Assembly (NCBI GenBank): GCA_030765145.1
Contig: JAVCDA010000037.1
Span: forward strand, 1-55,198
Source of the DNA: Candidatus Saelkia tenebricola
GTDB lineage: Bacteria; Omnitrophota; Gorgyraeia; Kaelpiales; Kaelpiaceae
Direction of reading: 5' to 3'
Length of the DNA: 55,198 bases
Shown here in pieces: positions 1 to 55,198 of this stretch (the first letter of the stretch is position 1; every line of letters begins with the position of its first letter). The notes under the pieces were generated by a model, which ran no database searches, had not been told where the DNA came from, and saw only the letters and a program-made list of their open reading frames with translations. Position numbers and translations under genes: made by a program.

Positions 1-295
1 CCTCAAGGGTAATCTTCAAGCTTACAGCAGGAGAACCGTTATCCTGGTTATATACGGTTATTTCCTGCCATTTAGGCTTGATTTTTGAATCATATGAATT
101 GAGAGCTTTATACACAGCCTCTTTTGCTGCAATTCGTCCCGCTAAAGATTGATAGAAACTTTTACCTTTATCCTCAAGCCGGCTTGTTTCTTCCAAAGTT
201 AAAACCTTATCTAAAAACCTGGTTCCAAATTTAAAATAAATATTTTTTATCCTCTTAACCTCAACAATATCAATTCCTGTAGAAAGTATTTTCAT
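1..295 (-). CDS. acpS: Holo-[acyl-carrier-protein] synthase (partial, 3' end outside window)
   Basis: Transfers 4'-phosphopantetheine from CoA to apo-ACP in the cytosol, activating fatty-acid synthesis. The first 98 residues are visible. They carry the family's N-terminal GIDIVEVKRI block with the metal-binding Asp at residue 9, and the LAGRIAAKEAVYKAL block with the catalytic Glu near residue 59. The C-terminal end (about 25 residues in most members) lies beyond base 1. The ATG at 295-293 overlaps the pdxJ stop as TAATG, so the two are probably translationally coupled. The pdxJ-acpS pair is a common bacterial arrangement, which supports the call. Confidence 0.93.
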   Translation of the reverse strand, partial: MKILSTGIDIVEVKRIKNIYFKFGTRFLDKVLTLEETSRLEDKGKSFYQSLAGRIAAKEAVYKALNSYDSKIKPKWQEITVYNQDNGSPAVSLKITLE

Positions 296-1005
296 TATCT
301 AATGATCTCCAGCATTTCTTTAACAGCCCGGGAAATTCCTGTGAATATAGATTTTGCAATTATCGAATGGCCTATATTCAAAGTTTCTATTCCAGGGATT
401 TTAACAATCTCAATCACATTTTTATAATCTAAACCATGTCCTGCATTCACTCCTAAACCAATGGATAAAGCAAAACTCACGCTTTCCTTAATGAGCTGCA
501 ATTGTTCTCCGTAATCTCCCTGTTCAAAAGCATGGGCATAAGAACCTGTATGAATCTCTATGAAACCAGCCCCTACATTCTTAGAAGCTTTAATCTGATC
601 TAAATCCGGGTCTATAAACAAACTCACCTCTATATTTTTATTTTTAAATTCCGGAATTATTTTACTCAATTCACCTTTATAGCCAATAACATCCAGACCA
701 CCTTCAGTTGTAATTTCCTCTCTTTTTTCAGGAACTAAAGTTATTTCATCTGGCTTTATTGTTTGAGCAATTTCTACTATTTCCGGAGCAATAGACATTT
801 CCATATTAAACTTAGTCCTTACAGTATTTCTTATTGATACAATATCTCCATCATTAATATGACGCCTGTCTTCTCTTAAATGAGCAACTATAGAATCGCA
901 CCCTGCTTCTTCTGCCAGGATCAAAGCTTCAAGGGGATTTGGCTCTTTCCCACGCCGTGCTTCTCTAACTGTTGCAACATGATCTATGTTCACACCTAAC
1001 TTCAT
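295..1005 (-). CDS. pdxJ: Pyridoxine 5'-phosphate synthase
   Basis: Condenses 3-amino-1-hydroxyacetone 1-phosphate with 1-deoxyxylulose 5-phosphate to give pyridoxine 5'-phosphate in the DXP-dependent vitamin B6 pathway. The 236-residue TIM barrel has the normal family length. It opens with LGVNIDHVATVREAR and carries VTLVPEKREEITTEGG, the SLFIDPD strand and the phosphate-binding GLGVNAGHGLDY and NIGHSII blocks, all hallmarks of PdxJ. It overlaps the upstream YbbR-like gene by 4 bp and acpS by 1 bp, so it is inside an operon with cdaA, folP and ftsH. No regulatory signal of its own is visible. Confidence 0.96.
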   Translation of the reverse strand: MKLGVNIDHVATVREARRGKEPNPLEALILAEEAGCDSIVAHLREDRRHINDGDIVSIRNTVRTKFNMEMSIAPEIVEIAQTIKPDEITLVPEKREEITTEGGLDVIGYKGELSKIIPEFKNKNIEVSLFIDPDLDQIKASKNVGAGFIEIHTGSYAHAFEQGDYGEQLQLIKESVSFALSIGLGVNAGHGLDYKNVIEIVKIPGIETLNIGHSIIAKSIFTGISRAVKEMLEIIR

Positions 1006-1424
1006 TGAGAAACCACAATAGGAATTTCTACTTCAATCATCTTCGAACTCACGTTGATAGCATTTTCTACCGGAACAATAGAAATAGATTTTGTGTCCGT
1101 ATGAATAATTTTCCTAACATCTATTTCCTTAGTCACAACTTCTGAAATCTTTTCTAAATCATCGTTTTTGCCTACTATTATAACTTTTTCAGGCGTAATT
1201 TTAATACTTGATCTTAAAACTTCATATCCCTGAGGAGGCTCACCCTTCAATACTACTCTTACAGGAACGATTTTGGATGAGATATCTTTCAAAAGATCCT
1301 GTTCTCTAATACCAATCCCCTGAATTCCTATCTCTCCTCTTACGTATACATAAGTAGTAATTGCAAGCAATAAAGCAACAATTTTATAGACAAATCCGCC
1401 TTTAAGAAATTTCGATACTTTCAT
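1002..1424 (-). CDS. YbbR-like protein, probable CdaR-type partner of the diadenylate cyclase
   Basis: A 140-residue protein with one N-terminal membrane segment (about residues 13-30), followed by a beta-rich extracytoplasmic part with about one YbbR repeat (PVRVVLKGEPPQGYEV, then PEKVIIVGKNDDLEKI). Characterised CdaR proteins usually have three or four repeats, so this is a short form. Its gene directly follows cdaA and overlaps it by 23 bp. In Firmicutes CdaR binds CdaA and modulates c-di-AMP synthesis, so the same role is likely here but is inferred. The glmM gene that usually completes the cdaA-cdaR-glmM trio is absent; pdxJ comes next instead. Confidence 0.8.
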   Translation of the reverse strand: MKVSKFLKGGFVYKIVALLLAITTYVYVRGEIGIQGIGIREQDLLKDISSKIVPVRVVLKGEPPQGYEVLRSSIKITPEKVIIVGKNDDLEKISEVVTKEIDVRKIIHTDTKSISIVPVENAINVSSKMIEVEIPIVVSQ

Positions 1425-2202
1425 CTGATGAAGTTATCTTCTCCTCTTCTTCCTTAGTTATGGTTTTACTACAAAGCGCTATTAATTTTTCCCTCAGAAC
1501 CTCGGCACTTAAGTTAAGATATAATTCTCCTCTAAGCGCCAGAGACACTACCCCTGTTTCTTCAGAAACCACAATTACAACAGCATCTGTTTCTTCAGTT
1601 AAACCCAATGCAGCTCTATGCCGGGTACCTAAAGATTTAGAAATATTTGGATTCTGGGTAAGTGGAAATAAGCAAGCAGCTGTTTTAACCTTATTTCCTT
1701 CAATGATAACACCTCCATCATGTAATGGCCCAGGAGGCACAAACATACTAACAAGCAATTCTGATGCAATGGAACTATCCACAGCAACACCTGATTCAAC
1801 AAAAGGATCCAGGTTTATTTGCCTCTGGATAGCAATAAGAGCCCCAATATTTCTTTTCGCAAGAGTGTAAGTTGCTTTTAATATTTGATCAACAGCTCCC
1901 TCTTCACCGACTACAAGACCAAACGGTGAATACTCACCCAGTCTTGCTAGCCCACGCCTTAACTCCGGCTGAAATATCACAATAAATGCCAATATTGAAA
2001 TCGCAAAAAGTTTTGTTAGAAGCCATCTCATAACTTCCAAATGTAATAACTGGGAAATAAGAAAAAGACCGCCTATAAAAAAAAGCCCTTTTAATACCTG
2101 CTTACCGCGTGTGGTTTCAACAAATAGCAATACTTTGTAGTATATAAACCACAGTATAGCAATTTCGACCACAAACATAACTAAAGGAAAAATTATTTTC
2201 AT
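1402..2202 (-). CDS. cdaA: Membrane-bound diadenylate cyclase (CdaA/DacA type)
   Basis: Makes the second messenger c-di-AMP from two ATP. The 266-residue protein has membrane helices in roughly the first 80 residues and then a DAC domain. The catalytic DGG motif sits at 162-164 in PLHDGGVII, and the nucleotide-binding GTRHRAALG motif at 192-200. Length and topology match CdaA rather than DisA or CdaS. The gene overlaps folP by 4 bp (ATGA) and the YbbR-like gene by 23 bp. In other bacteria c-di-AMP tunes potassium and osmotic balance and wall homeostasis; no effector or phosphodiesterase gene lies in this window. Confidence 0.94.
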   Translation of the reverse strand: MKIIFPLVMFVVEIAILWFIYYKVLLFVETTRGKQVLKGLFFIGGLFLISQLLHLEVMRWLLTKLFAISILAFIVIFQPELRRGLARLGEYSPFGLVVGEEGAVDQILKATYTLAKRNIGALIAIQRQINLDPFVESGVAVDSSIASELLVSMFVPPGPLHDGGVIIEGNKVKTAACLFPLTQNPNISKSLGTRHRAALGLTEETDAVVIVVSEETGVVSLALRGELYLNLSAEVLREKLIALCSKTITKEEEEKITSSDESIEIS

Positions 2203-3392
2203 CTTATAATACTATCTACTATTTTAACCAACTCGTGCACTTCCAACACATCATGAACACGCACAATATCCGCTCCATTCATAATAGCACAAGCACAGCT
2301 TGCAAGTGAACCATTTAATCTTTCATTTGTAGAATTTTTAAGAATTTCACCGATAAAAGATTTCCGCGATGGCCCTACTAAAACCGGACATCCTAAACTC
2401 CTAAATTCCCTAAGCCTCTTTAATATCTCAACATTATCCTCTAATCTCTTGCCAAACCCTATTCCAGGATCAATAATTATCTTTTTATAATCAATACCGT
2501 TTTTTACTGCCCTTTTAATTGTTTTTTCAAAATAATCATAAATCTCGGATACAACATCCTTATAACCCGGTTCTACCTGCATCGTAGAAGGATTACCTTT
2601 CATATGCATTAAAATAACCGGTACATTATTATTTTTAGCCACATTAACCATGTTAGCATCATAATTCATACCTGAGATGTCATTGATAATATTTGCACCG
2701 TGCTCAATTGCTTCCTTTGCAACCTCAGATTTTCTGGTATCAATAGAAATAGGAATTTTTATTTTTTTACGAATTTTTTTTATTACCGGAATCACTCTTT
2801 TAAGCTCTTCATTTACTGAGACTGATTTCGCACCCGGCCGAGAAGACTCGCCTCCAATATCAATGATATCTGCACCATCTTGCTCCAATCTCTCAGCCTG
2901 CATCAAGGAATTATCAAGCTGAAAAAACTTACCTCCATCGCTAAATGAATCAGGAGTAACATTCAATATCCCCATTATGCGAGTTTTTCGACCGAACTTA
3001 AGCCGAAAGTTTCCCCATTTGATATCAAACGTTTTTTGAAGAGTTTTATCAAGAACATCTTTGATTTTTTCAGAAACCTCGCGCAATCCCCAAGGCTGAA
3101 CTTTAAGTTTCCTAATTAATTCTTGAAACTGCTTTAGAGTCCCCATGATTACACAATCCGATTTTTTGGCACTAGAGTCTATCGCCCCTCGGGAAACAGC
3201 AACCTCACCCCCGTTGGATAACATTTGCTGCTTAATGACATTCGCACATACCGAAGTTAGCCCCTCAAGTTTAAGAACATAGAACATGCTCTTGGGCAAC
3301 ATTATATCAATGCCTCTTTTATCAACCTTGATTCTATCGAATTCTTTTTTTATTACTCTATCATCTAAATCAAGGATTCTCGCTGTTATCAT
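2199..3392 (-). CDS. folP: Dihydropteroate synthase with long N-terminal extension
   Basis: Joins p-aminobenzoate to 6-hydroxymethyl-7,8-dihydropterin pyrophosphate in folate synthesis. The catalytic TIM barrel begins near residue 138: [14 protein letters not shown] at 141-154, followed by [49 protein letters not shown] and GPSRKSFIG. At 397 residues it is well over 100 longer than a typical FolP. The first ~135 residues form a separate region of unknown role. The ATG at 3392 lies inside the ftsH 3' end (23-bp overlap). The pabBC gene at 29320-31158 would supply its p-aminobenzoate substrate. Confidence 0.94.
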
Positions 3393-5290
3393 CCTTATTC
3401 TCTTCCTCAGTTTTAAAATCTATCGGTTCCTTAGTTTTCTCGCTATCGTCTTGTGGTTTTTCCTCGGTTTTAAAACCTAGCAACCTTTTAACTTCCTCAC
3501 CATCTAGGGTTTCTTTTTCTAATAGTGTATTAGCAAATGTATAAAGTTTTTCCCTATTTTTTTCTAAAAGCTCTTTAGCCATATGATAACACTGGTCAAT
3601 TATTGCTTTTATTTCTTTATCTATTTCTTCGGCTGTTTTTTCGCTATAGTGCTTCTCTGTTACTAAATCCCGACCCAAAAATATAGGCCCACTCTGTTTA
3701 TCAAATGATATATGCCCCAATTTTTCACTCATACCGAATACACAAACCATATTACGCGCTAGTTTTGTTGCCTTTTCGATATCGTCATGAGCCCCAATAG
3801 AAATTTCACCTAAAGCAAGCTCTTCCGATGCCCTACCAGCTAAACTTACTGTTATACCTTCTATCAATTCATTTTTGGTATAAAGTTTTTTATCCTCATC
3901 TAAAAGTTTGGTATAACCACCTGCCAATCCGCGAGGTATTATGGTTACTTTATCTAAAGATTTTACCTTAGGAAGTAAAAGCGCTACTAAAGCATGGCCT
4001 GCTTCATGAAAAGCAGTAATCTTTTTCTCGTGCTCATTGATTACCCTGGATTTTCTTTGCGGACCCATTAAAACACGGTCTATCGCCTCATCCATTTCAT
4101 CCATTGTAATCTCTTCTTTTTCTCTTCTTGCTGCTAAAAGTGCTGACTCATTACATAGATTTGCCAAGTCTGCCCCGGAAAAACCAGCTGTCTGGCGGGC
4201 TATTTTATTTAAACTCACGTTAGGTGATACTTTTTTACCCCGCACATGGACTTTTAAAATCTCTTCTCTCCCTTTTATATCAGGGCTGTCAACCACAATT
4301 AACCTATCGAATCTTCCCGGCCTTAATAAAGCCGGGTCTAAAACATCAGGTCTGTTAGTTGCCGCAACAACAATAACGCTTTCATCCGTCCCAAATCCAT
4401 CCATCTCGGCTAAAAGCGCATTTAAAGTCTGCTCTCTTTCATCATGACCTCCGCCAATTCCTGAAAAACGCTGACGACCAACAGCATCAATCTCATCTAT
4501 AAAAATAATGCACCCTTTACCGCTTGTTTTAGTATATCTTTTCGCCTGTTCAAATAAATCCCTAACTCTCGCTGCTCCAACACCGACAAACATTTCAACA
4601 AAGTCCGAGCCTGAAAGGGAAGAAAACTGGACCTCAGCTTCACCGCTTACAGCTTTTGCCAAGAGTGTCTTACCCGTTCCCGGAGGACCTGTTAAGAGAA
4701 CACCTCTTGGAATTTTACCTCCCAAACGCTGAAATTTTTTGGGGTCTTTCAAAAACTCTATAATTTCTTTTAATTCTTCCTTCGCCTCATCCACACCGGC
4801 AACATCATCAAAAGGTAACCTTAGATTGACCTTCTGTTATAATTTTTGCACGCGACTTGCCAAAAGAAAAAATCTTAGCTCCTCCCCGAGCTCCCCGATA
4901 TACGAAATACCATAGAAAAGCCATGAAAAGTAAAATCGGCCCCAAAGAAAAGAAAAGATTTGCCAAAAGAGTCTTGGACGGTTGAACTTGAAAATCATTC
5001 AAATTTTCCCTCATTAATTTTATAAAATCACGATCTTCCTCTGGTATAAGAACTCTAAAAATAGTTCCATTTTTTAATCTCCCTTTCAGTAAACTATCGG
5101 TTTTAACAACAGTAACTACATCTTCAGGTCTCTCTTTCAAAATAGCGTAAAACTCTGAATATTTCAATTCCACCTGATTCAAATTAGTAGTTACACTAGC
5201 CTGCCAGAAGATATAAAAAACTCCCAAAATCAGAAGCCATATTACTAAACTCCTTATGCGATATTCTTTCTTCTTATCTTTCTGTTCCAT
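3370..5290 (-). CDS. ftsH: ATP-dependent membrane zinc metalloprotease FtsH, split by an apparent +1 frameshift
   Basis: Membrane AAA+ protease that extracts and degrades damaged or regulatory proteins. The 5' reading frame (4808-5290, 160 codons) gives two membrane helices (about residues 13-30 and 105-130) around a small periplasmic domain. It stops at TGA just after KVTF. The next frame, entered by skipping one T, continues as [16 protein letters not shown] without loss of any expected residue. It then carries Walker A GPPGTGKT, Walker [13 protein letters not shown], the SRH, and zinc-binding HEAGH. The joined product is about 640 residues, the usual length, with a charged C-terminal tail. 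Either a homopolymer error, a genuine mutation, or +1 programmed frameshifting explains the break. Confidence 0.93.
4804..4824 (-). other. ftsH: Frameshift site in ftsH (TTT TGA slippery context)
   Basis: On the minus strand the zero frame reads ACC TTT TGA TGA, ending the 5' part of FtsH at 4810-4808. Slipping one base forward lets tRNA-Phe re-pair perfectly on TTT (4812-4810) and continue GAT GAT GTT GCC, which encodes the conserved DDVAG. The arrangement resembles prfB autoregulatory +1 frameshifting (CTT TGA C): the P-site codon can re-pair, the A-site is TGA, and an AAGG Shine-Dalgarno-like tract lies 5 nt upstream of TTT. A four-T run is also a plausible sequencing-indel site. The sequence alone cannot separate these. 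Confidence 0.7.
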
Positions 5291-6281
5291 GCTTTTCTCT
5301 CCTTCTGATAATTAACCCGCCTTTAGTTTTCTCAATCCATATTCCTTGAGGTAAATCAACTACAGACTCATATGGTCTTTCATAAATTAAAGATTCAATC
5401 TCTACCCAGTGGGAATATTCAAATCTAAGCAGATTTCCTTTTATAGATTCTATCGCTTTCCTTATAATCTCCCTGATTATATAAGGATGAACTCTTTTCA
5501 GCCTATCCGTTTTTATTTTAACACAAAAAGCCTCTTTTTTCACACATCTTTTAAAAGCATCTTCTGCCTCCATTTCTATAAAACTATATGCCTTTTGAAT
5601 GTTTTCCACAGTATTATAAATAATGTTTTCTATATTAGGGTTAAACTCATCTTTCAAGTAAGGCAAAAGATTATGCCTGATTTTATTCCGTGTAAATTTA
5701 ACCTCATAATTGCTTTTATCCTGACAAGAGCTTATTTTAAATTTTTCGAGATAGGCTTCTATTTCATTCCGGGAACAGCTCAAAAGAGGCCTTATTATTT
5801 CAACCCCCTGCATATTAATCTTACAAGAGATGCTCATCAACCCTTTCAGTCCAGCACCTCTGATAAGCCTATGCAAAAAAGTTTCCACCTGATCATTGCT
5901 GTTATGAGCAACGGCTATTTTTTGATAACCATTCTTTTTTGCTATCTGAATCAGAAACTGATATCTTTCTACTCTGGCAACTTCTTCAAGCGAACGCTTC
6001 TGGTCTTCTGCTATTTTGGAAATATTTTTTTTATGGGTATAAAAAGGCGCATTCAAATCAGATGCTAATTTTCTTACAAATTCTACTTCTAAATCAGATT
6101 CTTCACGAATCCCATGATTGAAACAAGCAATGCCAATATTTAAATTAAAAACCTTAATCAATTCTTTAAAGACATGCGCCATTGCAACAGAATCCGGACC
6201 TCCTGAAACAGCAAGAAGTACAGAATCACCCTTTTTGATTAAAAAATATTTCTGAATTATCACGCTTATTTTAGGAATCAT
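5274..6281 (-). CDS. tilS: tRNA(Ile)-lysidine synthase
   Basis: Converts C34 of tRNA-Ile(CAU) to lysidine with ATP, so that it reads AUA and is charged with Ile. The 335-residue protein has the PP-loop SGGPDSVAM at 26-34, the HGIREES region, and VAHNSNDQVETFLHRLIRGAGLKGL. It also has the IRPLLSCSRNEIEAYL block and the CQDKSNYEVKFTRNKIRHNLLPYL segment. The C-terminal tRNA-binding domain is short compared with E. coli TilS but normal for the smaller forms. It is the first gene of the ftsH-folP-cdaA transcription unit and overlaps ftsH by 17 bp. The tilS-ftsH-folP order is common in bacteria. Confidence 0.94.
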   Translation of the reverse strand: MIPKISVIIQKYFLIKKGDSVLLAVSGGPDSVAMAHVFKELIKVFNLNIGIACFNHGIREESDLEVEFVRKLASDLNAPFYTHKKNISKIAEDQKRSLEEVARVERYQFLIQIAKKNGYQKIAVAHNSNDQVETFLHRLIRGAGLKGLMSISCKINMQGVEIIRPLLSCSRNEIEAYLEKFKISSCQDKSNYEVKFTRNKIRHNLLPYLKDEFNPNIENIIYNTVENIQKAYSFIEMEAEDAFKRCVKKEAFCVKIKTDRLKRVHPYIIREIIRKAIESIKGNLLRFEYSHWVEIESLIYERPYESVVDLPQGIWIEKTKGGLIIRRREKHGTER

Positions 6282-6486
6282 ATTATTTATTACAATATTA
6301 CCTCAACAATAAAAACATTCTACTATAATTCTATGTAAAATAAACTTTTTAATGATTATAGAAAACAAGAATAAATAGATTATTGCTTTTTAATCAGATT
6401 AAAATTTTGAAAAGTCAACTTGTTACAATCTTTACTTGCTCTATTAAACACTACTGCTCTTTCGTTTTTCATGTAACACAAAAAGC

Positions 6487-6924
6487 CTATTCAGTTACAA
6501 TTTTATAAACCTTATCGTTCTCATGCACCCGCTGCTTGACTTTAATTCCTATTTCACTTCCCTTAGAAGCAACCGAGACATTTACATAGTTAATCTGCAT
6601 TGATTTAACAGCTTGAGTAAAATCATCATGAACTCCTTTTATATGAATTCTATCTCCAAGGTGCAAAGAAGCTTTTAGTTTTATAATCCCAACAGAAATT
6701 TTGCCAAAACAATGTGTCACACGCCCAATTTCTTTCTCCTTGCTCAATTTGTTTTTTGGTGATTGACGGTTCTTTTTCGCTGTTTTAGAAGTACTCTTAG
6801 AGGTAGGTTTTGTTTTCTTAGGTGTTTTCTTTACTGATTGAGCAGTTTTGTTTTTTCCCTTAGAAACCTTTTGTTTCTTGTCTTCTTTATCTATCAAGTT
6901 TTTAAAAACTTTAAACACCCCCAT
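6487..6924 (-). CDS. Translation-factor-like beta-barrel protein with lysine-rich N-terminal tail
   Basis: Residues 65-143 match the small translation elongation factor-like family, a single EF-Tu domain 2 type barrel. The sequence IGRVTHCFGKISVGIIKL, then LGDRIHIKGVHDDFTQAV and KVKQRVHENDKVYKI, is typical. Ahead of the barrel is a ~50-residue tail made almost only of Lys, Ser, Thr, Gln and Pro, resembling histone H1-like or RNA-binding tails. The barrel is commonly met alone or beside U32-family peptidases, none of which are in the window. The function is not established; binding to RNA or ribosomes is an inference from charge and fold. A Phe/Lys-rich 12-residue start precedes the tail. Confidence 0.7.
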   Translation of the reverse strand: MGVFKVFKNLIDKEDKKQKVSKGKNKTAQSVKKTPKKTKPTSKSTSKTAKKNRQSPKNKLSKEKEIGRVTHCFGKISVGIIKLKASLHLGDRIHIKGVHDDFTQAVKSMQINYVNVSVASKGSEIGIKVKQRVHENDKVYKIVTE

Positions 6925-7023
6925 CTATTCACCTTCCTCAAAAAACATACGCAGATAAAATGCTTTCTCATCAAGATCATACAGCTCATCCATAGTAAAC
7001 CCATACTTATTTGCTACCTCCAT
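6925..7023 (-). CDS. Possible 32-aa small protein upstream of the barrel protein
   Basis: An ATG at 7023 opens a 32-codon frame ending in TAG immediately before the ATG of the next gene, so the two would be tightly coupled. The peptide is acidic and amphipathic (MEVANKYGFTMDELYDLDEK followed by AFYLRMFFEEGE). The frame stays open upstream of the ATG for about 17 codons without a good start, and no Shine-Dalgarno sequence precedes the ATG. It could therefore be a remnant of a longer gene. No family is recognised. Confidence 0.3.
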   Translation of the reverse strand: MEVANKYGFTMDELYDLDEKAFYLRMFFEEGE

Positions 7024-7112
7024 AAGCACTCTTTTTTCATATTTTGTGTTATATTTAAATCTGAAAATATTCTATTGCAAAATAAAAAACAAGTCAATTA
7101 AAAGAAGAGATT

Positions 7113-7306
7113 CTGGCGGTGAGTGGACTCGCCCCGCTAGAACCACTGTATTGGGATGCTCCGCTAAACCACTAACAATACGGGTATGAGCCACGGCTAA
7201 AGCCAGAAAACATAGTTTTGACCTTACTGACTACTAGTACTTCCCTACTTAGACTCCATAGTATCCTTTTGGAGTTAAGTGATTAATATTTACTGTATTA
7301 TTTCAC
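7113..7306 (-). repeat. tRNA-Met-derived cassette repeat R1
   Basis: First of three direct copies of a ~193-bp element. Strand is given as that of the embedded tRNA sequence. Bases 7114-7131 equal the last 18 nt of the tRNA-Met at 10645. There follows a ~35-bp block absent from the tRNA, and then the tRNA's anticodon arm with one mismatch (ACTAACAA for ACTGACAA). The rest is shared only among the repeats, including CTACTTAG-CTCCAT, TCCTTTTGG and AAGTGATTAA near the right end. R1 is the most divergent copy and lacks the GCCCG terminator found beside R2 and R3. Confidence 0.9.
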
Positions 7307-7477
7307 AACGAAACAAAACGGGGAAATATAAAAATAAAAACCAGTAAATTGACATAATAAATTGGCATCTATTTCGTAGTTCCTCATCTGCTGGTAGTTT
7401 AATAAGTTTAGAGCTACCATATTAAAAATAACTATTGATATATAAATTCATTTTGAAATACTTCCCCGTAACTAAAT

Positions 7478-7506
7478 TAGACAAAACACCGTACATATGT
7501 TACATT
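7478..7506 (+). promoter_or_regulatory. Promoter for the exported methyltransferase-like gene
   Basis: TAGACA (7478-7483), a 17-bp spacer and TACATT (7501-7506) form a reasonable sigma70-type promoter. Transcription would begin near 7513 and leave a ~30-nt leader before the ATG at 7543. That rules against the upstream TTG at 7435 as the real start. The stretch 7307-7477 between R1 and this promoter is AT-rich. It holds a small TGGTAG/CTACCA hairpin (about 7391-7418) and nothing else that I recognise. Confidence 0.5.
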
Positions 7507-7542
7507 TATTTAGGGTGCTTACAAATCACATATGGATACTTA

Positions 7543-8559
7543 ATGAAAAGAAATTTTATCAATATTATATTTCTGGTCTTAATAACAACCATTGTGACAC
7601 CACCCCCTCTTACTTTTGCAAGAAGAACAAAAACAACCATACAAAATGTAGGTTTTAAGCCTTTAGACGCATTACACAATAATCCTACTCTTAAAGCTTT
7701 CATCGAAAATGTTCTAACCAAACGCTATACGAACTGGGGATTACCAGCGAATTTAGTGAAGTATATCTTTGCTACTCTTGAAAAATATAGAAATAATCCA
7801 GAACAAGCCAGGCAAAGAGTTTATGCAGAAACCATAGATTTTGAAACAAATACAGATTGGCAAGAAGCATATAATCGATATAAGAGTGCTACAAAATATA
7901 CTACAACATTCAGTCAGATAGAACAGGTTTTAGGAAGTCTCCCTATAGGAGCAACTGTTGTCGACGTAGGATGCGGCAACAATATTCTCGGAAAAGAAAT
8001 TGCAATAAATAATCCTAAAATTTCTATTATAGGAACTGATACCTACGATTACCATGAAGAACATGGACTTTCTAATCTTAATTTTCTTCAACAATCCTCT
8101 CCTTTTGACATACCTATAGGAGAGGAATCTGTTGATGTTATAATTTTAAATGCAACATTACACCATGTATCTCCAGAAGAAATCGGTGAATTTTTAAACG
8201 AATTATCCAGAATCTTAAAACCTGGTGGTAAAGTTATATTAGTTGAAGATACATGGTCTGAAAATATACCTTTTAAAACTGAAGAATCAGATATCGAATT
8301 AACAAATGAGTTCCTAAGTTTAGTAGAACAATATGGAGAAGATTTTGCAAAAGAATATCTCATATTTAACGATTGGTATTCAAATATAGTTGTTCATCAA
8401 TGGGATGGAATGGCAATGCCATATAATTTTCATTCAATGGAATCATGGCAAACCATATTCCAAAACCAAGGGTTTACTACATCAGAAACTCTGTTTTTTG
8501 GATTTTTAAAACAAACATTTCATAAACCTAGTGTTGGGATAATTGTATTTACAAATTAA
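7543..8559 (+). CDS. Exported SAM-dependent methyltransferase-like protein
   Basis: A 338-residue protein with a clear signal peptide: MKRN n-region, hydrophobic FINIIFLVLITTIV, and a cleavage-like TFA-R near residue 26. It then has a class I methyltransferase fold of the Methyltransf_11 type. Motif I is VVDVGCGNN at 139-147, the acidic residue after strand 2 is in IIGTD at 162-166, and the post-I region is ESVDVIILNATLHHV. LSRILKPGGKVILVED spans 221-236. The substrate is unknown. A SAM-dependent fold behind a signal sequence is odd because SAM is cytosolic, so the N-terminus may instead be an uncleaved anchor. It is one of few plus-strand genes and sits alone between repeats R1 and R2. Confidence 0.75.
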   Translation: MKRNFINIIFLVLITTIVTPPPLTFARRTKTTIQNVGFKPLDALHNNPTLKAFIENVLTKRYTNWGLPANLVKYIFATLEKYRNNPEQARQRVYAETIDFETNTDWQEAYNRYKSATKYTTTFSQIEQVLGSLPIGATVVDVGCGNNILGKEIAINNPKISIIGTDTYDYHEEHGLSNLNFLQQSSPFDIPIGEESVDVIILNATLHHVSPEEIGEFLNELSRILKPGGKVILVEDTWSENIPFKTEESDIELTNEFLSLVEQYGEDFAKEYLIFNDWYSNIVVHQWDGMAMPYNFHSMESWQTIFQNQGFTTSETLFFGFLKQTFHKPSVGIIVFTN

Positions 8560-8564
8560 AAAAA

Positions 8565-8757
8565 CTAGCGGTGAGTGGACTCGCCCCGATAGAACCACTG
8601 TATTAGGATGCTCCGCTAAACCACTGACACTACGGGCATGAGCCTGTCAAAATCATAGATTTTAACCCTACTGACTACTAATATACTTCCCTACTTAGCC
8701 TCCATCACCTCCTTTTGGGGGTAAGTGGTTAGTATTTATAGTATTATTTTACTACGG
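8565..8757 (-). repeat. tRNA-Met-derived cassette repeat R2
   Basis: Second copy of the element, close to R3 over its whole length. The inserted block lets the first ~55 bases fold as a minihelix. TAGCGG (8566-8571) pairs with CCGCTA (8613-8618), and inside it AGTGG (8574-8578) pairs with CCACT (8595-8599). R1 and R3 have TGGCGG at the outer stem, so the R2 change makes the outer stem a perfect Watson-Crick pair, a hint that the fold matters. Anticodon-arm homology (with CACTACGGGCATG variants) follows. A CACCTCCTTTT tract lies near 8707-8717. Confidence 0.92.
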
Positions 8758-8782
8758 AATGAGGCAGGAATATATAAAAAGA

Positions 8783-8812
8783 AAAGCCCGCCAAATTAAT
8801 GACGGGCTTTTT
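8783..8812 (-). terminator. Rho-independent terminator after the 206-aa exported protein gene
   Basis: AAAGCCCG (8783-8790) pairs with CGGGCTTT (8803-8810) around a 12-nt AT-rich loop. T-runs lie on both sides, so it can work in either direction. It lies 22 bp past the minus-strand gene that ends at 8834. A near-identical hairpin lies beside R3. Confidence 0.85.
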
Positions 8813-8833
8813 AATTTAGATCGCAATCAAAGA

Positions 8834-9454
8834 TTAATTGTCTTCATTAGAAGCTCTTTCGTTATAGTCATGCCATTCAAATGGCGTTCTGCTTAAATCA
8901 TTGAAAGCTCTTTCGTTATAGTCATGCCATTCAAATGGAATATTTCTTAAATCACAACTATAAATATTCAAAAGGATACCCAGAACGTAGCCATCGATTG
9001 CAAAATCTTGTATATCAGGATATTTAAACTTAATAAATTCGTCTATTCTTTTAGTAAAAGATTCAGTTTCAGCTTCAATATCCATTTCTTGTTCTGAATA
9101 TATACCTACAATAGCCCTTAGTTGTTCAGTTATATTCACAACATCTTTAGGTAATACACATGCACCACCTACCATTGAAGAAAATAAAGCCCCATCTATG
9201 ACTTCTAAAGCCTTATTTAAACTATCCATATCAACATCTTCTAATGAGTATGCAAAATCTTTAGCAACCCCTTTCTTAAAGTCAACGTATTCCATTTTTT
9301 CTAGACTGCCGACAATTGCTCGTTGATTTTCTTGTTGTACGTAATTACAAGTTATAGGCATATTTTGTTGCTTCAAAAGTACAGCAAAACTTGGTAAACT
9401 AAACATTGTTATTCCTAAAAATCCTATTGTCGTAATTACTATTAAATTCTTCAT
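8834..9454 (-). CDS. Small exported protein with duplicated C-terminal peptide
   Basis: A 206-residue protein of no recognised family. It has a signal peptide (MKN, hydrophobic LIVITTIGFLGITMF, cleavage-like SFA-V near residue 24), so it is probably periplasmic or secreted. The mature part is acidic and helix-prone with a few Cys. Its last 31 residues hold two copies of PFEWHDYNERA spaced 18 residues apart, encoded by two identical 34-bp stretches. AAAGGAG stands 8 nt before the ATG. It resembles the 182-aa protein at 9945 weakly by eye (a Y-x-QQ start after the signal peptide, and ITEQLRAIV against LIEQLGNLI), and the two leaders are similar. They may be paralogues. Confidence 0.65.
   Translation of the reverse strand: MKNLIVITTIGFLGITMFSLPSFAVLLKQQNMPITCNYVQQENQRAIVGSLEKMEYVDFKKGVAKDFAYSLEDVDMDSLNKALEVIDGALFSSMVGGACVLPKDVVNITEQLRAIVGIYSEQEMDIEAETESFTKRIDEFIKFKYPDIQDFAIDGYVLGILLNIYSCDLRNIPFEWHDYNERAFNDLSRTPFEWHDYNERASNEDN
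8851..8938 (-). repeat. Tandem 34-bp coding repeat
   Basis: Bases 8851-8884 and 8905-8938 are identical over 34 bp, with a 54-bp period equal to 18 codons. Each encodes the PFEWHDYNERA peptide at the C-terminus of the exported protein. Complete nucleotide identity points to a recent duplication. Confidence 0.95.
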
Positions 9455-9541
9455 CTTCTAATCTCCTTTTTTACCTTTCACACCTTTTATTCTCATCTTA
9501 TCTATTTCAAGCCCCCCTAAGAGCAATTTATTTCCAACATA

Positions 9542-9569
9542 ATTATACCATAAAATCAATACTTATCAA
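9542..9569 (-). promoter_or_regulatory. Promoter of the 206-aa exported protein gene
   Basis: On the minus strand TTGATA (9569-9564), a 16-bp spacer and a consensus TATAAT (9547-9542) precede the gene by about 90 bp. The leader between promoter and ATG contains a GGCTTGAAATAGAT segment that recurs, slightly changed, in the leader of the 182-aa gene. The rest of 9455-9684 is AT-rich with nothing else recognisable. Confidence 0.65.
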
Positions 9570-9684
9570 ATAACTTTTATAAATTATTTAATTTATGGTG
9601 GTAAAAACATTTTTATATTAATACAACATTTAGAATAGAGTAAAACACAGATAAAAATATAGGACTAAAAACATAGAATAAAAA

Positions 9685-9877
9685 CTGGCGGTGAGTGGAC
9701 TCGCCCCGATAGAACCACTGTATTGGGATGCTCCGCTAAACCACTGACAATACGGGTATGAGCCTGTCAAAATCATAGATTTTAACCCTACTGACTACTA
9801 CTTTACTTCCCTACTTAGCCTCCATCGCCTCCTTTTGGGGTTAAGTGGTTAGCATTTATAGTCTTATTATACTACAG
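9685..9877 (-). repeat. tRNA-Met-derived cassette repeat R3
   Basis: Third copy and the one closest to the tRNA. Bases 9686-9703 match the last 18 nt of the tRNA-Met exactly, and 9739-9764 match its anticodon arm and variable region exactly (26 bp). The 35-bp block 9704-9738 interrupts the T loop and contains a second CAGTGGTT. Homology to the tRNA ends 5 nt before the anticodon, so the 5' half is missing. The remaining ~113 bp belong only to the repeat family. Near its right end AGTGGTTAGC can pair with GCTAAACCACT at 9735-9745. Confidence 0.93.
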
Positions 9878-9900
9878 GATGGGATAGGATATAAAAAGAA

Positions 9901-9928
9901 AAGCCCGCTAAATTAATAACGGGCTTAT
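9901..9928 (-). terminator. Rho-independent terminator after the 182-aa exported protein gene
   Basis: AAGCCCG (9901-9907) pairs with CGGGCTT (9920-9926) with a T-rich flank on the minus-strand exit side. It is nearly the same hairpin as at 8783-8812 and holds the same place between the repeat and the stop codon. Confidence 0.8.
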
Positions 9929-9944
9929 TTTTGCAACTAATAAA

Positions 9945-10493
9945 CTACATCGTCATCATACCTTCTTTAATGGTATTCAAAATATCAGGATTATCTAATA
10001 TTTTTTGAAATAAGTCAGAGCTCATCGCATCAATTCGTAATGAGAAGATTACCCTTCCAACAGTCGTTGACACTTCATGATTTTGGGCTACCTCATCAAT
10101 GATTGAATATAATTGGTCTTCCTTATCTGTTAATTCTATTGTTACATCTTTTATTAAATTCCCAAGCTGTTCAATTAAACCTATCTTTTCATCAATAGTA
10201 GTATCTTCATTTTCTGCAATACTAATTAAAATATTCTCAAACATTTCCTTAGCAGGAAGAAGATACGTTGTCTTTTTTACTTTTGCTCTTCCGAGTGCAA
10301 GCATATGTTCTAGCGCATCAGGTTCTAAAGTAGCAATTGCAACTTCCTCATCTCCTTGTTGTAAATATTCAAAAGTAACTCCAATATCAATTCTATCAGG
10401 TGGAGTGCCATCAGCAATACCGCATTCTGCCATATTGTAAGAAATGAAACTTACTGCTAAAACAACTGCTCCTAATAATGCTAACTTCTTCAT
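9945..10493 (-). CDS. Small exported protein of unknown function
   Basis: A 182-residue protein with a signal peptide (MKKLALLGAVVLAVSFISYN, cleavage likely after NMA). The mature chain is acidic and mostly helical by eye, with the segment IDEKIGLIEQLGNLIKDV in the middle and a Met-rich end. No catalytic motif or family is recognised. GGAGG lies 7 nt before the ATG, fixing the start. It is monocistronic, with its own promoter and terminator. Similar position, leader and signal peptide suggest a distant paralogue of the 206-aa protein. Confidence 0.65.
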   Translation of the reverse strand: MKKLALLGAVVLAVSFISYNMAECGIADGTPPDRIDIGVTFEYLQQGDEEVAIATLEPDALEHMLALGRAKVKKTTYLLPAKEMFENILISIAENEDTTIDEKIGLIEQLGNLIKDVTIELTDKEDQLYSIIDEVAQNHEVSTTVGRVIFSLRIDAMSSDLFQKILDNPDILNTIKEGMMTM

Positions 10494-10563
10494 CTTTACA
10501 CCTCCGTTTTATTCTTTGGTTTCTTCATCTATATCAAGCCTCTCAAAATTTCCCTATGTAGTA

Positions 10564-10591
10564 TTTATCGCATACAATACTTGCTTGTCAA
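10564..10591 (-). promoter_or_regulatory. Promoter of the 182-aa exported protein gene
   Basis: On the minus strand a consensus TTGACA (10591-10586) and GATAAA (10569-10564) are separated by 16 bp, about 70 bp before the ATG. The leader that follows contains GGCTTGATATAGATGA, matching the leader of the gene at 8834-9454. Confidence 0.6.
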
Positions 10592-10644
10592 ATCACTTCC
10601 TAAGCTTTTTTAAATTGCGCGTATTTATTAGGTAGGATTAGGTT

Positions 10645-10718
10645 TGGCGGTGAGTGGACTCGAACCACTGACAATACGGGTATGAGCCGTATGCTCTAAC
10701 CAACTGAGCTACACCGCC
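10645..10718 (-). tRNA. tRNA-Met (CAT), elongator type
   Basis: A complete cloverleaf on the minus strand. The acceptor GGCGGTG pairs with CACCGCC, and the D arm is GCTCAGTTGGTTAGAGC. The anticodon stem TACGG/CCGTA carries loop CTCATAC with anticodon CAT. The T arm is AGTGG-TTCGAGT-CCACT, and the discriminator is A at 10645. A G1-C72 pair argues against initiator tRNA. The CGGCTCATACCCG arm is typical of elongator Met, though lysidine-type Ile(CAT) cannot be wholly excluded. CCA is not encoded. A TATAAT lies 14 bp before its 5' end (10737-10732). Its 3' half is copied in R1-R3. Confidence 0.95.
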
Positions 10719-10771
10719 GAATTGAGGCTCTATTATATCAAAAGATAATTTGTTTTAAAGACTAATATCTT

Positions 10772-11083
10772 TCAGGCTCTACAAGCAGATATAATCTGCA
10801 CACCTTTAGGAAGTTGTGCATTAAATCTCTGCATCAATTCGTCTGGTGAAAGAGGCAATAACAACTTAAAATACAATTTCTCTTCCCTGCTTTCTACACC
10901 AAGCTTAAGCGCACGTTCAAATTTTATTTTCGGGTGCGGGTGAAAACCTTTAGAAAAAACAACAGGTATTTCAGCCCTTCTTAAAACCCTTTGAAAAAGA
11001 CGCATTAAATCCAAATGTGAAATAAATCTTAAAATACCTACTTTTGAAAAAATAAACAGATAACTAAAATACTGCTCGTTCAT
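10772..11083 (-). CDS. DUF2344 (TIGR03936-like) protein, short form
   Basis: Residues 8-100 match the N-terminal half of DUF2344: KVGILRFISHLDLMRLFQRV, then FSKGFHPHPKIKFERALKLGVESREEKLYF. The usual domain is nearly twice this length and is often fused to the C-terminus of the radical SAM protein that here lies separately at 13148. At 103 residues this copy ends early, only 54 bp from the tRNA that anchors the cassette array. That suggests truncation, though a natural short form is possible. The ATG overlaps the pilT stop (ATGA). Function unknown; the family is often linked to ribosome or RNA metabolism by context. Confidence 0.8.
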   Translation of the reverse strand: MNEQYFSYLFIFSKVGILRFISHLDLMRLFQRVLRRAEIPVVFSKGFHPHPKIKFERALKLGVESREEKLYFKLLLPLSPDELMQRFNAQLPKGVQIISACRA

Positions 11084-12189
11084 ACACTTCTTTCTATTAA
11101 TTTTTTAAGATCTTCTATATCCATAGAAGAAAACATTGCCTGCTCATAGCTAATATGTCCACCTAAGTATGAATCAGCTAAGCTCTGGTTCATGGTACTC
11201 ATGCCCTCAGATTGGCCAGTTTGCATTACAGAGTAAAGTTGATGACCTTTTTTATCCCTCACCAAGCTTCTCACTGCATGATTAGCAAGCATTAATTCAT
11301 GCGCAAGAACTCTTCCATCTCCCTGTTTATTAGGTAAAAGTTGTTGAGTCAAAACTGCAAGCAAAACAAACGAAAGCTGAACTCGAACCTGATCCTGCTT
11401 GTAAGAAGGAAATACATCCACTATTCTGTTTATACTTTGAACCGCATCCGGAGTATGTAAAGTTGCAAAAGCCAAATGGCCGGTCTCTGCAATATTTAAA
11501 GCAGCTTCGATTGTCTCAATATCTCTCATCTCTCCTATTAAAATCACATCCGGATCTTCTCTTAAAACATGTTTTAACGCATTTGTAAAATTATGAGTAT
11601 CAACACTAATTTCCCTCTGATTAATAATAGAACGTTTTGACTCGAATACATATTCTATTGGATCTTCTACTGTCATAATATGATTCCCTTTATTCTGGTT
11701 TATCCAGTTTAACATTGCTGCAAGCGATGTCGACTTACCGCTTCCCGTAGGTCCTGTAACCAGAATCAAACCTTTTTTCTTGCTAAGCAGCTTTTCAATA
11801 ATAATATCTTCAGGTAAACCGCATTCCGATATGGCTGGGATTTTCAAAGGAAGCATCCTTACAGCAGCTCCTATGCTGCCTCTTTGACGGTAAAGATTTA
11901 TTCTATAACGGGCTGCATTTTCTACCTCAATTGCAAAATCAAGCTCCCATTCGTTTTCAAATTTTTGCTGTTGATCAGAAGTAATAAAACTATAACATAA
12001 TCTTTTAATATCTTCTGAAGAATGTTTAGCATATTTTGTATGTTCGAGCTCTCCATTAATTCGAAAAATTGGAGCATAACCTGATTTAAGATGTAAGTCA
12101 GACGCATTATTTTCTACCATTTCCAGTAAAAGTTTTTTTACATCCTCATGCATCTCTGTTTTAGCATCAAGATTATTACTTGCTCCCAT
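11080..12189 (-). CDS. pilT: Twitching-motility retraction ATPase PilT
   Basis: Hexameric cytoplasmic ATPase that depolymerises type IV pili. The 369-residue protein has the PilT N-terminal PAS-like part, Walker A GPTGSGKS at 146-153, and the Asp box MTVEDPIEYVFES. It also has Walker B VILIGEMRD, the His box HLAFATLHT and the C-terminal AIRNLI-like end, though the last is weak here (MDIEDLKKLIERSV). AGGAGG before the ATG fixes the start. No pilin or assembly gene is in the window. Its place downstream of the mre/rod cell-shape genes, after a GGDEF gene, suggests the retraction motor is co-transcribed with shape functions. Confidence 0.92.
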   Translation of the reverse strand: MGASNNLDAKTEMHEDVKKLLLEMVENNASDLHLKSGYAPIFRINGELEHTKYAKHSSEDIKRLCYSFITSDQQQKFENEWELDFAIEVENAARYRINLYRQRGSIGAAVRMLPLKIPAISECGLPEDIIIEKLLSKKKGLILVTGPTGSGKSTSLAAMLNWINQNKGNHIMTVEDPIEYVFESKRSIINQREISVDTHNFTNALKHVLREDPDVILIGEMRDIETIEAALNIAETGHLAFATLHTPDAVQSINRIVDVFPSYKQDQVRVQLSFVLLAVLTQQLLPNKQGDGRVLAHELMLANHAVRSLVRDKKGHQLYSVMQTGQSEGMSTMNQSLADSYLGGHISYEQAMFSSMDIEDLKKLIERSV

Positions 12190-12277
12190 TTCTCCTCCTT
12201 TTTAGTTATATAAATTCACTGTTATTACTTAACTCAACAACCTATATATTAACCCAAGAGGCCTTAAAAAACCACAA

Positions 12278-13108
12278 TTAGCGTATTTCTAAAATTAAAT
12301 TCTTATCTATTCTAACCTTACCAATCTCTTCATCTATCAATATGCGCACTACTACTGTCTCACTATCTTCACCTACAATACCACCTTTAAACACCAAACC
12401 ATTTTTAAGTGTAACCTTACCTAAATAAGGCGTAAACACGCTGGATTCTAACTCTTCAATTTTGCTATCTTTTTTTGTAAATGCCAACACTTTGGATTTA
12501 AGTTCTTCTGAATTATTAAAAACATATACCGAACCAAAAGTAAAAACTGCTATGATGATAAACATTTTAAAAACAGCCATAAACCGTTTGATAGTAACAC
12601 CCTTAGCACTAAGAATTTTTCCTTTGCCGGTTTTTTTTGCGAAATACATAGCCCTGTCAGCCATACCTATCAAAGCTTTAACATCTTGTGCATCATGAGG
12701 ATAATCAACAATTCCATAACTTGCTGTCATTTTAAAAAATCTATTCTTATAAAGAAAAGGCCTTTTTTGCATATTGCTATTGCATTTTTTAAACAATTCA
12801 GAAACATACTTCTTGTCTCTCTTCTGAATAATTATTATAAACTCATCGCCTCCATACCTAAATATTACACCCGCATTAGCAACAGTAAGTTTTATTGTGC
12901 TGGCTACATATTTTAAAATCTCATCACCAAAAAGATGACCATATTCATCGTTATATTTCTTAAAACCATCCAGATCCATCAAACCCAAGGAAAAATTACT
13001 ACCTAACTCAATAAGCTTACTCACATAGGGAATCAATTCTTCTCTGGTAAAAAACCCTGTTAGAATATCTTCTTTCATCTTTAAAAACCTCAGAGGTTTT
13101 CTATCCAT
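12278..13108 (-). CDS. GGDEF diguanylate cyclase with C-terminal membrane segment
   Basis: Residues 10-168 form a GGDEF domain with an intact active site, FRYGGDEF at 83-90, and the early LMDLDGFKKYNDEYGH block, so c-di-GMP synthesis is likely. No RxxD inhibitory site precedes the motif. A single membrane helix follows at about 177-197. After it come ~75 residues with a small beta-rich end (VTLKNGLVFKGGIVGEDSET) that would be extracytoplasmic. The order catalytic domain, helix, sensor is the reverse of the usual one. It lies 88 bp before pilT, which suggests second-messenger control of surface motility. GGAGA before the ATG supports the start. Confidence 0.88.
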   Translation of the reverse strand: MDRKPLRFLKMKEDILTGFFTREELIPYVSKLIELGSNFSLGLMDLDGFKKYNDEYGHLFGDEILKYVASTIKLTVANAGVIFRYGGDEFIIIIQKRDKKYVSELFKKCNSNMQKRPFLYKNRFFKMTASYGIVDYPHDAQDVKALIGMADRAMYFAKKTGKGKILSAKGVTIKRFMAVFKMFIIIAVFTFGSVYVFNNSEELKSKVLAFTKKDSKIEELESSVFTPYLGKVTLKNGLVFKGGIVGEDSETVVVRILIDEEIGKVRIDKNLILEIR

Positions 13109-13147
13109 TTATATCTCTCCTTCTCCTTTGATACATACAAAAACCAC

Positions 13148-14869
13148 CTAAATCTTGTTCTTTGCCACAGAATAACTTTTCCACAGCTCATCCTTACTAA
13201 TACCTGCATCAATATGCTCCCAAGGCAAAACCGAATCTTTACACCACTTAGGTTTAAGATAAATATCCAAATTCAACCCGCAAGATTCAAAAGCATTATA
13301 CCATAAATCAGACTTAAATTCTCGCTCCCAAGAATCAAACCGACCGCCTTTCATCCAAACTTCAAAAATAATACAGCTCAACCTTCTATCCCCCCGTGAT
13401 AAAATCGCCTCCGTTAAAGAAAAATCATACTTTCTAATACTCCAATCAACCTTATAACTACCAAGTTGTTTCTTTACGAAATATAATTGATTTTCTATAT
13501 TCTCCCTAGACTCAAAATCCATCCATTGAAAAGGCGTGTGCGGCTTGGGAATAAATGTTGCAAAACTTAATTTCAACCTGATACGTCTCTTTGTCTTTAA
13601 AGATAATAGGTGTAATAAAAATCTTTTCATTTCTATTAAATCCTCATCCTTCATACCGGGCAATCCTAACATATAGTATAATTTTACCTGTTTCCATCCG
13701 TTATCAAGAGCAAACTTTACAACTTTGACTAACTGCTCTTCCTCTACATTCTTGCCGATAATATCCTTCATCCTTAAAGAAGTCACCTCTGGGGCAAATG
13801 TCAATGCAGGTCTTTTTGTTTCGAGGAATCCGCCTAACACATCTTCTATATTTTTACCAACCCAAAGAGACGGCAAACTTATAAAAACATTTTGATCACA
13901 AAAACTCTGCTTAAGACCGTTCAACAGCTCCGACAGATATGGATAATCCCCAGTGGAAAGAGAAGAAAGACAAATCTCTTCATACCCAGTATGTTTATAA
14001 TTCTCCTTTGCAATCTGAATAAGATTCTTAGCTGTTCTGGATCTAAAAGGTCCGTAATAAACTCTAGCCTGACAAAACCTACAGAACTTAGGACAACCGC
14101 GCATAACCTCTAAATTTATTCTATCATGTACTGTTTGAATATACGGCACAATAGGATTAACTGGGTGTAAAGCAGAATCTAAATCTATAACTGTTGATTT
14201 TTTTATTTTTCTTTCAACTTCCGGAACCATAAACCCCTCTTTAGTCTGCTTAAGTTGATAAAGAGATGGCACATATACAGACTCATTCCCTGAGACCAAC
14301 TCCAAGAGCCTTACTCTCGATATCCTTTTCTGTTTCCACTGTTTTACTACATCAAGTACATCATGAATTACTTCCTCGGCATCTCCTACAATAAAAAAAT
14401 CAAAAAAATCAGCTACCGGCTCAGGATTGAGCGTACAAGGCCCCCCTCCAATTACCAGAGGATGATCTTCATCTCTATCTCTCTGCCAGATTTGAAGCCC
14501 CCCTAAGTCAAGAATTGTCAAAATATTTGTATAATTAAGTTCATGCTGCAGAGTAAAAGCAACTACATCAAACTTATTAATTGGTGTTTTGCTTTCCAAG
14601 CTAAACAAAACTTGATTACGCTGCCTTAAATATTGCTCAAAATCACTCCAAGGAGCAAAACATCTTTCGCAAAGAACATCATTTTTTGAATTCAATAATT
14701 CATAAATAACTTTTAGCCCCTGATTACTCATGCCTATTTCATAAATATCTGGATAAGAAATTAAGATTTTTATATCTATGAGCCCCCAATTCTTTAACAC
14801 CTGATTCCACTCTTCCCCTATATAACGTCCCGGTTTTTGAACCTGATTTAAATCATCTAAAAAATTCAT
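13148..14869 (-). CDS. B12-binding-type radical SAM protein (TIGR03960 family)
   Basis: A 573-residue radical SAM enzyme of the uncharacterised family that normally carries DUF2344 at its C-terminus. The iron-sulfur motif CPKFCRFC is at 259-266 (CxxxCxxC). It is preceded by an N-terminal cobalamin-binding-like region (GMSNQGLKVIYELLN, then VIGGGPCTLNPEPVADFFD). Conserved features downstream include SLSTGDY, ALTFAPEVTSLRMKDII and KLYYMLGLPG. The reaction is unknown. Here the DUF2344 part is a separate, shortened gene two genes downstream, so this is a split arrangement. It overlaps rodA by 4 bp. Confidence 0.88.
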   Translation of the reverse strand: MNFLDDLNQVQKPGRYIGEEWNQVLKNWGLIDIKILISYPDIYEIGMSNQGLKVIYELLNSKNDVLCERCFAPWSDFEQYLRQRNQVLFSLESKTPINKFDVVAFTLQHELNYTNILTILDLGGLQIWQRDRDEDHPLVIGGGPCTLNPEPVADFFDFFIVGDAEEVIHDVLDVVKQWKQKRISRVRLLELVSGNESVYVPSLYQLKQTKEGFMVPEVERKIKKSTVIDLDSALHPVNPIVPYIQTVHDRINLEVMRGCPKFCRFCQARVYYGPFRSRTAKNLIQIAKENYKHTGYEEICLSSLSTGDYPYLSELLNGLKQSFCDQNVFISLPSLWVGKNIEDVLGGFLETKRPALTFAPEVTSLRMKDIIGKNVEEEQLVKVVKFALDNGWKQVKLYYMLGLPGMKDEDLIEMKRFLLHLLSLKTKRRIRLKLSFATFIPKPHTPFQWMDFESRENIENQLYFVKKQLGSYKVDWSIRKYDFSLTEAILSRGDRRLSCIIFEVWMKGGRFDSWEREFKSDLWYNAFESCGLNLDIYLKPKWCKDSVLPWEHIDAGISKDELWKSYSVAKNKI

Positions 14870-15915
14870 CTTATTTTGCGTTTTTTAAAAAATAACGCCA
14901 CCATGGATATTGTTATTATTAAATCCGAGCCACCATAACTAAGCAATGGCAACGGTAAACCTACAATCGGAACAAGCCCCATTGTCATTCCTATATTTAA
15001 AACCAATTGAACAGATATAATGACCAAAAACATATATAAAAGAACACCTATCATATCATCCTTAAATTCCTCTACTACACTAAGCATTCTCCTCAATAAA
15101 AAATAATACAGCATTAAAAGCACAACAGCTCCTATAAACCCCCATTCCTCTGCAAAAACAGGAAACACAAAATCTGTATGGCTTTCCGGCAAAAACCTTA
15201 ATTGACCCTGAGCACCTTTTAACCAGCCTTTACCTAAAATCCGGCCTGAACCAATTGCAATTTTAGATTGTAAGAGTGTATAACCCGCACCCAAAGGATC
15301 AAGATTGGGATTGGTAAAAGTAAGTAATCTTCTCTTTTGGTAAGGTTCCAGATTAAAACACAGAAGTGGCACCATAATAACTCCGATTATAATCCAAGGT
15401 AAAGCTTTTCTTAATGAGGCCTTTTTAAAGATAAAAAATGCAAACAAAGATGGAAAAAGCATTAAAGCTCCTCCCAAATCCGGTTCTTTTGCAATAAGTA
15501 GTGCCGGTATGATAACAGTAAGAATCGGAAGAAAATATGCTCCAGTAGAATGGAATTCTCTAAAATAAAACATCGCAACCATAAAAACAGGCAGAGAAAA
15601 TTTCATAACCTGCGAAGGCTGAAAATTGAAAAATCCTAACCTTATCCAACGATGAGTACCTTCTGTTGGCAAGAAAAGAACAACAATTAAAAGCAAAACA
15701 GAGAACAAGTAAAGCAACGAAGCCATATTAATTAAACGTCTTGCTCCTATTAAATACATACAATAACCAAACAATATAGAAATGAAAAACCAGGTAATCT
15801 GCTTAGCAATATAATTATGAGAAAAATTATAACCTGCACTATATATATTTAATATTCCAATAAAAAATATCAACACCACCAGTAAAATAAGAATATAATC
15901 AACTTTATTTTTCAT
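14866..15915 (-). CDS. rodA: Rod-shape peptidoglycan glycosyltransferase RodA
   Basis: SEDS-family polytopic membrane enzyme that polymerises lipid II during elongation with PBP2. The 349-residue protein has about ten hydrophobic helices. It shows SEDS signatures: EGTHRWIRLGFFNFQPSQVMK, the AKEPDLGGALM loop with its catalytic-region Asp, GAGYTLLQSKIAIGSGRILGKG, LPESHTDFVFPVFAEEWGF, and NIGMTMGLVPIVGLPLPLLSYGGS near the end. Overlaps mrdA by 4 bp, matching the standard mreBCD-mrdA-rodA order. Confidence 0.96.
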   Translation of the reverse strand: MKNKVDYILILLVVLIFFIGILNIYSAGYNFSHNYIAKQITWFFISILFGYCMYLIGARRLINMASLLYLFSVLLLIVVLFLPTEGTHRWIRLGFFNFQPSQVMKFSLPVFMVAMFYFREFHSTGAYFLPILTVIIPALLIAKEPDLGGALMLFPSLFAFFIFKKASLRKALPWIIIGVIMVPLLCFNLEPYQKRRLLTFTNPNLDPLGAGYTLLQSKIAIGSGRILGKGWLKGAQGQLRFLPESHTDFVFPVFAEEWGFIGAVVLLMLYYFLLRRMLSVVEEFKDDMIGVLLYMFLVIISVQLVLNIGMTMGLVPIVGLPLPLLSYGGSDLIITISMVALFFKKRKIR

Positions 15916-17627
15916 TTTTCACTATCTTTATCGAAATAATATTGCAAGAATTCTCTTGCCATTCTTGCAGCAACAAACCCTCCTCCACCACCATGTTCCA
16001 CAAAAACCAAAAATACGATTTCAGTATTTTTATACGGCGCGAAGCCAGTAAACCAAGCATGAGAATTTCCAAGCGGTGTTTGAGCAGTAGCTGTTTTTCC
16101 AGAAACAAAACCACCTACCCTCGCTAACTGACCAGTACCTGTAGGATCATTGACAACTCCTCTCATACCATCTCTAACGAGATTTAAAGTTTTACTATTT
16201 ATTGAGAGCTTTTCAGCTTCTTTTCTATAAGTCTTTTCCCCGCTTATTGATTTACATACAACAGGAGTTACCATATAGCCCCCGTTTGCAATAGCTGCAA
16301 TAAATCTTAAAACCTGAACAGGGGTAACTAAAAGATAACCTTGACCAATGGATAAATTAATTGTATCTCCCGGGTACCAAATCTCTTTTGTTTGTTTAAG
16401 CTTCCAATCAGGAGAAGGCAAAAACCCGCTAGATTCATAAGGCAAATCAATACCGGTCTTTTCACCAAAACCAAATTTCTTACTATAACTCACTATATCT
16501 TTAACCCCGACTTTTAATCCTGCTTGATAAAAATATACATTACATGAATGAACCACAGCATCTCTTAAATTCTGCCAACCATGGCCTTCTTCTTTCCAAC
16601 ATTTGTACTTTCTGCCTTTAAAATCAAAAAATCCAGGGCAAAAGAATTTTGCACCAGGGGCAATACTACCTTCCTCAAGCCCTGCAGTTGCAACAAGTAA
16701 TTTAAAGATAGAACCCAAGGGGTATTCTGCCTGAATAGCACGGTTAAAAAAAGGCTGCGTTTTAGAATTTAAAAGAGCTTCCACATCATGATCTTGAGAA
16801 TTCAAAAACACATTCGGATTAAAACCCGGATTACTGACAAAAACAATGACCTCTGCTGTTTTTACATCCATTGCAAGAAAACATCCTTGTTTACCACTCA
16901 TAAGCTCTTCCGCTTTTTTCTGAAGATTTAAATCAAGAGTTAAATATACATCCAATCCTCTTTCAGGATTCTCCCTGCTTAAAACTTCTATTATCCTGCC
17001 CCTATTATCAACCTTAACAAGCATTCCCCCATCTGTTCCTTTTAAATATGGCTCCAAAGTTTTCTCTATACCGCTTTTACCTATCAGAGAACTATATCTA
17101 TATCCATAAGGTTTAAGCTCAATTAATTCCTCATCAGATATCTCACCTAAATATCCTAAAACATGAGAAGCAACAGAATCATAAAAATAATACCTTTTTA
17201 TATCTTCAGAAACCAAGAGCCCCGAGATATCTCTGTATTTTTCTTTAAACAACAATGCCTTTCTTATAGCAACATTATCCACAAGAGTTAAAGGCGAAAA
17301 CGGAGCTTTAAATCTTTTCTTATACACAGCCTCCACCTCGCTAACATCAAGATTAAATTCTTCAGCAACAATATTAAAGACTTCATTTTTATCTATAATC
17401 CTATCCGGAAGCACCTGGATAACAAAACTCAGCCTGTTCCCAGCCAATTCCTGACCGTAACGGTCCAAGATATTCCCTCTAAAACCAGATAAAGGTAAAA
17501 CCCGTAAATAATTATTTACGCTCATATTATAAAAAAAACTACCATGTATTAGCTGCAAATTAACTAGCCGTAACATGAGTAATGAAATAGACGCAGTTAA
17601 AAAGACCTTGTAAACCTTGCTAAACAT
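15912..17627 (-). CDS. mrdA: Penicillin-binding protein 2 (peptidoglycan D,D-transpeptidase)
   Basis: Cross-links peptidoglycan on the outer face of the inner membrane during rod elongation. One N-terminal helix is followed by the dimerisation domain (FRGNILDRYGQELAGNR) and the transpeptidase domain. The active site SxxK is SIFK (about 306-309), SxN is HSCNVYF, and the KTG-type box is KTATAQ. The ATG at 17627 is chosen because AGGGA lies 8 nt upstream; this gives 571 residues. An in-frame TTG at 17651 is less likely. The 3' end overlaps rodA by 4 bp. Confidence 0.95.
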   Translation of the reverse strand: MFSKVYKVFLTASISLLMLRLVNLQLIHGSFFYNMSVNNYLRVLPLSGFRGNILDRYGQELAGNRLSFVIQVLPDRIIDKNEVFNIVAEEFNLDVSEVEAVYKKRFKAPFSPLTLVDNVAIRKALLFKEKYRDISGLLVSEDIKRYYFYDSVASHVLGYLGEISDEELIELKPYGYRYSSLIGKSGIEKTLEPYLKGTDGGMLVKVDNRGRIIEVLSRENPERGLDVYLTLDLNLQKKAEELMSGKQGCFLAMDVKTAEVIVFVSNPGFNPNVFLNSQDHDVEALLNSKTQPFFNRAIQAEYPLGSIFKLLVATAGLEEGSIAPGAKFFCPGFFDFKGRKYKCWKEEGHGWQNLRDAVVHSCNVYFYQAGLKVGVKDIVSYSKKFGFGEKTGIDLPYESSGFLPSPDWKLKQTKEIWYPGDTINLSIGQGYLLVTPVQVLRFIAAIANGGYMVTPVVCKSISGEKTYRKEAEKLSINSKTLNLVRDGMRGVVNDPTGTGQLARVGGFVSGKTATAQTPLGNSHAWFTGFAPYKNTEIVFLVFVEHGGGGGFVAARMAREFLQYYFDKDSEK

Positions 17628-18040
17628 TTTTCTATTCCCTGTTGGCTCCAAAAAAGCATTGTTATAAAAATAAAATTTCTAAAGAAACTAAATAACCAAA
17701 ATAAAATCGAAATATTATATTCCAGAATAAAAGGAAGATTATAAAACACCCTGATTATAAAAAAAGCTAAAGAAAAAAAACAAAAATCAAAAACAATACT
17801 ATGATGAAATATCTTCCTATATAAAGAAAAGAGAAGATAAACAACTGTAAAAGATAAAATATACACTCCATACAAAGAAACATTGAAAAGCTCTGAAAAA
17901 AACACAAACATTACAAATCTTCGAAAATCAAAATTTTTCTGGAAAATTAAAAAATATAAGAATGCAAATGCAAGTAAATCAACCCCTGATATAGTCCTTA
18001 AAACCCCTAAAACAATTAAAATAACACTGAAAACTATCAC
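17597..18040 (-). CDS. mreD: Rod-shape-determining protein MreD
   Basis: A small, very hydrophobic protein with about five membrane helices, fitting the MreD component of the elongasome. Sequence is poorly conserved, so the call relies on topology, size and position between mreC and mrdA. The GTG at 18040 is preferred: it overlaps the mreC stop as TAGTG and gives 147 residues starting in the first helix. A TTG at 18097 would add 19 basic residues lying wholly inside mreC. The mrdA start lies within its last codons. Confidence 0.8.
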   Translation of the reverse strand: MIVFSVILIVLGVLRTISGVDLLAFAFLYFLIFQKNFDFRRFVMFVFFSELFNVSLYGVYILSFTVVYLLFSLYRKIFHHSIVFDFCFFSLAFFIIRVFYNLPFILEYNISILFWLFSFFRNFIFITMLFWSQQGIEKCLARFTRSF

Positions 18041-18768
18041 TATTCTTCTATTAAAACCAAAACTTCTTCTGTTTTTCTTAAATCTACAAAAGGACAAATA
18101 TTAGCTATTTTATACAACTGAGAGGGGTGCATAAAAATATCTACTATTTTACCTATCAGTAATCCTTTGGGCAAAATTCCTTCACCAGATGTTGAAATCA
18201 CATCTCCTATTTTAGCATCGGTATCCAAACTAAGATATAACAGCTTTAAATTACCTTTTTCTATTCCTCCAACCAAAAGTCCGATTTCCCGAGTCGATAC
18301 AATACGCACAGAAACATTAAACCTTGGATCAGAATAAGGCAAAACAGAAGAAAACCCCTTATTGACTCTTTCTACAACACCAATCAAACCAATCGGAGTT
18401 AAAACAGCCGAATTTCTACTCACTCCTTCTTGTATCCCTGCATCTATGATTAACTGATTCAATATCTCCTCTTGATCCCGGCCAATTATTCTAGCTACAC
18501 AGCTTTTGCGGAATTTTTTCTTAAAACCTAGTATATCTTGTAATCTTTCAATCTCTTTTTCTAACTCTTTTATTCTGGATATCTGAATCTTATTATTTTC
18601 TGAGCCATGCTCCATATTATCAGTTGTGACAAATTTTCGGGGAATCGCTAATTGAACAACAGGATTCGAAAATACATGCCCGGAGATATTCAGAATAACA
18701 TCATAAAGAAAACCTTTGACGAAATAGAGCAATAGAAACAAACATACTAAAATCAGACCCCTTTTCAT
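18040..18768 (-). CDS. mreC: Rod-shape-determining protein MreC
   Basis: Bitopic protein that links the MreB filament to PBP2 in the periplasm. The 242-residue chain has a membrane helix at about 5-22, a coiled coil around 55-80 (IKELEKEIERLQDILG), and then the beta domains with ARIIGRD, NSAVLTPIGLIGVVERV and GEGILPKGLLIGKIVDI. All are MreC landmarks. It is somewhat shorter than E. coli MreC (367 aa) because it lacks the C-terminal tail. It sits 30 bp downstream of mreB. Confidence 0.94.
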   Translation of the reverse strand: MKRGLILVCLFLLLYFVKGFLYDVILNISGHVFSNPVVQLAIPRKFVTTDNMEHGSENNKIQISRIKELEKEIERLQDILGFKKKFRKSCVARIIGRDQEEILNQLIIDAGIQEGVSRNSAVLTPIGLIGVVERVNKGFSSVLPYSDPRFNVSVRIVSTREIGLLVGGIEKGNLKLLYLSLDTDAKIGDVISTSGEGILPKGLLIGKIVDIFMHPSQLYKIANICPFVDLRKTEEVLVLIEE

Positions 18769-18798
18769 CTATAATGTATTCCTCTGCTTAAGGATTTT

Positions 18799-19896
18799 TT
18801 AAGATTCCAGCTTAGGCTGGACAGTGACTTTTCTTAAATACTTCAACTCACCCAGAACCTTACCGGTACCCAATGCCACAGCAGTCAAAGGATCATCAGC
18901 AATATGGACAGGAAGTCCAGTTTCTTCTGTTATCAATCTGTCTATTCCTCTTAGTAGAGCTCCGCCACCTGCTAAAACAATTCCAACTTCTATCAAATCA
19001 GCTGCTAACTCAGGAGGAGTCCTCTCTAAAGTAAATCTTGTAACTTCCAGAATCTGGGTTACTGGTTCCGCCATTGCCTCTCTAATTTCTTCTGAAGTAA
19101 CAGTTACTGTTTTCGGCAATCCTGTAACTATATCGCGCCCCCTAACTCCCATACTAATCTCTTCATCCAAAGGATAGGCCGAACCTATTTTAATTTTTAT
19201 ATCCTCTGCAGTTCTCTCACCTATCATTAAATTATAAGTTTTTTTCATATGCTGCGTTATTGCTTCATCCATTTCATCTCCGCCAACACGAATGCTTTTA
19301 GCCATAACAAGACCAGCCAGTGAAATAACAGCAATTTCTGTCGTACCTCCACCTATATCTATCACCATATTTCCTGCAGGTTCATATATAGGCAACCCTA
19401 CACCAATTGCAGCAGCAATAGGTTCTTCGATTAAATAAACATCTCTCGCTCCTGCATGCAATGCAGAATCTTTAACAGCCCGTTTTTCCACTTCAGTAAT
19501 ACCTGAAGGTATTGCAATAATAACCCTGGGCTTAAGAAATAATTTCTTTTTGCAAACTTTTCTGATAAAATACCTCAACATCTGCTCCGTAACTTCAAAA
19601 TCGGTAATAACCCCGTCTTGTAAAGGCCTTATAGCAACAATATTTCCGGGGGTTTTTCCAAGCATTCTCTTGGCTTCTTCTCCTACTGCCAAAACACGAT
19701 TCTGGGTTTTTTCAATAGCAACAACCGATGGTTCGCATAGAACAATGCCTTCACCTTTAACATAGACAAGCGTAGAAGCAGTACCTAAATCTATGCCCAC
19801 ATCCGAAGAAAATGAACCGCTAATATTATCTATCACAGACTTTAGACTGCTCCAAAAATTTAATAAATTTACTTTAACCATTTTAAACTGCCTCAT
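18799..19896 (-). CDS. mreB: Rod-shape-determining actin homologue MreB
   Basis: ATP-dependent cytoskeletal filament that guides lateral wall synthesis. The actin-family signatures are all present: phosphate 1 [45 protein letters not shown], phosphate 2 [17 protein letters not shown], and the adenosine site [15 protein letters not shown]. At 365 residues it carries about 25 extra N-terminal residues ([15 protein letters not shown]), which could form a membrane-targeting amphipathic helix like that of E. coli MreB. The internal ATG six codons in is an alternative start. Confidence 0.97.
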
Positions 19897-19933
19897 TTTA
19901 TCAACTTAAAACAATTAAGTCAATTTTCATTTT

Positions 19934-21238
19934 TCATATGTCTCCTAATATCTTTTGAACATCAAGCAGAAAATCAGGATACGAAATCTTAATACAATCT
20001 AAATTATCTATTGAAAAATCTCCTTTACTCACTAAAGCTGCAATAATAGAAACCATGGCTGTTCTATGATCCGAAAAAGCACAAAGCGAAGCAGACTTGA
20101 ACCTCTTTATACCCCGTATTTTTATATTATCAATATCAACTTCCATTTCAGCACCCATATTTTTTAAATTGACCAACATAGAATTGATCCTATCCGTCTC
20201 TTTAAGACGCAATTCTGATACACCTTCTATATAAGTTTCACCTTTTGCAAGAGAGGCAATTAAAAATAATATCGGCAACTCATCTATCATACGAGGGATT
20301 TCCTCTTTTTTGACATTTATACCATTTAAAGTAGAACTAGTCACAATAATATCTCCATATGGTTCGTAAATTTCTGATTCCTCTTCCTTTACCTTACACA
20401 CAACTTCTATCTCACCACCCATTCTTTTTAACACATCGATAAAACCCAAACGCGTAGGATTTAATCCTACATTTTTTATAACCAATCTAGAATCCGAGGA
20501 CAAAAGACATAAAGCTATGAAAAAAGCTGCACTGGAAATATCTCCTGGAATAAACATATCTTGGGCTGTAATTTGTTTAACAAAAGATATTTCTGTTTTT
20601 AAACCTTCTATCTTTATATCAGCCTCAAAAGCTTTAAGCATTCTTTCGGTGTGATCCCTGGATTTAAAAGGCTCATGAATAATAGTTTTTCCCTTTGCAT
20701 ACATCCCGGCAATTAAAAGAGCTGATTTAACCTGTGCACTTGCAACCGGCAATTCGTATTCTACACCCTTAAGCTTCCCGCCTTTAATCCTTACAGGCAA
20801 CAGATTGTCGTTATCTTCCCCCCTAATATCAGCCCCCATGAGCCTTAGTGGCTGAATAACACGGGCCATAGGTCTTCGTGAAAGAGAATTATCCCCAATA
20901 AGTACTGTTTCAAAACTCTGAGCACTTAGGAGTCCTGTTATAAGCCGTGCAGTTGTACCGGAATTACCCAAATACAATTCTCCCAAAGGTGCTTTCAACC
21001 CTTTTAATCCGACACCGGAAACTTCCAGACTCCTTTCATCAATCAAATCTATATTTACACCTAAAGCTTGAAAAGCTTTAACCGTTGAGAGACAATCCTC
21101 GCTAAATAAGAAATTTCTGATTTTAACAGCATTACTTGATAGGCTTGAAAAAAAAACACTGCGATGAGATATGGATTTATCAGCAGGCGGACTGTAATAC
21201 GAATCAAATGATAATCCAGATTTCCCTGTTATCTTCAT
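19934..21238 (-). CDS. aroA: 3-phosphoshikimate 1-carboxyvinyltransferase (EPSP synthase)
   Basis: Sixth step of the shikimate pathway, joining PEP to shikimate 3-phosphate. The 434-residue protein has PADKSISHRSVFFSSLS, LYLGNSGTTARLITGLL, DNSLSRRPMARVIQPLRLMGA, the PVASAQVKSALLIAG block, FKSRDHTERML, and SELRLKETDRI near the end. It lies next to mreB rather than with the other aromatic genes at 36679-40732, where aroA is found in the classical supra-operon. No Shine-Dalgarno is evident before the ATG, so coupling to the upstream gene (11 bp away) is likely. Confidence 0.96.
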   Translation of the reverse strand: MKITGKSGLSFDSYYSPPADKSISHRSVFFSSLSSNAVKIRNFLFSEDCLSTVKAFQALGVNIDLIDERSLEVSGVGLKGLKAPLGELYLGNSGTTARLITGLLSAQSFETVLIGDNSLSRRPMARVIQPLRLMGADIRGEDNDNLLPVRIKGGKLKGVEYELPVASAQVKSALLIAGMYAKGKTIIHEPFKSRDHTERMLKAFEADIKIEGLKTEISFVKQITAQDMFIPGDISSAAFFIALCLLSSDSRLVIKNVGLNPTRLGFIDVLKRMGGEIEVVCKVKEEESEIYEPYGDIIVTSSTLNGINVKKEEIPRMIDELPILFLIASLAKGETYIEGVSELRLKETDRINSMLVNLKNMGAEMEVDIDNIKIRGIKRFKSASLCAFSDHRTAMVSIIAALVSKGDFSIDNLDCIKISYPDFLLDVQKILGDI

Positions 21239-21249
21239 TTAGGAGATTA

Positions 21250-22005
21250 TTATTCCACTACTAACTCTACCTCTAATCCATCGCTAATATTTTCGGCTCC
21301 CTCCAAAATATCGAAAACAGACATAGATTCATACACCCGATCCGGTCTAATACGCCCCACTTGATTACCCTGAATGATCAAAATATAATTCACATCAAGA
21401 ATAATCCCGTCTTTTTCCCCTCTATTTATTACAATAAATTTATATTCCTTGTTAAATGCCATTATCTGTGCAGAAAATTCAGCAGAAACAACTGTAGCAA
21501 TGTTCTCTTTGACTACCGCAGATGTTTCTTCGTTTACTCTTATATTCTCTAATTTTATATCTTCTAATTTAACTCCTTCATCTATAACATCAGATACTTC
21601 TACTGCTATGGCTTTTGCATTAACCACCTCTTCTTCTAAAACAGCTATTTTATACTTAAACTCGTTGATCTTCTGATTTTGAGATTCCAACCTTTTTAAT
21701 AAAATATCTCTCTCTTTAGTCATCATCTCCACCTCAAAATCGGTATTTTTTAAAGAATCATTTAACTCATTTACAACCTTACTCATCTTTTGATTCTCAT
21801 TATTCGTAGCATTGATCTGCTCTATTACACCTTCAAGCTCTGCTTTTAATACTTCGCTTTCTTTTCGAGCAGTATCCAAATTCATCTCAAGCTCCTTACT
21901 CAACATTACAGCCTGTTCTTTTTCCTGGTAAAGTAGAAAATAACCAAAACCGATACCTGATATAATAATTAACACTAAAATCACAATTAAAACAGTTCTC
22001 ACCAT
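21250..22005 (-). CDS. Membrane-anchored coiled-coil protein of unknown function
   Basis: A 251-residue protein with one N-terminal membrane helix (residues 4-26), followed by a long coiled coil to about residue 130 rich in Glu, Lys, Leu and Asn. It ends in a small beta-rich C-terminal domain (FIVINRGEKDGIILDVNYIL, then GNQVGRIRPDRVYESMSV). The end resembles the beta-domain style of MreC-like proteins, but no family is recognised. A strong AGGAGG lies 6 nt before the ATG. Its place between rluD and aroA, close to mreB, makes an envelope role plausible but unproved. Confidence 0.6.
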   Translation of the reverse strand: MVRTVLIVILVLIIISGIGFGYFLLYQEKEQAVMLSKELEMNLDTARKESEVLKAELEGVIEQINATNNENQKMSKVVNELNDSLKNTDFEVEMMTKERDILLKRLESQNQKINEFKYKIAVLEEEVVNAKAIAVEVSDVIDEGVKLEDIKLENIRVNEETSAVVKENIATVVSAEFSAQIMAFNKEYKFIVINRGEKDGIILDVNYILIIQGNQVGRIRPDRVYESMSVFDILEGAENISDGLEVELVVE

Positions 22006-22006
22006 C

Positions 22007-22966
22007 TTACACCTCCTTATTCAAATTTTCTAAAATACTTAGATAATTTTTAATCCCTGAATGCATCAATAAATCCTCAAAATCTTTTGGCAATGGTGCT
22101 TGAAAACGCATATTTTCTTTTGTTTTAGGATGTTTAAATTCAATCCAAAAAGCATGAAGGGCCTGCCTAGAAATGACGGTTGATTTCCTCCCGTATTTTG
22201 AATCTCCAATAATTGAATGACCATAATCCTTCATATGGACCCTTAATTGATGAGTCCTACCTGTCTTAGGATATAATAACACGAATGTGTAAGAGTGTAA
22301 ACGCTTCAATACTTTGAAATAAGTTTTAGCATCTTTTCCTTTACTATAATCTATCTTCATTTTTTTTCTTTGATACTTTCCTCTGGCTATCGGACGTTCT
22401 ATAACACCTTCTTCTGCTATCATCTCCCCTTCTACAACAGCTAAATATTTTTTCAAAACCAATCTCTTTTTAAACTGATCCGAAATATTTATATGCGTCG
22501 AATTATTCTTAGCAATTATTAATAAACCTGAAGTATCTTTATCCAGGCGATGTATTATCCCCGGTTTTAATGGACCACCAACACTTGAGAGCTGGTTAAA
22601 CTTATAAAGCAACGCATTCACAAGTGCAGGCCTCCCATTCAAAGAGACAGGATGAGTAAGCAACCCAGCGGGTTTATTAATTACTGCTATATCCCGATCT
22701 TCATACACAACAGTAATCGGAATATCTTGGGGGATAATAACCTGTTCAACTTTATCTATGGTAATTAAAACATTGTCATTACATTTTAATTTGCACCCTG
22801 GTTTTACGACTTTTTTACAATTAACTTTGACTCGTCCCTCTCGAATTAATTTCTTAAGTCTTTCCCGTGAAAAATCCCGCAATTTTGAATGTAAAAAGAC
22901 ATCCAACCTTTCGCCATCTTCTTGGAACTGAAAATTAGCTACTTTGATCTTTTCTAAAGAAAACAT
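22007..22966 (-). CDS. rluD: Large-subunit rRNA pseudouridine synthase, RluD family
   Basis: Isomerises uridines of 23S rRNA. The 319-residue protein has an N-terminal S4 RNA-binding domain (ERLDVFLHSKLRDFSRERLKKLIREG, in two parts). The RluA/RluD catalytic domain follows, with HRLDKDTSGLLIIAK at 139-153 and the catalytic Asp at 142. Later signatures are YPKTGRTHQLRVHM and RQALHAFWIEF. Which uridine it modifies cannot be told from sequence alone; RluD is the closest guess because of the S4 domain. It overlaps lspA by 32 bp, and the lspA-rluD pair is common. Confidence 0.9.
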   Translation of the reverse strand: MFSLEKIKVANFQFQEDGERLDVFLHSKLRDFSRERLKKLIREGRVKVNCKKVVKPGCKLKCNDNVLITIDKVEQVIIPQDIPITVVYEDRDIAVINKPAGLLTHPVSLNGRPALVNALLYKFNQLSSVGGPLKPGIIHRLDKDTSGLLIIAKNNSTHINISDQFKKRLVLKKYLAVVEGEMIAEEGVIERPIARGKYQRKKMKIDYSKGKDAKTYFKVLKRLHSYTFVLLYPKTGRTHQLRVHMKDYGHSIIGDSKYGRKSTVISRQALHAFWIEFKHPKTKENMRFQAPLPKDFEDLLMHSGIKNYLSILENLNKEV

Positions 22967-23399
22967 CTTTTAAAATAAAAATTATACCAAATGTTATGTA
23001 AGTATCTGCCAAATTAAATGTTGGAAAACTACCTAAATCCAGATAATCTAAAATCCCTCCGTAAAAAAATCGATCCATCAAATTAGATGTAGCTCCACCC
23101 AAGATTAAAGCCAGAGGCAGAAAAAAATTCTTTTTTTTTAATCTAAAAACAAAATAAATAAAAAAGTATGTTATTATAACCAGATTAAGCCACAAAAAAA
23201 GTTGCGGAAAATTCCTACATAAACCAAAAGCAATCCCGGGATTTATCAATGTACGGATTTCAAAATAATGCGGAATAATCTGTAAAATCAAAGAATTTAA
23301 TGGAAATTTTATTAAAACACTTTTTACTACTTGATCTGAAATTACAAATATCAGGATGAAAAAAAAATAAAGGCCCTTTTTACAGGGGCCGATTTTCAT
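22935..23399 (-). CDS. lspA: Lipoprotein signal peptidase (signal peptidase II)
   Basis: Inner-membrane aspartyl protease that removes signal peptides from diacylated prolipoproteins. The 154-residue protein has four hydrophobic helices. The catalytic Asp pair sits in GGATSNLMDRFFYGGILDYL and TFNLADTYITFG, with the LINPGIAFGL loop before them. Its presence implies lipoproteins and hence lgt elsewhere. The ATG overlaps the dksA stop by 4 bp. Confidence 0.95.
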   Translation of the reverse strand: MKIGPCKKGLYFFFILIFVISDQVVKSVLIKFPLNSLILQIIPHYFEIRTLINPGIAFGLCRNFPQLFLWLNLVIITYFFIYFVFRLKKKNFFLPLALILGGATSNLMDRFFYGGILDYLDLGSFPTFNLADTYITFGIIFILKDVFFRKDQSS

Positions 23400-23818
23400 C
23401 GTGCTTCCTTCCTAATCCTTTTTTCTTCTTCTTCTTGACAATTAAGGCAATTCTTAGCATAAGGAATTGCTTTTAACCTTTTTTTTGTAATCTTCTTATT
23501 ACAAAACTCACAAATCCCATATCCTCCGGAATCCATTTTGGATAAAGCTTCATCTATAAGATAAATTAGCTCTTGCTCATTCTTGACCAATGTATATGAA
23601 AAGTCCCTGTCAAAACTGTCGCTAGCCATGTCAGCCATATGGTATGTATAGCCAGAAATTTCACCTGAAGCATCTCGTTGAGATTTGGCAATATTCTCCT
23701 CAGTTAAATGCCTGATTTCGCGTGAAATTTTTTGTTTCAATTCTATCAGAAGAATTCTATATTTTTCCCAATTCTGACTTACAACCTTTTTTTTCTCTTT
23801 TCTTTTTTTATTCACCAT
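23396..23818 (-). CDS. DksA/TraR-family zinc-finger regulator
   Basis: A 140-residue protein with a helical N-terminal region (a coiled-coil finger in the family) and a C-terminal C4 zinc finger, CEFCNKKI then CLNCQ, preceded by MDSGGYGICEFCN. The family includes DksA, which works with ppGpp in the RNA polymerase secondary channel; which branch this belongs to is not clear. The start at 23818 is chosen because it overlaps the ileS stop as TAATG. An in-frame ATG at 23854 lies within ileS. The lspA-adjacent position of a DksA/TraR protein is widespread. Confidence 0.87.
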   Translation of the reverse strand: MVNKKRKEKKKVVSQNWEKYRILLIELKQKISREIRHLTEENIAKSQRDASGEISGYTYHMADMASDSFDRDFSYTLVKNEQELIYLIDEALSKMDSGGYGICEFCNKKITKKRLKAIPYAKNCLNCQEEEEKRIRKEAR

Positions 23819-26622
23819 TAGAAACTCCTTAACACATCCACACATCTCGCACAAACATCTGCAAACTCAGTACTACTACCAACATCATCGGTATAATTCC
23901 AACAACGGGCACACTTAACCCCTTTACTTTTTTCTACCTCAATAATCATGTCTTTTCCTGTTTCTAACTGAACAGTATCTTTTATTCTTTCCAGTTCTAC
24001 AACTGATACAATAAACAACGTGTGTAAAATAGCCTTATAATTATCCAAAAACTGATATGTTTTGTCCAGCGCAATCTTCAAAATAACTTTTGCTTCCAGA
24101 GAACTCCCTAATTCATGCGCCTCTCTTTTAGACTCAATAACCTTCATAACTAAACTTCTGATTTCAAGCAAACTATTAAAATCTTTTAAAATTCTATCAT
24201 CAATTTCACTGAACTCTTCCTCATCAAGAAAAGACAACTGGACACTTTTATACTGAGCATCTTTATCAATTTTATTTTTAATGCTCTTCCAGACGTCATC
24301 TGCAGTAAAAGGCAGAATAGGCCCAACCAGCTTAGCTAAAACAATACTCAGCCGATATAAAACCGTCTGCGACGACTTTCTTTTCACATCACAAGGAGAA
24401 AACGTATACATCCTATCTTTTAGGATATCTAAGTATACAGAGGATAATGTTTCATTCATAAAAAGGTATACTTTCTTGAAAACGCTGTGAAAATCATAAC
24501 CCTCATAACATCCAATTACATCTTTCACCAGCAAGTTGATCTCATTATACATCCATTTATCAATAAAATCTAAATCCTGATATTTAACCGCTTCATGAGG
24601 GGCAAAATCATAGATATTACTGATAAGAAATCTAAATGTATTTCTGATTTTCCTATAAGCATCTACAACCTGAGAAATTATTTCTTCCGAAACTCTTAAG
24701 TCCTGCGTAAAATCACGCGATACAACCCATAATCTTAAAACATCTGCTCCATATTTATCAACGATTTCAAAAGGAGAAATAACATTGCCTTGTGATTTAG
24801 ACATTTTCTTCCCATTACCATCAACCACAAACCCATGTGTTAAAACATTTTTATACGGAGGGATTTCTTTTATACTAATCCCGGTAATTAAAGACGTTTG
24901 AAACCACCCTCTATGCTGATCACTCCCTTCTAAATATAAATCCGCAGGATATTTAAGTCCGTAATCTTCATTTAAAACAGCTTGATGGCTGATGCCTGAT
25001 TCAAACCAAACATCTATAATGTCATTCTCTTTTTCAAAAGCATCCGGATTTTTATTTTCACATTGAGGACATTTAAATCCGACAGGTAAAAACATAGAGC
25101 AATCTTCCTTGAACCAAACATCCGAACCTTCTTTAGACACCTTTTGAGCAACATTTAAAACCAGATTTTTATCTAATATAGATTTGCCACACAAAATACA
25201 TCTAACAGAAGGGATCCCAACTCCCCAGTATCTCTGTCTTGAGAGACACCAGTCAGGCCTAGTCTGTAACATCGCTTTAATTCTTTGCAATCCTAAATTT
25301 GGAAACCATTTAACACTTCCTGCTGCTTGTAACAACTTTTCTCTTAAACCTGCTTTATCTATAGACATAAACAACTGTAATGTTGCCCGGAATATAATAG
25401 GCGTTTTACATCGCCAACAATGAGGATAAGAATGCTGAATCTGAGATTCCTTTAGCAAGGCTTCTTTCGTCCTTAAAATCTCCTTAACCTTTTCATTGGC
25501 ATCCCAAACCAAAAGCCCGCTAAACTCCCCTGCATCCTCAAAAATACCCTTATTGTTTAAAGGCATAATCAATTCCAAATTCTTTTCACGACTTAGGAGA
25601 TAATCATCCATCCCATGGCCAGGAGCGATGTGCACACAGCCGGTCCCTTCTTCCATAGAAACAAACCCAGCAGTAACAACTTTCGACTGCCTTTCTAAAA
25701 AAGGATGATTCAAAACCTCATCTTCAAGTTCTATCCCTTTAAGTTTTGCTATTTCTTTTACTATTTTTATACCTAAGTTTTCTTCAGAAAACTTTTTCAT
25801 CTTATCTGCTAAAAGCAAGGTATTTCCTGAGGCAACTTTTAATAGAACATAATCTTCATCAGGAGCAACTGCCACTGCTACATTTGATATCAAAGTCCAG
25901 GGAGTTGTAGTCCAGATTAAAAAATATACATCTTCGGACAAATTGTATTTCTCTTTTAACTTAGATTCTCCATTCAGCTTAAACTTTACGTATATAGAGT
26001 CCGACGTATGTTCTTCGTATTCAACTTCTGCCTCAGCCAGCGCAGTTTCACATTGAATACACCAGTTCACAGGCTTAACATCTTTATATAGATAGCCCTG
26101 ATCCATTAACTCAGCTAAGCTCTTTAAAATGGCTGCTTCATATTTAAAATCCAATGTCAAATAAGGATTTCCCCAGTCACCCAAAGAGCCGAGCCTCTTA
26201 AATTGCCCCTTCTGAATTTCCACATATTCTAATGCATAATCCCGGGCTTTTTTCCTGAAATCTAAAGGATCGATTTCCGCCTTTTTCAAATTTAGCTTCT
26301 GTATCAGCTGATGCTCTACAGGAAGGCCATGACAATCCCAACCTGGAATAAAAGATGCAGAAAACCCTCTTAAAAATTTATACCTTACCACAATATCTTT
26401 CAGGGTTTTGTTAAGAGCATGTCCTAAATGAATATCCCCGTTAGCATAAGGAGGACCGTCATGAAGAATATACTGGGGGCTGTTCTTACTTTTCTCAATC
26501 AGTTTATCGTAAAGATTCAAACTATCCCACTCTTTTAAAAATTCAGGCTCTCTTTTGGGCAAATTCGCCCGCATAGGAAAATCTGTATTTGGTAAATTTA
26601 AAGTTTTCTTATAATCTTTCAT
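23818..26622 (-). CDS. ileS: Isoleucyl-tRNA synthetase
   Basis: Class I synthetase charging tRNA-Ile. The 934-residue protein has PPYANGDIHLGHALNKTLKD (HIGH), the WDCHGLPVEHQL region and the editing domain with TTPWTLISNVAVAV. It also has CLSRQRYWGVGIP, KKMSKSQGNVISPFEIVDKY (KMSKS) and a C-terminal zinc finger CARCWNY / CARC. The ATG at 26622 overlaps the preceding stop (ATGA); a GTG/ATG eight codons earlier is less likely. With tilS in the same window it serves both ordinary and lysidine-modified tRNA-Ile. Confidence 0.97.
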   Translation of the reverse strand: MKDYKKTLNLPNTDFPMRANLPKREPEFLKEWDSLNLYDKLIEKSKNSPQYILHDGPPYANGDIHLGHALNKTLKDIVVRYKFLRGFSASFIPGWDCHGLPVEHQLIQKLNLKKAEIDPLDFRKKARDYALEYVEIQKGQFKRLGSLGDWGNPYLTLDFKYEAAILKSLAELMDQGYLYKDVKPVNWCIQCETALAEAEVEYEEHTSDSIYVKFKLNGESKLKEKYNLSEDVYFLIWTTTPWTLISNVAVAVAPDEDYVLLKVASGNTLLLADKMKKFSEENLGIKIVKEIAKLKGIELEDEVLNHPFLERQSKVVTAGFVSMEEGTGCVHIAPGHGMDDYLLSREKNLELIMPLNNKGIFEDAGEFSGLLVWDANEKVKEILRTKEALLKESQIQHSYPHCWRCKTPIIFRATLQLFMSIDKAGLREKLLQAAGSVKWFPNLGLQRIKAMLQTRPDWCLSRQRYWGVGIPSVRCILCGKSILDKNLVLNVAQKVSKEGSDVWFKEDCSMFLPVGFKCPQCENKNPDAFEKENDIIDVWFESGISHQAVLNEDYGLKYPADLYLEGSDQHRGWFQTSLITGISIKEIPPYKNVLTHGFVVDGNGKKMSKSQGNVISPFEIVDKYGADVLRLWVVSRDFTQDLRVSEEIISQVVDAYRKIRNTFRFLISNIYDFAPHEAVKYQDLDFIDKWMYNEINLLVKDVIGCYEGYDFHSVFKKVYLFMNETLSSVYLDILKDRMYTFSPCDVKRKSSQTVLYRLSIVLAKLVGPILPFTADDVWKSIKNKIDKDAQYKSVQLSFLDEEEFSEIDDRILKDFNSLLEIRSLVMKVIESKREAHELGSSLEAKVILKIALDKTYQFLDNYKAILHTLFIVSVVELERIKDTVQLETGKDMIIEVEKSKGVKCARCWNYTDDVGSSTEFADVCARCVDVLRSF

Positions 26623-27443
26623 TTTATTTGCGGTATTAAAGCACATACGACTTCAGCAAGCTTAGGTTCACAACGAGCAGCAACTGCTAAAATATCGTCA
26701 AAATCAACAGGCTTCAAGGCATCTGGCAAACATTTATCCGTAATACAACTTATGCCTAAAATTTTAAATCCACAGTGAACTCCTACGATAACTTCCGGCA
26801 CTGTAGACATACCAACAACATCTGAACCTATTATTCTTAAAAACCGGTATTCAGCTCTAGTTTCTAAGCTAGGTCCTGTAAGAGCTACATAAACCCCTTT
26901 ATGTATGTTGATTTTCAAATCTTTGGCAACCTTCTCTGCCAATTTAATCAGCTTTTTGTCATAAGGCTGACACATATCAGGAAAGCGCCCCCCGAGCTTA
27001 TCATCATTAGGCCCTATTAAAGGGTTCAACCCCATAAGGTTTATATGGTCATCTATTATCATTAAATCCCCTTTTTCAAAGTAGGGGTTCATTCCTCCTG
27101 CTGCATTGGAAATAATAAGATATTCCCCACCCAACGCCCTCATAACTCTTATCGGATAAGTTACCTCATAAGGAGTATAACCTTCATAAATATGAAACCG
27201 ACCTTCCATAACAACAACTTTTTTATTGCCAATTTCACCAAAAATCAACTCCCCTTCATGGCCCTTGACTGTTGAGACCGGAAAATGCGGGATATCTTTA
27301 TAGTCGACAGATTTTTTATTCATTATTTTTCCCTTGAAAGCAGAAAGCCCTGAACCCAAAACAACTGCTATCTCAGGTTTTACCTTAACCTGTTTTCTTA
27401 TAAAATCTGTTGTCTCTTTAATATTTTTTCTCAAATCTTTCAT
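26619..27443 (-). CDS. Purine nucleoside phosphorylase (trimeric PNP-I type)
   Basis: Splits purine nucleosides with phosphate for salvage. The 274-residue protein has VVLGSGLSAF, the phosphate-site HFPVSTVKGHEGELIFG, MEGRFHIYEGYTPYEVTYPI, SNAAGGMNPYFEKGDLM, the GPSLETRAEYRF block and GMSTVPEVIVG. These mark the low-molecular-mass PNP/MTAP family. Whether it prefers inosine/guanosine or methylthioadenosine is uncertain; the overall pattern favours PNP. It overlaps ileS by 4 bp. Confidence 0.92.
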   Translation of the reverse strand: MKDLRKNIKETTDFIRKQVKVKPEIAVVLGSGLSAFKGKIMNKKSVDYKDIPHFPVSTVKGHEGELIFGEIGNKKVVVMEGRFHIYEGYTPYEVTYPIRVMRALGGEYLIISNAAGGMNPYFEKGDLMIIDDHINLMGLNPLIGPNDDKLGGRFPDMCQPYDKKLIKLAEKVAKDLKINIHKGVYVALTGPSLETRAEYRFLRIIGSDVVGMSTVPEVIVGVHCGFKILGISCITDKCLPDALKPVDFDDILAVAARCEPKLAEVVCALIPQIK

Positions 27444-27460
27444 TTCAATCTCCTATTAAA

Positions 27461-27763
27461 TCATCTCAAATAAAAACTTATCTGCATAAGCGTTTTAATC
27501 AGAAACGATCTCAAAAATATTATCAGGAAAAAAGCAATTAAAGGTGATAAATCTATTCCTATTCTATATCCTAATGGTAAAATTTTCCTTATCGGAGAAA
27601 GCACAGGTTCAGTTGCTTTATGCAAAAACTGAACAAGCGGATTGTAGGGATCTGGATTAACCCAGGAAATAAGTGCACGGACTAAAATCAGCCAATAGTA
27701 TATAGTTAATAATATCTCCAATATTTTTGCTACTGCTTCTATGAGATTTGCAAAAATGAACAT
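27461..27763 (-). CDS. YggT-family membrane protein
   Basis: A 100-residue integral membrane protein with the YGGT motif block WVNPDPYNPLVQFLHKATEPVLSPIRK (positions ~34-60, in pieces SWVNPDPYNPLVQ and ATEPVLSPIRKILP) between two hydrophobic helices. It lies directly between proC and pnp in the yggS-proC-yggT order that is widespread in bacteria. Function is not settled; links to osmotic stress and to division/wall clusters are known for relatives. Confidence 0.88.
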   Translation of the reverse strand: MFIFANLIEAVAKILEILLTIYYWLILVRALISWVNPDPYNPLVQFLHKATEPVLSPIRKILPLGYRIGIDLSPLIAFFLIIFLRSFLIKTLMQISFYLR

Positions 27764-27764
27764 T

Positions 27765-28550
27765 TTATTTTCCCAATTCCTTTGCTCTATTTCGAGCTTT
27801 TTTAATCCCTTGTTTTAAAATTTCCGAAAAATTTTCTTGATCCCAAAATCTAAGACAAGCTTCGGTTGTCCCACCAGGTGAAGCAACTTTTTCTATTAAT
27901 TCATCGAATGAAAAGCCCATTTCATTTAATATGCCCATAGTTACCGTAAAAGTCTCCATTACAAGCTTTTCTGAAATATCCGACAATCCAATTTCTGCTG
28001 CCGCATCTCTTAAAGCCTTAAGAAAATATACAAAATAAGCCGGACCACTACCTGATATAGCCGTAATAGAATCTATTAAATCCTCACTAACCACTTTAAC
28101 ATTCCCAACAGCAGAAAAAATCCCCTCAGCTATATCCAAATCTTCTTTGGTTGCAGATTCTCCTTGAGTAATAACCGTAAATGATTTTCCAATTAAAGCA
28201 CCCATATTCGGCATCGCTCTTATAATTCTGGTTTTTCTTAAATAACTTTGAATAAAAGGCGTAGAAATTCCTGCACAAATTGAGATAAACAATTTCTCTT
28301 CCTTTGAAATTCCATCTATTTCTAAAAGCAAGCCTTTGATGTCCTGAGGTTTTACAGACACCAGTATTATTTCTACCGTATTTATAAGCTGACTCATGCT
28401 TAGATATTTAATCTGGGGATATTGATTAGAAATCTTCTCAATCCTTTTTTCTTTTTTCTCATTATAACAAACGCTGTAAATTCTTGCCTTAAGCAATCCT
28501 TTAGCTATTGCCTCGCCCATTTTACCTAAACCTATAATTCCTATATTCAT
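27765..28550 (-). CDS. proC: Pyrroline-5-carboxylate reductase
   Basis: Last step of proline synthesis. A Rossmann fold opens the 261-residue protein (IGIIGLGKMGEAIAKGLL). VSVKPQDIKGLL, RAMPNMGALIGKSFTVI and ITAISGSGPAYFVYFLKAL follow, and VASPGGTTEACLRF closes the dimerisation domain. The ATG overlaps the yggS stop by 4 bp and the 3' end abuts yggT. Confidence 0.96.
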   Translation of the reverse strand: MNIGIIGLGKMGEAIAKGLLKARIYSVCYNEKKEKRIEKISNQYPQIKYLSMSQLINTVEIILVSVKPQDIKGLLLEIDGISKEEKLFISICAGISTPFIQSYLRKTRIIRAMPNMGALIGKSFTVITQGESATKEDLDIAEGIFSAVGNVKVVSEDLIDSITAISGSGPAYFVYFLKALRDAAAEIGLSDISEKLVMETFTVTMGILNEMGFSFDELIEKVASPGGTTEACLRFWDQENFSEILKQGIKKARNRAKELGK

Positions 28551-29224
28551 AATTTTTCCTTAAATATAGCACTCCCTATTCTTATTAAATCAGCTCCTTC
28601 TTCAACTGCAATCTCAAAATCATCACTCATCCCCATAGAAAGATGGAACTTTCTATTAAATTTTTCTCCCAATCTTTCTGATAAAATTTTTAATTTTCTA
28701 AAATAAGGCCTCACATCTTCGATGTTTTCAACAATAGGAGCAACGGTCATAAAACCCATTAGATTAAGATGCGGCAATTTAAAAATCTCATTCACCATAT
28801 TGATTACCTGAACAGATTCTATGCCAAACTTACTATCCTCTCCTGATGTATTTATCTCAATAAAAACATTCATTATTTTGTTATGCTTAAACAGGCAATC
28901 CTCAATTTTATATGCCAATTTTAAACTATCCAAAGAATGAAGATAATCAAATAGCTCAACTGCATATTTCACTTTATTAGTCTGCAAATGACCAACCATA
29001 TGCCACTTTAAATCTAAATCTTTCAAAGAACTGAACTTACTACGTGCTTCTTGAATTCTATTTTCCCCAATCTCAGTAATTCCAAGCGCAACTGCTTCAC
29101 GCACAAAATCAACCCCAACATTTTTAGTAACAGCCAATAATTTTACATCTTTTAAGCTCCGATTGCTTTTAAAGGCTGCTTTCTCAATTTTTTCTCTTAA
29201 AACTTTTATATTCTCCTGGAGCAT
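28547..29224 (-). CDS. yggS: YggS/PLPBP-family pyridoxal-phosphate homeostasis protein
   Basis: Non-catalytic PLP-binding barrel that buffers PLP and affects amino- and keto-acid pools. The signatures are LLAVTKNVGVDFVREAV (PLP Lys in VTK), EIGENRIQEARSK, WHMVGHLQTNKVKYAV, IEINTSGEDSKFG and MGMSDDFEIAVEEGADLIRIGSAIF. The ATG at 29224 gives 225 residues and the usual N-terminus; a GTG at 29242 would add six. It is the first gene of the run that continues to pilT. No clear promoter stands in 29225-29319. Confidence 0.93.
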   Translation of the reverse strand: MLQENIKVLREKIEKAAFKSNRSLKDVKLLAVTKNVGVDFVREAVALGITEIGENRIQEARSKFSSLKDLDLKWHMVGHLQTNKVKYAVELFDYLHSLDSLKLAYKIEDCLFKHNKIMNVFIEINTSGEDSKFGIESVQVINMVNEIFKLPHLNLMGFMTVAPIVENIEDVRPYFRKLKILSERLGEKFNRKFHLSMGMSDDFEIAVEEGADLIRIGSAIFKEKL

Positions 29225-29319
29225 TGCCCAATAATCTAACACAAATTAAGATGAAATGTCAATAAATCCCGCCAAATGAAGAATATCGGCATAAACTGGA
29301 GTGCTTTTAAGATGGACAA

Positions 29320-31158
29320 TTAACCGATTTTTATTTCTGCTTCTAAAAGACCCCTGACAGAATTACCTATAAAAATCGTATCAGCACGCTTCATATCTTC
29401 CAGATACAAGACTTTCTCATAAACCCAACCACTCTCTATTAAATGTTTCCTTAACACCCCTGGCAGCAAACCGCATTTTGCAGAAGGCGTATAAATTTTA
29501 CCTTTAACACTAAGAAATATATTTGAAATTGCCCCTTCTGTTAATTCACTTTTTGTATTTAAAAATACAACTTCGAAAAAACCATCTTTAAGGACTTTTT
29601 CTCTTTCTTGATCATAAAGATCTCTATATGTTGACTTATGATATAAAAATACATTGTCAGAATTAATTTCTATCCGACTCAATTTTACTTTAAGAGGAAC
29701 AATTACATCTTCCAAAATTTCATAATCAATATCAATTTTTCCTTTTAAATCAACAAACACTCTAATTTTATAAGCTTTACCCAAAAATCCTTCACCCAAA
29801 GCATTTAGTCTTTTTTCAAGACACTCCAATTTTAATGGAATCCGGAAAAATTTTGCAGAATCAAGAAGTCTGTCAAGATGTAGATCTAACAAATAATACC
29901 CCGACTCCTTATTCCAAAGCATGCTTTCTATCAAGCTAAAAGATGGTATTTTTTTGATCAAAAACCTTGCTTTTAAATTCGCTTCCTTATATTCTGTATC
30001 ACTATCTGAATCATAAACAATCCCTCCACCAACACCCATCTCTCCCTTACCATCTTTAATTGAAACAGTTCTAATAGCCACATTGAAACAAGAATTATAG
30101 TCAGGAGAGATATAGCCAATAGAACCAGTATATATACCGCGAGCCTCTCTTTCCAATCTGGAAATAATCTTCATAGTATTTATCTTTGGCGCTCCGGTTA
30201 CAGAACCTGAAGGAAATAAAGCATGAATTATCTCTTTAAAAGAAGATGTATTCTTTAAATCACCTTCTATTTTAGATGTCATCTGATGTAAAGTTCTATA
30301 TTTCTCGATCTCAAATAGATTGATAACTTCCACACTACCTGTTTTTGAAACTCTTCCCAAATCATTCCTAAGAAGATCTACAATCATAACATTCTCAGCA
30401 CGGTTTTTAATATCATTCTTAAGCCAGAGCATTTTCTCTTCATCCTTAAGCAATGAGCGTCCGCGAGAAACAGTACCTTTCATAGGTTTGACTTCAATTT
30501 TACTATTCCCCACCCGGAAAAAAAGTTCTGGGGAAAGTGAAAGAATATATTCTTTTTCTGTATTAATAAGCGCCATATATGGCGTGGGTTGACTGTGATG
30601 TAAATCGAGGTAAAAATTAAAAATGTCTCCTGTAAAATCAAATTTATATTTAAAAGTATAATTTACCTGATAAGTTTCACCCTGCTCTATATATTTTTTA
30701 ATATCCGCAATTGAAGAAATATATTCCTTCTTACTAATATTAGTTTTCAAATTAGATATCACATAATTCGAAAGATAATCCCGAGGTATTTTTTGTGCAA
30801 TATTTTCCCTATGATTAAAAATTATGGGGGACTTACAGACACCGAACCAAGCTAAAGGAGAATCCCACTTTAAGGGTTTAAAATCTGATAAAGATTCATC
30901 TAAAAAATATCCAAATTCATAGCAGAAAAAACCTGCCAACCAAAATCCAGATTTTAAATAAGTCTGCATCTTTTTAAAAAACAAGTTTAAATCATCCTGG
31001 GGATAAAAGGTGATAAAATCAGAGAAAGAATTAAATAAAAACGTTTTTTTATTTTCAACTTCAGTTGATGAAGTTTCAAGAAAAACAAAAGCAGTATCAA
31101 TACAAGATTTAATCATAAAATTTAAACTATTTTCTTTAAATAAAGTAAATCTATTCAT
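29320..31158 (-). CDS. pabBC: Bifunctional aminodeoxychorismate synthase component I / aminodeoxychorismate lyase
   Basis: Makes p-aminobenzoate for folate. Residues up to ~400 are the chorismate-binding PabB domain, with KPMKGTVSRGRSL, RAENVMIVDLLRNDLGRV, FPSGSVTGAPKINTMKII, GIYTGSIGYISPD and the GGGIVYDSDSDTEYKE block. The last ~200 are a class IV aminotransferase-fold lyase (PabC), with LDLHLDRLLDSAKFF, the LTEGAISNIFLSV block and GLLPGVLRKHLI. The fusion is known in many bacteria. No PabA glutaminase is in the window. Together with folP this covers two folate steps. It has its own promoter at 31197-31226. Confidence 0.94.
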   Translation of the reverse strand: MNRFTLFKENSLNFMIKSCIDTAFVFLETSSTEVENKKTFLFNSFSDFITFYPQDDLNLFFKKMQTYLKSGFWLAGFFCYEFGYFLDESLSDFKPLKWDSPLAWFGVCKSPIIFNHRENIAQKIPRDYLSNYVISNLKTNISKKEYISSIADIKKYIEQGETYQVNYTFKYKFDFTGDIFNFYLDLHHSQPTPYMALINTEKEYILSLSPELFFRVGNSKIEVKPMKGTVSRGRSLLKDEEKMLWLKNDIKNRAENVMIVDLLRNDLGRVSKTGSVEVINLFEIEKYRTLHQMTSKIEGDLKNTSSFKEIIHALFPSGSVTGAPKINTMKIISRLEREARGIYTGSIGYISPDYNSCFNVAIRTVSIKDGKGEMGVGGGIVYDSDSDTEYKEANLKARFLIKKIPSFSLIESMLWNKESGYYLLDLHLDRLLDSAKFFRIPLKLECLEKRLNALGEGFLGKAYKIRVFVDLKGKIDIDYEILEDVIVPLKVKLSRIEINSDNVFLYHKSTYRDLYDQEREKVLKDGFFEVVFLNTKSELTEGAISNIFLSVKGKIYTPSAKCGLLPGVLRKHLIESGWVYEKVLYLEDMKRADTIFIGNSVRGLLEAEIKIG

Positions 31159-31196
31159 TGAACTTTAGAAATACTTATACCCTGCACACTTTGAAT

Positions 31197-31226
31197 ACCA
31201 TAACATAAAGATAGAAAACATGTCAA
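31197..31226 (-). promoter_or_regulatory. Promoter of pabBC
   Basis: On the minus strand a consensus TTGACA (31226-31221), an 18-bp spacer and TATGGT (31202-31197) would start transcription near 31190, ~30 nt before the pabBC ATG. It is divergent from the sRNA promoter ~80 bp away. Confidence 0.6.
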
Positions 31227-31307
31227 TCAAGAGATACCTACAGAAATATATACAACTATTTGCCATATTGCAACTTTTTAATAATTTTTAAAAAATAATT
31301 ATTTAGT

Positions 31308-31336
31308 TTGACAAAAACAAATTATCATGCTACAAT
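31308..31336 (+). promoter_or_regulatory. Strong sigma70-type promoter of the predicted sRNA
   Basis: A perfect TTGACA (31308-31313), exactly 17 bp, then TACAAT (31331-31336): the best-matching plus-strand promoter I found in the window. No long reading frame follows. A frame opening at the TTG inside the -35 box cannot be made from this promoter. Confidence 0.75.
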
Positions 31337-31342
31337 TACACT

Positions 31343-31488
31343 GTATGGAAAGAAAGAAAGCAAAAAAAACAACAAGTTTACAATGGAAATAAAAGTTGAC
31401 AATAAAAATGAAAAGGAGACTCAAACCTCACCCCCGGCCTCCTACCTACGGCCAAACCCCCTACTCCTAAACCTGGGTCTCCTTTTTT
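31343..31488 (+). ncRNA. Predicted C-rich small RNA
   Basis: A ~145-nt transcript is defined by the promoter at 31308-31336 and a terminator formed by AAAAGGAGACTC (31411-31422) pairing with GGGTCTCCTTTT (31475-31486), with one G-U pair and a T6 run. The 5' ~65 nt are A-rich and probably unstructured. The 52-nt loop is strikingly C-rich with few G. It carries CACCCCC, CCTCCTACCT and CCCCCTACTCC stretches around a short GGCC/GGCC hairpin, and so can pair with Shine-Dalgarno GGAGG sequences. Such loops are typical of trans-acting sRNAs in other bacteria. Short frames of 15 and 39 codons exist but lack Shine-Dalgarno sequences. It matches no RNA family that I recognise. Positions 31227-31307 and 31489-31558 hold nothing else recognisable. 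Confidence 0.55.
31411..31488. terminator. Terminator hairpin closing the sRNA, possibly bidirectional
   Basis: The 12-bp GGAGAC/GTCTCC stem with T6 ends the plus-strand sRNA. Read on the minus strand the same stem is followed by TTTTCATTTTT and stands ~70 bp past the tyrS stop, so it could also end the long rimP-tyrS operon. The 52-nt loop is much longer than in ordinary terminators. Confidence 0.6.
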
Positions 31489-31558
31489 ACCTCTTTAGAT
31501 AAGTAATACTATACAGATATCTTTGAAACAATGGATATTACAGAAAAGCATACAACGC

Positions 31559-32761
31559 TTAGACAATAATTCTCTTAAATCTATACCTACCTACTCTAAG
31601 AATGCAATCTTTTGCCATATTTAATTCTATGTTCTCATCGCTGACCTTATCTCCATCAATAGACACTGCACCCTGCTTTATCAAACGCCTCGCTTCAGAA
31701 CCACTAGATGCAAACCCCACAAGAGTAATCAACTCAACAATCCATATCTTACCGTTAGAAAGGCTTTCCAAAGCAACTTTATATTCTTCAATGTCAACAG
31801 GTACTTCTCTATTAGAAAACACTTTGATGAAACTCTCTTTTTGATTTTCCCCCTCTTTAGCTCCATAAATTTCTGAAACAATCGCACAAGCCACTTCAAG
31901 CTTGGCATCCCGTGCTGGTGAATCAGATAATTCTTTCGTATCAAGATTGGTAAGCAAAATAGCATATCTCTCAATTAAACTGTCCGGTATAGACATTATC
32001 TTGCCAAACATATCAGTTGGACTTTCTTGTATTCCTATGTAATTATTAAAACTTTTGGACATTTTTTTTACTCCATCAGTACCTTCTAAAATTGGCAATG
32101 TTATGATCGTCTGAGGAGTTTGACCATAGTCTTTTTGCAACTCTCTTCCTACAAGCAAGTTAAATTTTTGATCCCTACCCCCTAGTTCAACATCTGCTTT
32201 CAAAGCTACAGAATCGTACCCTTGAATCAACGGATAAAGAAACTCTGTAACGGAAATCGGCTTACCTTCTTTGTAACGCAACATAAAATCATCTCTTTCT
32301 AAAATTCGCGCCACAGTATAATGCGACGTAAGTTCTAAAACATCTTCAAATGACATACCTTCCAACCACTGGGAATTAAATACAATCTTGGTTTTATTAG
32401 AATCAAGCACTTTAAATATCTGCTTTTTATATGTCTTAGCATTTTCCTCTGCCTGCGTTTTTGTCAATCTAGGACGGGTTTCTTTCTGCCCGGATGGATC
32501 TCCTATCCTGGCTGTAAAATCTCCAATCAAAAAATATACTTCATGGCCAAGCTCTTGAAAATCCCTCAATTTTTTCAACAAAACCATATGCCCAAGATGT
32601 AAATCTGGAGCACTGGGATCAAAACCGGATTTAACATTAAGAGGCCTATTCTCCTTGATAGAAATTTCAAGCTTCTTAATTAAATCTTCTTCTACAACAA
32701 CCTCTTCTACACCCCGTTTAATTATTTCAAGCTGCTGGTGGCTATCAAGATTCTTGAGCAT
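31559..32761 (-). CDS. tyrS: Tyrosyl-tRNA synthetase
   Basis: Class I synthetase charging tRNA-Tyr. The 400-residue protein is the TyrZ-like longer form. It has [20 protein letters not shown] (HIGH), [18 protein letters not shown], the [16 protein letters not shown] tyrosine site, [12 protein letters not shown] (KMSKS) and a C-terminal S4 domain ([20 protein letters not shown]). It overlaps the rpsA 3' end by 17 bp and closes the long operon that starts at rimP. Confidence 0.95.
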
Positions 32762-34568
32762 TTGCTTTGCCTTCCGAGTCTATTTCTGAATTCTTATCTT
32801 CCTCAGCTATTATTTGTTCTTCAGCACCATCTCCTTCTCCTTGTTCACCCTGAATTAGCCCCTTATCTTCTATTACATCCTCCTGCTCTTTTTGCTCCTC
32901 CACCTCTTGAAGTTGCTCCTGACTTTCTATTACATCTTGTGACTGATTATTTTGAGTCTGTTCTGTTAATTCTAACCCTTTATTCGAAAGTCTAACCTGT
33001 TTTTTCTCTTTATCAATTGAAAGCACCTGAACTTTAATTACGTCTTGGGTAATAAATCTATCTTGTATTGCAGACGTACTCTTTCCAATCTCCGATATAT
33101 GCAATAACCCCTCTAAATCTTCTTCCAATTGCACAAAGACTCCAAAGGGAAACACACTAGTAACTTCCCCTTCGACTATTACTCCAGATTTATACTTTTC
33201 TTCAATCTGAGGCCAGGGATTAGGCTTAAGTTGTTTCAAGCTCAATATTAACTGCCGCATAGATTTGTTTATTCCTGTAATTTGGAATTCTTCCTTTTGA
33301 CCTTTTTTCAAAACCTCGTAAGCATGATTAATTCGCCTAGTCCAGGAAATATCATTCTTGGAAATAAATCCATCTATACCATTCTCTACTTCCACAAACG
33401 CCCCATCTTCATTAAATCCTACAACCTTACCAGTAACATTTGAATCTAACGGAAAATTAGACTCTATATCTTTCCAAGGATCCTGTTCCAACTGTTTTAT
33501 GCCCAAAGCCATTTTTCTTCTTTCAACATCAATCGACAACACAATTGCACCAATAATATCACCTATTGCAAACATCTCATGAGCATCTCTAATTTTTTTT
33601 GTCCAGGAAAGGTCAGAAACATGGATAAACCCCTCTACTCCAGGACTTAATTCCACAAATGCTCCATAAGGTAGAATGTTTATAATTTTACCTTTAACTT
33701 CACTTCCTAAAGAATATTTTGTCGCTACGTCTGTCCAGGGATCAAGTGTAAGCTGCTTCAAACCTAAAGATACCCGTTGATTATTCTTATCTACATCCAG
33801 AATCTTTACATTTGCTTTATCCCCAACCGCAAACAATTCAGAAGGATGATTGATCCTCCCCCAACTCATATCCGATATATGCAACAACCCATCAACGATG
33901 TCTATTTCTATAAAAGCTCCATAATCAGTAATGTTTTTCACAATTCCTTCTACAACACTGCCCGGTTCAATTCCATCCAAAAATTCTTTTCTCTTCTGTC
34001 CGACTTCCTGCATCAAATAATCTTTCCGAGAAACTACAACATTTTTTCTCTTAAGATTAATAGACACGATCTTGCATTGAACAACTTTATTAAGCAAAGA
34101 ATCCAATTCCGGAACACCCTTAATATCTACTAAAGATGCAGGCAAAAATGCTTCCACACCAATATTTACAATTAAACCGCCCTTCACTCTCTTAACAACT
34201 TTACCTTTAACAACATCTCCTTCTTTGTATACAGTATTTATTTTTTCCCAACCTAAAATTTTATCAGCCCTTCTTTTCGATAACACCACCAGTCCATCTT
34301 TGTTTTCCAGGCTCACTATAAAAACATCAACTTCATTGCCTGTAAATATCTCCTGAGTATCCAGAAATTCCTCTTTTAACAAAACACCTTCTGCTTTATA
34401 ACCCATATCCAAAAGAACAATATTATCTTTAATATGTATAATTGTACCTTTTGTAATTGAGCCTTCTTTCAACTGCTTAAGGCTTGCTTCATACAAATCC
34501 TGTAATTCTTTTTTTACACCTCCTTCATCTTCGATTTCCAAATTAGTTTTCTTACCGCTTTCTGCCAT
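32745..34568 (-). CDS. rpsA: 30S ribosomal protein S1
   Basis: mRNA-binding ribosomal protein. Six S1 repeats are visible over ~530 residues. Examples are [58 protein letters not shown] and [21 protein letters not shown] Gln/Glu-rich acidic tail of ~75 residues follows. The ATG at 34568 follows GAGGTG by 6 nt and gives 607 residues; a GTG three codons earlier is part of that Shine-Dalgarno. It lies 1 bp after the ispH stop, in the cmk-plsC-ispH-rpsA order also known from Clostridia. Confidence 0.95.
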
Positions 34569-34569
34569 T

Positions 34570-35427
34570 TCAATCACCTCTTTTAAATAGATTTTTTACT
34601 TCTCTCTTTACAGAGATTAAGAAATTATATGGAGTTGAAGCACCAGTTGCAACCCCAATCTTTTCTGCCTGCTTGATTTCCTTACCGGGCAATTCAATTA
34701 ATCGTGAAACCAAAAAACTTTTTACACACTTTTCTCGAGCAATAGCATATAAATTACCCGTATTAGCACTGTTCTTGCTTCCCAAAATCAAAACTAAGTC
34801 CACCCTCCCTGCCAGAGAACTTAAACTCCTTTGACGAGTCTTAATATCGCTACATATTGTATTATAAAAATTTGATTCTAGCAAACCTCTTTTTAACAAT
34901 GCATCGCGAATCTGAAACAGCTTAGTTTCATCTTTCGTCGACTGACTTATAAGAATCGTCTTTTCACTCTTTATATCAAAATTTACATCATCAATACTGT
35001 TTATAACAACCGCCTTCTCATGAGAAAACCCTATCAACGATTTTACCTCTTCATGATTTTTATCACCAAAAATCAACACTTTATATCCCTTGACACTAAA
35101 TTCACTGGACAACATCTGTATTCTTTTTACAATAGGACAAGTAGCATCTATTATGTTTATATTGTTGTTTTTTAAAAACTCATAAACCAAAGGCGTTGCA
35201 CCATGACTTCTAATAACAACAGCAGAAGAAGGATGAGGCTTTATTGCCGATAAATCTTTAACCACAAATAACCCTTCCTTTAACAAATCATTTGTTACCT
35301 GTTCATTGTGTATCAACTCTCCGAAACAGTAAATTTGCTCATATTTATTCAAAGCGGTTTTAACAAGATCTATCGCTCTTCTTACCCCCGCACAAAATCC
35401 GCAAGGCTGAACAACATCAATCTTCAT
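34570..35427 (-). CDS. ispH: 4-hydroxy-3-methylbut-2-enyl diphosphate reductase
   Basis: Iron-sulfur enzyme making IPP and DMAPP in the last step of the MEP isoprenoid pathway. The 285-residue protein has the three cluster Cys in QPCGFCAGVRRAI, IDATCPIVKRI and NTICSDIKTRQ. It also has HGATPLVYEF, the FGDKNHEEVKSLIGFS block, ISQSTKDE, and ASTPYNFL at the C-terminus. The DXP pathway is thus present, consistent with pdxJ which also draws on DXP. It overlaps plsC by 4 bp. Confidence 0.96.
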   Translation of the reverse strand: MKIDVVQPCGFCAGVRRAIDLVKTALNKYEQIYCFGELIHNEQVTNDLLKEGLFVVKDLSAIKPHPSSAVVIRSHGATPLVYEFLKNNNINIIDATCPIVKRIQMLSSEFSVKGYKVLIFGDKNHEEVKSLIGFSHEKAVVINSIDDVNFDIKSEKTILISQSTKDETKLFQIRDALLKRGLLESNFYNTICSDIKTRQRSLSSLAGRVDLVLILGSKNSANTGNLYAIAREKCVKSFLVSRLIELPGKEIKQAEKIGVATGASTPYNFLISVKREVKNLFKRGD

Positions 35428-36014
35428 AATTTTCTTATTCTATCCATTAAAATACATGTTAACTCTTGCATGCTTAAATCCGAATAATCTCTCACATCAA
35501 AAGTTTTACCAAAAACAACTTTTACAGGATATGGATGAAATATACTCTTATTCACCGGAAAGGCCTTATCCGAACCGTAAATTTTCGCCGGCACTATCAA
35601 AACTCCAGTGAGCCTGGCAAGCCAGACACATCCCGGCTCTCCTTCTTGAATACTCCCGTCTTTACTTCTCCCCCCTTCAGGGAACATAATAAGCGCTCTA
35701 CCTGAATTAAGAACAGCTATTGCTTTTTTTATAGTATCTTTACTGACTTTCCCTCTATTTACCGGAAAAGCACCTACAGAACTTATAAATCCGCCAAAAA
35801 ACCTATTAAAACTAAATAATTCTTTCTTTGCCATAAAGTTTACGACTGGGGGAATTACCGTTGTTAAAACAATAGGATCTAAAAAGCTGACATGATTACT
35901 TGCTATTATTACTCCCCCCATCTTAGGAATATTCCCCCTGTTTACCCCCTGAATAAGAAAAAACAATTTACAAAATAACAAAGCAATAATTTTAACAAAC
36001 CTATTCAGAATCAT
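35424..36014 (-). CDS. plsC: 1-acyl-sn-glycerol-3-phosphate acyltransferase
   Basis: Membrane-associated enzyme adding the second acyl chain to make phosphatidic acid. The 196-residue protein has a hydrophobic N-terminus, the catalytic NHVSFLDPI (HX4D), the FSFNRFFGGFISSVGAFPVNRG-type segment (in parts RFFGGFISSVGAFPVNRG) and FPEGGRSKDGSIQEG. The typical length is 190-240. It overlaps both neighbours by 4 bp. Confidence 0.92.
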   Translation of the reverse strand: MILNRFVKIIALLFCKLFFLIQGVNRGNIPKMGGVIIASNHVSFLDPIVLTTVIPPVVNFMAKKELFSFNRFFGGFISSVGAFPVNRGKVSKDTIKKAIAVLNSGRALIMFPEGGRSKDGSIQEGEPGCVWLARLTGVLIVPAKIYGSDKAFPVNKSIFHPYPVKVVFGKTFDVRDYSDLSMQELTCILMDRIRKL

Positions 36015-36679
36015 CTTTCAGAACTCACTAAAACAGCAATGTTTTCCACAACTTCATCTATTGATATTCCAGTAGTATCGATATAAATCGCATCTTCTGT
36101 TTTTATTAAAGGTCCATATTTTCTGGTTGTATCGCTATGGTCCCTCTTTTTTAAATCCTGCTCCACTTCAACTCGGGTAATAGGTATCTGTTTTTTAACT
36201 ATTTCTTTATATCTCCTATCAACTCTGGTATCAAAACTTGCATCTATAAAAAATTTATAATCAGCATTGGGGAAAACAACTGTTCCGATATCCCTTCCTT
36301 CCATAACAGCACCAGATTGACCGATTTTTTTCTGCTTGCTAACTAAAACTTTTCTCACTTCTAATATTTCAGAAACACTGGAAATGTTCGCATTTACCTG
36401 GGGAGCTCTGATGGCTCCAGTTACATTCTCACCTTCCAGATATATTTCAAACTTATTATCCTGATTCTTTATATCAATATCTACATCCTTAACAACCCCA
36501 AATATTGCATCAGAGTCAGAAAAATCAATTTCCTTCTTAATACAAGCTAATGTTACCGCCCGATACATTGCTCCTGTATCAAGATAAGGCAGATTAAGAC
36601 GCTCAGCAACTAATTTTGCTACGGTGCTTTTACCAGAACCAGCAGGACCATCAATTGCAACAATTAAACCTGATTTCAT
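36011..36679 (-). CDS. cmk: Cytidylate kinase
   Basis: Phosphorylates CMP/dCMP. The 222-residue P-loop kinase has IDGPAGSGKSTVAKLVAERL, YLDTGAMYRAVTLACI, the VMEGRDIGTVVFPNADYKFF block and KKRDHSDTTRKYGPL. Its first base is the last base of the tyrA stop (TAATG). In the known mixed-function supra-operon cmk also sits between aromatic genes and rpsA. Confidence 0.96.
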   Translation of the reverse strand: MKSGLIVAIDGPAGSGKSTVAKLVAERLNLPYLDTGAMYRAVTLACIKKEIDFSDSDAIFGVVKDVDIDIKNQDNKFEIYLEGENVTGAIRAPQVNANISSVSEILEVRKVLVSKQKKIGQSGAVMEGRDIGTVVFPNADYKFFIDASFDTRVDRRYKEIVKKQIPITRVEVEQDLKKRDHSDTTRKYGPLIKTEDAIYIDTTGISIDEVVENIAVLVSSER

Positions 36680-37515
36680 TACTGAAAACTCTTTCTTTTA
36701 TCTGCAGCATCAGTTATAACCGATAAAATATCTTCTTCCATAGTTCCGGTTAAAAACTTTTTATACTTTTCAAGATGCTTAATAAACAAATCAATATCTT
36801 TTAAAAGATACTTCTTGTTAGATAAAAATATCTCCATCCAGATATTAGGGTCTGAGACGGCAATACGCGTAGAATCTTTAAATCCGCTAGATGCATACTG
36901 AAGATGTTCATCAGTTACCATATTCATAAGCCCATACATAAGCAAGTGAGGTAAATGGCTGATACGCGAAACTATTTCATCATGAATATCCGGATTCATT
37001 ATCACAGTTTTTGCCCCCAATGATTTCCAAAATTTTTTCATTAACCCAGTTGTTTTTGGATTAGTCATAGCTGTAGGAGTTAAGATGGTAATTTTATTAT
37101 CAAATAATTCATGCGATGAAAATTCAGCACCTTTCTTCTCAGAACCAGCTAAAGGATGTGCCCCGATATAATTGGGGTATATTTTTGATAACTTTTTTAC
37201 TATTTGTAATTTAGTGCTTCCAATATCAGTTATTAAAGTATTTTGCGGAATGAAATCTTTTATTAATTCTGCAATTTTTATAATTTCATAAACCGGAACA
37301 GCAAGTATTATAAAATCCGCCCCTTTAACTGCACTTTCAAGATCTAAATAACCTTGATCTACTATTTTATCTTTTAGAGCTTCTTTAAGAGCTTTTTCTC
37401 TTCTAAAAAATCCGACTACTTCTTTGGCAATCTTATTCTCTTTTACGCTTTGAGCTATAGATGCACCTATTAAACCTATTCCGATTATAGCAATCCTATC
37501 AAAAATCGATTTCAT
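36679..37515 (-). CDS. tyrA: Prephenate dehydrogenase
   Basis: Oxidative decarboxylation of prephenate towards tyrosine. The 278-residue protein has a Rossmann start IAIIGIGLIGASIAQSVK, ILAVPVYEIIKI, ITDIGSTKLQIVKKL, YIGAHPLAGSEKKGAEFSS and SRISHLPHLLMYGLM. No ACT domain follows, so feedback control by tyrosine through ACT is absent. Arogenate versus prephenate preference cannot be read from sequence. Confidence 0.93.
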   Translation of the reverse strand: MKSIFDRIAIIGIGLIGASIAQSVKENKIAKEVVGFFRREKALKEALKDKIVDQGYLDLESAVKGADFIILAVPVYEIIKIAELIKDFIPQNTLITDIGSTKLQIVKKLSKIYPNYIGAHPLAGSEKKGAEFSSHELFDNKITILTPTAMTNPKTTGLMKKFWKSLGAKTVIMNPDIHDEIVSRISHLPHLLMYGLMNMVTDEHLQYASSGFKDSTRIAVSDPNIWMEIFLSNKKYLLKDIDLFIKHLEKYKKFLTGTMEEDILSVITDAADKRKSFQ

Positions 37516-38525
37516 AAATCTCTGCCTACTGCCTTAGCAACAGACCTTAAAGTCTGTACCAGCTCTATATACTTTTCAGGAACTAATGACTGTTCTCCAT
37601 CGGAAGAAGCATCTTCGGGACTATTATGCACTTCTATCATCAAACCATCTGCTCCTGCAGCAATTGAAGCACGTGCTGCAGCAGCAACTAAATTCCACTT
37701 TCCTGTTCCGTGACTAGGATCCACAATAACAGGCAAATGACTCTTTTGTTTTATAACTGAAATAGCATTTATATCTAGGGTAAACCTGGTTTCAGTCTCA
37801 AAAGTCCGTATACCTCTTTCGCAAAGCATAACCTGAAAATTGCCTCCTGAAAGAATATACTCAGCAGCCATCAAAAACTCCTTAATAGTTGCACTTATAC
37901 CTCTTTTCAAAAGCACTGGTTTTTTAGACAATCCTACTTCTCGTAAAAGCGTGAAATTCTGCATGTTTCTGGCACCAATTTGAATAATATCGGCATATTT
38001 TTCAATTAAAACTAAATCTCTTGCATCCATAATTTCTGTCACAATAACCATATTTAATTCGTCGCCAACACGCCTTAAAATCTTTAAACCTTCTTCCCCT
38101 AATCCTTGAAAACTATATGGAGAGGTACGAGGTTTAAAAGCTCCTCCTCTTAAAACAACAGAGCCAGCTTTTTTTATTGCCTCTGCAATAGATTTCAACT
38201 GCTCATAACTTTCTACAGCACAAGGACCAGCAATATTAACAACCTTTTTACCTCCTATACAAACACCTTTAATATCAATAACAGTATCTTCAGATTTAAA
38301 CTCTCTGGACACCAGCTTATATGGCGCTAAAATCGGTATTACTTTTTCTATCCCCGGGAATACTTCCAACGGCTGAGATCTTAAAATATCTTCTTCCCCG
38401 ATAACTCCGATAATTGATTTCTCAACCCCCTTGGAAATCATAGGCGTTAAACCCAAAGATTTAATTTTCTCTGTTATATGATCAATTTGATTTTGAGTGA
38501 CATCAGATTTAAGAACTATAATCAT
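37512..38525 (-). CDS. aroF: 3-deoxy-7-phosphoheptulonate synthase (type I beta, with N-terminal regulatory domain)
   Basis: First step of the shikimate pathway (DAHP synthase). Residues 1-~70 form the ferredoxin-like/ACT-type regulatory domain found in Thermotoga-type enzymes (MIIVLKSDVTQNQIDHITEK). The barrel then has VNIAGPCAVESYEQL, GAFKPRTSPYSFQG, DIIQIGARNMQNF, LLKRGISATIKEFLMAAEYI, LCERGIRTFE and PVIVDPSHGTGKW. All of these are type I beta signatures. Overlaps both neighbours. The symbol follows common usage; aroG would serve as well. Confidence 0.94.
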   Translation of the reverse strand: MIIVLKSDVTQNQIDHITEKIKSLGLTPMISKGVEKSIIGVIGEEDILRSQPLEVFPGIEKVIPILAPYKLVSREFKSEDTVIDIKGVCIGGKKVVNIAGPCAVESYEQLKSIAEAIKKAGSVVLRGGAFKPRTSPYSFQGLGEEGLKILRRVGDELNMVIVTEIMDARDLVLIEKYADIIQIGARNMQNFTLLREVGLSKKPVLLKRGISATIKEFLMAAEYILSGGNFQVMLCERGIRTFETETRFTLDINAISVIKQKSHLPVIVDPSHGTGKWNLVAAAARASIAAGADGLMIEVHNSPEDASSDGEQSLVPEKYIELVQTLRSVAKAVGRDL

Positions 38526-39631
38526 TTTTCTTTCTCCTCTTTTTTTAAAAACTCTTCAATTAATACTATCAACTTTTCATTTTCATTTTCTAACCCTATA
38601 CTTACTCTGATATAATCATACAACCCCCATGCAGCCATATTCCTAATGATAATACCATTCTTAAGTAAGTATTCACAAAGCTCTCCGGATTTATCACCAA
38701 TTTTAACCAAAATACAATTAGTATATGATTCAATATACTCTATATCCATCCTTTTAAATTCTTTAAATAAATACTCTCTTCCATTTTTAGTCAACCTAAC
38801 CACACCCTGAACAAAATCTTGATCATCTAAAGCAGATAAAGCAGCGGCTTGAGCTAGAGAGTTAACATTAAAAGGATCCTTAACTTTTCCCAAACACTGA
38901 ATAACTTCTGGAGTTGCGATACCATAGCCAACTCTTAATCCAGCCAATCCATAAACTTTGGAAAAAGTCCTGGAAACCACGCAAGGCCTTTCATTTATAA
39001 AGCTCACCGTATCAGGATAATCAACAACATCCATAAATTCATAATAAGCCTCATCAAAAAACAAAACAATTTCCTTTGATATGCCTTTTACAAAATCTTC
39101 CACCTCTTTTTTGTTAACATAAGTCCCGCAAGGATTATCAGGATTCGCGATAAATATAATTTTTGTTCTATCCGTTATGCTTTTCTTGATCGCATCTAAA
39201 TCATAGCGAAAGTTTTTCATAGCAACAACTTTTAAAACAGCGCCTTCTATTTTAGCTAAAATTTCATACATCAAAAACGTTGGATTAGAAATTATGACCT
39301 CTTCACCCGGATTTAAAAAAGCTTTTAATGTCAATGCAATAATTTCATCAGACCCATTACCGATAATAAAATTATCTATATCCAGTTTCCAGAACTTGGC
39401 CAACTTTTCTTTAAGATAAAAACAACTGGCGTCCGGATAACGGTTTAAGTTGTTTAAAACAGTGTTTATCGCTCCAATTGCTTTAGGAGACGGACCAACA
39501 GGGTTTTCATTAGAAGCAAGCTTAAAAACCTCATCCAAACCTAATTCCCTTTTTACTTCTTCAATAGGCTTACCCGGAGTATAAGGCTTCAAATCTATTA
39601 TAGTTTTTCTTACAATATTCTCTATTTCCAT
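38522..39631 (-). CDS. hisC: Histidinol-phosphate / aromatic aminotransferase
   Basis: PLP aminotransferase of fold type I. The 369-residue protein has KLASNENPVGPSPKAI, IIGNGSDEIIAL, NPDNPCGTYV, FFDEAYYEF, and the PLP lysine in SRTFSKVYGLAGLRVGYG. No other histidine gene is nearby and it lies between pheA and aroF, so in this setting it probably transaminates phenylpyruvate and hydroxyphenylpyruvate (the HisHb role) and perhaps histidinol-phosphate too. It is 36 bp downstream of pheA. Confidence 0.92.
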   Translation of the reverse strand: MEIENIVRKTIIDLKPYTPGKPIEEVKRELGLDEVFKLASNENPVGPSPKAIGAINTVLNNLNRYPDASCFYLKEKLAKFWKLDIDNFIIGNGSDEIIALTLKAFLNPGEEVIISNPTFLMYEILAKIEGAVLKVVAMKNFRYDLDAIKKSITDRTKIIFIANPDNPCGTYVNKKEVEDFVKGISKEIVLFFDEAYYEFMDVVDYPDTVSFINERPCVVSRTFSKVYGLAGLRVGYGIATPEVIQCLGKVKDPFNVNSLAQAAALSALDDQDFVQGVVRLTKNGREYLFKEFKRMDIEYIESYTNCILVKIGDKSGELCEYLLKNGIIIRNMAAWGLYDYIRVSIGLENENEKLIVLIEEFLKKEEKEK

Positions 39632-39667
39632 ATTCTTAAATATCTCCCTTCGGAATGTTAGCTGTCA

Positions 39668-40732
39668 TCAAATCGCTTTAGGATAAGAGCCCAGTATTTT
39701 CAAATTTGAAGCTACTTTATTCAGTTCCTCCAAAGTCTTATTCACCTTACTATCCTTACAATGGCCCTCTAGGTCAATAAAGAAATAATAGTCCCAAGCC
39801 TTTTTCTTGGACGGGCGAGATTCTATTTTAGTAAGATTTATATTGTGTTTTTTAAACGGCATTAATACAGTGTGTAGTGTTCCAATTTTATCCTTTATCG
39901 AAAGCATAATGGAAGTTTTATCGCCTCCGGTTGTTTTTGCCAAAGTTTTCCCAATCACAAGAAATCTGGTAATATTTGTAGGAGCATCTTCAATGGAAGC
40001 AGCGATTACACAAAGACCATAAGCATCTTTAGCCATTTTACTTGCAATGCAGGCAGATTTTTTTTCTTTAGCTGCAATTTGTGCAGCCCGCGCTGTACTC
40101 GAAACTTCTATCAGCTCAGCCGAAGGCATATTTTTCTCAAGCCACATACGGCATTGACCAAAAACCTGCGGATTGGAATAGATTTTCGTTATTTTTTTTA
40201 TATCTTTAGTTTTAGATAGAACAAAATGTGAAATTTTAAGATATATTTCGGAGCAAATTTTTAAATCGGAATCAACAAACATATCAAGCGTGTGATTAAC
40301 AGCACCTTCAAATGAATTTTCAATAGGAACAACACCAAAATCCGTATTACCCTTTTCAACTTCATTAAAAATTTCCGTAATACTTAAACACTCCATGTAG
40401 TCCACAGAAGATCCGAATTTTTTCATAGCTGCAAGCTGCGTAAATGTCGCAGTAGGACCAAGATAGGAAATAACAAGTTTCTTCTCTAAAGCAAGAGATG
40501 CAGACATTATCTCACGGTAGATATTCTTCAAAAATTCTGTAGGTATAGGCCCAGAATTATATTTAGCAACTTTTTTATAAACTTCTCTTTCTCTCTCAGG
40601 AACATAAATACTTTGTCCTGATTTCTTTTTAAGCTCACCGATTTTTTTTATCAAACTCCCCCTGCTGTTAATCAACTTAACGATACGCTCATCAATCTGA
40701 CTAATTTTCTCTCTAATTTTCGTTATCTGCAT
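39668..40732 (-). CDS. pheA: Bifunctional chorismate mutase / prephenate dehydratase
   Basis: Carries chorismate to phenylpyruvate. Residues 1-~85 are an AroQ chorismate mutase (KIREKISQIDERIVKLINSR). The prephenate dehydratase follows, with YLGPTATFTQLAAMKKF, GVVPIENSFEGAVNHTLDMF, STARAAQIA and EDAPTNITRFLVIG. A C-terminal ACT domain has the LHTVLMPFKKHNINLTKIESRPSKK region (key residues ESRP), so feedback inhibition by phenylalanine is likely. The ATG at 40732, with GGAG 7 nt upstream, gives 354 residues and lies inside scpB. Confidence 0.95.
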   Translation of the reverse strand: MQITKIREKISQIDERIVKLINSRGSLIKKIGELKKKSGQSIYVPEREREVYKKVAKYNSGPIPTEFLKNIYREIMSASLALEKKLVISYLGPTATFTQLAAMKKFGSSVDYMECLSITEIFNEVEKGNTDFGVVPIENSFEGAVNHTLDMFVDSDLKICSEIYLKISHFVLSKTKDIKKITKIYSNPQVFGQCRMWLEKNMPSAELIEVSSTARAAQIAAKEKKSACIASKMAKDAYGLCVIAASIEDAPTNITRFLVIGKTLAKTTGGDKTSIMLSIKDKIGTLHTVLMPFKKHNINLTKIESRPSKKKAWDYYFFIDLEGHCKDSKVNKTLEELNKVASNLKILGSYPKAI

Positions 40733-41261
40733 TTTCTTGCTCCATTTCCACCAATTCATCTAAAGGCGGTAGTTCTTCTAAAGAGTTTAAACCAAAATAT
40801 TCCAAAAATTTTTTCGTAGTAGAATACAATATAGGCCTGCCTACAACTTTTTTCCTACCTGCAAGTCTAACCAATCCTTTTTCTAAAAGCTTCCTCATTA
40901 CTCCATCAACATCAACACCTCTAATTTGAGCTACTTCCGGCTTTGTGACAGGCTGTTTATAAGCCACTATTGCTACAGTCTCAAGCGCTGCCCGAGATAA
41001 ATGTTCTTTCCTGCCGCCTTGAAATAACTTTCGAAGCCATGGTGAATATTCAGCATCTGTCACCAATTGATATCCGCCTGCCACTTCCCTGATTTTGAAG
41101 CTGTGATTGCTATCATACTCCTCTTTCAATTCATTTATACCTGAAACAATTGCCTTTTTCTCAGTGTCTAAAACACTCTTTATCTGCTCTAAAGACAACG
41201 GACGTTCTGAAACAAATAACAAAGCTTCTATTATATGTTTTACTTTATTTTCAAAGCTCAT
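40713..41261 (-). CDS. scpB: Segregation and condensation protein B
   Basis: Winged-helix kleisin-interacting partner of SMC, in pairs bound to ScpA. The 182-residue protein has IIEALLFVSERPLSLEQI, the GGYQLVTDAEYSPWLRKL strand-turn, and LSRAALETVAIVAYKQPVTK followed by IRGVDVDGVMRKLLEKGLV. These are the ScpB landmarks. It overlaps scpA by 11 bp and pheA by 20 bp. Confidence 0.95.
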   Translation of the reverse strand: MSFENKVKHIIEALLFVSERPLSLEQIKSVLDTEKKAIVSGINELKEEYDSNHSFKIREVAGGYQLVTDAEYSPWLRKLFQGGRKEHLSRAALETVAIVAYKQPVTKPEVAQIRGVDVDGVMRKLLEKGLVRLAGRKKVVGRPILYSTTKKFLEYFGLNSLEELPPLDELVEMEQENADNEN

Positions 41262-41997
41262 AATTCAACACAGGTAATGGTTTTGAAATCTTTATTTCAC
41301 CAAAAATACCTATTTGACGTATGATAATTTTCTTTAAGCGTATAAGCTCCAGAAGTGCCAAGAAAAACACCACTGCTTCAAGCCGGCTACGGATTCTATA
41401 CCAAATATTTTTAAAGTAAATTACTCCTTTTTGGTCTAAAAGCGTTAAAATAAATTCCGTTTTTTCTTCTACTGTATGCTCTGCATCCAGAACAACTTTA
41501 AAATCATCTTTAGGAATATTCTTCAGAGCTTCTGTAAATGCTGAAATTAAATCAAAAATACTTGCTTCAAACCCCTGGCATTCTTCGTCATCCTCCATAA
41601 TCCCTTCAGGTACGGCTACATATCTTTTGAAAACATCACTGCTTTCTGTCTCCTTCTCCTTTAAAATACCGGCCACTTCCTTGAATTTTTTATATTCCAG
41701 AAGTTTCTTAACAAGCTCTTCTCTGGGATCTTCATCAGGTATCTCATCATCCATAAACTCCTCTTCCTGAGGTAATAACATTCTGGATTTTATATAAAGA
41801 AGAGTTGCTGCCATAACTAAAAAATCACCCGCAATATTTAAATCAAGCTCACGCATAAATTCTAAATATGTCAAATATTGCTTGGTTATTTCTGCAACAG
41901 GTATATCGTAAATATTAACTTCATTTTTCTTTATCAAGTAAAGAAGTAGGTCCAGAGGACCTTCAAAAACTTTAAGTTTTACTTTATATTTATTCAT
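41251..41997 (-). CDS. scpA: Segregation and condensation protein A (kleisin)
   Basis: Bridges the SMC heads in chromosome condensation. The 248-residue protein has KLKVFEGPLDLLLYLIKKNEVNIYDIPVA (key start FEGPLDLLLYLI), GDFLVMAATLLYIKSRMLLP, and a C-terminal winged helix (VFFLALLELIRLKKIIIRQ). It overlaps trpS by 4 bp. SMC itself is not in the window. Confidence 0.95.
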   Translation of the reverse strand: MNKYKVKLKVFEGPLDLLLYLIKKNEVNIYDIPVAEITKQYLTYLEFMRELDLNIAGDFLVMAATLLYIKSRMLLPQEEEFMDDEIPDEDPREELVKKLLEYKKFKEVAGILKEKETESSDVFKRYVAVPEGIMEDDEECQGFEASIFDLISAFTEALKNIPKDDFKVVLDAEHTVEEKTEFILTLLDQKGVIYFKNIWYRIRSRLEAVVFFLALLELIRLKKIIIRQIGIFGEIKISKPLPVLNYEL

Positions 41998-42974
41998 ATA
42001 CCAATAGCTTTTTTTACTTCACTGAAAGTTTCAAAGGCAACTTCACGAGCCTTTTCGGCACCTTTTCTCAGCACCTCTTCTAAATAATCCTTGTTTTTCT
42101 CTAGATCTCTGCGTCTTTGCTGATGAGGCTTAAGCAGCTCAATTAAAAACTCTGCAAACCTCTCTTTATCCTGGACACAACCAATATCAGCTCCTTTACA
42201 TTCCTTATAAACATCATCTTTCATCTTGGGCGCAAAAACCTGATAATACTTATAAACATTACAAACCTCAGGCCTTCCAGGATCAGTACGTTTTATTCTT
42301 TGGGGGTCTGTAAACATACTCTTGATCTTTTCACGTATTACATCTGGGGTATCTGAAAGAGCTATAAAATTATCATAACTTTTACTCATTTTTCTGCCGT
42401 CTAACCCGGCTAATTTAGGTATTATAGTTAAAAGAGCTTCCGGTTCTGGAAATATCTCTTTCTTAAAAAGATAATGAAATCTTCTAATTATTTCACGGCA
42501 TAATTCTAAATGAGGCAACTGATCTTCACCAACAGGAACACAGTCTGCTTTGTAAAGAATTATATCCGCGGCTTGTAAAACCGGATATCCCAAGAATCCA
42601 TGTGTTGATATTTCTTTTTCATGCAATTCATTAATCTGCTCTTTGTAAGTCGGACATCTCGAAAGCCATCCTAAGGGAGTAATTATTGAAAGTATTAAAT
42701 TTAATTCTGCATGTTCTACAACATCTGATTGCTTAAATAAAATTGATTGATCAGGATTTAGCCCTGCAGCCAACCAATCTAAAAGATTATCAAAAGAATA
42801 TTCGGAGATTTTTTTGGAGTCCTTATATTCGCTCATTAAAGCATGCCAATCAGCTATCATAAAAAAACACTGATATTCATGCTGTAAATCCACCCAGTTT
42901 TTAAGCGCGCCCACCAAATGTCCAAGATGAAGAGAGCCTGTGGGCCTCATCCCGGAAAGAATCCTTTTCCTCAT
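41994..42974 (-). CDS. trpS: Tryptophanyl-tRNA synthetase
   Basis: Class I synthetase for tRNA-Trp. The 326-residue protein has SGMRPTGSLHLGHLVGALKN (HIGH), FMIADWHALMS, GYPVLQAADIILYKAD, VPVGEDQLPHLELCREI and GRKMSKSYDNFIAL (KMSKS). Overlaps infB and scpA by 4 bp each. Its location between infB and scpA is unusual compared with infB-rbfA-truB in many bacteria; rbfA and truB are not in the window. Confidence 0.96.
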   Translation of the reverse strand: MRKRILSGMRPTGSLHLGHLVGALKNWVDLQHEYQCFFMIADWHALMSEYKDSKKISEYSFDNLLDWLAAGLNPDQSILFKQSDVVEHAELNLILSIITPLGWLSRCPTYKEQINELHEKEISTHGFLGYPVLQAADIILYKADCVPVGEDQLPHLELCREIIRRFHYLFKKEIFPEPEALLTIIPKLAGLDGRKMSKSYDNFIALSDTPDVIREKIKSMFTDPQRIKRTDPGRPEVCNVYKYYQVFAPKMKDDVYKECKGADIGCVQDKERFAEFLIELLKPHQQRRRDLEKNKDYLEEVLRKGAEKAREVAFETFSEVKKAIGI

Positions 42975-44902
42975 CTCCTGACCTCAAGTACTGCATACGC
43001 CTCAACTACATCACCTTCTTTTATATCATTGAAACCTTCCAACCCAATTCCACATTCATATCCTTCTTGAACTTCTTTAACATCATCCTTAAATCTCTTT
43101 AACGATGTAATTCTTCCTTCATAGAGAATCTTACCATCACGCAATAACCTACAAGGCGTATTTCTTTGAATTTTTCCTTTACTCACCATGCAACCTGCTA
43201 TCCTTCTAACTTTACTGACTTCAAAAACCTTCCTTATTTCTAATTTACCCAAAAATCGTTCTTCTAACTCTGGGTCTTCCAACCCCTTGAAAACTTTTTC
43301 TATATCAGCTATTAAATCGTAAATAATACTATAAAGCCTGACTTCAACCATTTCTTCCTTAGCCCTGCTCTTAGCTTTTTCATCTATACCAACATGAAAC
43401 CCTAGAATAAGAGCGCTGGATGCCAGAGCCAAAACAACATCAGACTCTGTTATATTTCCAATACCTTTATGTAACACCTTAAAATCAATTTCATATTTTT
43501 GCTTTTCTTTCAGTTTATTTAAAGAATCTCCTACTGCATCCAAAGAACCATACACATCTGTTTTTAAGATCAAGCGTAATACTTTATCGCCTTCTTTAGT
43601 TAAATCTTTTAAACTCATTCTTTGAGCAGGAGCTTGTTTTTTGAGCCTTATTTCATCCAGCCTTTTAGCTGCAATCTCTTTAGCCTGACTCTCGTTTGTT
43701 ACGACAAGAAACTTTTCTCCGGATTGAGGAATGCTGTTAAAACCTAAAATCCCAACCGGGTCTGAAGGGTGCGCTTTTTTAATCTTGTTTCCTAAATCAT
43801 TAAACAATGCCTTTACTTTTCCACAGCAAGTCCCCGCAATAATAATATCACCCAGATTTAACGTCCCGCTCTGTACAATTACAGAAACCAAAGGCCCGCC
43901 CTTAGATATCCGAGATTCCAAAACCACGCCTTTAGCAAGTTTATCCGGGTTTACTTTTAATTCCATTATCTCTGCCTGAAGCAAGACCATATCCAGCAGC
44001 TCCTTTATACCTTCACCAGTTATGCCTGAAACACCCGCCGTAATTATATCTCCCCCCCAATCTTCAGGAGTTAAACCGGATTCTGCAAGCTGTCTTTTAA
44101 CCTTATCAATATCAGCATCTGGTTTATCAATCTTATTGATAGCTACCATAATAGGCACATTAGCTGCTCGTGAGTGATCAATAGCTTCTATGGTTTGAGG
44201 CATAATCCCATCGTCAGCCGCAACTACAAGGATAACAATATCAGTAACATTAGCACCTCTTGCCCTCATAGAAGTAAAAGCTTCATGACCAGGGGTATCT
44301 ATAAAAGTGATTTTTTCACCCTTATGTTCAACCTCATAAGCACCAATATGCTGAGTGATACCACCTGCTTCATTCTTGGTTAATTCCAGGTTCCTGATTT
44401 TCTCTAAGAGTGTCGTTTTACCGTGATCAACATGCCCCATAAGTGTAACAATAGGATACCTCTTAACAATATAACCTTCTTCTTCCTCTTTATGAATTTC
44501 TAAAACTTCTTCTTCATCAGTCAGCTTTCTTTTTAAACCTACCCCATACTCTGCAGCTAATCTACGTGCCAGTTCTTCATCCAAATTCTGATTTATATGG
44601 GCAAGTATTTTCCATCTCAAAAGTATCTTCTGAACCTCATTAGGTTTAACCCCTATTTTTACTGCTAAATCTCTTAGGGTAACTGGAAACTCAATTGAAA
44701 TTTTAGGTTTTTTCTTTATTTCTTCCTGTTTTTCTTTATCCAAAACAGCAGATATTTCATGCTTTATGATCTCTGCAGTTTCAACATCCAGTATGCTCAT
44801 ATGAGATTTAACTTCCACATTTAATTGCTTCAAATGCTCAATTAAATCTTTGGTATCTATACCTAAATCTTGGGCCAATTTGTAAACTCTAACATTACTC
44901 AT
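42971..44902 (-). CDS. infB: Translation initiation factor IF-2
   Basis: GTPase that brings initiator tRNA to the 30S subunit. The 643-residue form lacks the long charged N-terminal spacer of E. coli IF-2. It has an IF2-N module (VRVYKLAQDLGIDTKDLIEHL), a second module near residue 73, and then the GTPase with GHVDHGKTTLLEKI, DTPGHEAFTSMRARG and NKIDKPDAD. The C-terminal domains include VGDSLNKL, HKGIGNITESDVVLA and KVFEVSKVRRIAGCMVSKGKI. Overlaps nusA by 8 bp. Confidence 0.97.
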   Translation of the reverse strand: MSNVRVYKLAQDLGIDTKDLIEHLKQLNVEVKSHMSILDVETAEIIKHEISAVLDKEKQEEIKKKPKISIEFPVTLRDLAVKIGVKPNEVQKILLRWKILAHINQNLDEELARRLAAEYGVGLKRKLTDEEEVLEIHKEEEEGYIVKRYPIVTLMGHVDHGKTTLLEKIRNLELTKNEAGGITQHIGAYEVEHKGEKITFIDTPGHEAFTSMRARGANVTDIVILVVAADDGIMPQTIEAIDHSRAANVPIMVAINKIDKPDADIDKVKRQLAESGLTPEDWGGDIITAGVSGITGEGIKELLDMVLLQAEIMELKVNPDKLAKGVVLESRISKGGPLVSVIVQSGTLNLGDIIIAGTCCGKVKALFNDLGNKIKKAHPSDPVGILGFNSIPQSGEKFLVVTNESQAKEIAAKRLDEIRLKKQAPAQRMSLKDLTKEGDKVLRLILKTDVYGSLDAVGDSLNKLKEKQKYEIDFKVLHKGIGNITESDVVLALASSALILGFHVGIDEKAKSRAKEEMVEVRLYSIIYDLIADIEKVFKGLEDPELEERFLGKLEIRKVFEVSKVRRIAGCMVSKGKIQRNTPCRLLRDGKILYEGRITSLKRFKDDVKEVQEGYECGIGLEGFNDIKEGDVVEAYAVLEVRR

Positions 44903-46031
44903 TTTTACTCAAAAGATATGCTTTAGCAGCCTTAATAACTCTTTCAGCTGTTCTTGCACCAACACCCTCAACTTTAGTTAAATCCTCTATTGATGAACAT
45001 GCAATCTTTTCAACACCAGAATAACCAGCCCTTCCGAGAGTTGCTGCAATCTTAGGACCTATACCTTCAACCTTCAATAAAGGAGAATCTTCACTCAGTT
45101 CCTCAGGACTCCTTACATCTATCTCCCAAGAAGTTAGTTGTGATGCAAGCCGGACATTTTGACCATGTTTACCTATAGCAATAGAAAGTTGATCTTTAGG
45201 AACAATTACCAGTGCTTTGCCCTCTTTTTTAAATAACTTTATTTCTGAAATCTGAGCTGGATTAAGAGCTGCCTTTATATACTCACAAGCATCTTCACTG
45301 TATCTAATAATGTCGACTTTCTCGCCTCCCAACTCATCCACTATATTTTTTACCCTGATTCCTTTCATACCAACACAGGAACCAACCGGATCGATATTTT
45401 CTTGTTTAGAATGCACTGCCACCTTAGTTCTCTCCCCTGCTTCTCTGGCAACCGTAATTATTTCAACCAGTTTTTCCTGTATTTCGGGTACTTCTATTTC
45501 AAAAAGTCTTTTGATTAATTCAGACCTTCTTCTGGAAACTATAACCAAAGGAGGCTTCCCGGTTTTTTTAACCTCGAGGACAAACACTTTCAGTTTCTGC
45601 CTCTGCCTATAAGCTTCTCCTCGCCCCTGTTCAGAACGGGGCAATAAAGCCTCAGCTTTTTCAAGCTCCAGGATAATATCTCCATGCTCTACTCTATGTA
45701 CAATTCCACTCAAAATATCTCCTACTTTATCTTTATACTCCTCATAAACCGTTTCCTTCTCCGCCTCACGTAATTTCTGCATAATAACCTGTTTTGCAGT
45801 CTGAGCTGCAATCCTACCTAATTGTTGAGACATTACGTTTTTACCTTCTATATGCACACTTATATCGCCGGTATTGATATCAAATTCAATTTCTAAATCA
45901 TCCTTTTCAACATGCATTACCTTTTTAGCCGCAGTAATCATTGCTGCCTCAATAGCATCAATAAGCCTTTGTTTATCAATACCTTTTTCCTGCCCCAAAT
46001 ATTCTAAAGCCAATAATAGTTCTTCGTTCAT
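44895..46031 (-). CDS. nusA: Transcription termination/antitermination factor NusA
   Basis: RNA-polymerase-binding factor for pausing, termination and antitermination. The 378-residue protein has the NTD, then S1 (VGDILSGIVHRVEHGDIILE), and KH1/KH2 with DPVGSCVGMKGIRVKNIVDELGGEKVDII (key VGxxGxR) and SIAIGKHGQNVRLASQLTSW. A pair of helix-hairpin-helix motifs closes it (VEGIGPKIAATLGRAGY and VEGVGARTAERVIKA). Its gene is 2 bp after rimP. Autoregulation at the upstream rimP leader is known for other bacteria and is plausible here. Confidence 0.96.
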   Translation of the reverse strand: MNEELLLALEYLGQEKGIDKQRLIDAIEAAMITAAKKVMHVEKDDLEIEFDINTGDISVHIEGKNVMSQQLGRIAAQTAKQVIMQKLREAEKETVYEEYKDKVGDILSGIVHRVEHGDIILELEKAEALLPRSEQGRGEAYRQRQKLKVFVLEVKKTGKPPLVIVSRRRSELIKRLFEIEVPEIQEKLVEIITVAREAGERTKVAVHSKQENIDPVGSCVGMKGIRVKNIVDELGGEKVDIIRYSEDACEYIKAALNPAQISEIKLFKKEGKALVIVPKDQLSIAIGKHGQNVRLASQLTSWEIDVRSPEELSEDSPLLKVEGIGPKIAATLGRAGYSGVEKIACSSIEDLTKVEGVGARTAERVIKAAKAYLLSKNE

Positions 46032-46033
46032 CT

Positions 46034-46495
46034 TTACTCCTTAGACAGACCTATTTGCTGTTTAGCACTATCAAGATCTTTAATATCAACCTCCACTATT
46101 TTATCTTCACAACTAATCATCAGCTGACTTTCCCGCACTTCTATAAGATTTCCTCTAATTATACGCCCATCTTTAATTTTTACAACCAAATCTCTACCTA
46201 GAACACACTTAAATTCCTGCTCATTTTTTAATAACCTATCAATACCGGGAGAGAATACCTCCAAAACATAGCTTTGGTCTATAAAATCTGCTTCATCCAA
46301 CATATTAGCTAATTTCCTATTCACCCCAACACATTCATCCATCGCAATGCCACCTGATTTATTTACAATAAAGCGCAACAGCAACTTACTTCCCAAAGAG
46401 ATTAAACTTAACTCAATAATCTCACATCCTTCGTTTTTAACAACCGGCATTGCGAATTGCATGGTTTTTTCTTTTAATTCATCTAAATAACTCAT
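46034..46495 (-). CDS. rimP: Ribosome maturation factor RimP
   Basis: Needed for 30S assembly. The 153-residue protein has the RimP N-terminal domain (VKNEGCEIIELSLISLGSKLLLRFIVNK, key GCEIIEL and LRFIV), SYVLEVFSPGIDRLLKNEQEF with the SPGxDRxL signature, and a C-terminal SH3-like barrel. It starts the rimP-nusA-infB run. Its ATG overlaps the stop of an 11-codon leader ORF. Confidence 0.95.
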   Translation of the reverse strand: MSYLDELKEKTMQFAMPVVKNEGCEIIELSLISLGSKLLLRFIVNKSGGIAMDECVGVNRKLANMLDEADFIDQSYVLEVFSPGIDRLLKNEQEFKCVLGRDLVVKIKDGRIIRGNLIEVRESQLMISCEDKIVEVDIKDLDSAKQQIGLSKE

Positions 46496-46524
46496 TTAAC
46501 AAAAAAAGTGGGTAATAAACCCAC
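46492..46524 (-). CDS. Possible rimP leader peptide (10 aa)
   Basis: A GTG at 46524, three bases after an AAAAAGGAGG tract, opens ten codons (VGLLPTFFVK) ending in TGA that overlaps the rimP ATG as ATGA. The rimP ATG itself has no nearby Shine-Dalgarno. Ribosomes entering at GGAGG could therefore translate the leader and re-initiate at rimP. Translating it would also melt the hairpin that lies within it. The 3-nt spacing is tight, so this is a proposal. Confidence 0.35.
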   Translation of the reverse strand: MGLLPTFFVK

Positions 46525-46526
46525 TT
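46501..46526 (-). terminator. Intrinsic-terminator-like hairpin in the rimP leader
   Basis: On the minus strand AAGTGGG (46526-46520), a 7-nt loop and CCCACTT (46512-46506) are followed by more T residues (46505-46501), six bases before rimP. A terminator before the first gene of a nusA operon suggests attenuation, as with the terminators ahead of nusA in E. coli and the rimP-leader RNA class. A matching TTGACA -35 lies at 46578-46573; its -10 is not clear (a weak TAAGTT at 17 bp). Confidence 0.65.
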
Positions 46527-46670
46527 ACCTCCTTTTTCAAGTTAAATGTAACTTACTATATTTTAATATCATTGTCAAGAGGGATATCACAAAAACAAGC
46601 TGCTGGTTTTAAAATAGTTTAAAGATGTGGTATAAATAATGTTAGGAGCAAAATAAACCCAATAAATCCG

Positions 46671-47178
46671 ATGAGAAGGAAAGTGTTCAGTCTATTGTAG
46701 GTGTTTTCGTATTTTTATGTAATAAAAGTGGATGACAATACAACTGTATCTTTACGAAGATCTCGAGAGACACCTTTCAGCCTGGATAATATTTTTACCA
46801 TAAGCAATGAAGAAATAGTTTACACCAATAGCTTACACCAAATAATAATCAAATAACAACAGGTACTGCAGAAGAAGCAAAATCTTTTAATCATGACGAT
46901 TTACCCCCCCCCTTTTCCACCACATCGCAAACACTAACTCTTACACAATTATATTGACCAATAACGAAGAGGAATATTTCTTGAGTCTTCAAGAAGGCAC
47001 CATAACAGAGGCCAACCTTGCAGCGTTAACAAGGATTCAACAGTTTTCAGAATATTTCTCAATCCACAGAAACGCAACCACAAAAAAATGGATTCTTTAT
47101 TACGATAACATTGAATTAGGCATAATTGTTTCATTAAAAGATCTTCTAATCCACATAGACACTGACATCTCTTCTTGA
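46671..47178 (+). pseudogene. Decayed gene for an exported protein
   Basis: An ATG at 46671 opens a signal-peptide-like start (MRRKVFSLL) interrupted by TAG at codon 10. The same frame resumes as VFSYFYVIKVDDNTTVSL and runs on, coding-like, to about 46856. The sense then shifts to other frames: LTPNNNQITTGTAEEAKSF up to a run of nine C (46904-46912), and after it a frame that stays open to TGA at 47178 (NEEEYFLSLQEGTITEANLA onward). One extra C would join the last two. At least one stop and two shifts make it a pseudogene unless the C run is misread. It directly precedes the 778-aa exported protein gene on the same strand. No family recognised. The stretch 46579-46670 shows nothing definite. 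Confidence 0.5.
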
Positions 47179-47197
47179 TTTTTTTTAAAACCCCTGT

Positions 47198-47226
47198 TTG
47201 CTTTAAACCTATATGCATGTTATACT
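47198..47226 (+). promoter_or_regulatory. Promoter of the 778-aa exported protein gene
   Basis: TTGCTT (47198-47203), 17 bp, TATACT (47221-47226). Transcription would start near 47233, just at the AGGAGG tract (47234-47239), giving a very short leader. Confidence 0.5.
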
Positions 47227-47256
47227 TATTGTTAGGAGGAGATCATTAACGCTTCA

Positions 47257-49593
47257 ATGAAGAAGTTAATAGTATTTTTTCTGTTTTTAACATTTCAATC
47301 CAATTTCATTACATCCTCATTAGAAACCCAATCTACAAGAAGAGTTATCACACCGCAAACAGATGAATCTTCCCCCCCAGTATTAGAAGTTGTAACGGAG
47401 CGATGGATAACATTCCTGCAATCAGCATTAAAAGAGGCAATTGAGGAATCTTTAGGAAACAATAATATCAATCATATACCCGATATTGAAAAAGGAATAT
47501 CTGATACAGTTTTATTTCACATACGAAACAACCAACCGATAACAACATCTCTGGATGCCAAAACAATAATCAAGCATATATGGAATATGCTGGGATGGGG
47601 ATACGCCACAGAAGAAGAAATAGGTCATATACTATTAAAATTAGATGGGATATTTTCGATATATAAATTCCTGGATTTTTTCTCGCACCAAGGAGAAACA
47701 ACAATAAAATACACATTAAAAGTTCAAGAACACGGATTATCAATCATTGATGAATATGACATAGAAGAAGAACAAATACTCCTTCAAATGCAGAGATCCT
47801 ATCCTCTAGACTCGAATATCTATTCTATGTTAAAAACTTTTTATGAACAGATGATAGAAAAATATCCTAATAGATCTTATTATAACTGGCAATTAAGCTG
47901 GGCATTAAGTGCGCTGGGCAACGAAAACTTAAGAACACATTATTTTACATCAGGTTTACAAAAAGAATACCAGCCAATACCAGATTATATCTCAAAACAA
48001 GCTATTTCAACCGCTCTTAAACAACACAGAGAAAACGCTGATATCAGCTGGGGGTATTATCCATCTGATAAAAACATCGATTATTCCAATGTAAGATTCA
48101 ATCATGCAATAAAATACTGTATGCAATTCCCCGAAATATTTATGCCTCAAGGAAACCCCATAGACTTGAGTTCCAGTAAATTTAATCAAGCCATTACTCG
48201 ATATGGCAACCAAGCCAGAGACATAATTAGAGCACCAAGTGGTACAGAAATTTATGGATTTTGCAGAGACGATATTTTGATATTTACGGCTCTTCGTCCT
48301 GAAACAGGAGAAGTCGTAGGATTCCGCATGAAAAGAACCTTGGATATGAATACAGGGCGTGATGTCTTTGAAATCGTTATTGATACGTTTTATAAAATCA
48401 ATCCTGAGATGGTTAGACATATGCAAGAATCATCTAATTTAACCCTTTTCATAGATTCTTCAGGTGAAAACCCGGGATTGTATGACGCCTATCCAGACCC
48501 CTATAGAAATGCACGAAAAACAGAAGCTGAAACAGAACGCGATTATTTCGCGCTTACTCCAGAAATGTATCAAGAAGCTATAGATGCAATAAGAGAAAAT
48601 ATTCTCCCTCATTCTGATAAAATAAGCGCAATTGTATTAGCAGGGCTTACATCTGCAGGAAAATCACCTTGCACAGAAGAAATCCTGAAATTCCTGGATG
48701 AACAAGGCATACCTCTATTTAAATCTCAAAATTTTATAACACCTACTACAAACAGACGTGTTATCAGTTTACCTATGGATTCATATTACCTAAACAGAAA
48801 CCTTATGCCTACCAGAAACGACCGTATAGATTTTGACAACCCTTTAGCTTTGGATGTTAACAAATTCAGAACTGATTTAGCAAAACTCTTAAGAGGAGAA
48901 CAAATTGAGTTGCCGCATTACGATTTTGAAAGTGGAATAAGCAACCCAAATTCAGGCATTTATATGCAACTCAATCCAGGCGATATCTTGCTTATCGAAG
49001 GGATTCATGCCTTAAATCCACTTTTCACAGATTCCATAAATCACAATACTCCTAATATAAAGATGTTTATAACAGCTTCTGAGGTATTAAGACTTGCCCG
49101 AAGAACTGTGAGAGACTCCATTTCACGGGGATACCCTCCAATAGAAACTTTGAAGCAATGGTTGCGTGTAGTGGAAGCTGAGCACCAATATATCCATCCA
49201 ACAGCAGAAAACGAAGACGTATTAGTAATAAATACTGATTTAACAGTAGAAGTTGATGGAGATACTGTCCCCATTTATCAAGCATTTGAAGAAGGCATCT
49301 TCACAAAATACGCTTTGTATTTGTTAGAAAACAGAGAAAATGAAAAACTTGATAATTTTAATCCACTATACACAACTTTTTTAGATGATTTAGAATTAGC
49401 TTATACACAAGCATTAATAAAAGAAGATATCCAAATGGCAGAAGTTGCGTTACATCACATAAAATATTATTATGGCAACGAATCTCTTTTGGCGCTATAT
49501 GAAGACCTGCTAATAGAAGGGGCTTTGGAATTATCAGTAACAACTATCGCTGATTTCTTAGAAATATATTGCGGTATACAAGTGCAACCTTGA
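47257..49593 (+). CDS. Large exported protein with a C-terminal uridine-kinase-like P-loop domain
   Basis: A 778-residue protein. Residues 1-~20 are a signal peptide or anchor (MKKLIVFFLFLTFQSNFITS). Residues 40-440 are helical and unrecognised. Residues 455-700 resemble uridine kinase/phosphoribulokinase: Walker A GLTSAGKS at 463-470, PMDSYYLNRNLMP near 506-518, DFDNPLALD at 525-533, LPHYDFESG and DILLIEGIHALNP at 576-588. The segment RLARRTVRDSISRGY can serve as the lid. Such kinases use cytosolic ATP, so an exported one is odd. The ATG lies 17 nt from AGGAGG. An in-frame ATT at 47245, 5 nt from it, is an unusual alternative start. Confidence 0.72.
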   Translation: MKKLIVFFLFLTFQSNFITSSLETQSTRRVITPQTDESSPPVLEVVTERWITFLQSALKEAIEESLGNNNINHIPDIEKGISDTVLFHIRNNQPITTSLDAKTIIKHIWNMLGWGYATEEEIGHILLKLDGIFSIYKFLDFFSHQGETTIKYTLKVQEHGLSIIDEYDIEEEQILLQMQRSYPLDSNIYSMLKTFYEQMIEKYPNRSYYNWQLSWALSALGNENLRTHYFTSGLQKEYQPIPDYISKQAISTALKQHRENADISWGYYPSDKNIDYSNVRFNHAIKYCMQFPEIFMPQGNPIDLSSSKFNQAITRYGNQARDIIRAPSGTEIYGFCRDDILIFTALRPETGEVVGFRMKRTLDMNTGRDVFEIVIDTFYKINPEMVRHMQESSNLTLFIDSSGENPGLYDAYPDPYRNARKTEAETERDYFALTPEMYQEAIDAIRENILPHSDKISAIVLAGLTSAGKSPCTEEILKFLDEQGIPLFKSQNFITPTTNRRVISLPMDSYYLNRNLMPTRNDRIDFDNPLALDVNKFRTDLAKLLRGEQIELPHYDFESGISNPNSGIYMQLNPGDILLIEGIHALNPLFTDSINHNTPNIKMFITASEVLRLARRTVRDSISRGYPPIETLKQWLRVVEAEHQYIHPTAENEDVLVINTDLTVEVDGDTVPIYQAFEEGIFTKYALYLLENRENEKLDNFNPLYTTFLDDLELAYTQALIKEDIQMAEVALHHIKYYYGNESLLALYEDLLIEGALELSVTTIADFLEIYCGIQVQP

Positions 49594-49610
49594 TTGATAT
49601 AAAGCTCTAA

Positions 49611-49880
49611 TTATTCGAATCTATAGACTTTTCTTATCGGCTCTAAAATAATCCAATGACACTTAAGACCTTTGGGGAATAAAACTAAATCACCTTTATT
49701 TATTTCTACTTTCTCTCCGCTATCGGCTGTAATAACTGCTTTACCGTCTTGGATAAAACATCTTTCATCAGCATCATATTCCCAGTCAAACTCGGAAACA
49801 CCACAACTCCAGGAATTCCAGGAATCCAGATCCAAACTTTTGAGTTCTTCCTCTGTTCCCTTCTTAACCTCTATTTCCAT
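49611..49880 (-). CDS. Small cupin-domain protein
   Basis: An 89-residue single-domain cupin of the cupin_3/DUF861 kind. It has WSCGVSEFDWEYDADERCFI, then GKAVITADSGEKVEINKGDLVLFPKGLKCHW (key GDLVLFPKG) and the ending RKVYRFE. These proteins are related to EutQ and (S)-ureidoglycine aminohydrolase, but most small ones have no proven substrate. It converges with the 778-aa gene, with 17 bp between stops. Confidence 0.85.
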   Translation of the reverse strand: MEIEVKKGTEEELKSLDLDSWNSWSCGVSEFDWEYDADERCFIQDGKAVITADSGEKVEINKGDLVLFPKGLKCHWIILEPIRKVYRFE

Positions 49881-49900
49881 AATCCTGCTCCTGGTTAATC

Positions 49901-49974
49901 TGGAGCGGGAGAGGGGAATCGAACCCCCGTAGTCGGCTTGGAAGGCCGAAGCTTTACCACTAAGCTACTCCCGC
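49901..49974 (-). tRNA. tRNA-Gly (TCC)
   Basis: A complete minus-strand cloverleaf. The acceptor GCGGGAG pairs with CTCCCGC. The anticodon stem TCGGC/GCCGA carries loop CTTCCAA (anticodon TCC), and the T arm is GGGGG-TTCGATT-CCCCT with one mismatch. The discriminator is T and the 3' CCA is encoded (49903-49901), unlike the other two tRNAs here. It lies between rpmE and the cupin gene. Confidence 0.96.
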
Positions 49975-49994
49975 ATAATATCAAGTTGTGTCAT

Positions 49995-50028
49995 AATTTA
50001 AGAAAGAGTAACTACTCTTTCTTAAATT
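49995..50028. repeat. Perfect 16-bp inverted repeat over the rpmE stop codon
   Basis: AATTTAAGAAAGAGTA (49995-50010) and its exact complement (50013-50028) are separated by 2 bp. The right arm encodes the last residues of L31 and the TAG falls at the centre. No T-run follows, so it is not a standard terminator. It could stabilise or process the rpmE transcript, or separate it from tRNA-Gly downstream. Confidence 0.85.
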
Positions 50029-50224
50029 TAGCATATTTTCTCTTAAACCTTTCCACTCTACCTGCAGTATCAACTATTTTCTGTGCCTCTCCTGTATAAA
50101 AAGGGTGGCATACAGAACATACTTCCACTTTGATATTTTCTTTCGTAGAACGCGTATGTATCACATTACCGCAAGCACAGGTAATTGTAGTTTCCTTATA
50201 TGCAGGATGAATTTCCTTCTTCAT
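50012..50224 (-). CDS. rpmE: 50S ribosomal protein L31 (zinc-binding type)
   Basis: A 70-residue ribosomal protein. The four zinc Cys are CACG (16, 18) and [10 protein letters not shown] (37, 40), so this is the C+ form rather than the Zn-independent paralogue used under zinc starvation. Start MKKEIHPAY is typical. AGGAGG precedes the ATG. It has its own promoter inside the 3' end of purC. Confidence 0.96.
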
Positions 50225-50287
50225 AACTACCTCCTATATTTTTTCAAATTCTATCCGTAATATATTCTCCACCCTCACGAGAGGAAA

Positions 50288-50316
50288 ATTATACTACAGC
50301 AACTCTTCACCTGCAA
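50288..50316 (-). promoter_or_regulatory. Promoter of rpmE
   Basis: On the minus strand TTGCAG (50316-50311), 17 bp and a perfect TATAAT (50293-50288) overlap the purC stop. The transcript starts near 50281 and its leader can form CCTC-TCGT-GAGG (about 50276-50287). Confidence 0.65.
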
Positions 50317-51184
50317 GCATCTTGTATGCAAGTAAATATTTATCACTTGTTTTCTCTATAACTTCTTGAGGCAATCTAGGTGCAGGCGGAGTTTTATCCC
50401 AATCAGTAGCTTCCAACCAATCTCGTACATACTGCTTGTCAAAACTCACTTGAGATTTACCCGGGAGGTATTGGTCTTTGGGCCAGAATCGAGATGAATC
50501 AGGAGTAAGAATTTCATCTATCAGAATTAAATTATCATCAAGTAAACCAAACTCAAATTTGGTATCGGCAATAATAATTCCCCGCTCTGCTGCAAAATTT
50601 TCAGCAAATTGATACAGCCTTATGCTTAAATCCCTTAATTTGCTCGCCAATTCAACTCCTATATGGTCTTTCACATAATCAAAGCTTACAGCCATATCGT
50701 GACCGGTATCTTCTTTAGTAGAGGGCGTAAAAATCGGCTCCGGTAATTTCTGAGCCTGAATTAACCCAGTTGGCAGTTTTACACCGGATACAGAACCAGT
50801 CTTTTGATAATCCTTCCATCCCGAACCTGCCAAATACCCCCTCACAACACATTCAAATGAAACCGGATTGCTCTTTTTTACAATCACAGAACGCCCTTTA
50901 AGATCCTCTCTATAAGACGCGAGTTCTTCTAAATCAGAAATATCTTTTGAGAAAATATGATTTTTAACTATATCCTTTGTCAAATCGAACCAAAATGAAG
51001 AAAGTTGAGTAAGCACTATCCCCTTATAAGGAATTGCATCCAAAAGTACAACATCAAAACAAGAAATCCTGTCCGTTGCAACAAACAAAAGCTCATTCCT
51101 GCATTCATAAACATCCCTCACTTTTCCCCTTTTAAAAAGCTTAAGCTCTGGAATTTCAATACCCTCAATCAATTTCACTTTCAT
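50294..51184 (-). CDS. purC: Phosphoribosylaminoimidazole-succinocarboxamide synthase
   Basis: Joins aspartate to CAIR in purine synthesis (SAICAR synthetase). The 296-residue protein is the longer, yeast-like type. It has KLFKRGKVRDVYE, LLFVATDRISCFDV, VVRGYLAGSGWKDYQKTG, the EPIFTPSTKEDTGHD block, DTKFEFGLLDDNLILIDEILTPDSSRFW (key DTKFEFG and DE) and a C-terminal SDKYL segment. The ATG at 51184 is chosen because GGGGGAG stands 3 nt before it; in-frame starts further up lie inside the ATPase gene. Confidence 0.95.
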   Translation of the reverse strand: MKVKLIEGIEIPELKLFKRGKVRDVYECRNELLFVATDRISCFDVVLLDAIPYKGIVLTQLSSFWFDLTKDIVKNHIFSKDISDLEELASYREDLKGRSVIVKKSNPVSFECVVRGYLAGSGWKDYQKTGSVSGVKLPTGLIQAQKLPEPIFTPSTKEDTGHDMAVSFDYVKDHIGVELASKLRDLSIRLYQFAENFAAERGIIIADTKFEFGLLDDNLILIDEILTPDSSRFWPKDQYLPGKSQVSFDKQYVRDWLEATDWDKTPPAPRLPQEVIEKTSDKYLLAYKMLAGEELL

Positions 51185-53312
51185 TTTCTCCCCCATGTAG
51201 AATAGTAAAGTCCCCAATAACTTCTTCCCTGATAAGAAAACCTTTATCCTGTAAAAACTTCTTTATAGGCAAATATTGCCCATGCTTTTGACAGGTAAAA
51301 TAAAGCCATTGAATATTATAATCAGAACTTACCTCAATTAATAATTCTAAAAATTTTCTCTGTCTATTTTCTGAGAAATCATCCAGCACATTAAGAGTTT
51401 CATCTAAGATAAACGGCAAAGAATCATTCCTACCTTTAGCAAAAATAGAAATTATTGCAAACCGCAGGAACAGGTAAAGACTGGTCTGCATTCCCTTACC
51501 AAGATGTTCTACATTTACACATTCAGGATGCTCTAACGGCTTAAGATGTAAACCTAAATCCGGATTAACCCTGATAAAATCATAATCACTGCTTAAATAC
51601 TGAAAATACTTATTAACAAACTCATTTATATAAGGACCTACTTCAAAATACAGTTCTTCTCCTGCCTGCTTAAGCAATTCTACACTTAAATCCAAACCCT
51701 GCCTGTAAATATTAATCTGCTTCAACTCTTCTTCCAGATTTAATTCTTCAGTATGTAAAACTGTTAAATCATCTTGAGGGAAATAATTTTCTATTGTTTT
51801 TTCCAACACCTGAATATTTCCTTCAATTCTTTTTATATCATCTTGGATCTTTTCTTTTTCAAAAACACTATTTTTAAAAATTTCAATTTTTCTGTTTAAA
51901 TCATCAATATCAATTGCAGCATCAAAATTTGTTTCTTTAATCTGAACATCTAAATCTTTAACTTTATTTAAAATTTGATTGTTTTTCTGCGCTTTATGCC
52001 AGAGTAATTCCAATTCCTCTACATCTTTTACTCCGAGTTCCTTCAGCAAACTATTCCAAAGATCTTCATGGAACTCAATACCTTTAATGCTATCTGAGCT
52101 TTCTAAAACTCCCAATTCCTGACTCCGTTTGGAAATATTTTCAAGAAATTCTTCTAATTCTTTATTTAATTTCAGAATAGATTTTTTATCAACCCTGATA
52201 ATCTTTAAAAAATAAATCGAAACCAATAGCATAAATAATGAAAATACAGCAAAACCATATTTTGCCTCTTTAACATTTAAAAACACGCTTAAAGAAGAAA
52301 AAATAATAACTGACATGATAGAAAGTATTATTAGGATCGTATTATTTCTTAAAGAGCTTTGGATTTTTTGAACACTTTCACTTTTATTTTCAAAGCGAAT
52401 CTTAAGTTCAAAAAGTAAATTCTTATAATTCCTCAAATTCTGAAGATTCTCTAACCCCATCTCTTTTACCATATCGGATATAGCATCATACTCCTTCTGC
52501 ACAACCCCTATTAATCCGGACAATTCTTCCCTTAAAGCTTCCTCTTGAGGTATTATTTTCTGCTGCAGCAAACTATTCTTCTCAACCAAAACAACTTCAA
52601 GCTTTTTTTTCTCAAACAATAGTTCCTTACTTTTTTTGAGCTGTTCATCCAGATTCTCAATTTCTATTTTCAACTCTTCTAATCTTATCTGCCTGCTACC
52701 TGAAATTGTCCGTTTACCTCTTTTTTCCAAAGCACCTATTTTGGTTTTTTTATCCTGTAACTTTTTTAAAGCACTAAGCAAACCTTCTCCTGTTTTTCCC
52801 ATTTCAACAATGGAACGAATTTCATCTAAAATCTTCTTACTCTCTCCTAAGTTAGCAACATCAAATTGCCTAACAATGCTTAATCCCTCAAAAACACTCC
52901 TAGATACTTTTAAAAAATGTTCTCCTGTTAAAAAACCCAGATATTTATCTTGTTTTAAAGCTTGAACCTGCTGCCAGAACCCGTTCATGCTTTTAAAAAC
53001 ACCTACATTATCTTCCCTAGGACTTGCAGAAATTATTTTCTCAATTTTATAATTTTCTCCAGAATCCAAAGATAAGGTTATATTCCCCCCATATCTATCT
53101 GCATTCCAGGGTTTATATCTTAACCTCTTTTTTCTGCCCTCATCAGTCTTAACATCTCCAAACGGATAAAGCATTGCAAATATAGCCTCTAAGAGAGTAG
53201 ATTTACCCTTATCGTTAGGAGCTAATATTACATTTACCCTTTTGGCAAAAGGAATTTTGATATTATTTTTCAATTTTCCAAAACCAAATATTTCAATATC
53301 TTTAAATCTCAT
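51165..53312 (-). CDS. YhaN/SbcC-like AAA ATPase
   Basis: A 715-residue Rad50-like ATPase. The N-terminal half-site is FGKLKNNIKI, then Walker A APNDKGKST at 31-39. Long coiled coils lie on either side of two adjacent membrane helices (NTILIILSIMSVIIFSS and YGFAVFSLFMLLVSIYF), typical of the YhaN branch. The C-terminal half-site has GKGMQTSLYLFLRFAI (ABC-like signature) and LPFILDETLNVLDD (Walker B). Its partner nuclease gene lies just upstream, overlapping by 11 bp. A role in DNA end processing or repair at the membrane is inferred. The ATG at 53312 has GAGG 5 nt upstream. Confidence 0.88.
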   Translation of the reverse strand: MRFKDIEIFGFGKLKNNIKIPFAKRVNVILAPNDKGKSTLLEAIFAMLYPFGDVKTDEGRKKRLRYKPWNADRYGGNITLSLDSGENYKIEKIISASPREDNVGVFKSMNGFWQQVQALKQDKYLGFLTGEHFLKVSRSVFEGLSIVRQFDVANLGESKKILDEIRSIVEMGKTGEGLLSALKKLQDKKTKIGALEKRGKRTISGSRQIRLEELKIEIENLDEQLKKSKELLFEKKKLEVVLVEKNSLLQQKIIPQEEALREELSGLIGVVQKEYDAISDMVKEMGLENLQNLRNYKNLLFELKIRFENKSESVQKIQSSLRNNTILIILSIMSVIIFSSLSVFLNVKEAKYGFAVFSLFMLLVSIYFLKIIRVDKKSILKLNKELEEFLENISKRSQELGVLESSDSIKGIEFHEDLWNSLLKELGVKDVEELELLWHKAQKNNQILNKVKDLDVQIKETNFDAAIDIDDLNRKIEIFKNSVFEKEKIQDDIKRIEGNIQVLEKTIENYFPQDDLTVLHTEELNLEEELKQINIYRQGLDLSVELLKQAGEELYFEVGPYINEFVNKYFQYLSSDYDFIRVNPDLGLHLKPLEHPECVNVEHLGKGMQTSLYLFLRFAIISIFAKGRNDSLPFILDETLNVLDDFSENRQRKFLELLIEVSSDYNIQWLYFTCQKHGQYLPIKKFLQDKGFLIREEVIGDFTILHGGENESEID

Positions 53313-54450
53313 TCCAACCTCTAATTTCCTTGGTGAATATCGCATCTAGCCCCAGTTTTTTTGCCACTTCAAGCACCTCTTTAGGGTATTTAACTTCTAT
53401 ATCTTCAAAAATCTTAAGATAATTTTTCGCCAAAGGAGAAGACTCGACTAATTCATCTGTATACAAAGCGCGGATTTTATCCTTAATGTTAGCTGCAAAA
53501 AATAAATTTTCTGTCTTTATGAAATCCTGCAGTTCTTCCATATCCAACCTAATATCAGGATCCACATCCCCAGTCAAAACAATATTACAAACACCATCTT
53601 TATCCTGAGATTCTTTAAGTAAATCCAAAACGCTTTCTGAAGAACTTATGCCGGTACAATCAATTTCTATTTCTTTATAAGTCCTGTGCTGAAAAGATAT
53701 TTTCTCAACTAAAGGAGGATTATTTTTTTTAAGCTCAACTTTTAAAACAAACCTTTCGCCCATTTCTTTAAAACTGAGTGCTTCAGGAGATCCCGAATAG
53801 AATCCTTTTACTAAATCTGAACCATATGGGACACTTCTACAATTATGATAATGGCCCAAAGCAAAATAATCCGCACCGGAGTTTATTGCATCCTCTGAAG
53901 AAAAAGGCAGGCAATCGCCAAAAACTTTTATATCCCCACCTCCGGTTTCAGCACCATGCATCAATACAATATTTAAAGACTCAGGGTCCTTAACCTTAAA
54001 ATCTTTCAAAATATTATTTTTGAAATTGCCAGGCGTAACTGATACACCGTATATAAAAACATCCTTCTTTACTTCAAACTTTTCAAAATCAGAAGGAAAA
54101 ATATGCACATTGTCAGGCCAGTTATAAAGTAAATACGGCGACCCGTCTATCAAAGGATCGTGATTCCCGGCAACAATAAAAACAGGCAAAGGCCTTAAAG
54201 ATTCCAAACCATAGATAATTAATGATTTTATAGTCTGAGGAGAGAAACAATCTTGTTCAAATAAATCTCCCGCAAAAAGAACAAAATCAAGCTTTTCTTG
54301 ATCTTTAACCGCATTGGTAAACTGAATAACTTTTTTAAAAGTCTCCTCCAGTTCTTTTTTCCTTATGGCAATCTTATCTAAATCAAAAAAACCTAAAAAT
54401 TTAGAATCTAAGTGGAAATCTGCGATTTGAAGAAACTTTGCTTGCATCAA
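53302..54450 (-). CDS. YhaO/SbcD-like metallophosphoesterase (DNA repair exonuclease)
   Basis: A 382-residue Mre11/SbcD-family phosphoesterase with the five metal motifs in order: ADFHLDSKF, LFAGDLFEQD, VAGNHDPLI, VLMHGAETGG and ALGHYHNCRS. A C-terminal capping region follows. The tight pairing with the YhaN-like ATPase gene supports a two-subunit nuclease analogous to SbcCD/Mre11-Rad50. It overlaps the PHP gene by 4 bp. Confidence 0.9.
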   Translation of the reverse strand: MMQAKFLQIADFHLDSKFLGFFDLDKIAIRKKELEETFKKVIQFTNAVKDQEKLDFVLFAGDLFEQDCFSPQTIKSLIIYGLESLRPLPVFIVAGNHDPLIDGSPYLLYNWPDNVHIFPSDFEKFEVKKDVFIYGVSVTPGNFKNNILKDFKVKDPESLNIVLMHGAETGGGDIKVFGDCLPFSSEDAINSGADYFALGHYHNCRSVPYGSDLVKGFYSGSPEALSFKEMGERFVLKVELKKNNPPLVEKISFQHRTYKEIEIDCTGISSSESVLDLLKESQDKDGVCNIVLTGDVDPDIRLDMEELQDFIKTENLFFAANIKDKIRALYTDELVESSPLAKNYLKIFEDIEVKYPKEVLEVAKKLGLDAIFTKEIRGWNEI

Positions 54451-55103
54451 ATAAATTTTTTAACCAGTTGGCAGGAATTCTGCAATATCTGCTCTATTTC
54501 CTGAATCGTTAAATCCAAACTTTCTTCCAAAATAGTCTTAATCTGAATATCGTTTAACAAATCATCCATATCATGAGCGTCGCTATTAAAAACAAGCCTG
54601 GCACCATTTCTTTTAGCTACCCCGTACACATGCCTGTTACCCTCTAAATGACCTGAGCGGGCTGTAAGTTCTAAACATACCCCTGTTTTACTTGCCATAA
54701 GAGCTACTTCATCAGTAATTTTACCGGGATGAGCTAAAATATCAGCACCAGCTTCAACAGCTACCTTATTTGTTCCTTCTATTACCGGCTCAACAGGCGA
54801 TTCTCCATGCACAACGACTAAAACCTTACCCTTTCTCCTGGCATATTTTATGAGTCTGGGAATAAGTTCCAAGGGAGCATGAGTTATCTCAACCCCCGGA
54901 ATTACTTTTATCTTTTTCCCCCAAAACCTGTTTAAATCTTTTGAGACTTTTATTAATCTCGGGAGTACAAAATCTATGTTTGAAGAATCAACATGATCGG
55001 TAAGGGCTATAACTTCATAACCGCAAACAGAAGCTCTCCTCACTAACTCAGACGGCAGTAATGATCCATCGCTAAAAATAGTATGCGTATGTAAATCTAT
55101 CAT
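54447..55103 (-). CDS. PHP-domain phosphoesterase
   Basis: A 218-residue PHP-fold protein with metal-binding HTHTIFSDG, LTDHVDSS, VVHGESP, ILAHPGKI and FNSDAHD. It resembles histidinol-phosphatase-like and YcdX-like PHP proteins; the substrate is not clear. It may act in nucleotide or DNA metabolism because it leads the YhaO-YhaN pair (ATGA overlap). The ATG at 55103 is preferred (it starts MIDLHTHT); an ATG five codons up is possible. Confidence 0.85.
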   Translation of the reverse strand: MIDLHTHTIFSDGSLLPSELVRRASVCGYEVIALTDHVDSSNIDFVLPRLIKVSKDLNRFWGKKIKVIPGVEITHAPLELIPRLIKYARRKGKVLVVVHGESPVEPVIEGTNKVAVEAGADILAHPGKITDEVALMASKTGVCLELTARSGHLEGNRHVYGVAKRNGARLVFNSDAHDMDDLLNDIQIKTILEESLDLTIQEIEQILQNSCQLVKKFI

Positions 55104-55124
55104 TTTATTTTCTCCCAATAATTA

Positions 55125-55198
55125 TGCCCCACGCAGGACTTGAACCTGCGACACCCGGTTTAGGAAACCGGTGCTCTTCCGTACTGAGCTAGCGGGGC
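55125..55198 (-). tRNA. tRNA-Arg (CCT)
   Basis: A complete minus-strand cloverleaf that reaches the last base of the window. The acceptor GCCCCGC pairs with GTGGGGC (one G-U). The D arm is GCTCAGTACGGAAGAGC, the anticodon stem CCGGT/ACCGG carries loop TTCCTAA (anticodon CCT), and the T arm is GCAGG-TTCAAGT-CCTGC. The discriminator is A. CCA is not encoded. Confidence 0.95.

Follow-up and report, generated by a model that had tools for sequence, protein, structure and literature searches.

A tRNA-Met-anchored array of mostly single-gene units, probably an additive genomic island, in Candidatus Saelkia tenebricola

Additive flexible genomic islands are arrays of cassettes at tRNA genes with direct repeats of tRNA fragments, and examples have been described in Ca. 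Actinomarinales (PMC7771536), at tRNA-Lys in Methylophilaceae (PMC10872708) and in Alteromonas (PMC4119200). In the CIME accretions of Streptococcus, att-flanked units that lack an integrase and derive from conjugative or mobilisable elements are stacked at one target gene; the targets of these composites are protein genes, and CIMEs at tRNA-Lys are cited for another species (PMC7563491). Islander tRNA islands are bounded by a tRNA and its displaced 3' fragment, are defined by an integrase and a length of at least 2 kb, and include anticodon-centred sites as one recognised class (PMC4383910). Tycheposons, as summarised second-hand in PMC10872708, measure 4-200 kb and carry a tyrosine recombinase, cargo and a tRNA at one end, with tRNA-Met among their targets. 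Here, we describe an array in a 55,198-nucleotide stretch of DNA (the window) from the 98% complete genome of Candidatus Saelkia tenebricola (G000). This array is probably an additive island anchored on the tRNA-Met 3' half, built by repeated integrase-mediated insertion of att-flanked, mostly single-gene units. The original prediction, made from the sequence alone, had proposed repeated insertion of small units at a tRNA 3' end, which is well supported by integrase islands in relatives, differing units and transfer between genera. Its statement that no such system had been described was too strong, because the general kind is already known as additive flexible genomic islands and CIME accretion (PMC7771536, PMC10872708, PMC4119200, PMC7563491).

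The locus was compared with G001 (same family, other genus), G003 (same family) and G316 (another family). By protein, the nearest named match to the window genome is a Candidatus Omnitrophota bacterium (58% identity over the B12-radical SAM protein), in keeping with placement in Omnitrophota. From the intact tRNA outward, its features in window coordinates are as follows:

10645-10718, minus strand: intact tRNA-Met(CAT), the integration target (ARAGORN; Rfam, 72 bits)
10494-10644, minus strand: leader/promoter of unit 1 (gene182), TTGACA-N16-GATAAA
9945-10493, minus strand: gene182, exported protein of unassigned family, unit 1 (open reading frame; N-terminal signal-peptide-like stretch judged by eye)
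9901-9926, minus strand: intrinsic-terminator-like hairpin after gene182
9685-9906: direct repeat R3, displaced tRNA-Met 3' half with a 35-bp T-loop insert, then a tail like the end of an HTH gene (alignment)
9455-9684, minus strand: leader/promoter of unit 2 (gene206), TTGATA-N16-TATAAT (11/12), common to the leaders of G001 gene206 and G003 gene228
8834-9454, minus strand: gene206, exported protein of unassigned family, unit 2 (DNA and amino-acid comparison with G001 L017:13385-14002)
8782-8811, minus strand: intrinsic-terminator-like hairpin after gene206
8565-8789: direct repeat R2, displaced tRNA-Met 3' half with insert and HTH-like tail (alignment)
7543-8559, plus strand: exported class I SAM methyltransferase, unit 3, in reversed orientation (Methyltransf_11, 50.8 bits)
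7113-7343: direct repeat R1, the farthest displaced tRNA-Met 3' half, of the older type, ACGGCTAA.GCCAGAAAAC (sequence comparison, alignment)
6925-7101, minus strand: remnant of a fourth small unit, with a fuller frame in G001 at about L017:14365-14640 (translations; 84% DNA identity over 98 bp)

R1, R2 and R3 are mutually alignable, and the R2 and R3 regions align without gaps over 219 nt at 91% identity. They had been predicted as three direct repeats of ~193 bp with 18 and 26 bp of tRNA-Met each; alignment recovers the repeats but gives a unit length of ~220 bp, which includes the terminator after R2 and R3. Each contains the tRNA terminal stretch GCGGTGAGTGGACTCG with flanking bases and the 26-mer AACCACTGACAATACGGGTATGAGCC, which is exact in R3, as had been claimed, and matches tRNA-Met at 25/26 positions in R1 and 24/26 in R2; in the 1.6-Mb genome, the 26-mer match alone has an E value of ~1e-6 to 5e-5. 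The source of the repeat is the 3' half of tRNA-Met, from the anticodon arm through the 3' end, and the 18 and 26 bp are a single contiguous 44-bp part of it, split at the T-loop by the 35-bp insert in R1-R3. ARAGORN detected no tRNA inside R1-R3, and the only intact tRNA of the array is the one predicted at its right end. Displaced copies of the tRNA 3' half also lie near tRNA-Met in G001, G003 and G316, and a genome-wide search of the window genome returned R1-R3 and the tRNA itself only. The target is thus a tRNA of which part is repeated at the cassette ends, as in additive flexible islands. Four CAT tRNAs are present in the window genome, one clearly an initiator, and lethal excision owing to a unique tRNA is consequently not established. 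The final 98 bases of the window (55101-55198), which contain tRNA-Arg(CCT), recur without any difference in the start region of contig C30, and an assembly overlap is therefore the most likely reason for the two tRNA-Arg matches.

The stretches holding the T-loop insert lie at 7113-7195, 8565-8647 and 9685-9767, and the insert measures 35 bp in the window and ~48 bp in G001 and G003. Read in antisense, the insert resembles a tRNA D-arm; derivation from another tRNA of the window genome was rejected, with no match found. The tail of R1-R3 resembles the end of the island HTH gene (KEAMEAK-stop and similar, versus KEEIKAK-stop in G001) and is present on the repeats of all three same-family genomes (G000, G001 and G003); a longer HTH-gene fragment, RWFNGHTKPSEIQEYYIKELLK, persists beside the G001 copy at L017:14821. 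These resemblances suggest that R1-R3 are degenerate island ends, each a displaced tRNA 3' half with a tail derived from the end of an HTH gene, and the conservation of the tail in every copy could reflect derivation from island ends or retained integrase arm sites. Alignment separates two tail types, an older one in R1 and the distal copies of G001 and G003 and a newer one in copies closer to the tRNA. The position of the older type farthest from the tRNA here agrees with CIME accretion, in which the most decayed units lie farthest from the target (PMC7563491). A conserved transcribed RNA gene (tRNA-like or a small RNA), with the intervening genes incidental, would also explain a well-conserved repeat, and the plus-strand RNA fold reaches a z of -2.1. 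However, no Rfam family other than tRNA itself comes near threshold, the minus strand folds at a z of only -0.2, insert-free copies and copies with different tails exist, and the tail looks like an HTH gene terminus, leaving this explanation with almost no probability.

Integrase islands at the same tRNA were found in two relatives. G001 has a ~9.5-kb island at tRNA-Met, with a tyrosine integrase 146 bp from the intact tRNA and, at the far end, a small HTH_3 gene followed after ~40 bp by an exact, insert-free 44-bp tRNA 3' copy. In G316, an integrase 70% identical to that of G001 lies beside tRNA-Met, and an exact 45-bp tRNA 3' copy lies 7.7 kb off. Judged from sequence, the tRNA/copy pairs of G001 and G316 look like ordinary attL/attR pairs, and, as in Islander islands, a tRNA and a displaced 3' fragment bound an integrase island (PMC4383910). 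Intact att copies lacking the insert are present by alignment in G001 and G003. A survey of 384 genomes of the class for the anticodon-arm pattern gave 70 matching genomes, with extra linked copies only in G001, G003 and G316; an apparent second tRNA-Met copy in G150 is actually one tRNA within an 88-bp contig overlap, and the extra copy in G239 is two different tRNAs on different contigs. In G003, contig C14 (L019) stops with the 45 bp of the tRNA 3' half, and contig C37 (L020) opens with an exact copy of them; as a hint only, this may point to a population in which some cells have an element inserted at the tRNA and others do not. A viral origin was rejected, as viral contigs yielded neither an exact repeat copy nor relatives of gene206 or the integrase; among the matches listed, phage integrases are at most 34% identical to the integrase.

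Pfam searches of the larger G001 island genes returned an integrase, an AbiU2 HEPN domain and an RT, several genes being without a family. No conjugation or relaxase gene was recognised among them, unlike the origin of CIMEs in conjugative or mobilisable elements. Within this island, L017:8969-10711 holds a retron-type RT-Toprim (PADLOC RT-Toprim_I-C, E 3e-158) and an AbiU2-like HEPN gene, which suggests defence cargo.

The tyrosine recombinase that the original prediction had proposed to look for was found in relatives, with the G001 and G316 integrases adjoining tRNA-Met with its displaced copy; the window genome has none at the array. Its only candidates are two Xer-like recombinases, both away from the array, and with no cognate integrase in this genome, nothing shows present-day activity. 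Family members apart from G001 have only Xer-like enzymes at 31-38% identity, G002 and G004 being incomplete and yielding no usable locus. The window units, at ~1.0-1.5 kb and without a recombinase, have neither element of the Islander definition (PMC4383910) and do not fit tycheposons as summarised in PMC10872708, to which only the G001 and G316 islands come near. Like CIMEs, the window units are flanked by att sites and carry no integrase of their own. The original prediction had also offered an integron-like cassette system; in this reading, a single recombinase would shuffle the one-gene cassettes via folded tRNA-derived attC-like sites. Units of one gene that have a repeat at one of their ends would fit, as would a methyltransferase unit cleanly gained or lost between repeats. 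Against it, the G001 integrase is of the Xer/phage type (62.6 bits with TIGR02249, cut-off 265), no integrase lies at the array in the window genome, the units appear to have their own promoters, and single-stranded DNA folds of R1-R3 and one G001 repeat are no better than shuffles (z 0.05 to -1.6). This alternative is highly improbable.

For gene182, there was no Pfam match above cut-off and none in PADLOC or NCBIfam, and the AlphaFold2 pLDDT values of gene182 (42) and gene206 (33) are too low for use. The 3' end of gene206 has a tandem 54-bp repeat (8844-8951) that encodes two copies of a PFEWHDYNERA-type motif. In other families of the class, very long ORFs (of up to 5973 codons) contain stretches 37-40% identical to the methyltransferase, which looks like a piece cut out of giant exported proteins. 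Neither the G001 nor the G003 genome has a close match to its unit (E<=1e-30), and tblastn found none at the locus.

Leaders of gene182, gene206 (window and G001) and gene228 are related (z up to 48), and the tRNA-adjacent end of the unit 1 leader is identical to the G001 gene206-unit leader at 67/81 positions (z 25.6), whereas the proteins behind these leaders show no similarity by BLASTP. Each gene had been credited with its own promoter; a TTGAYA-N16-TAtAaa pair is indeed kept in the gene206 and gene228 leaders and is weaker before gene182 (second hexamer GATAAA), but shuffled sequences contain about as many promoter-like sites as the real one (17.4 vs 18). The predicted positions of the repeats, the tRNA and the genes stand, but the methyltransferase unit is on the opposite strand and does not have the leader-gene-terminator plan. 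Unlike those of additive flexible islands, the cassettes here are mostly ~1-kb single exported-protein genes, at least two sharing a leader and terminator, and the displaced copies contain a T-loop insert. The single-gene size, the leader and terminator common to dissimilar proteins, and the T-loop insert are what is unusual in this locus.

Like additive flexible islands, the locus varies in gene content at the same place: between tRNA-Met and tilS, the window has gene182, gene206 and the methyltransferase, G001 has the island, gene206, a small gene, gene295 and a GNAT gene, and G003 has gene228 alone. Between the window and G001 (L017:13385-14002), gene206 shares 92.9% DNA and 86% amino-acid identity, and its unit is 90% identical over 999 bp, compared with 66-69% for flanking core genes. 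Identities at the three codon positions are 91/94/93%, with no third-position excess, and the noncoding flanks of gene206 are 89% identical. Its dS is 0.098, while that of core genes is 2.4 to saturated, and the units must therefore travel; on these comparisons, the gene206 unit is a recent horizontal transfer between genera. The dN/dS is 0.70 for gene206 and 0.1-0.2 for core genes with estimable dS (TilS, B12 and PilZ), which suggests that selection on the exported cargo is relaxed or diversifying.

These data also bear on whether one ancient island decayed and the array then grew by local tandem duplication and gene conversion of repeat plus gene, with fast divergence of the genes and no integrase in the spread of units. 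The 91% identity of R2 and R3 and their common T-loop insert, the leaders common to units with undetectably similar proteins, and the missing matching integrase in the window genome are all in keeping with such growth. The low intergeneric dS of gene206 beside saturated neighbours is not, nor are the different unit content of each relative, the insert-free intact att copies in G001 and G003, and a methyltransferase unit without a counterpart in either genome; we regard local growth as the sole source of the array as unlikely. Duplication or gene conversion of the repeat is nevertheless also needed, because R1-R3 share the T-loop insert and so are not each a fresh displacement of a working tRNA.

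Repeated integrase-mediated insertion is supported by the exact tRNA 3' copies bounding islands in two relatives, the variable units and the recent gene206 transfer. In the proposed mechanism, elements with an Xer-like tyrosine integrase would recombine with tRNA-Met, with the crossover most likely in the anticodon loop, since sequence identity begins at the anticodon stem. Insertion would rebuild the tRNA and displace the old 3' half to the far end of the element, and successive rounds would shift older units farther from the tRNA. In most units an integrase would be missing, through loss or from the outset, so that a single att-flanked gene remains, which in the window is gene182, gene206 or the methyltransferase; such units would be mobilised in trans, or a resident island would move them in cis. 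At their left ends, the units do not match the integrase side of the G001 island, and they are thus not simple deletion products of that island. Simple excision that restores a working tRNA is unlikely given the T-loop insert in R1-R3.

Unit gain and loss probably also occur via homologous recombination between repeats. The single G001 repeat between gene206 and the next unit is a mosaic, with one flank resembling R1 and the other R2 (36/46 informative sites; permutation p 0.0006, same breakpoint search), a pattern that gain or loss of the methyltransferase unit between two repeats would produce. The R1/R2 switch is ~60 bp away from where the crossover is presumed, and for this event homologous recombination fits better than, or at least as well as, an integrase.

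A more specific possibility, which we put forward tentatively and consider doubtful as yet, is a family of minimal trans-mobilised cassettes. Such ~1-kb units would have a fixed frame (promoter leader, exchangeable exported-protein gene, terminator and att arm), enter the tRNA via the integrases of larger islands, and then be locked in, because excision would leave the tRNA disrupted by the T-loop insert of the displaced copy. In this poorly studied, uncultivated lineage, single exported-protein genes move between genera into one tRNA locus, and one clearly recent transfer is documented (dS 0.10 vs saturation). If the leader-terminator-att frame is a real mobile unit, ordinary tRNA integration would have produced an integron-like outcome with no integron.
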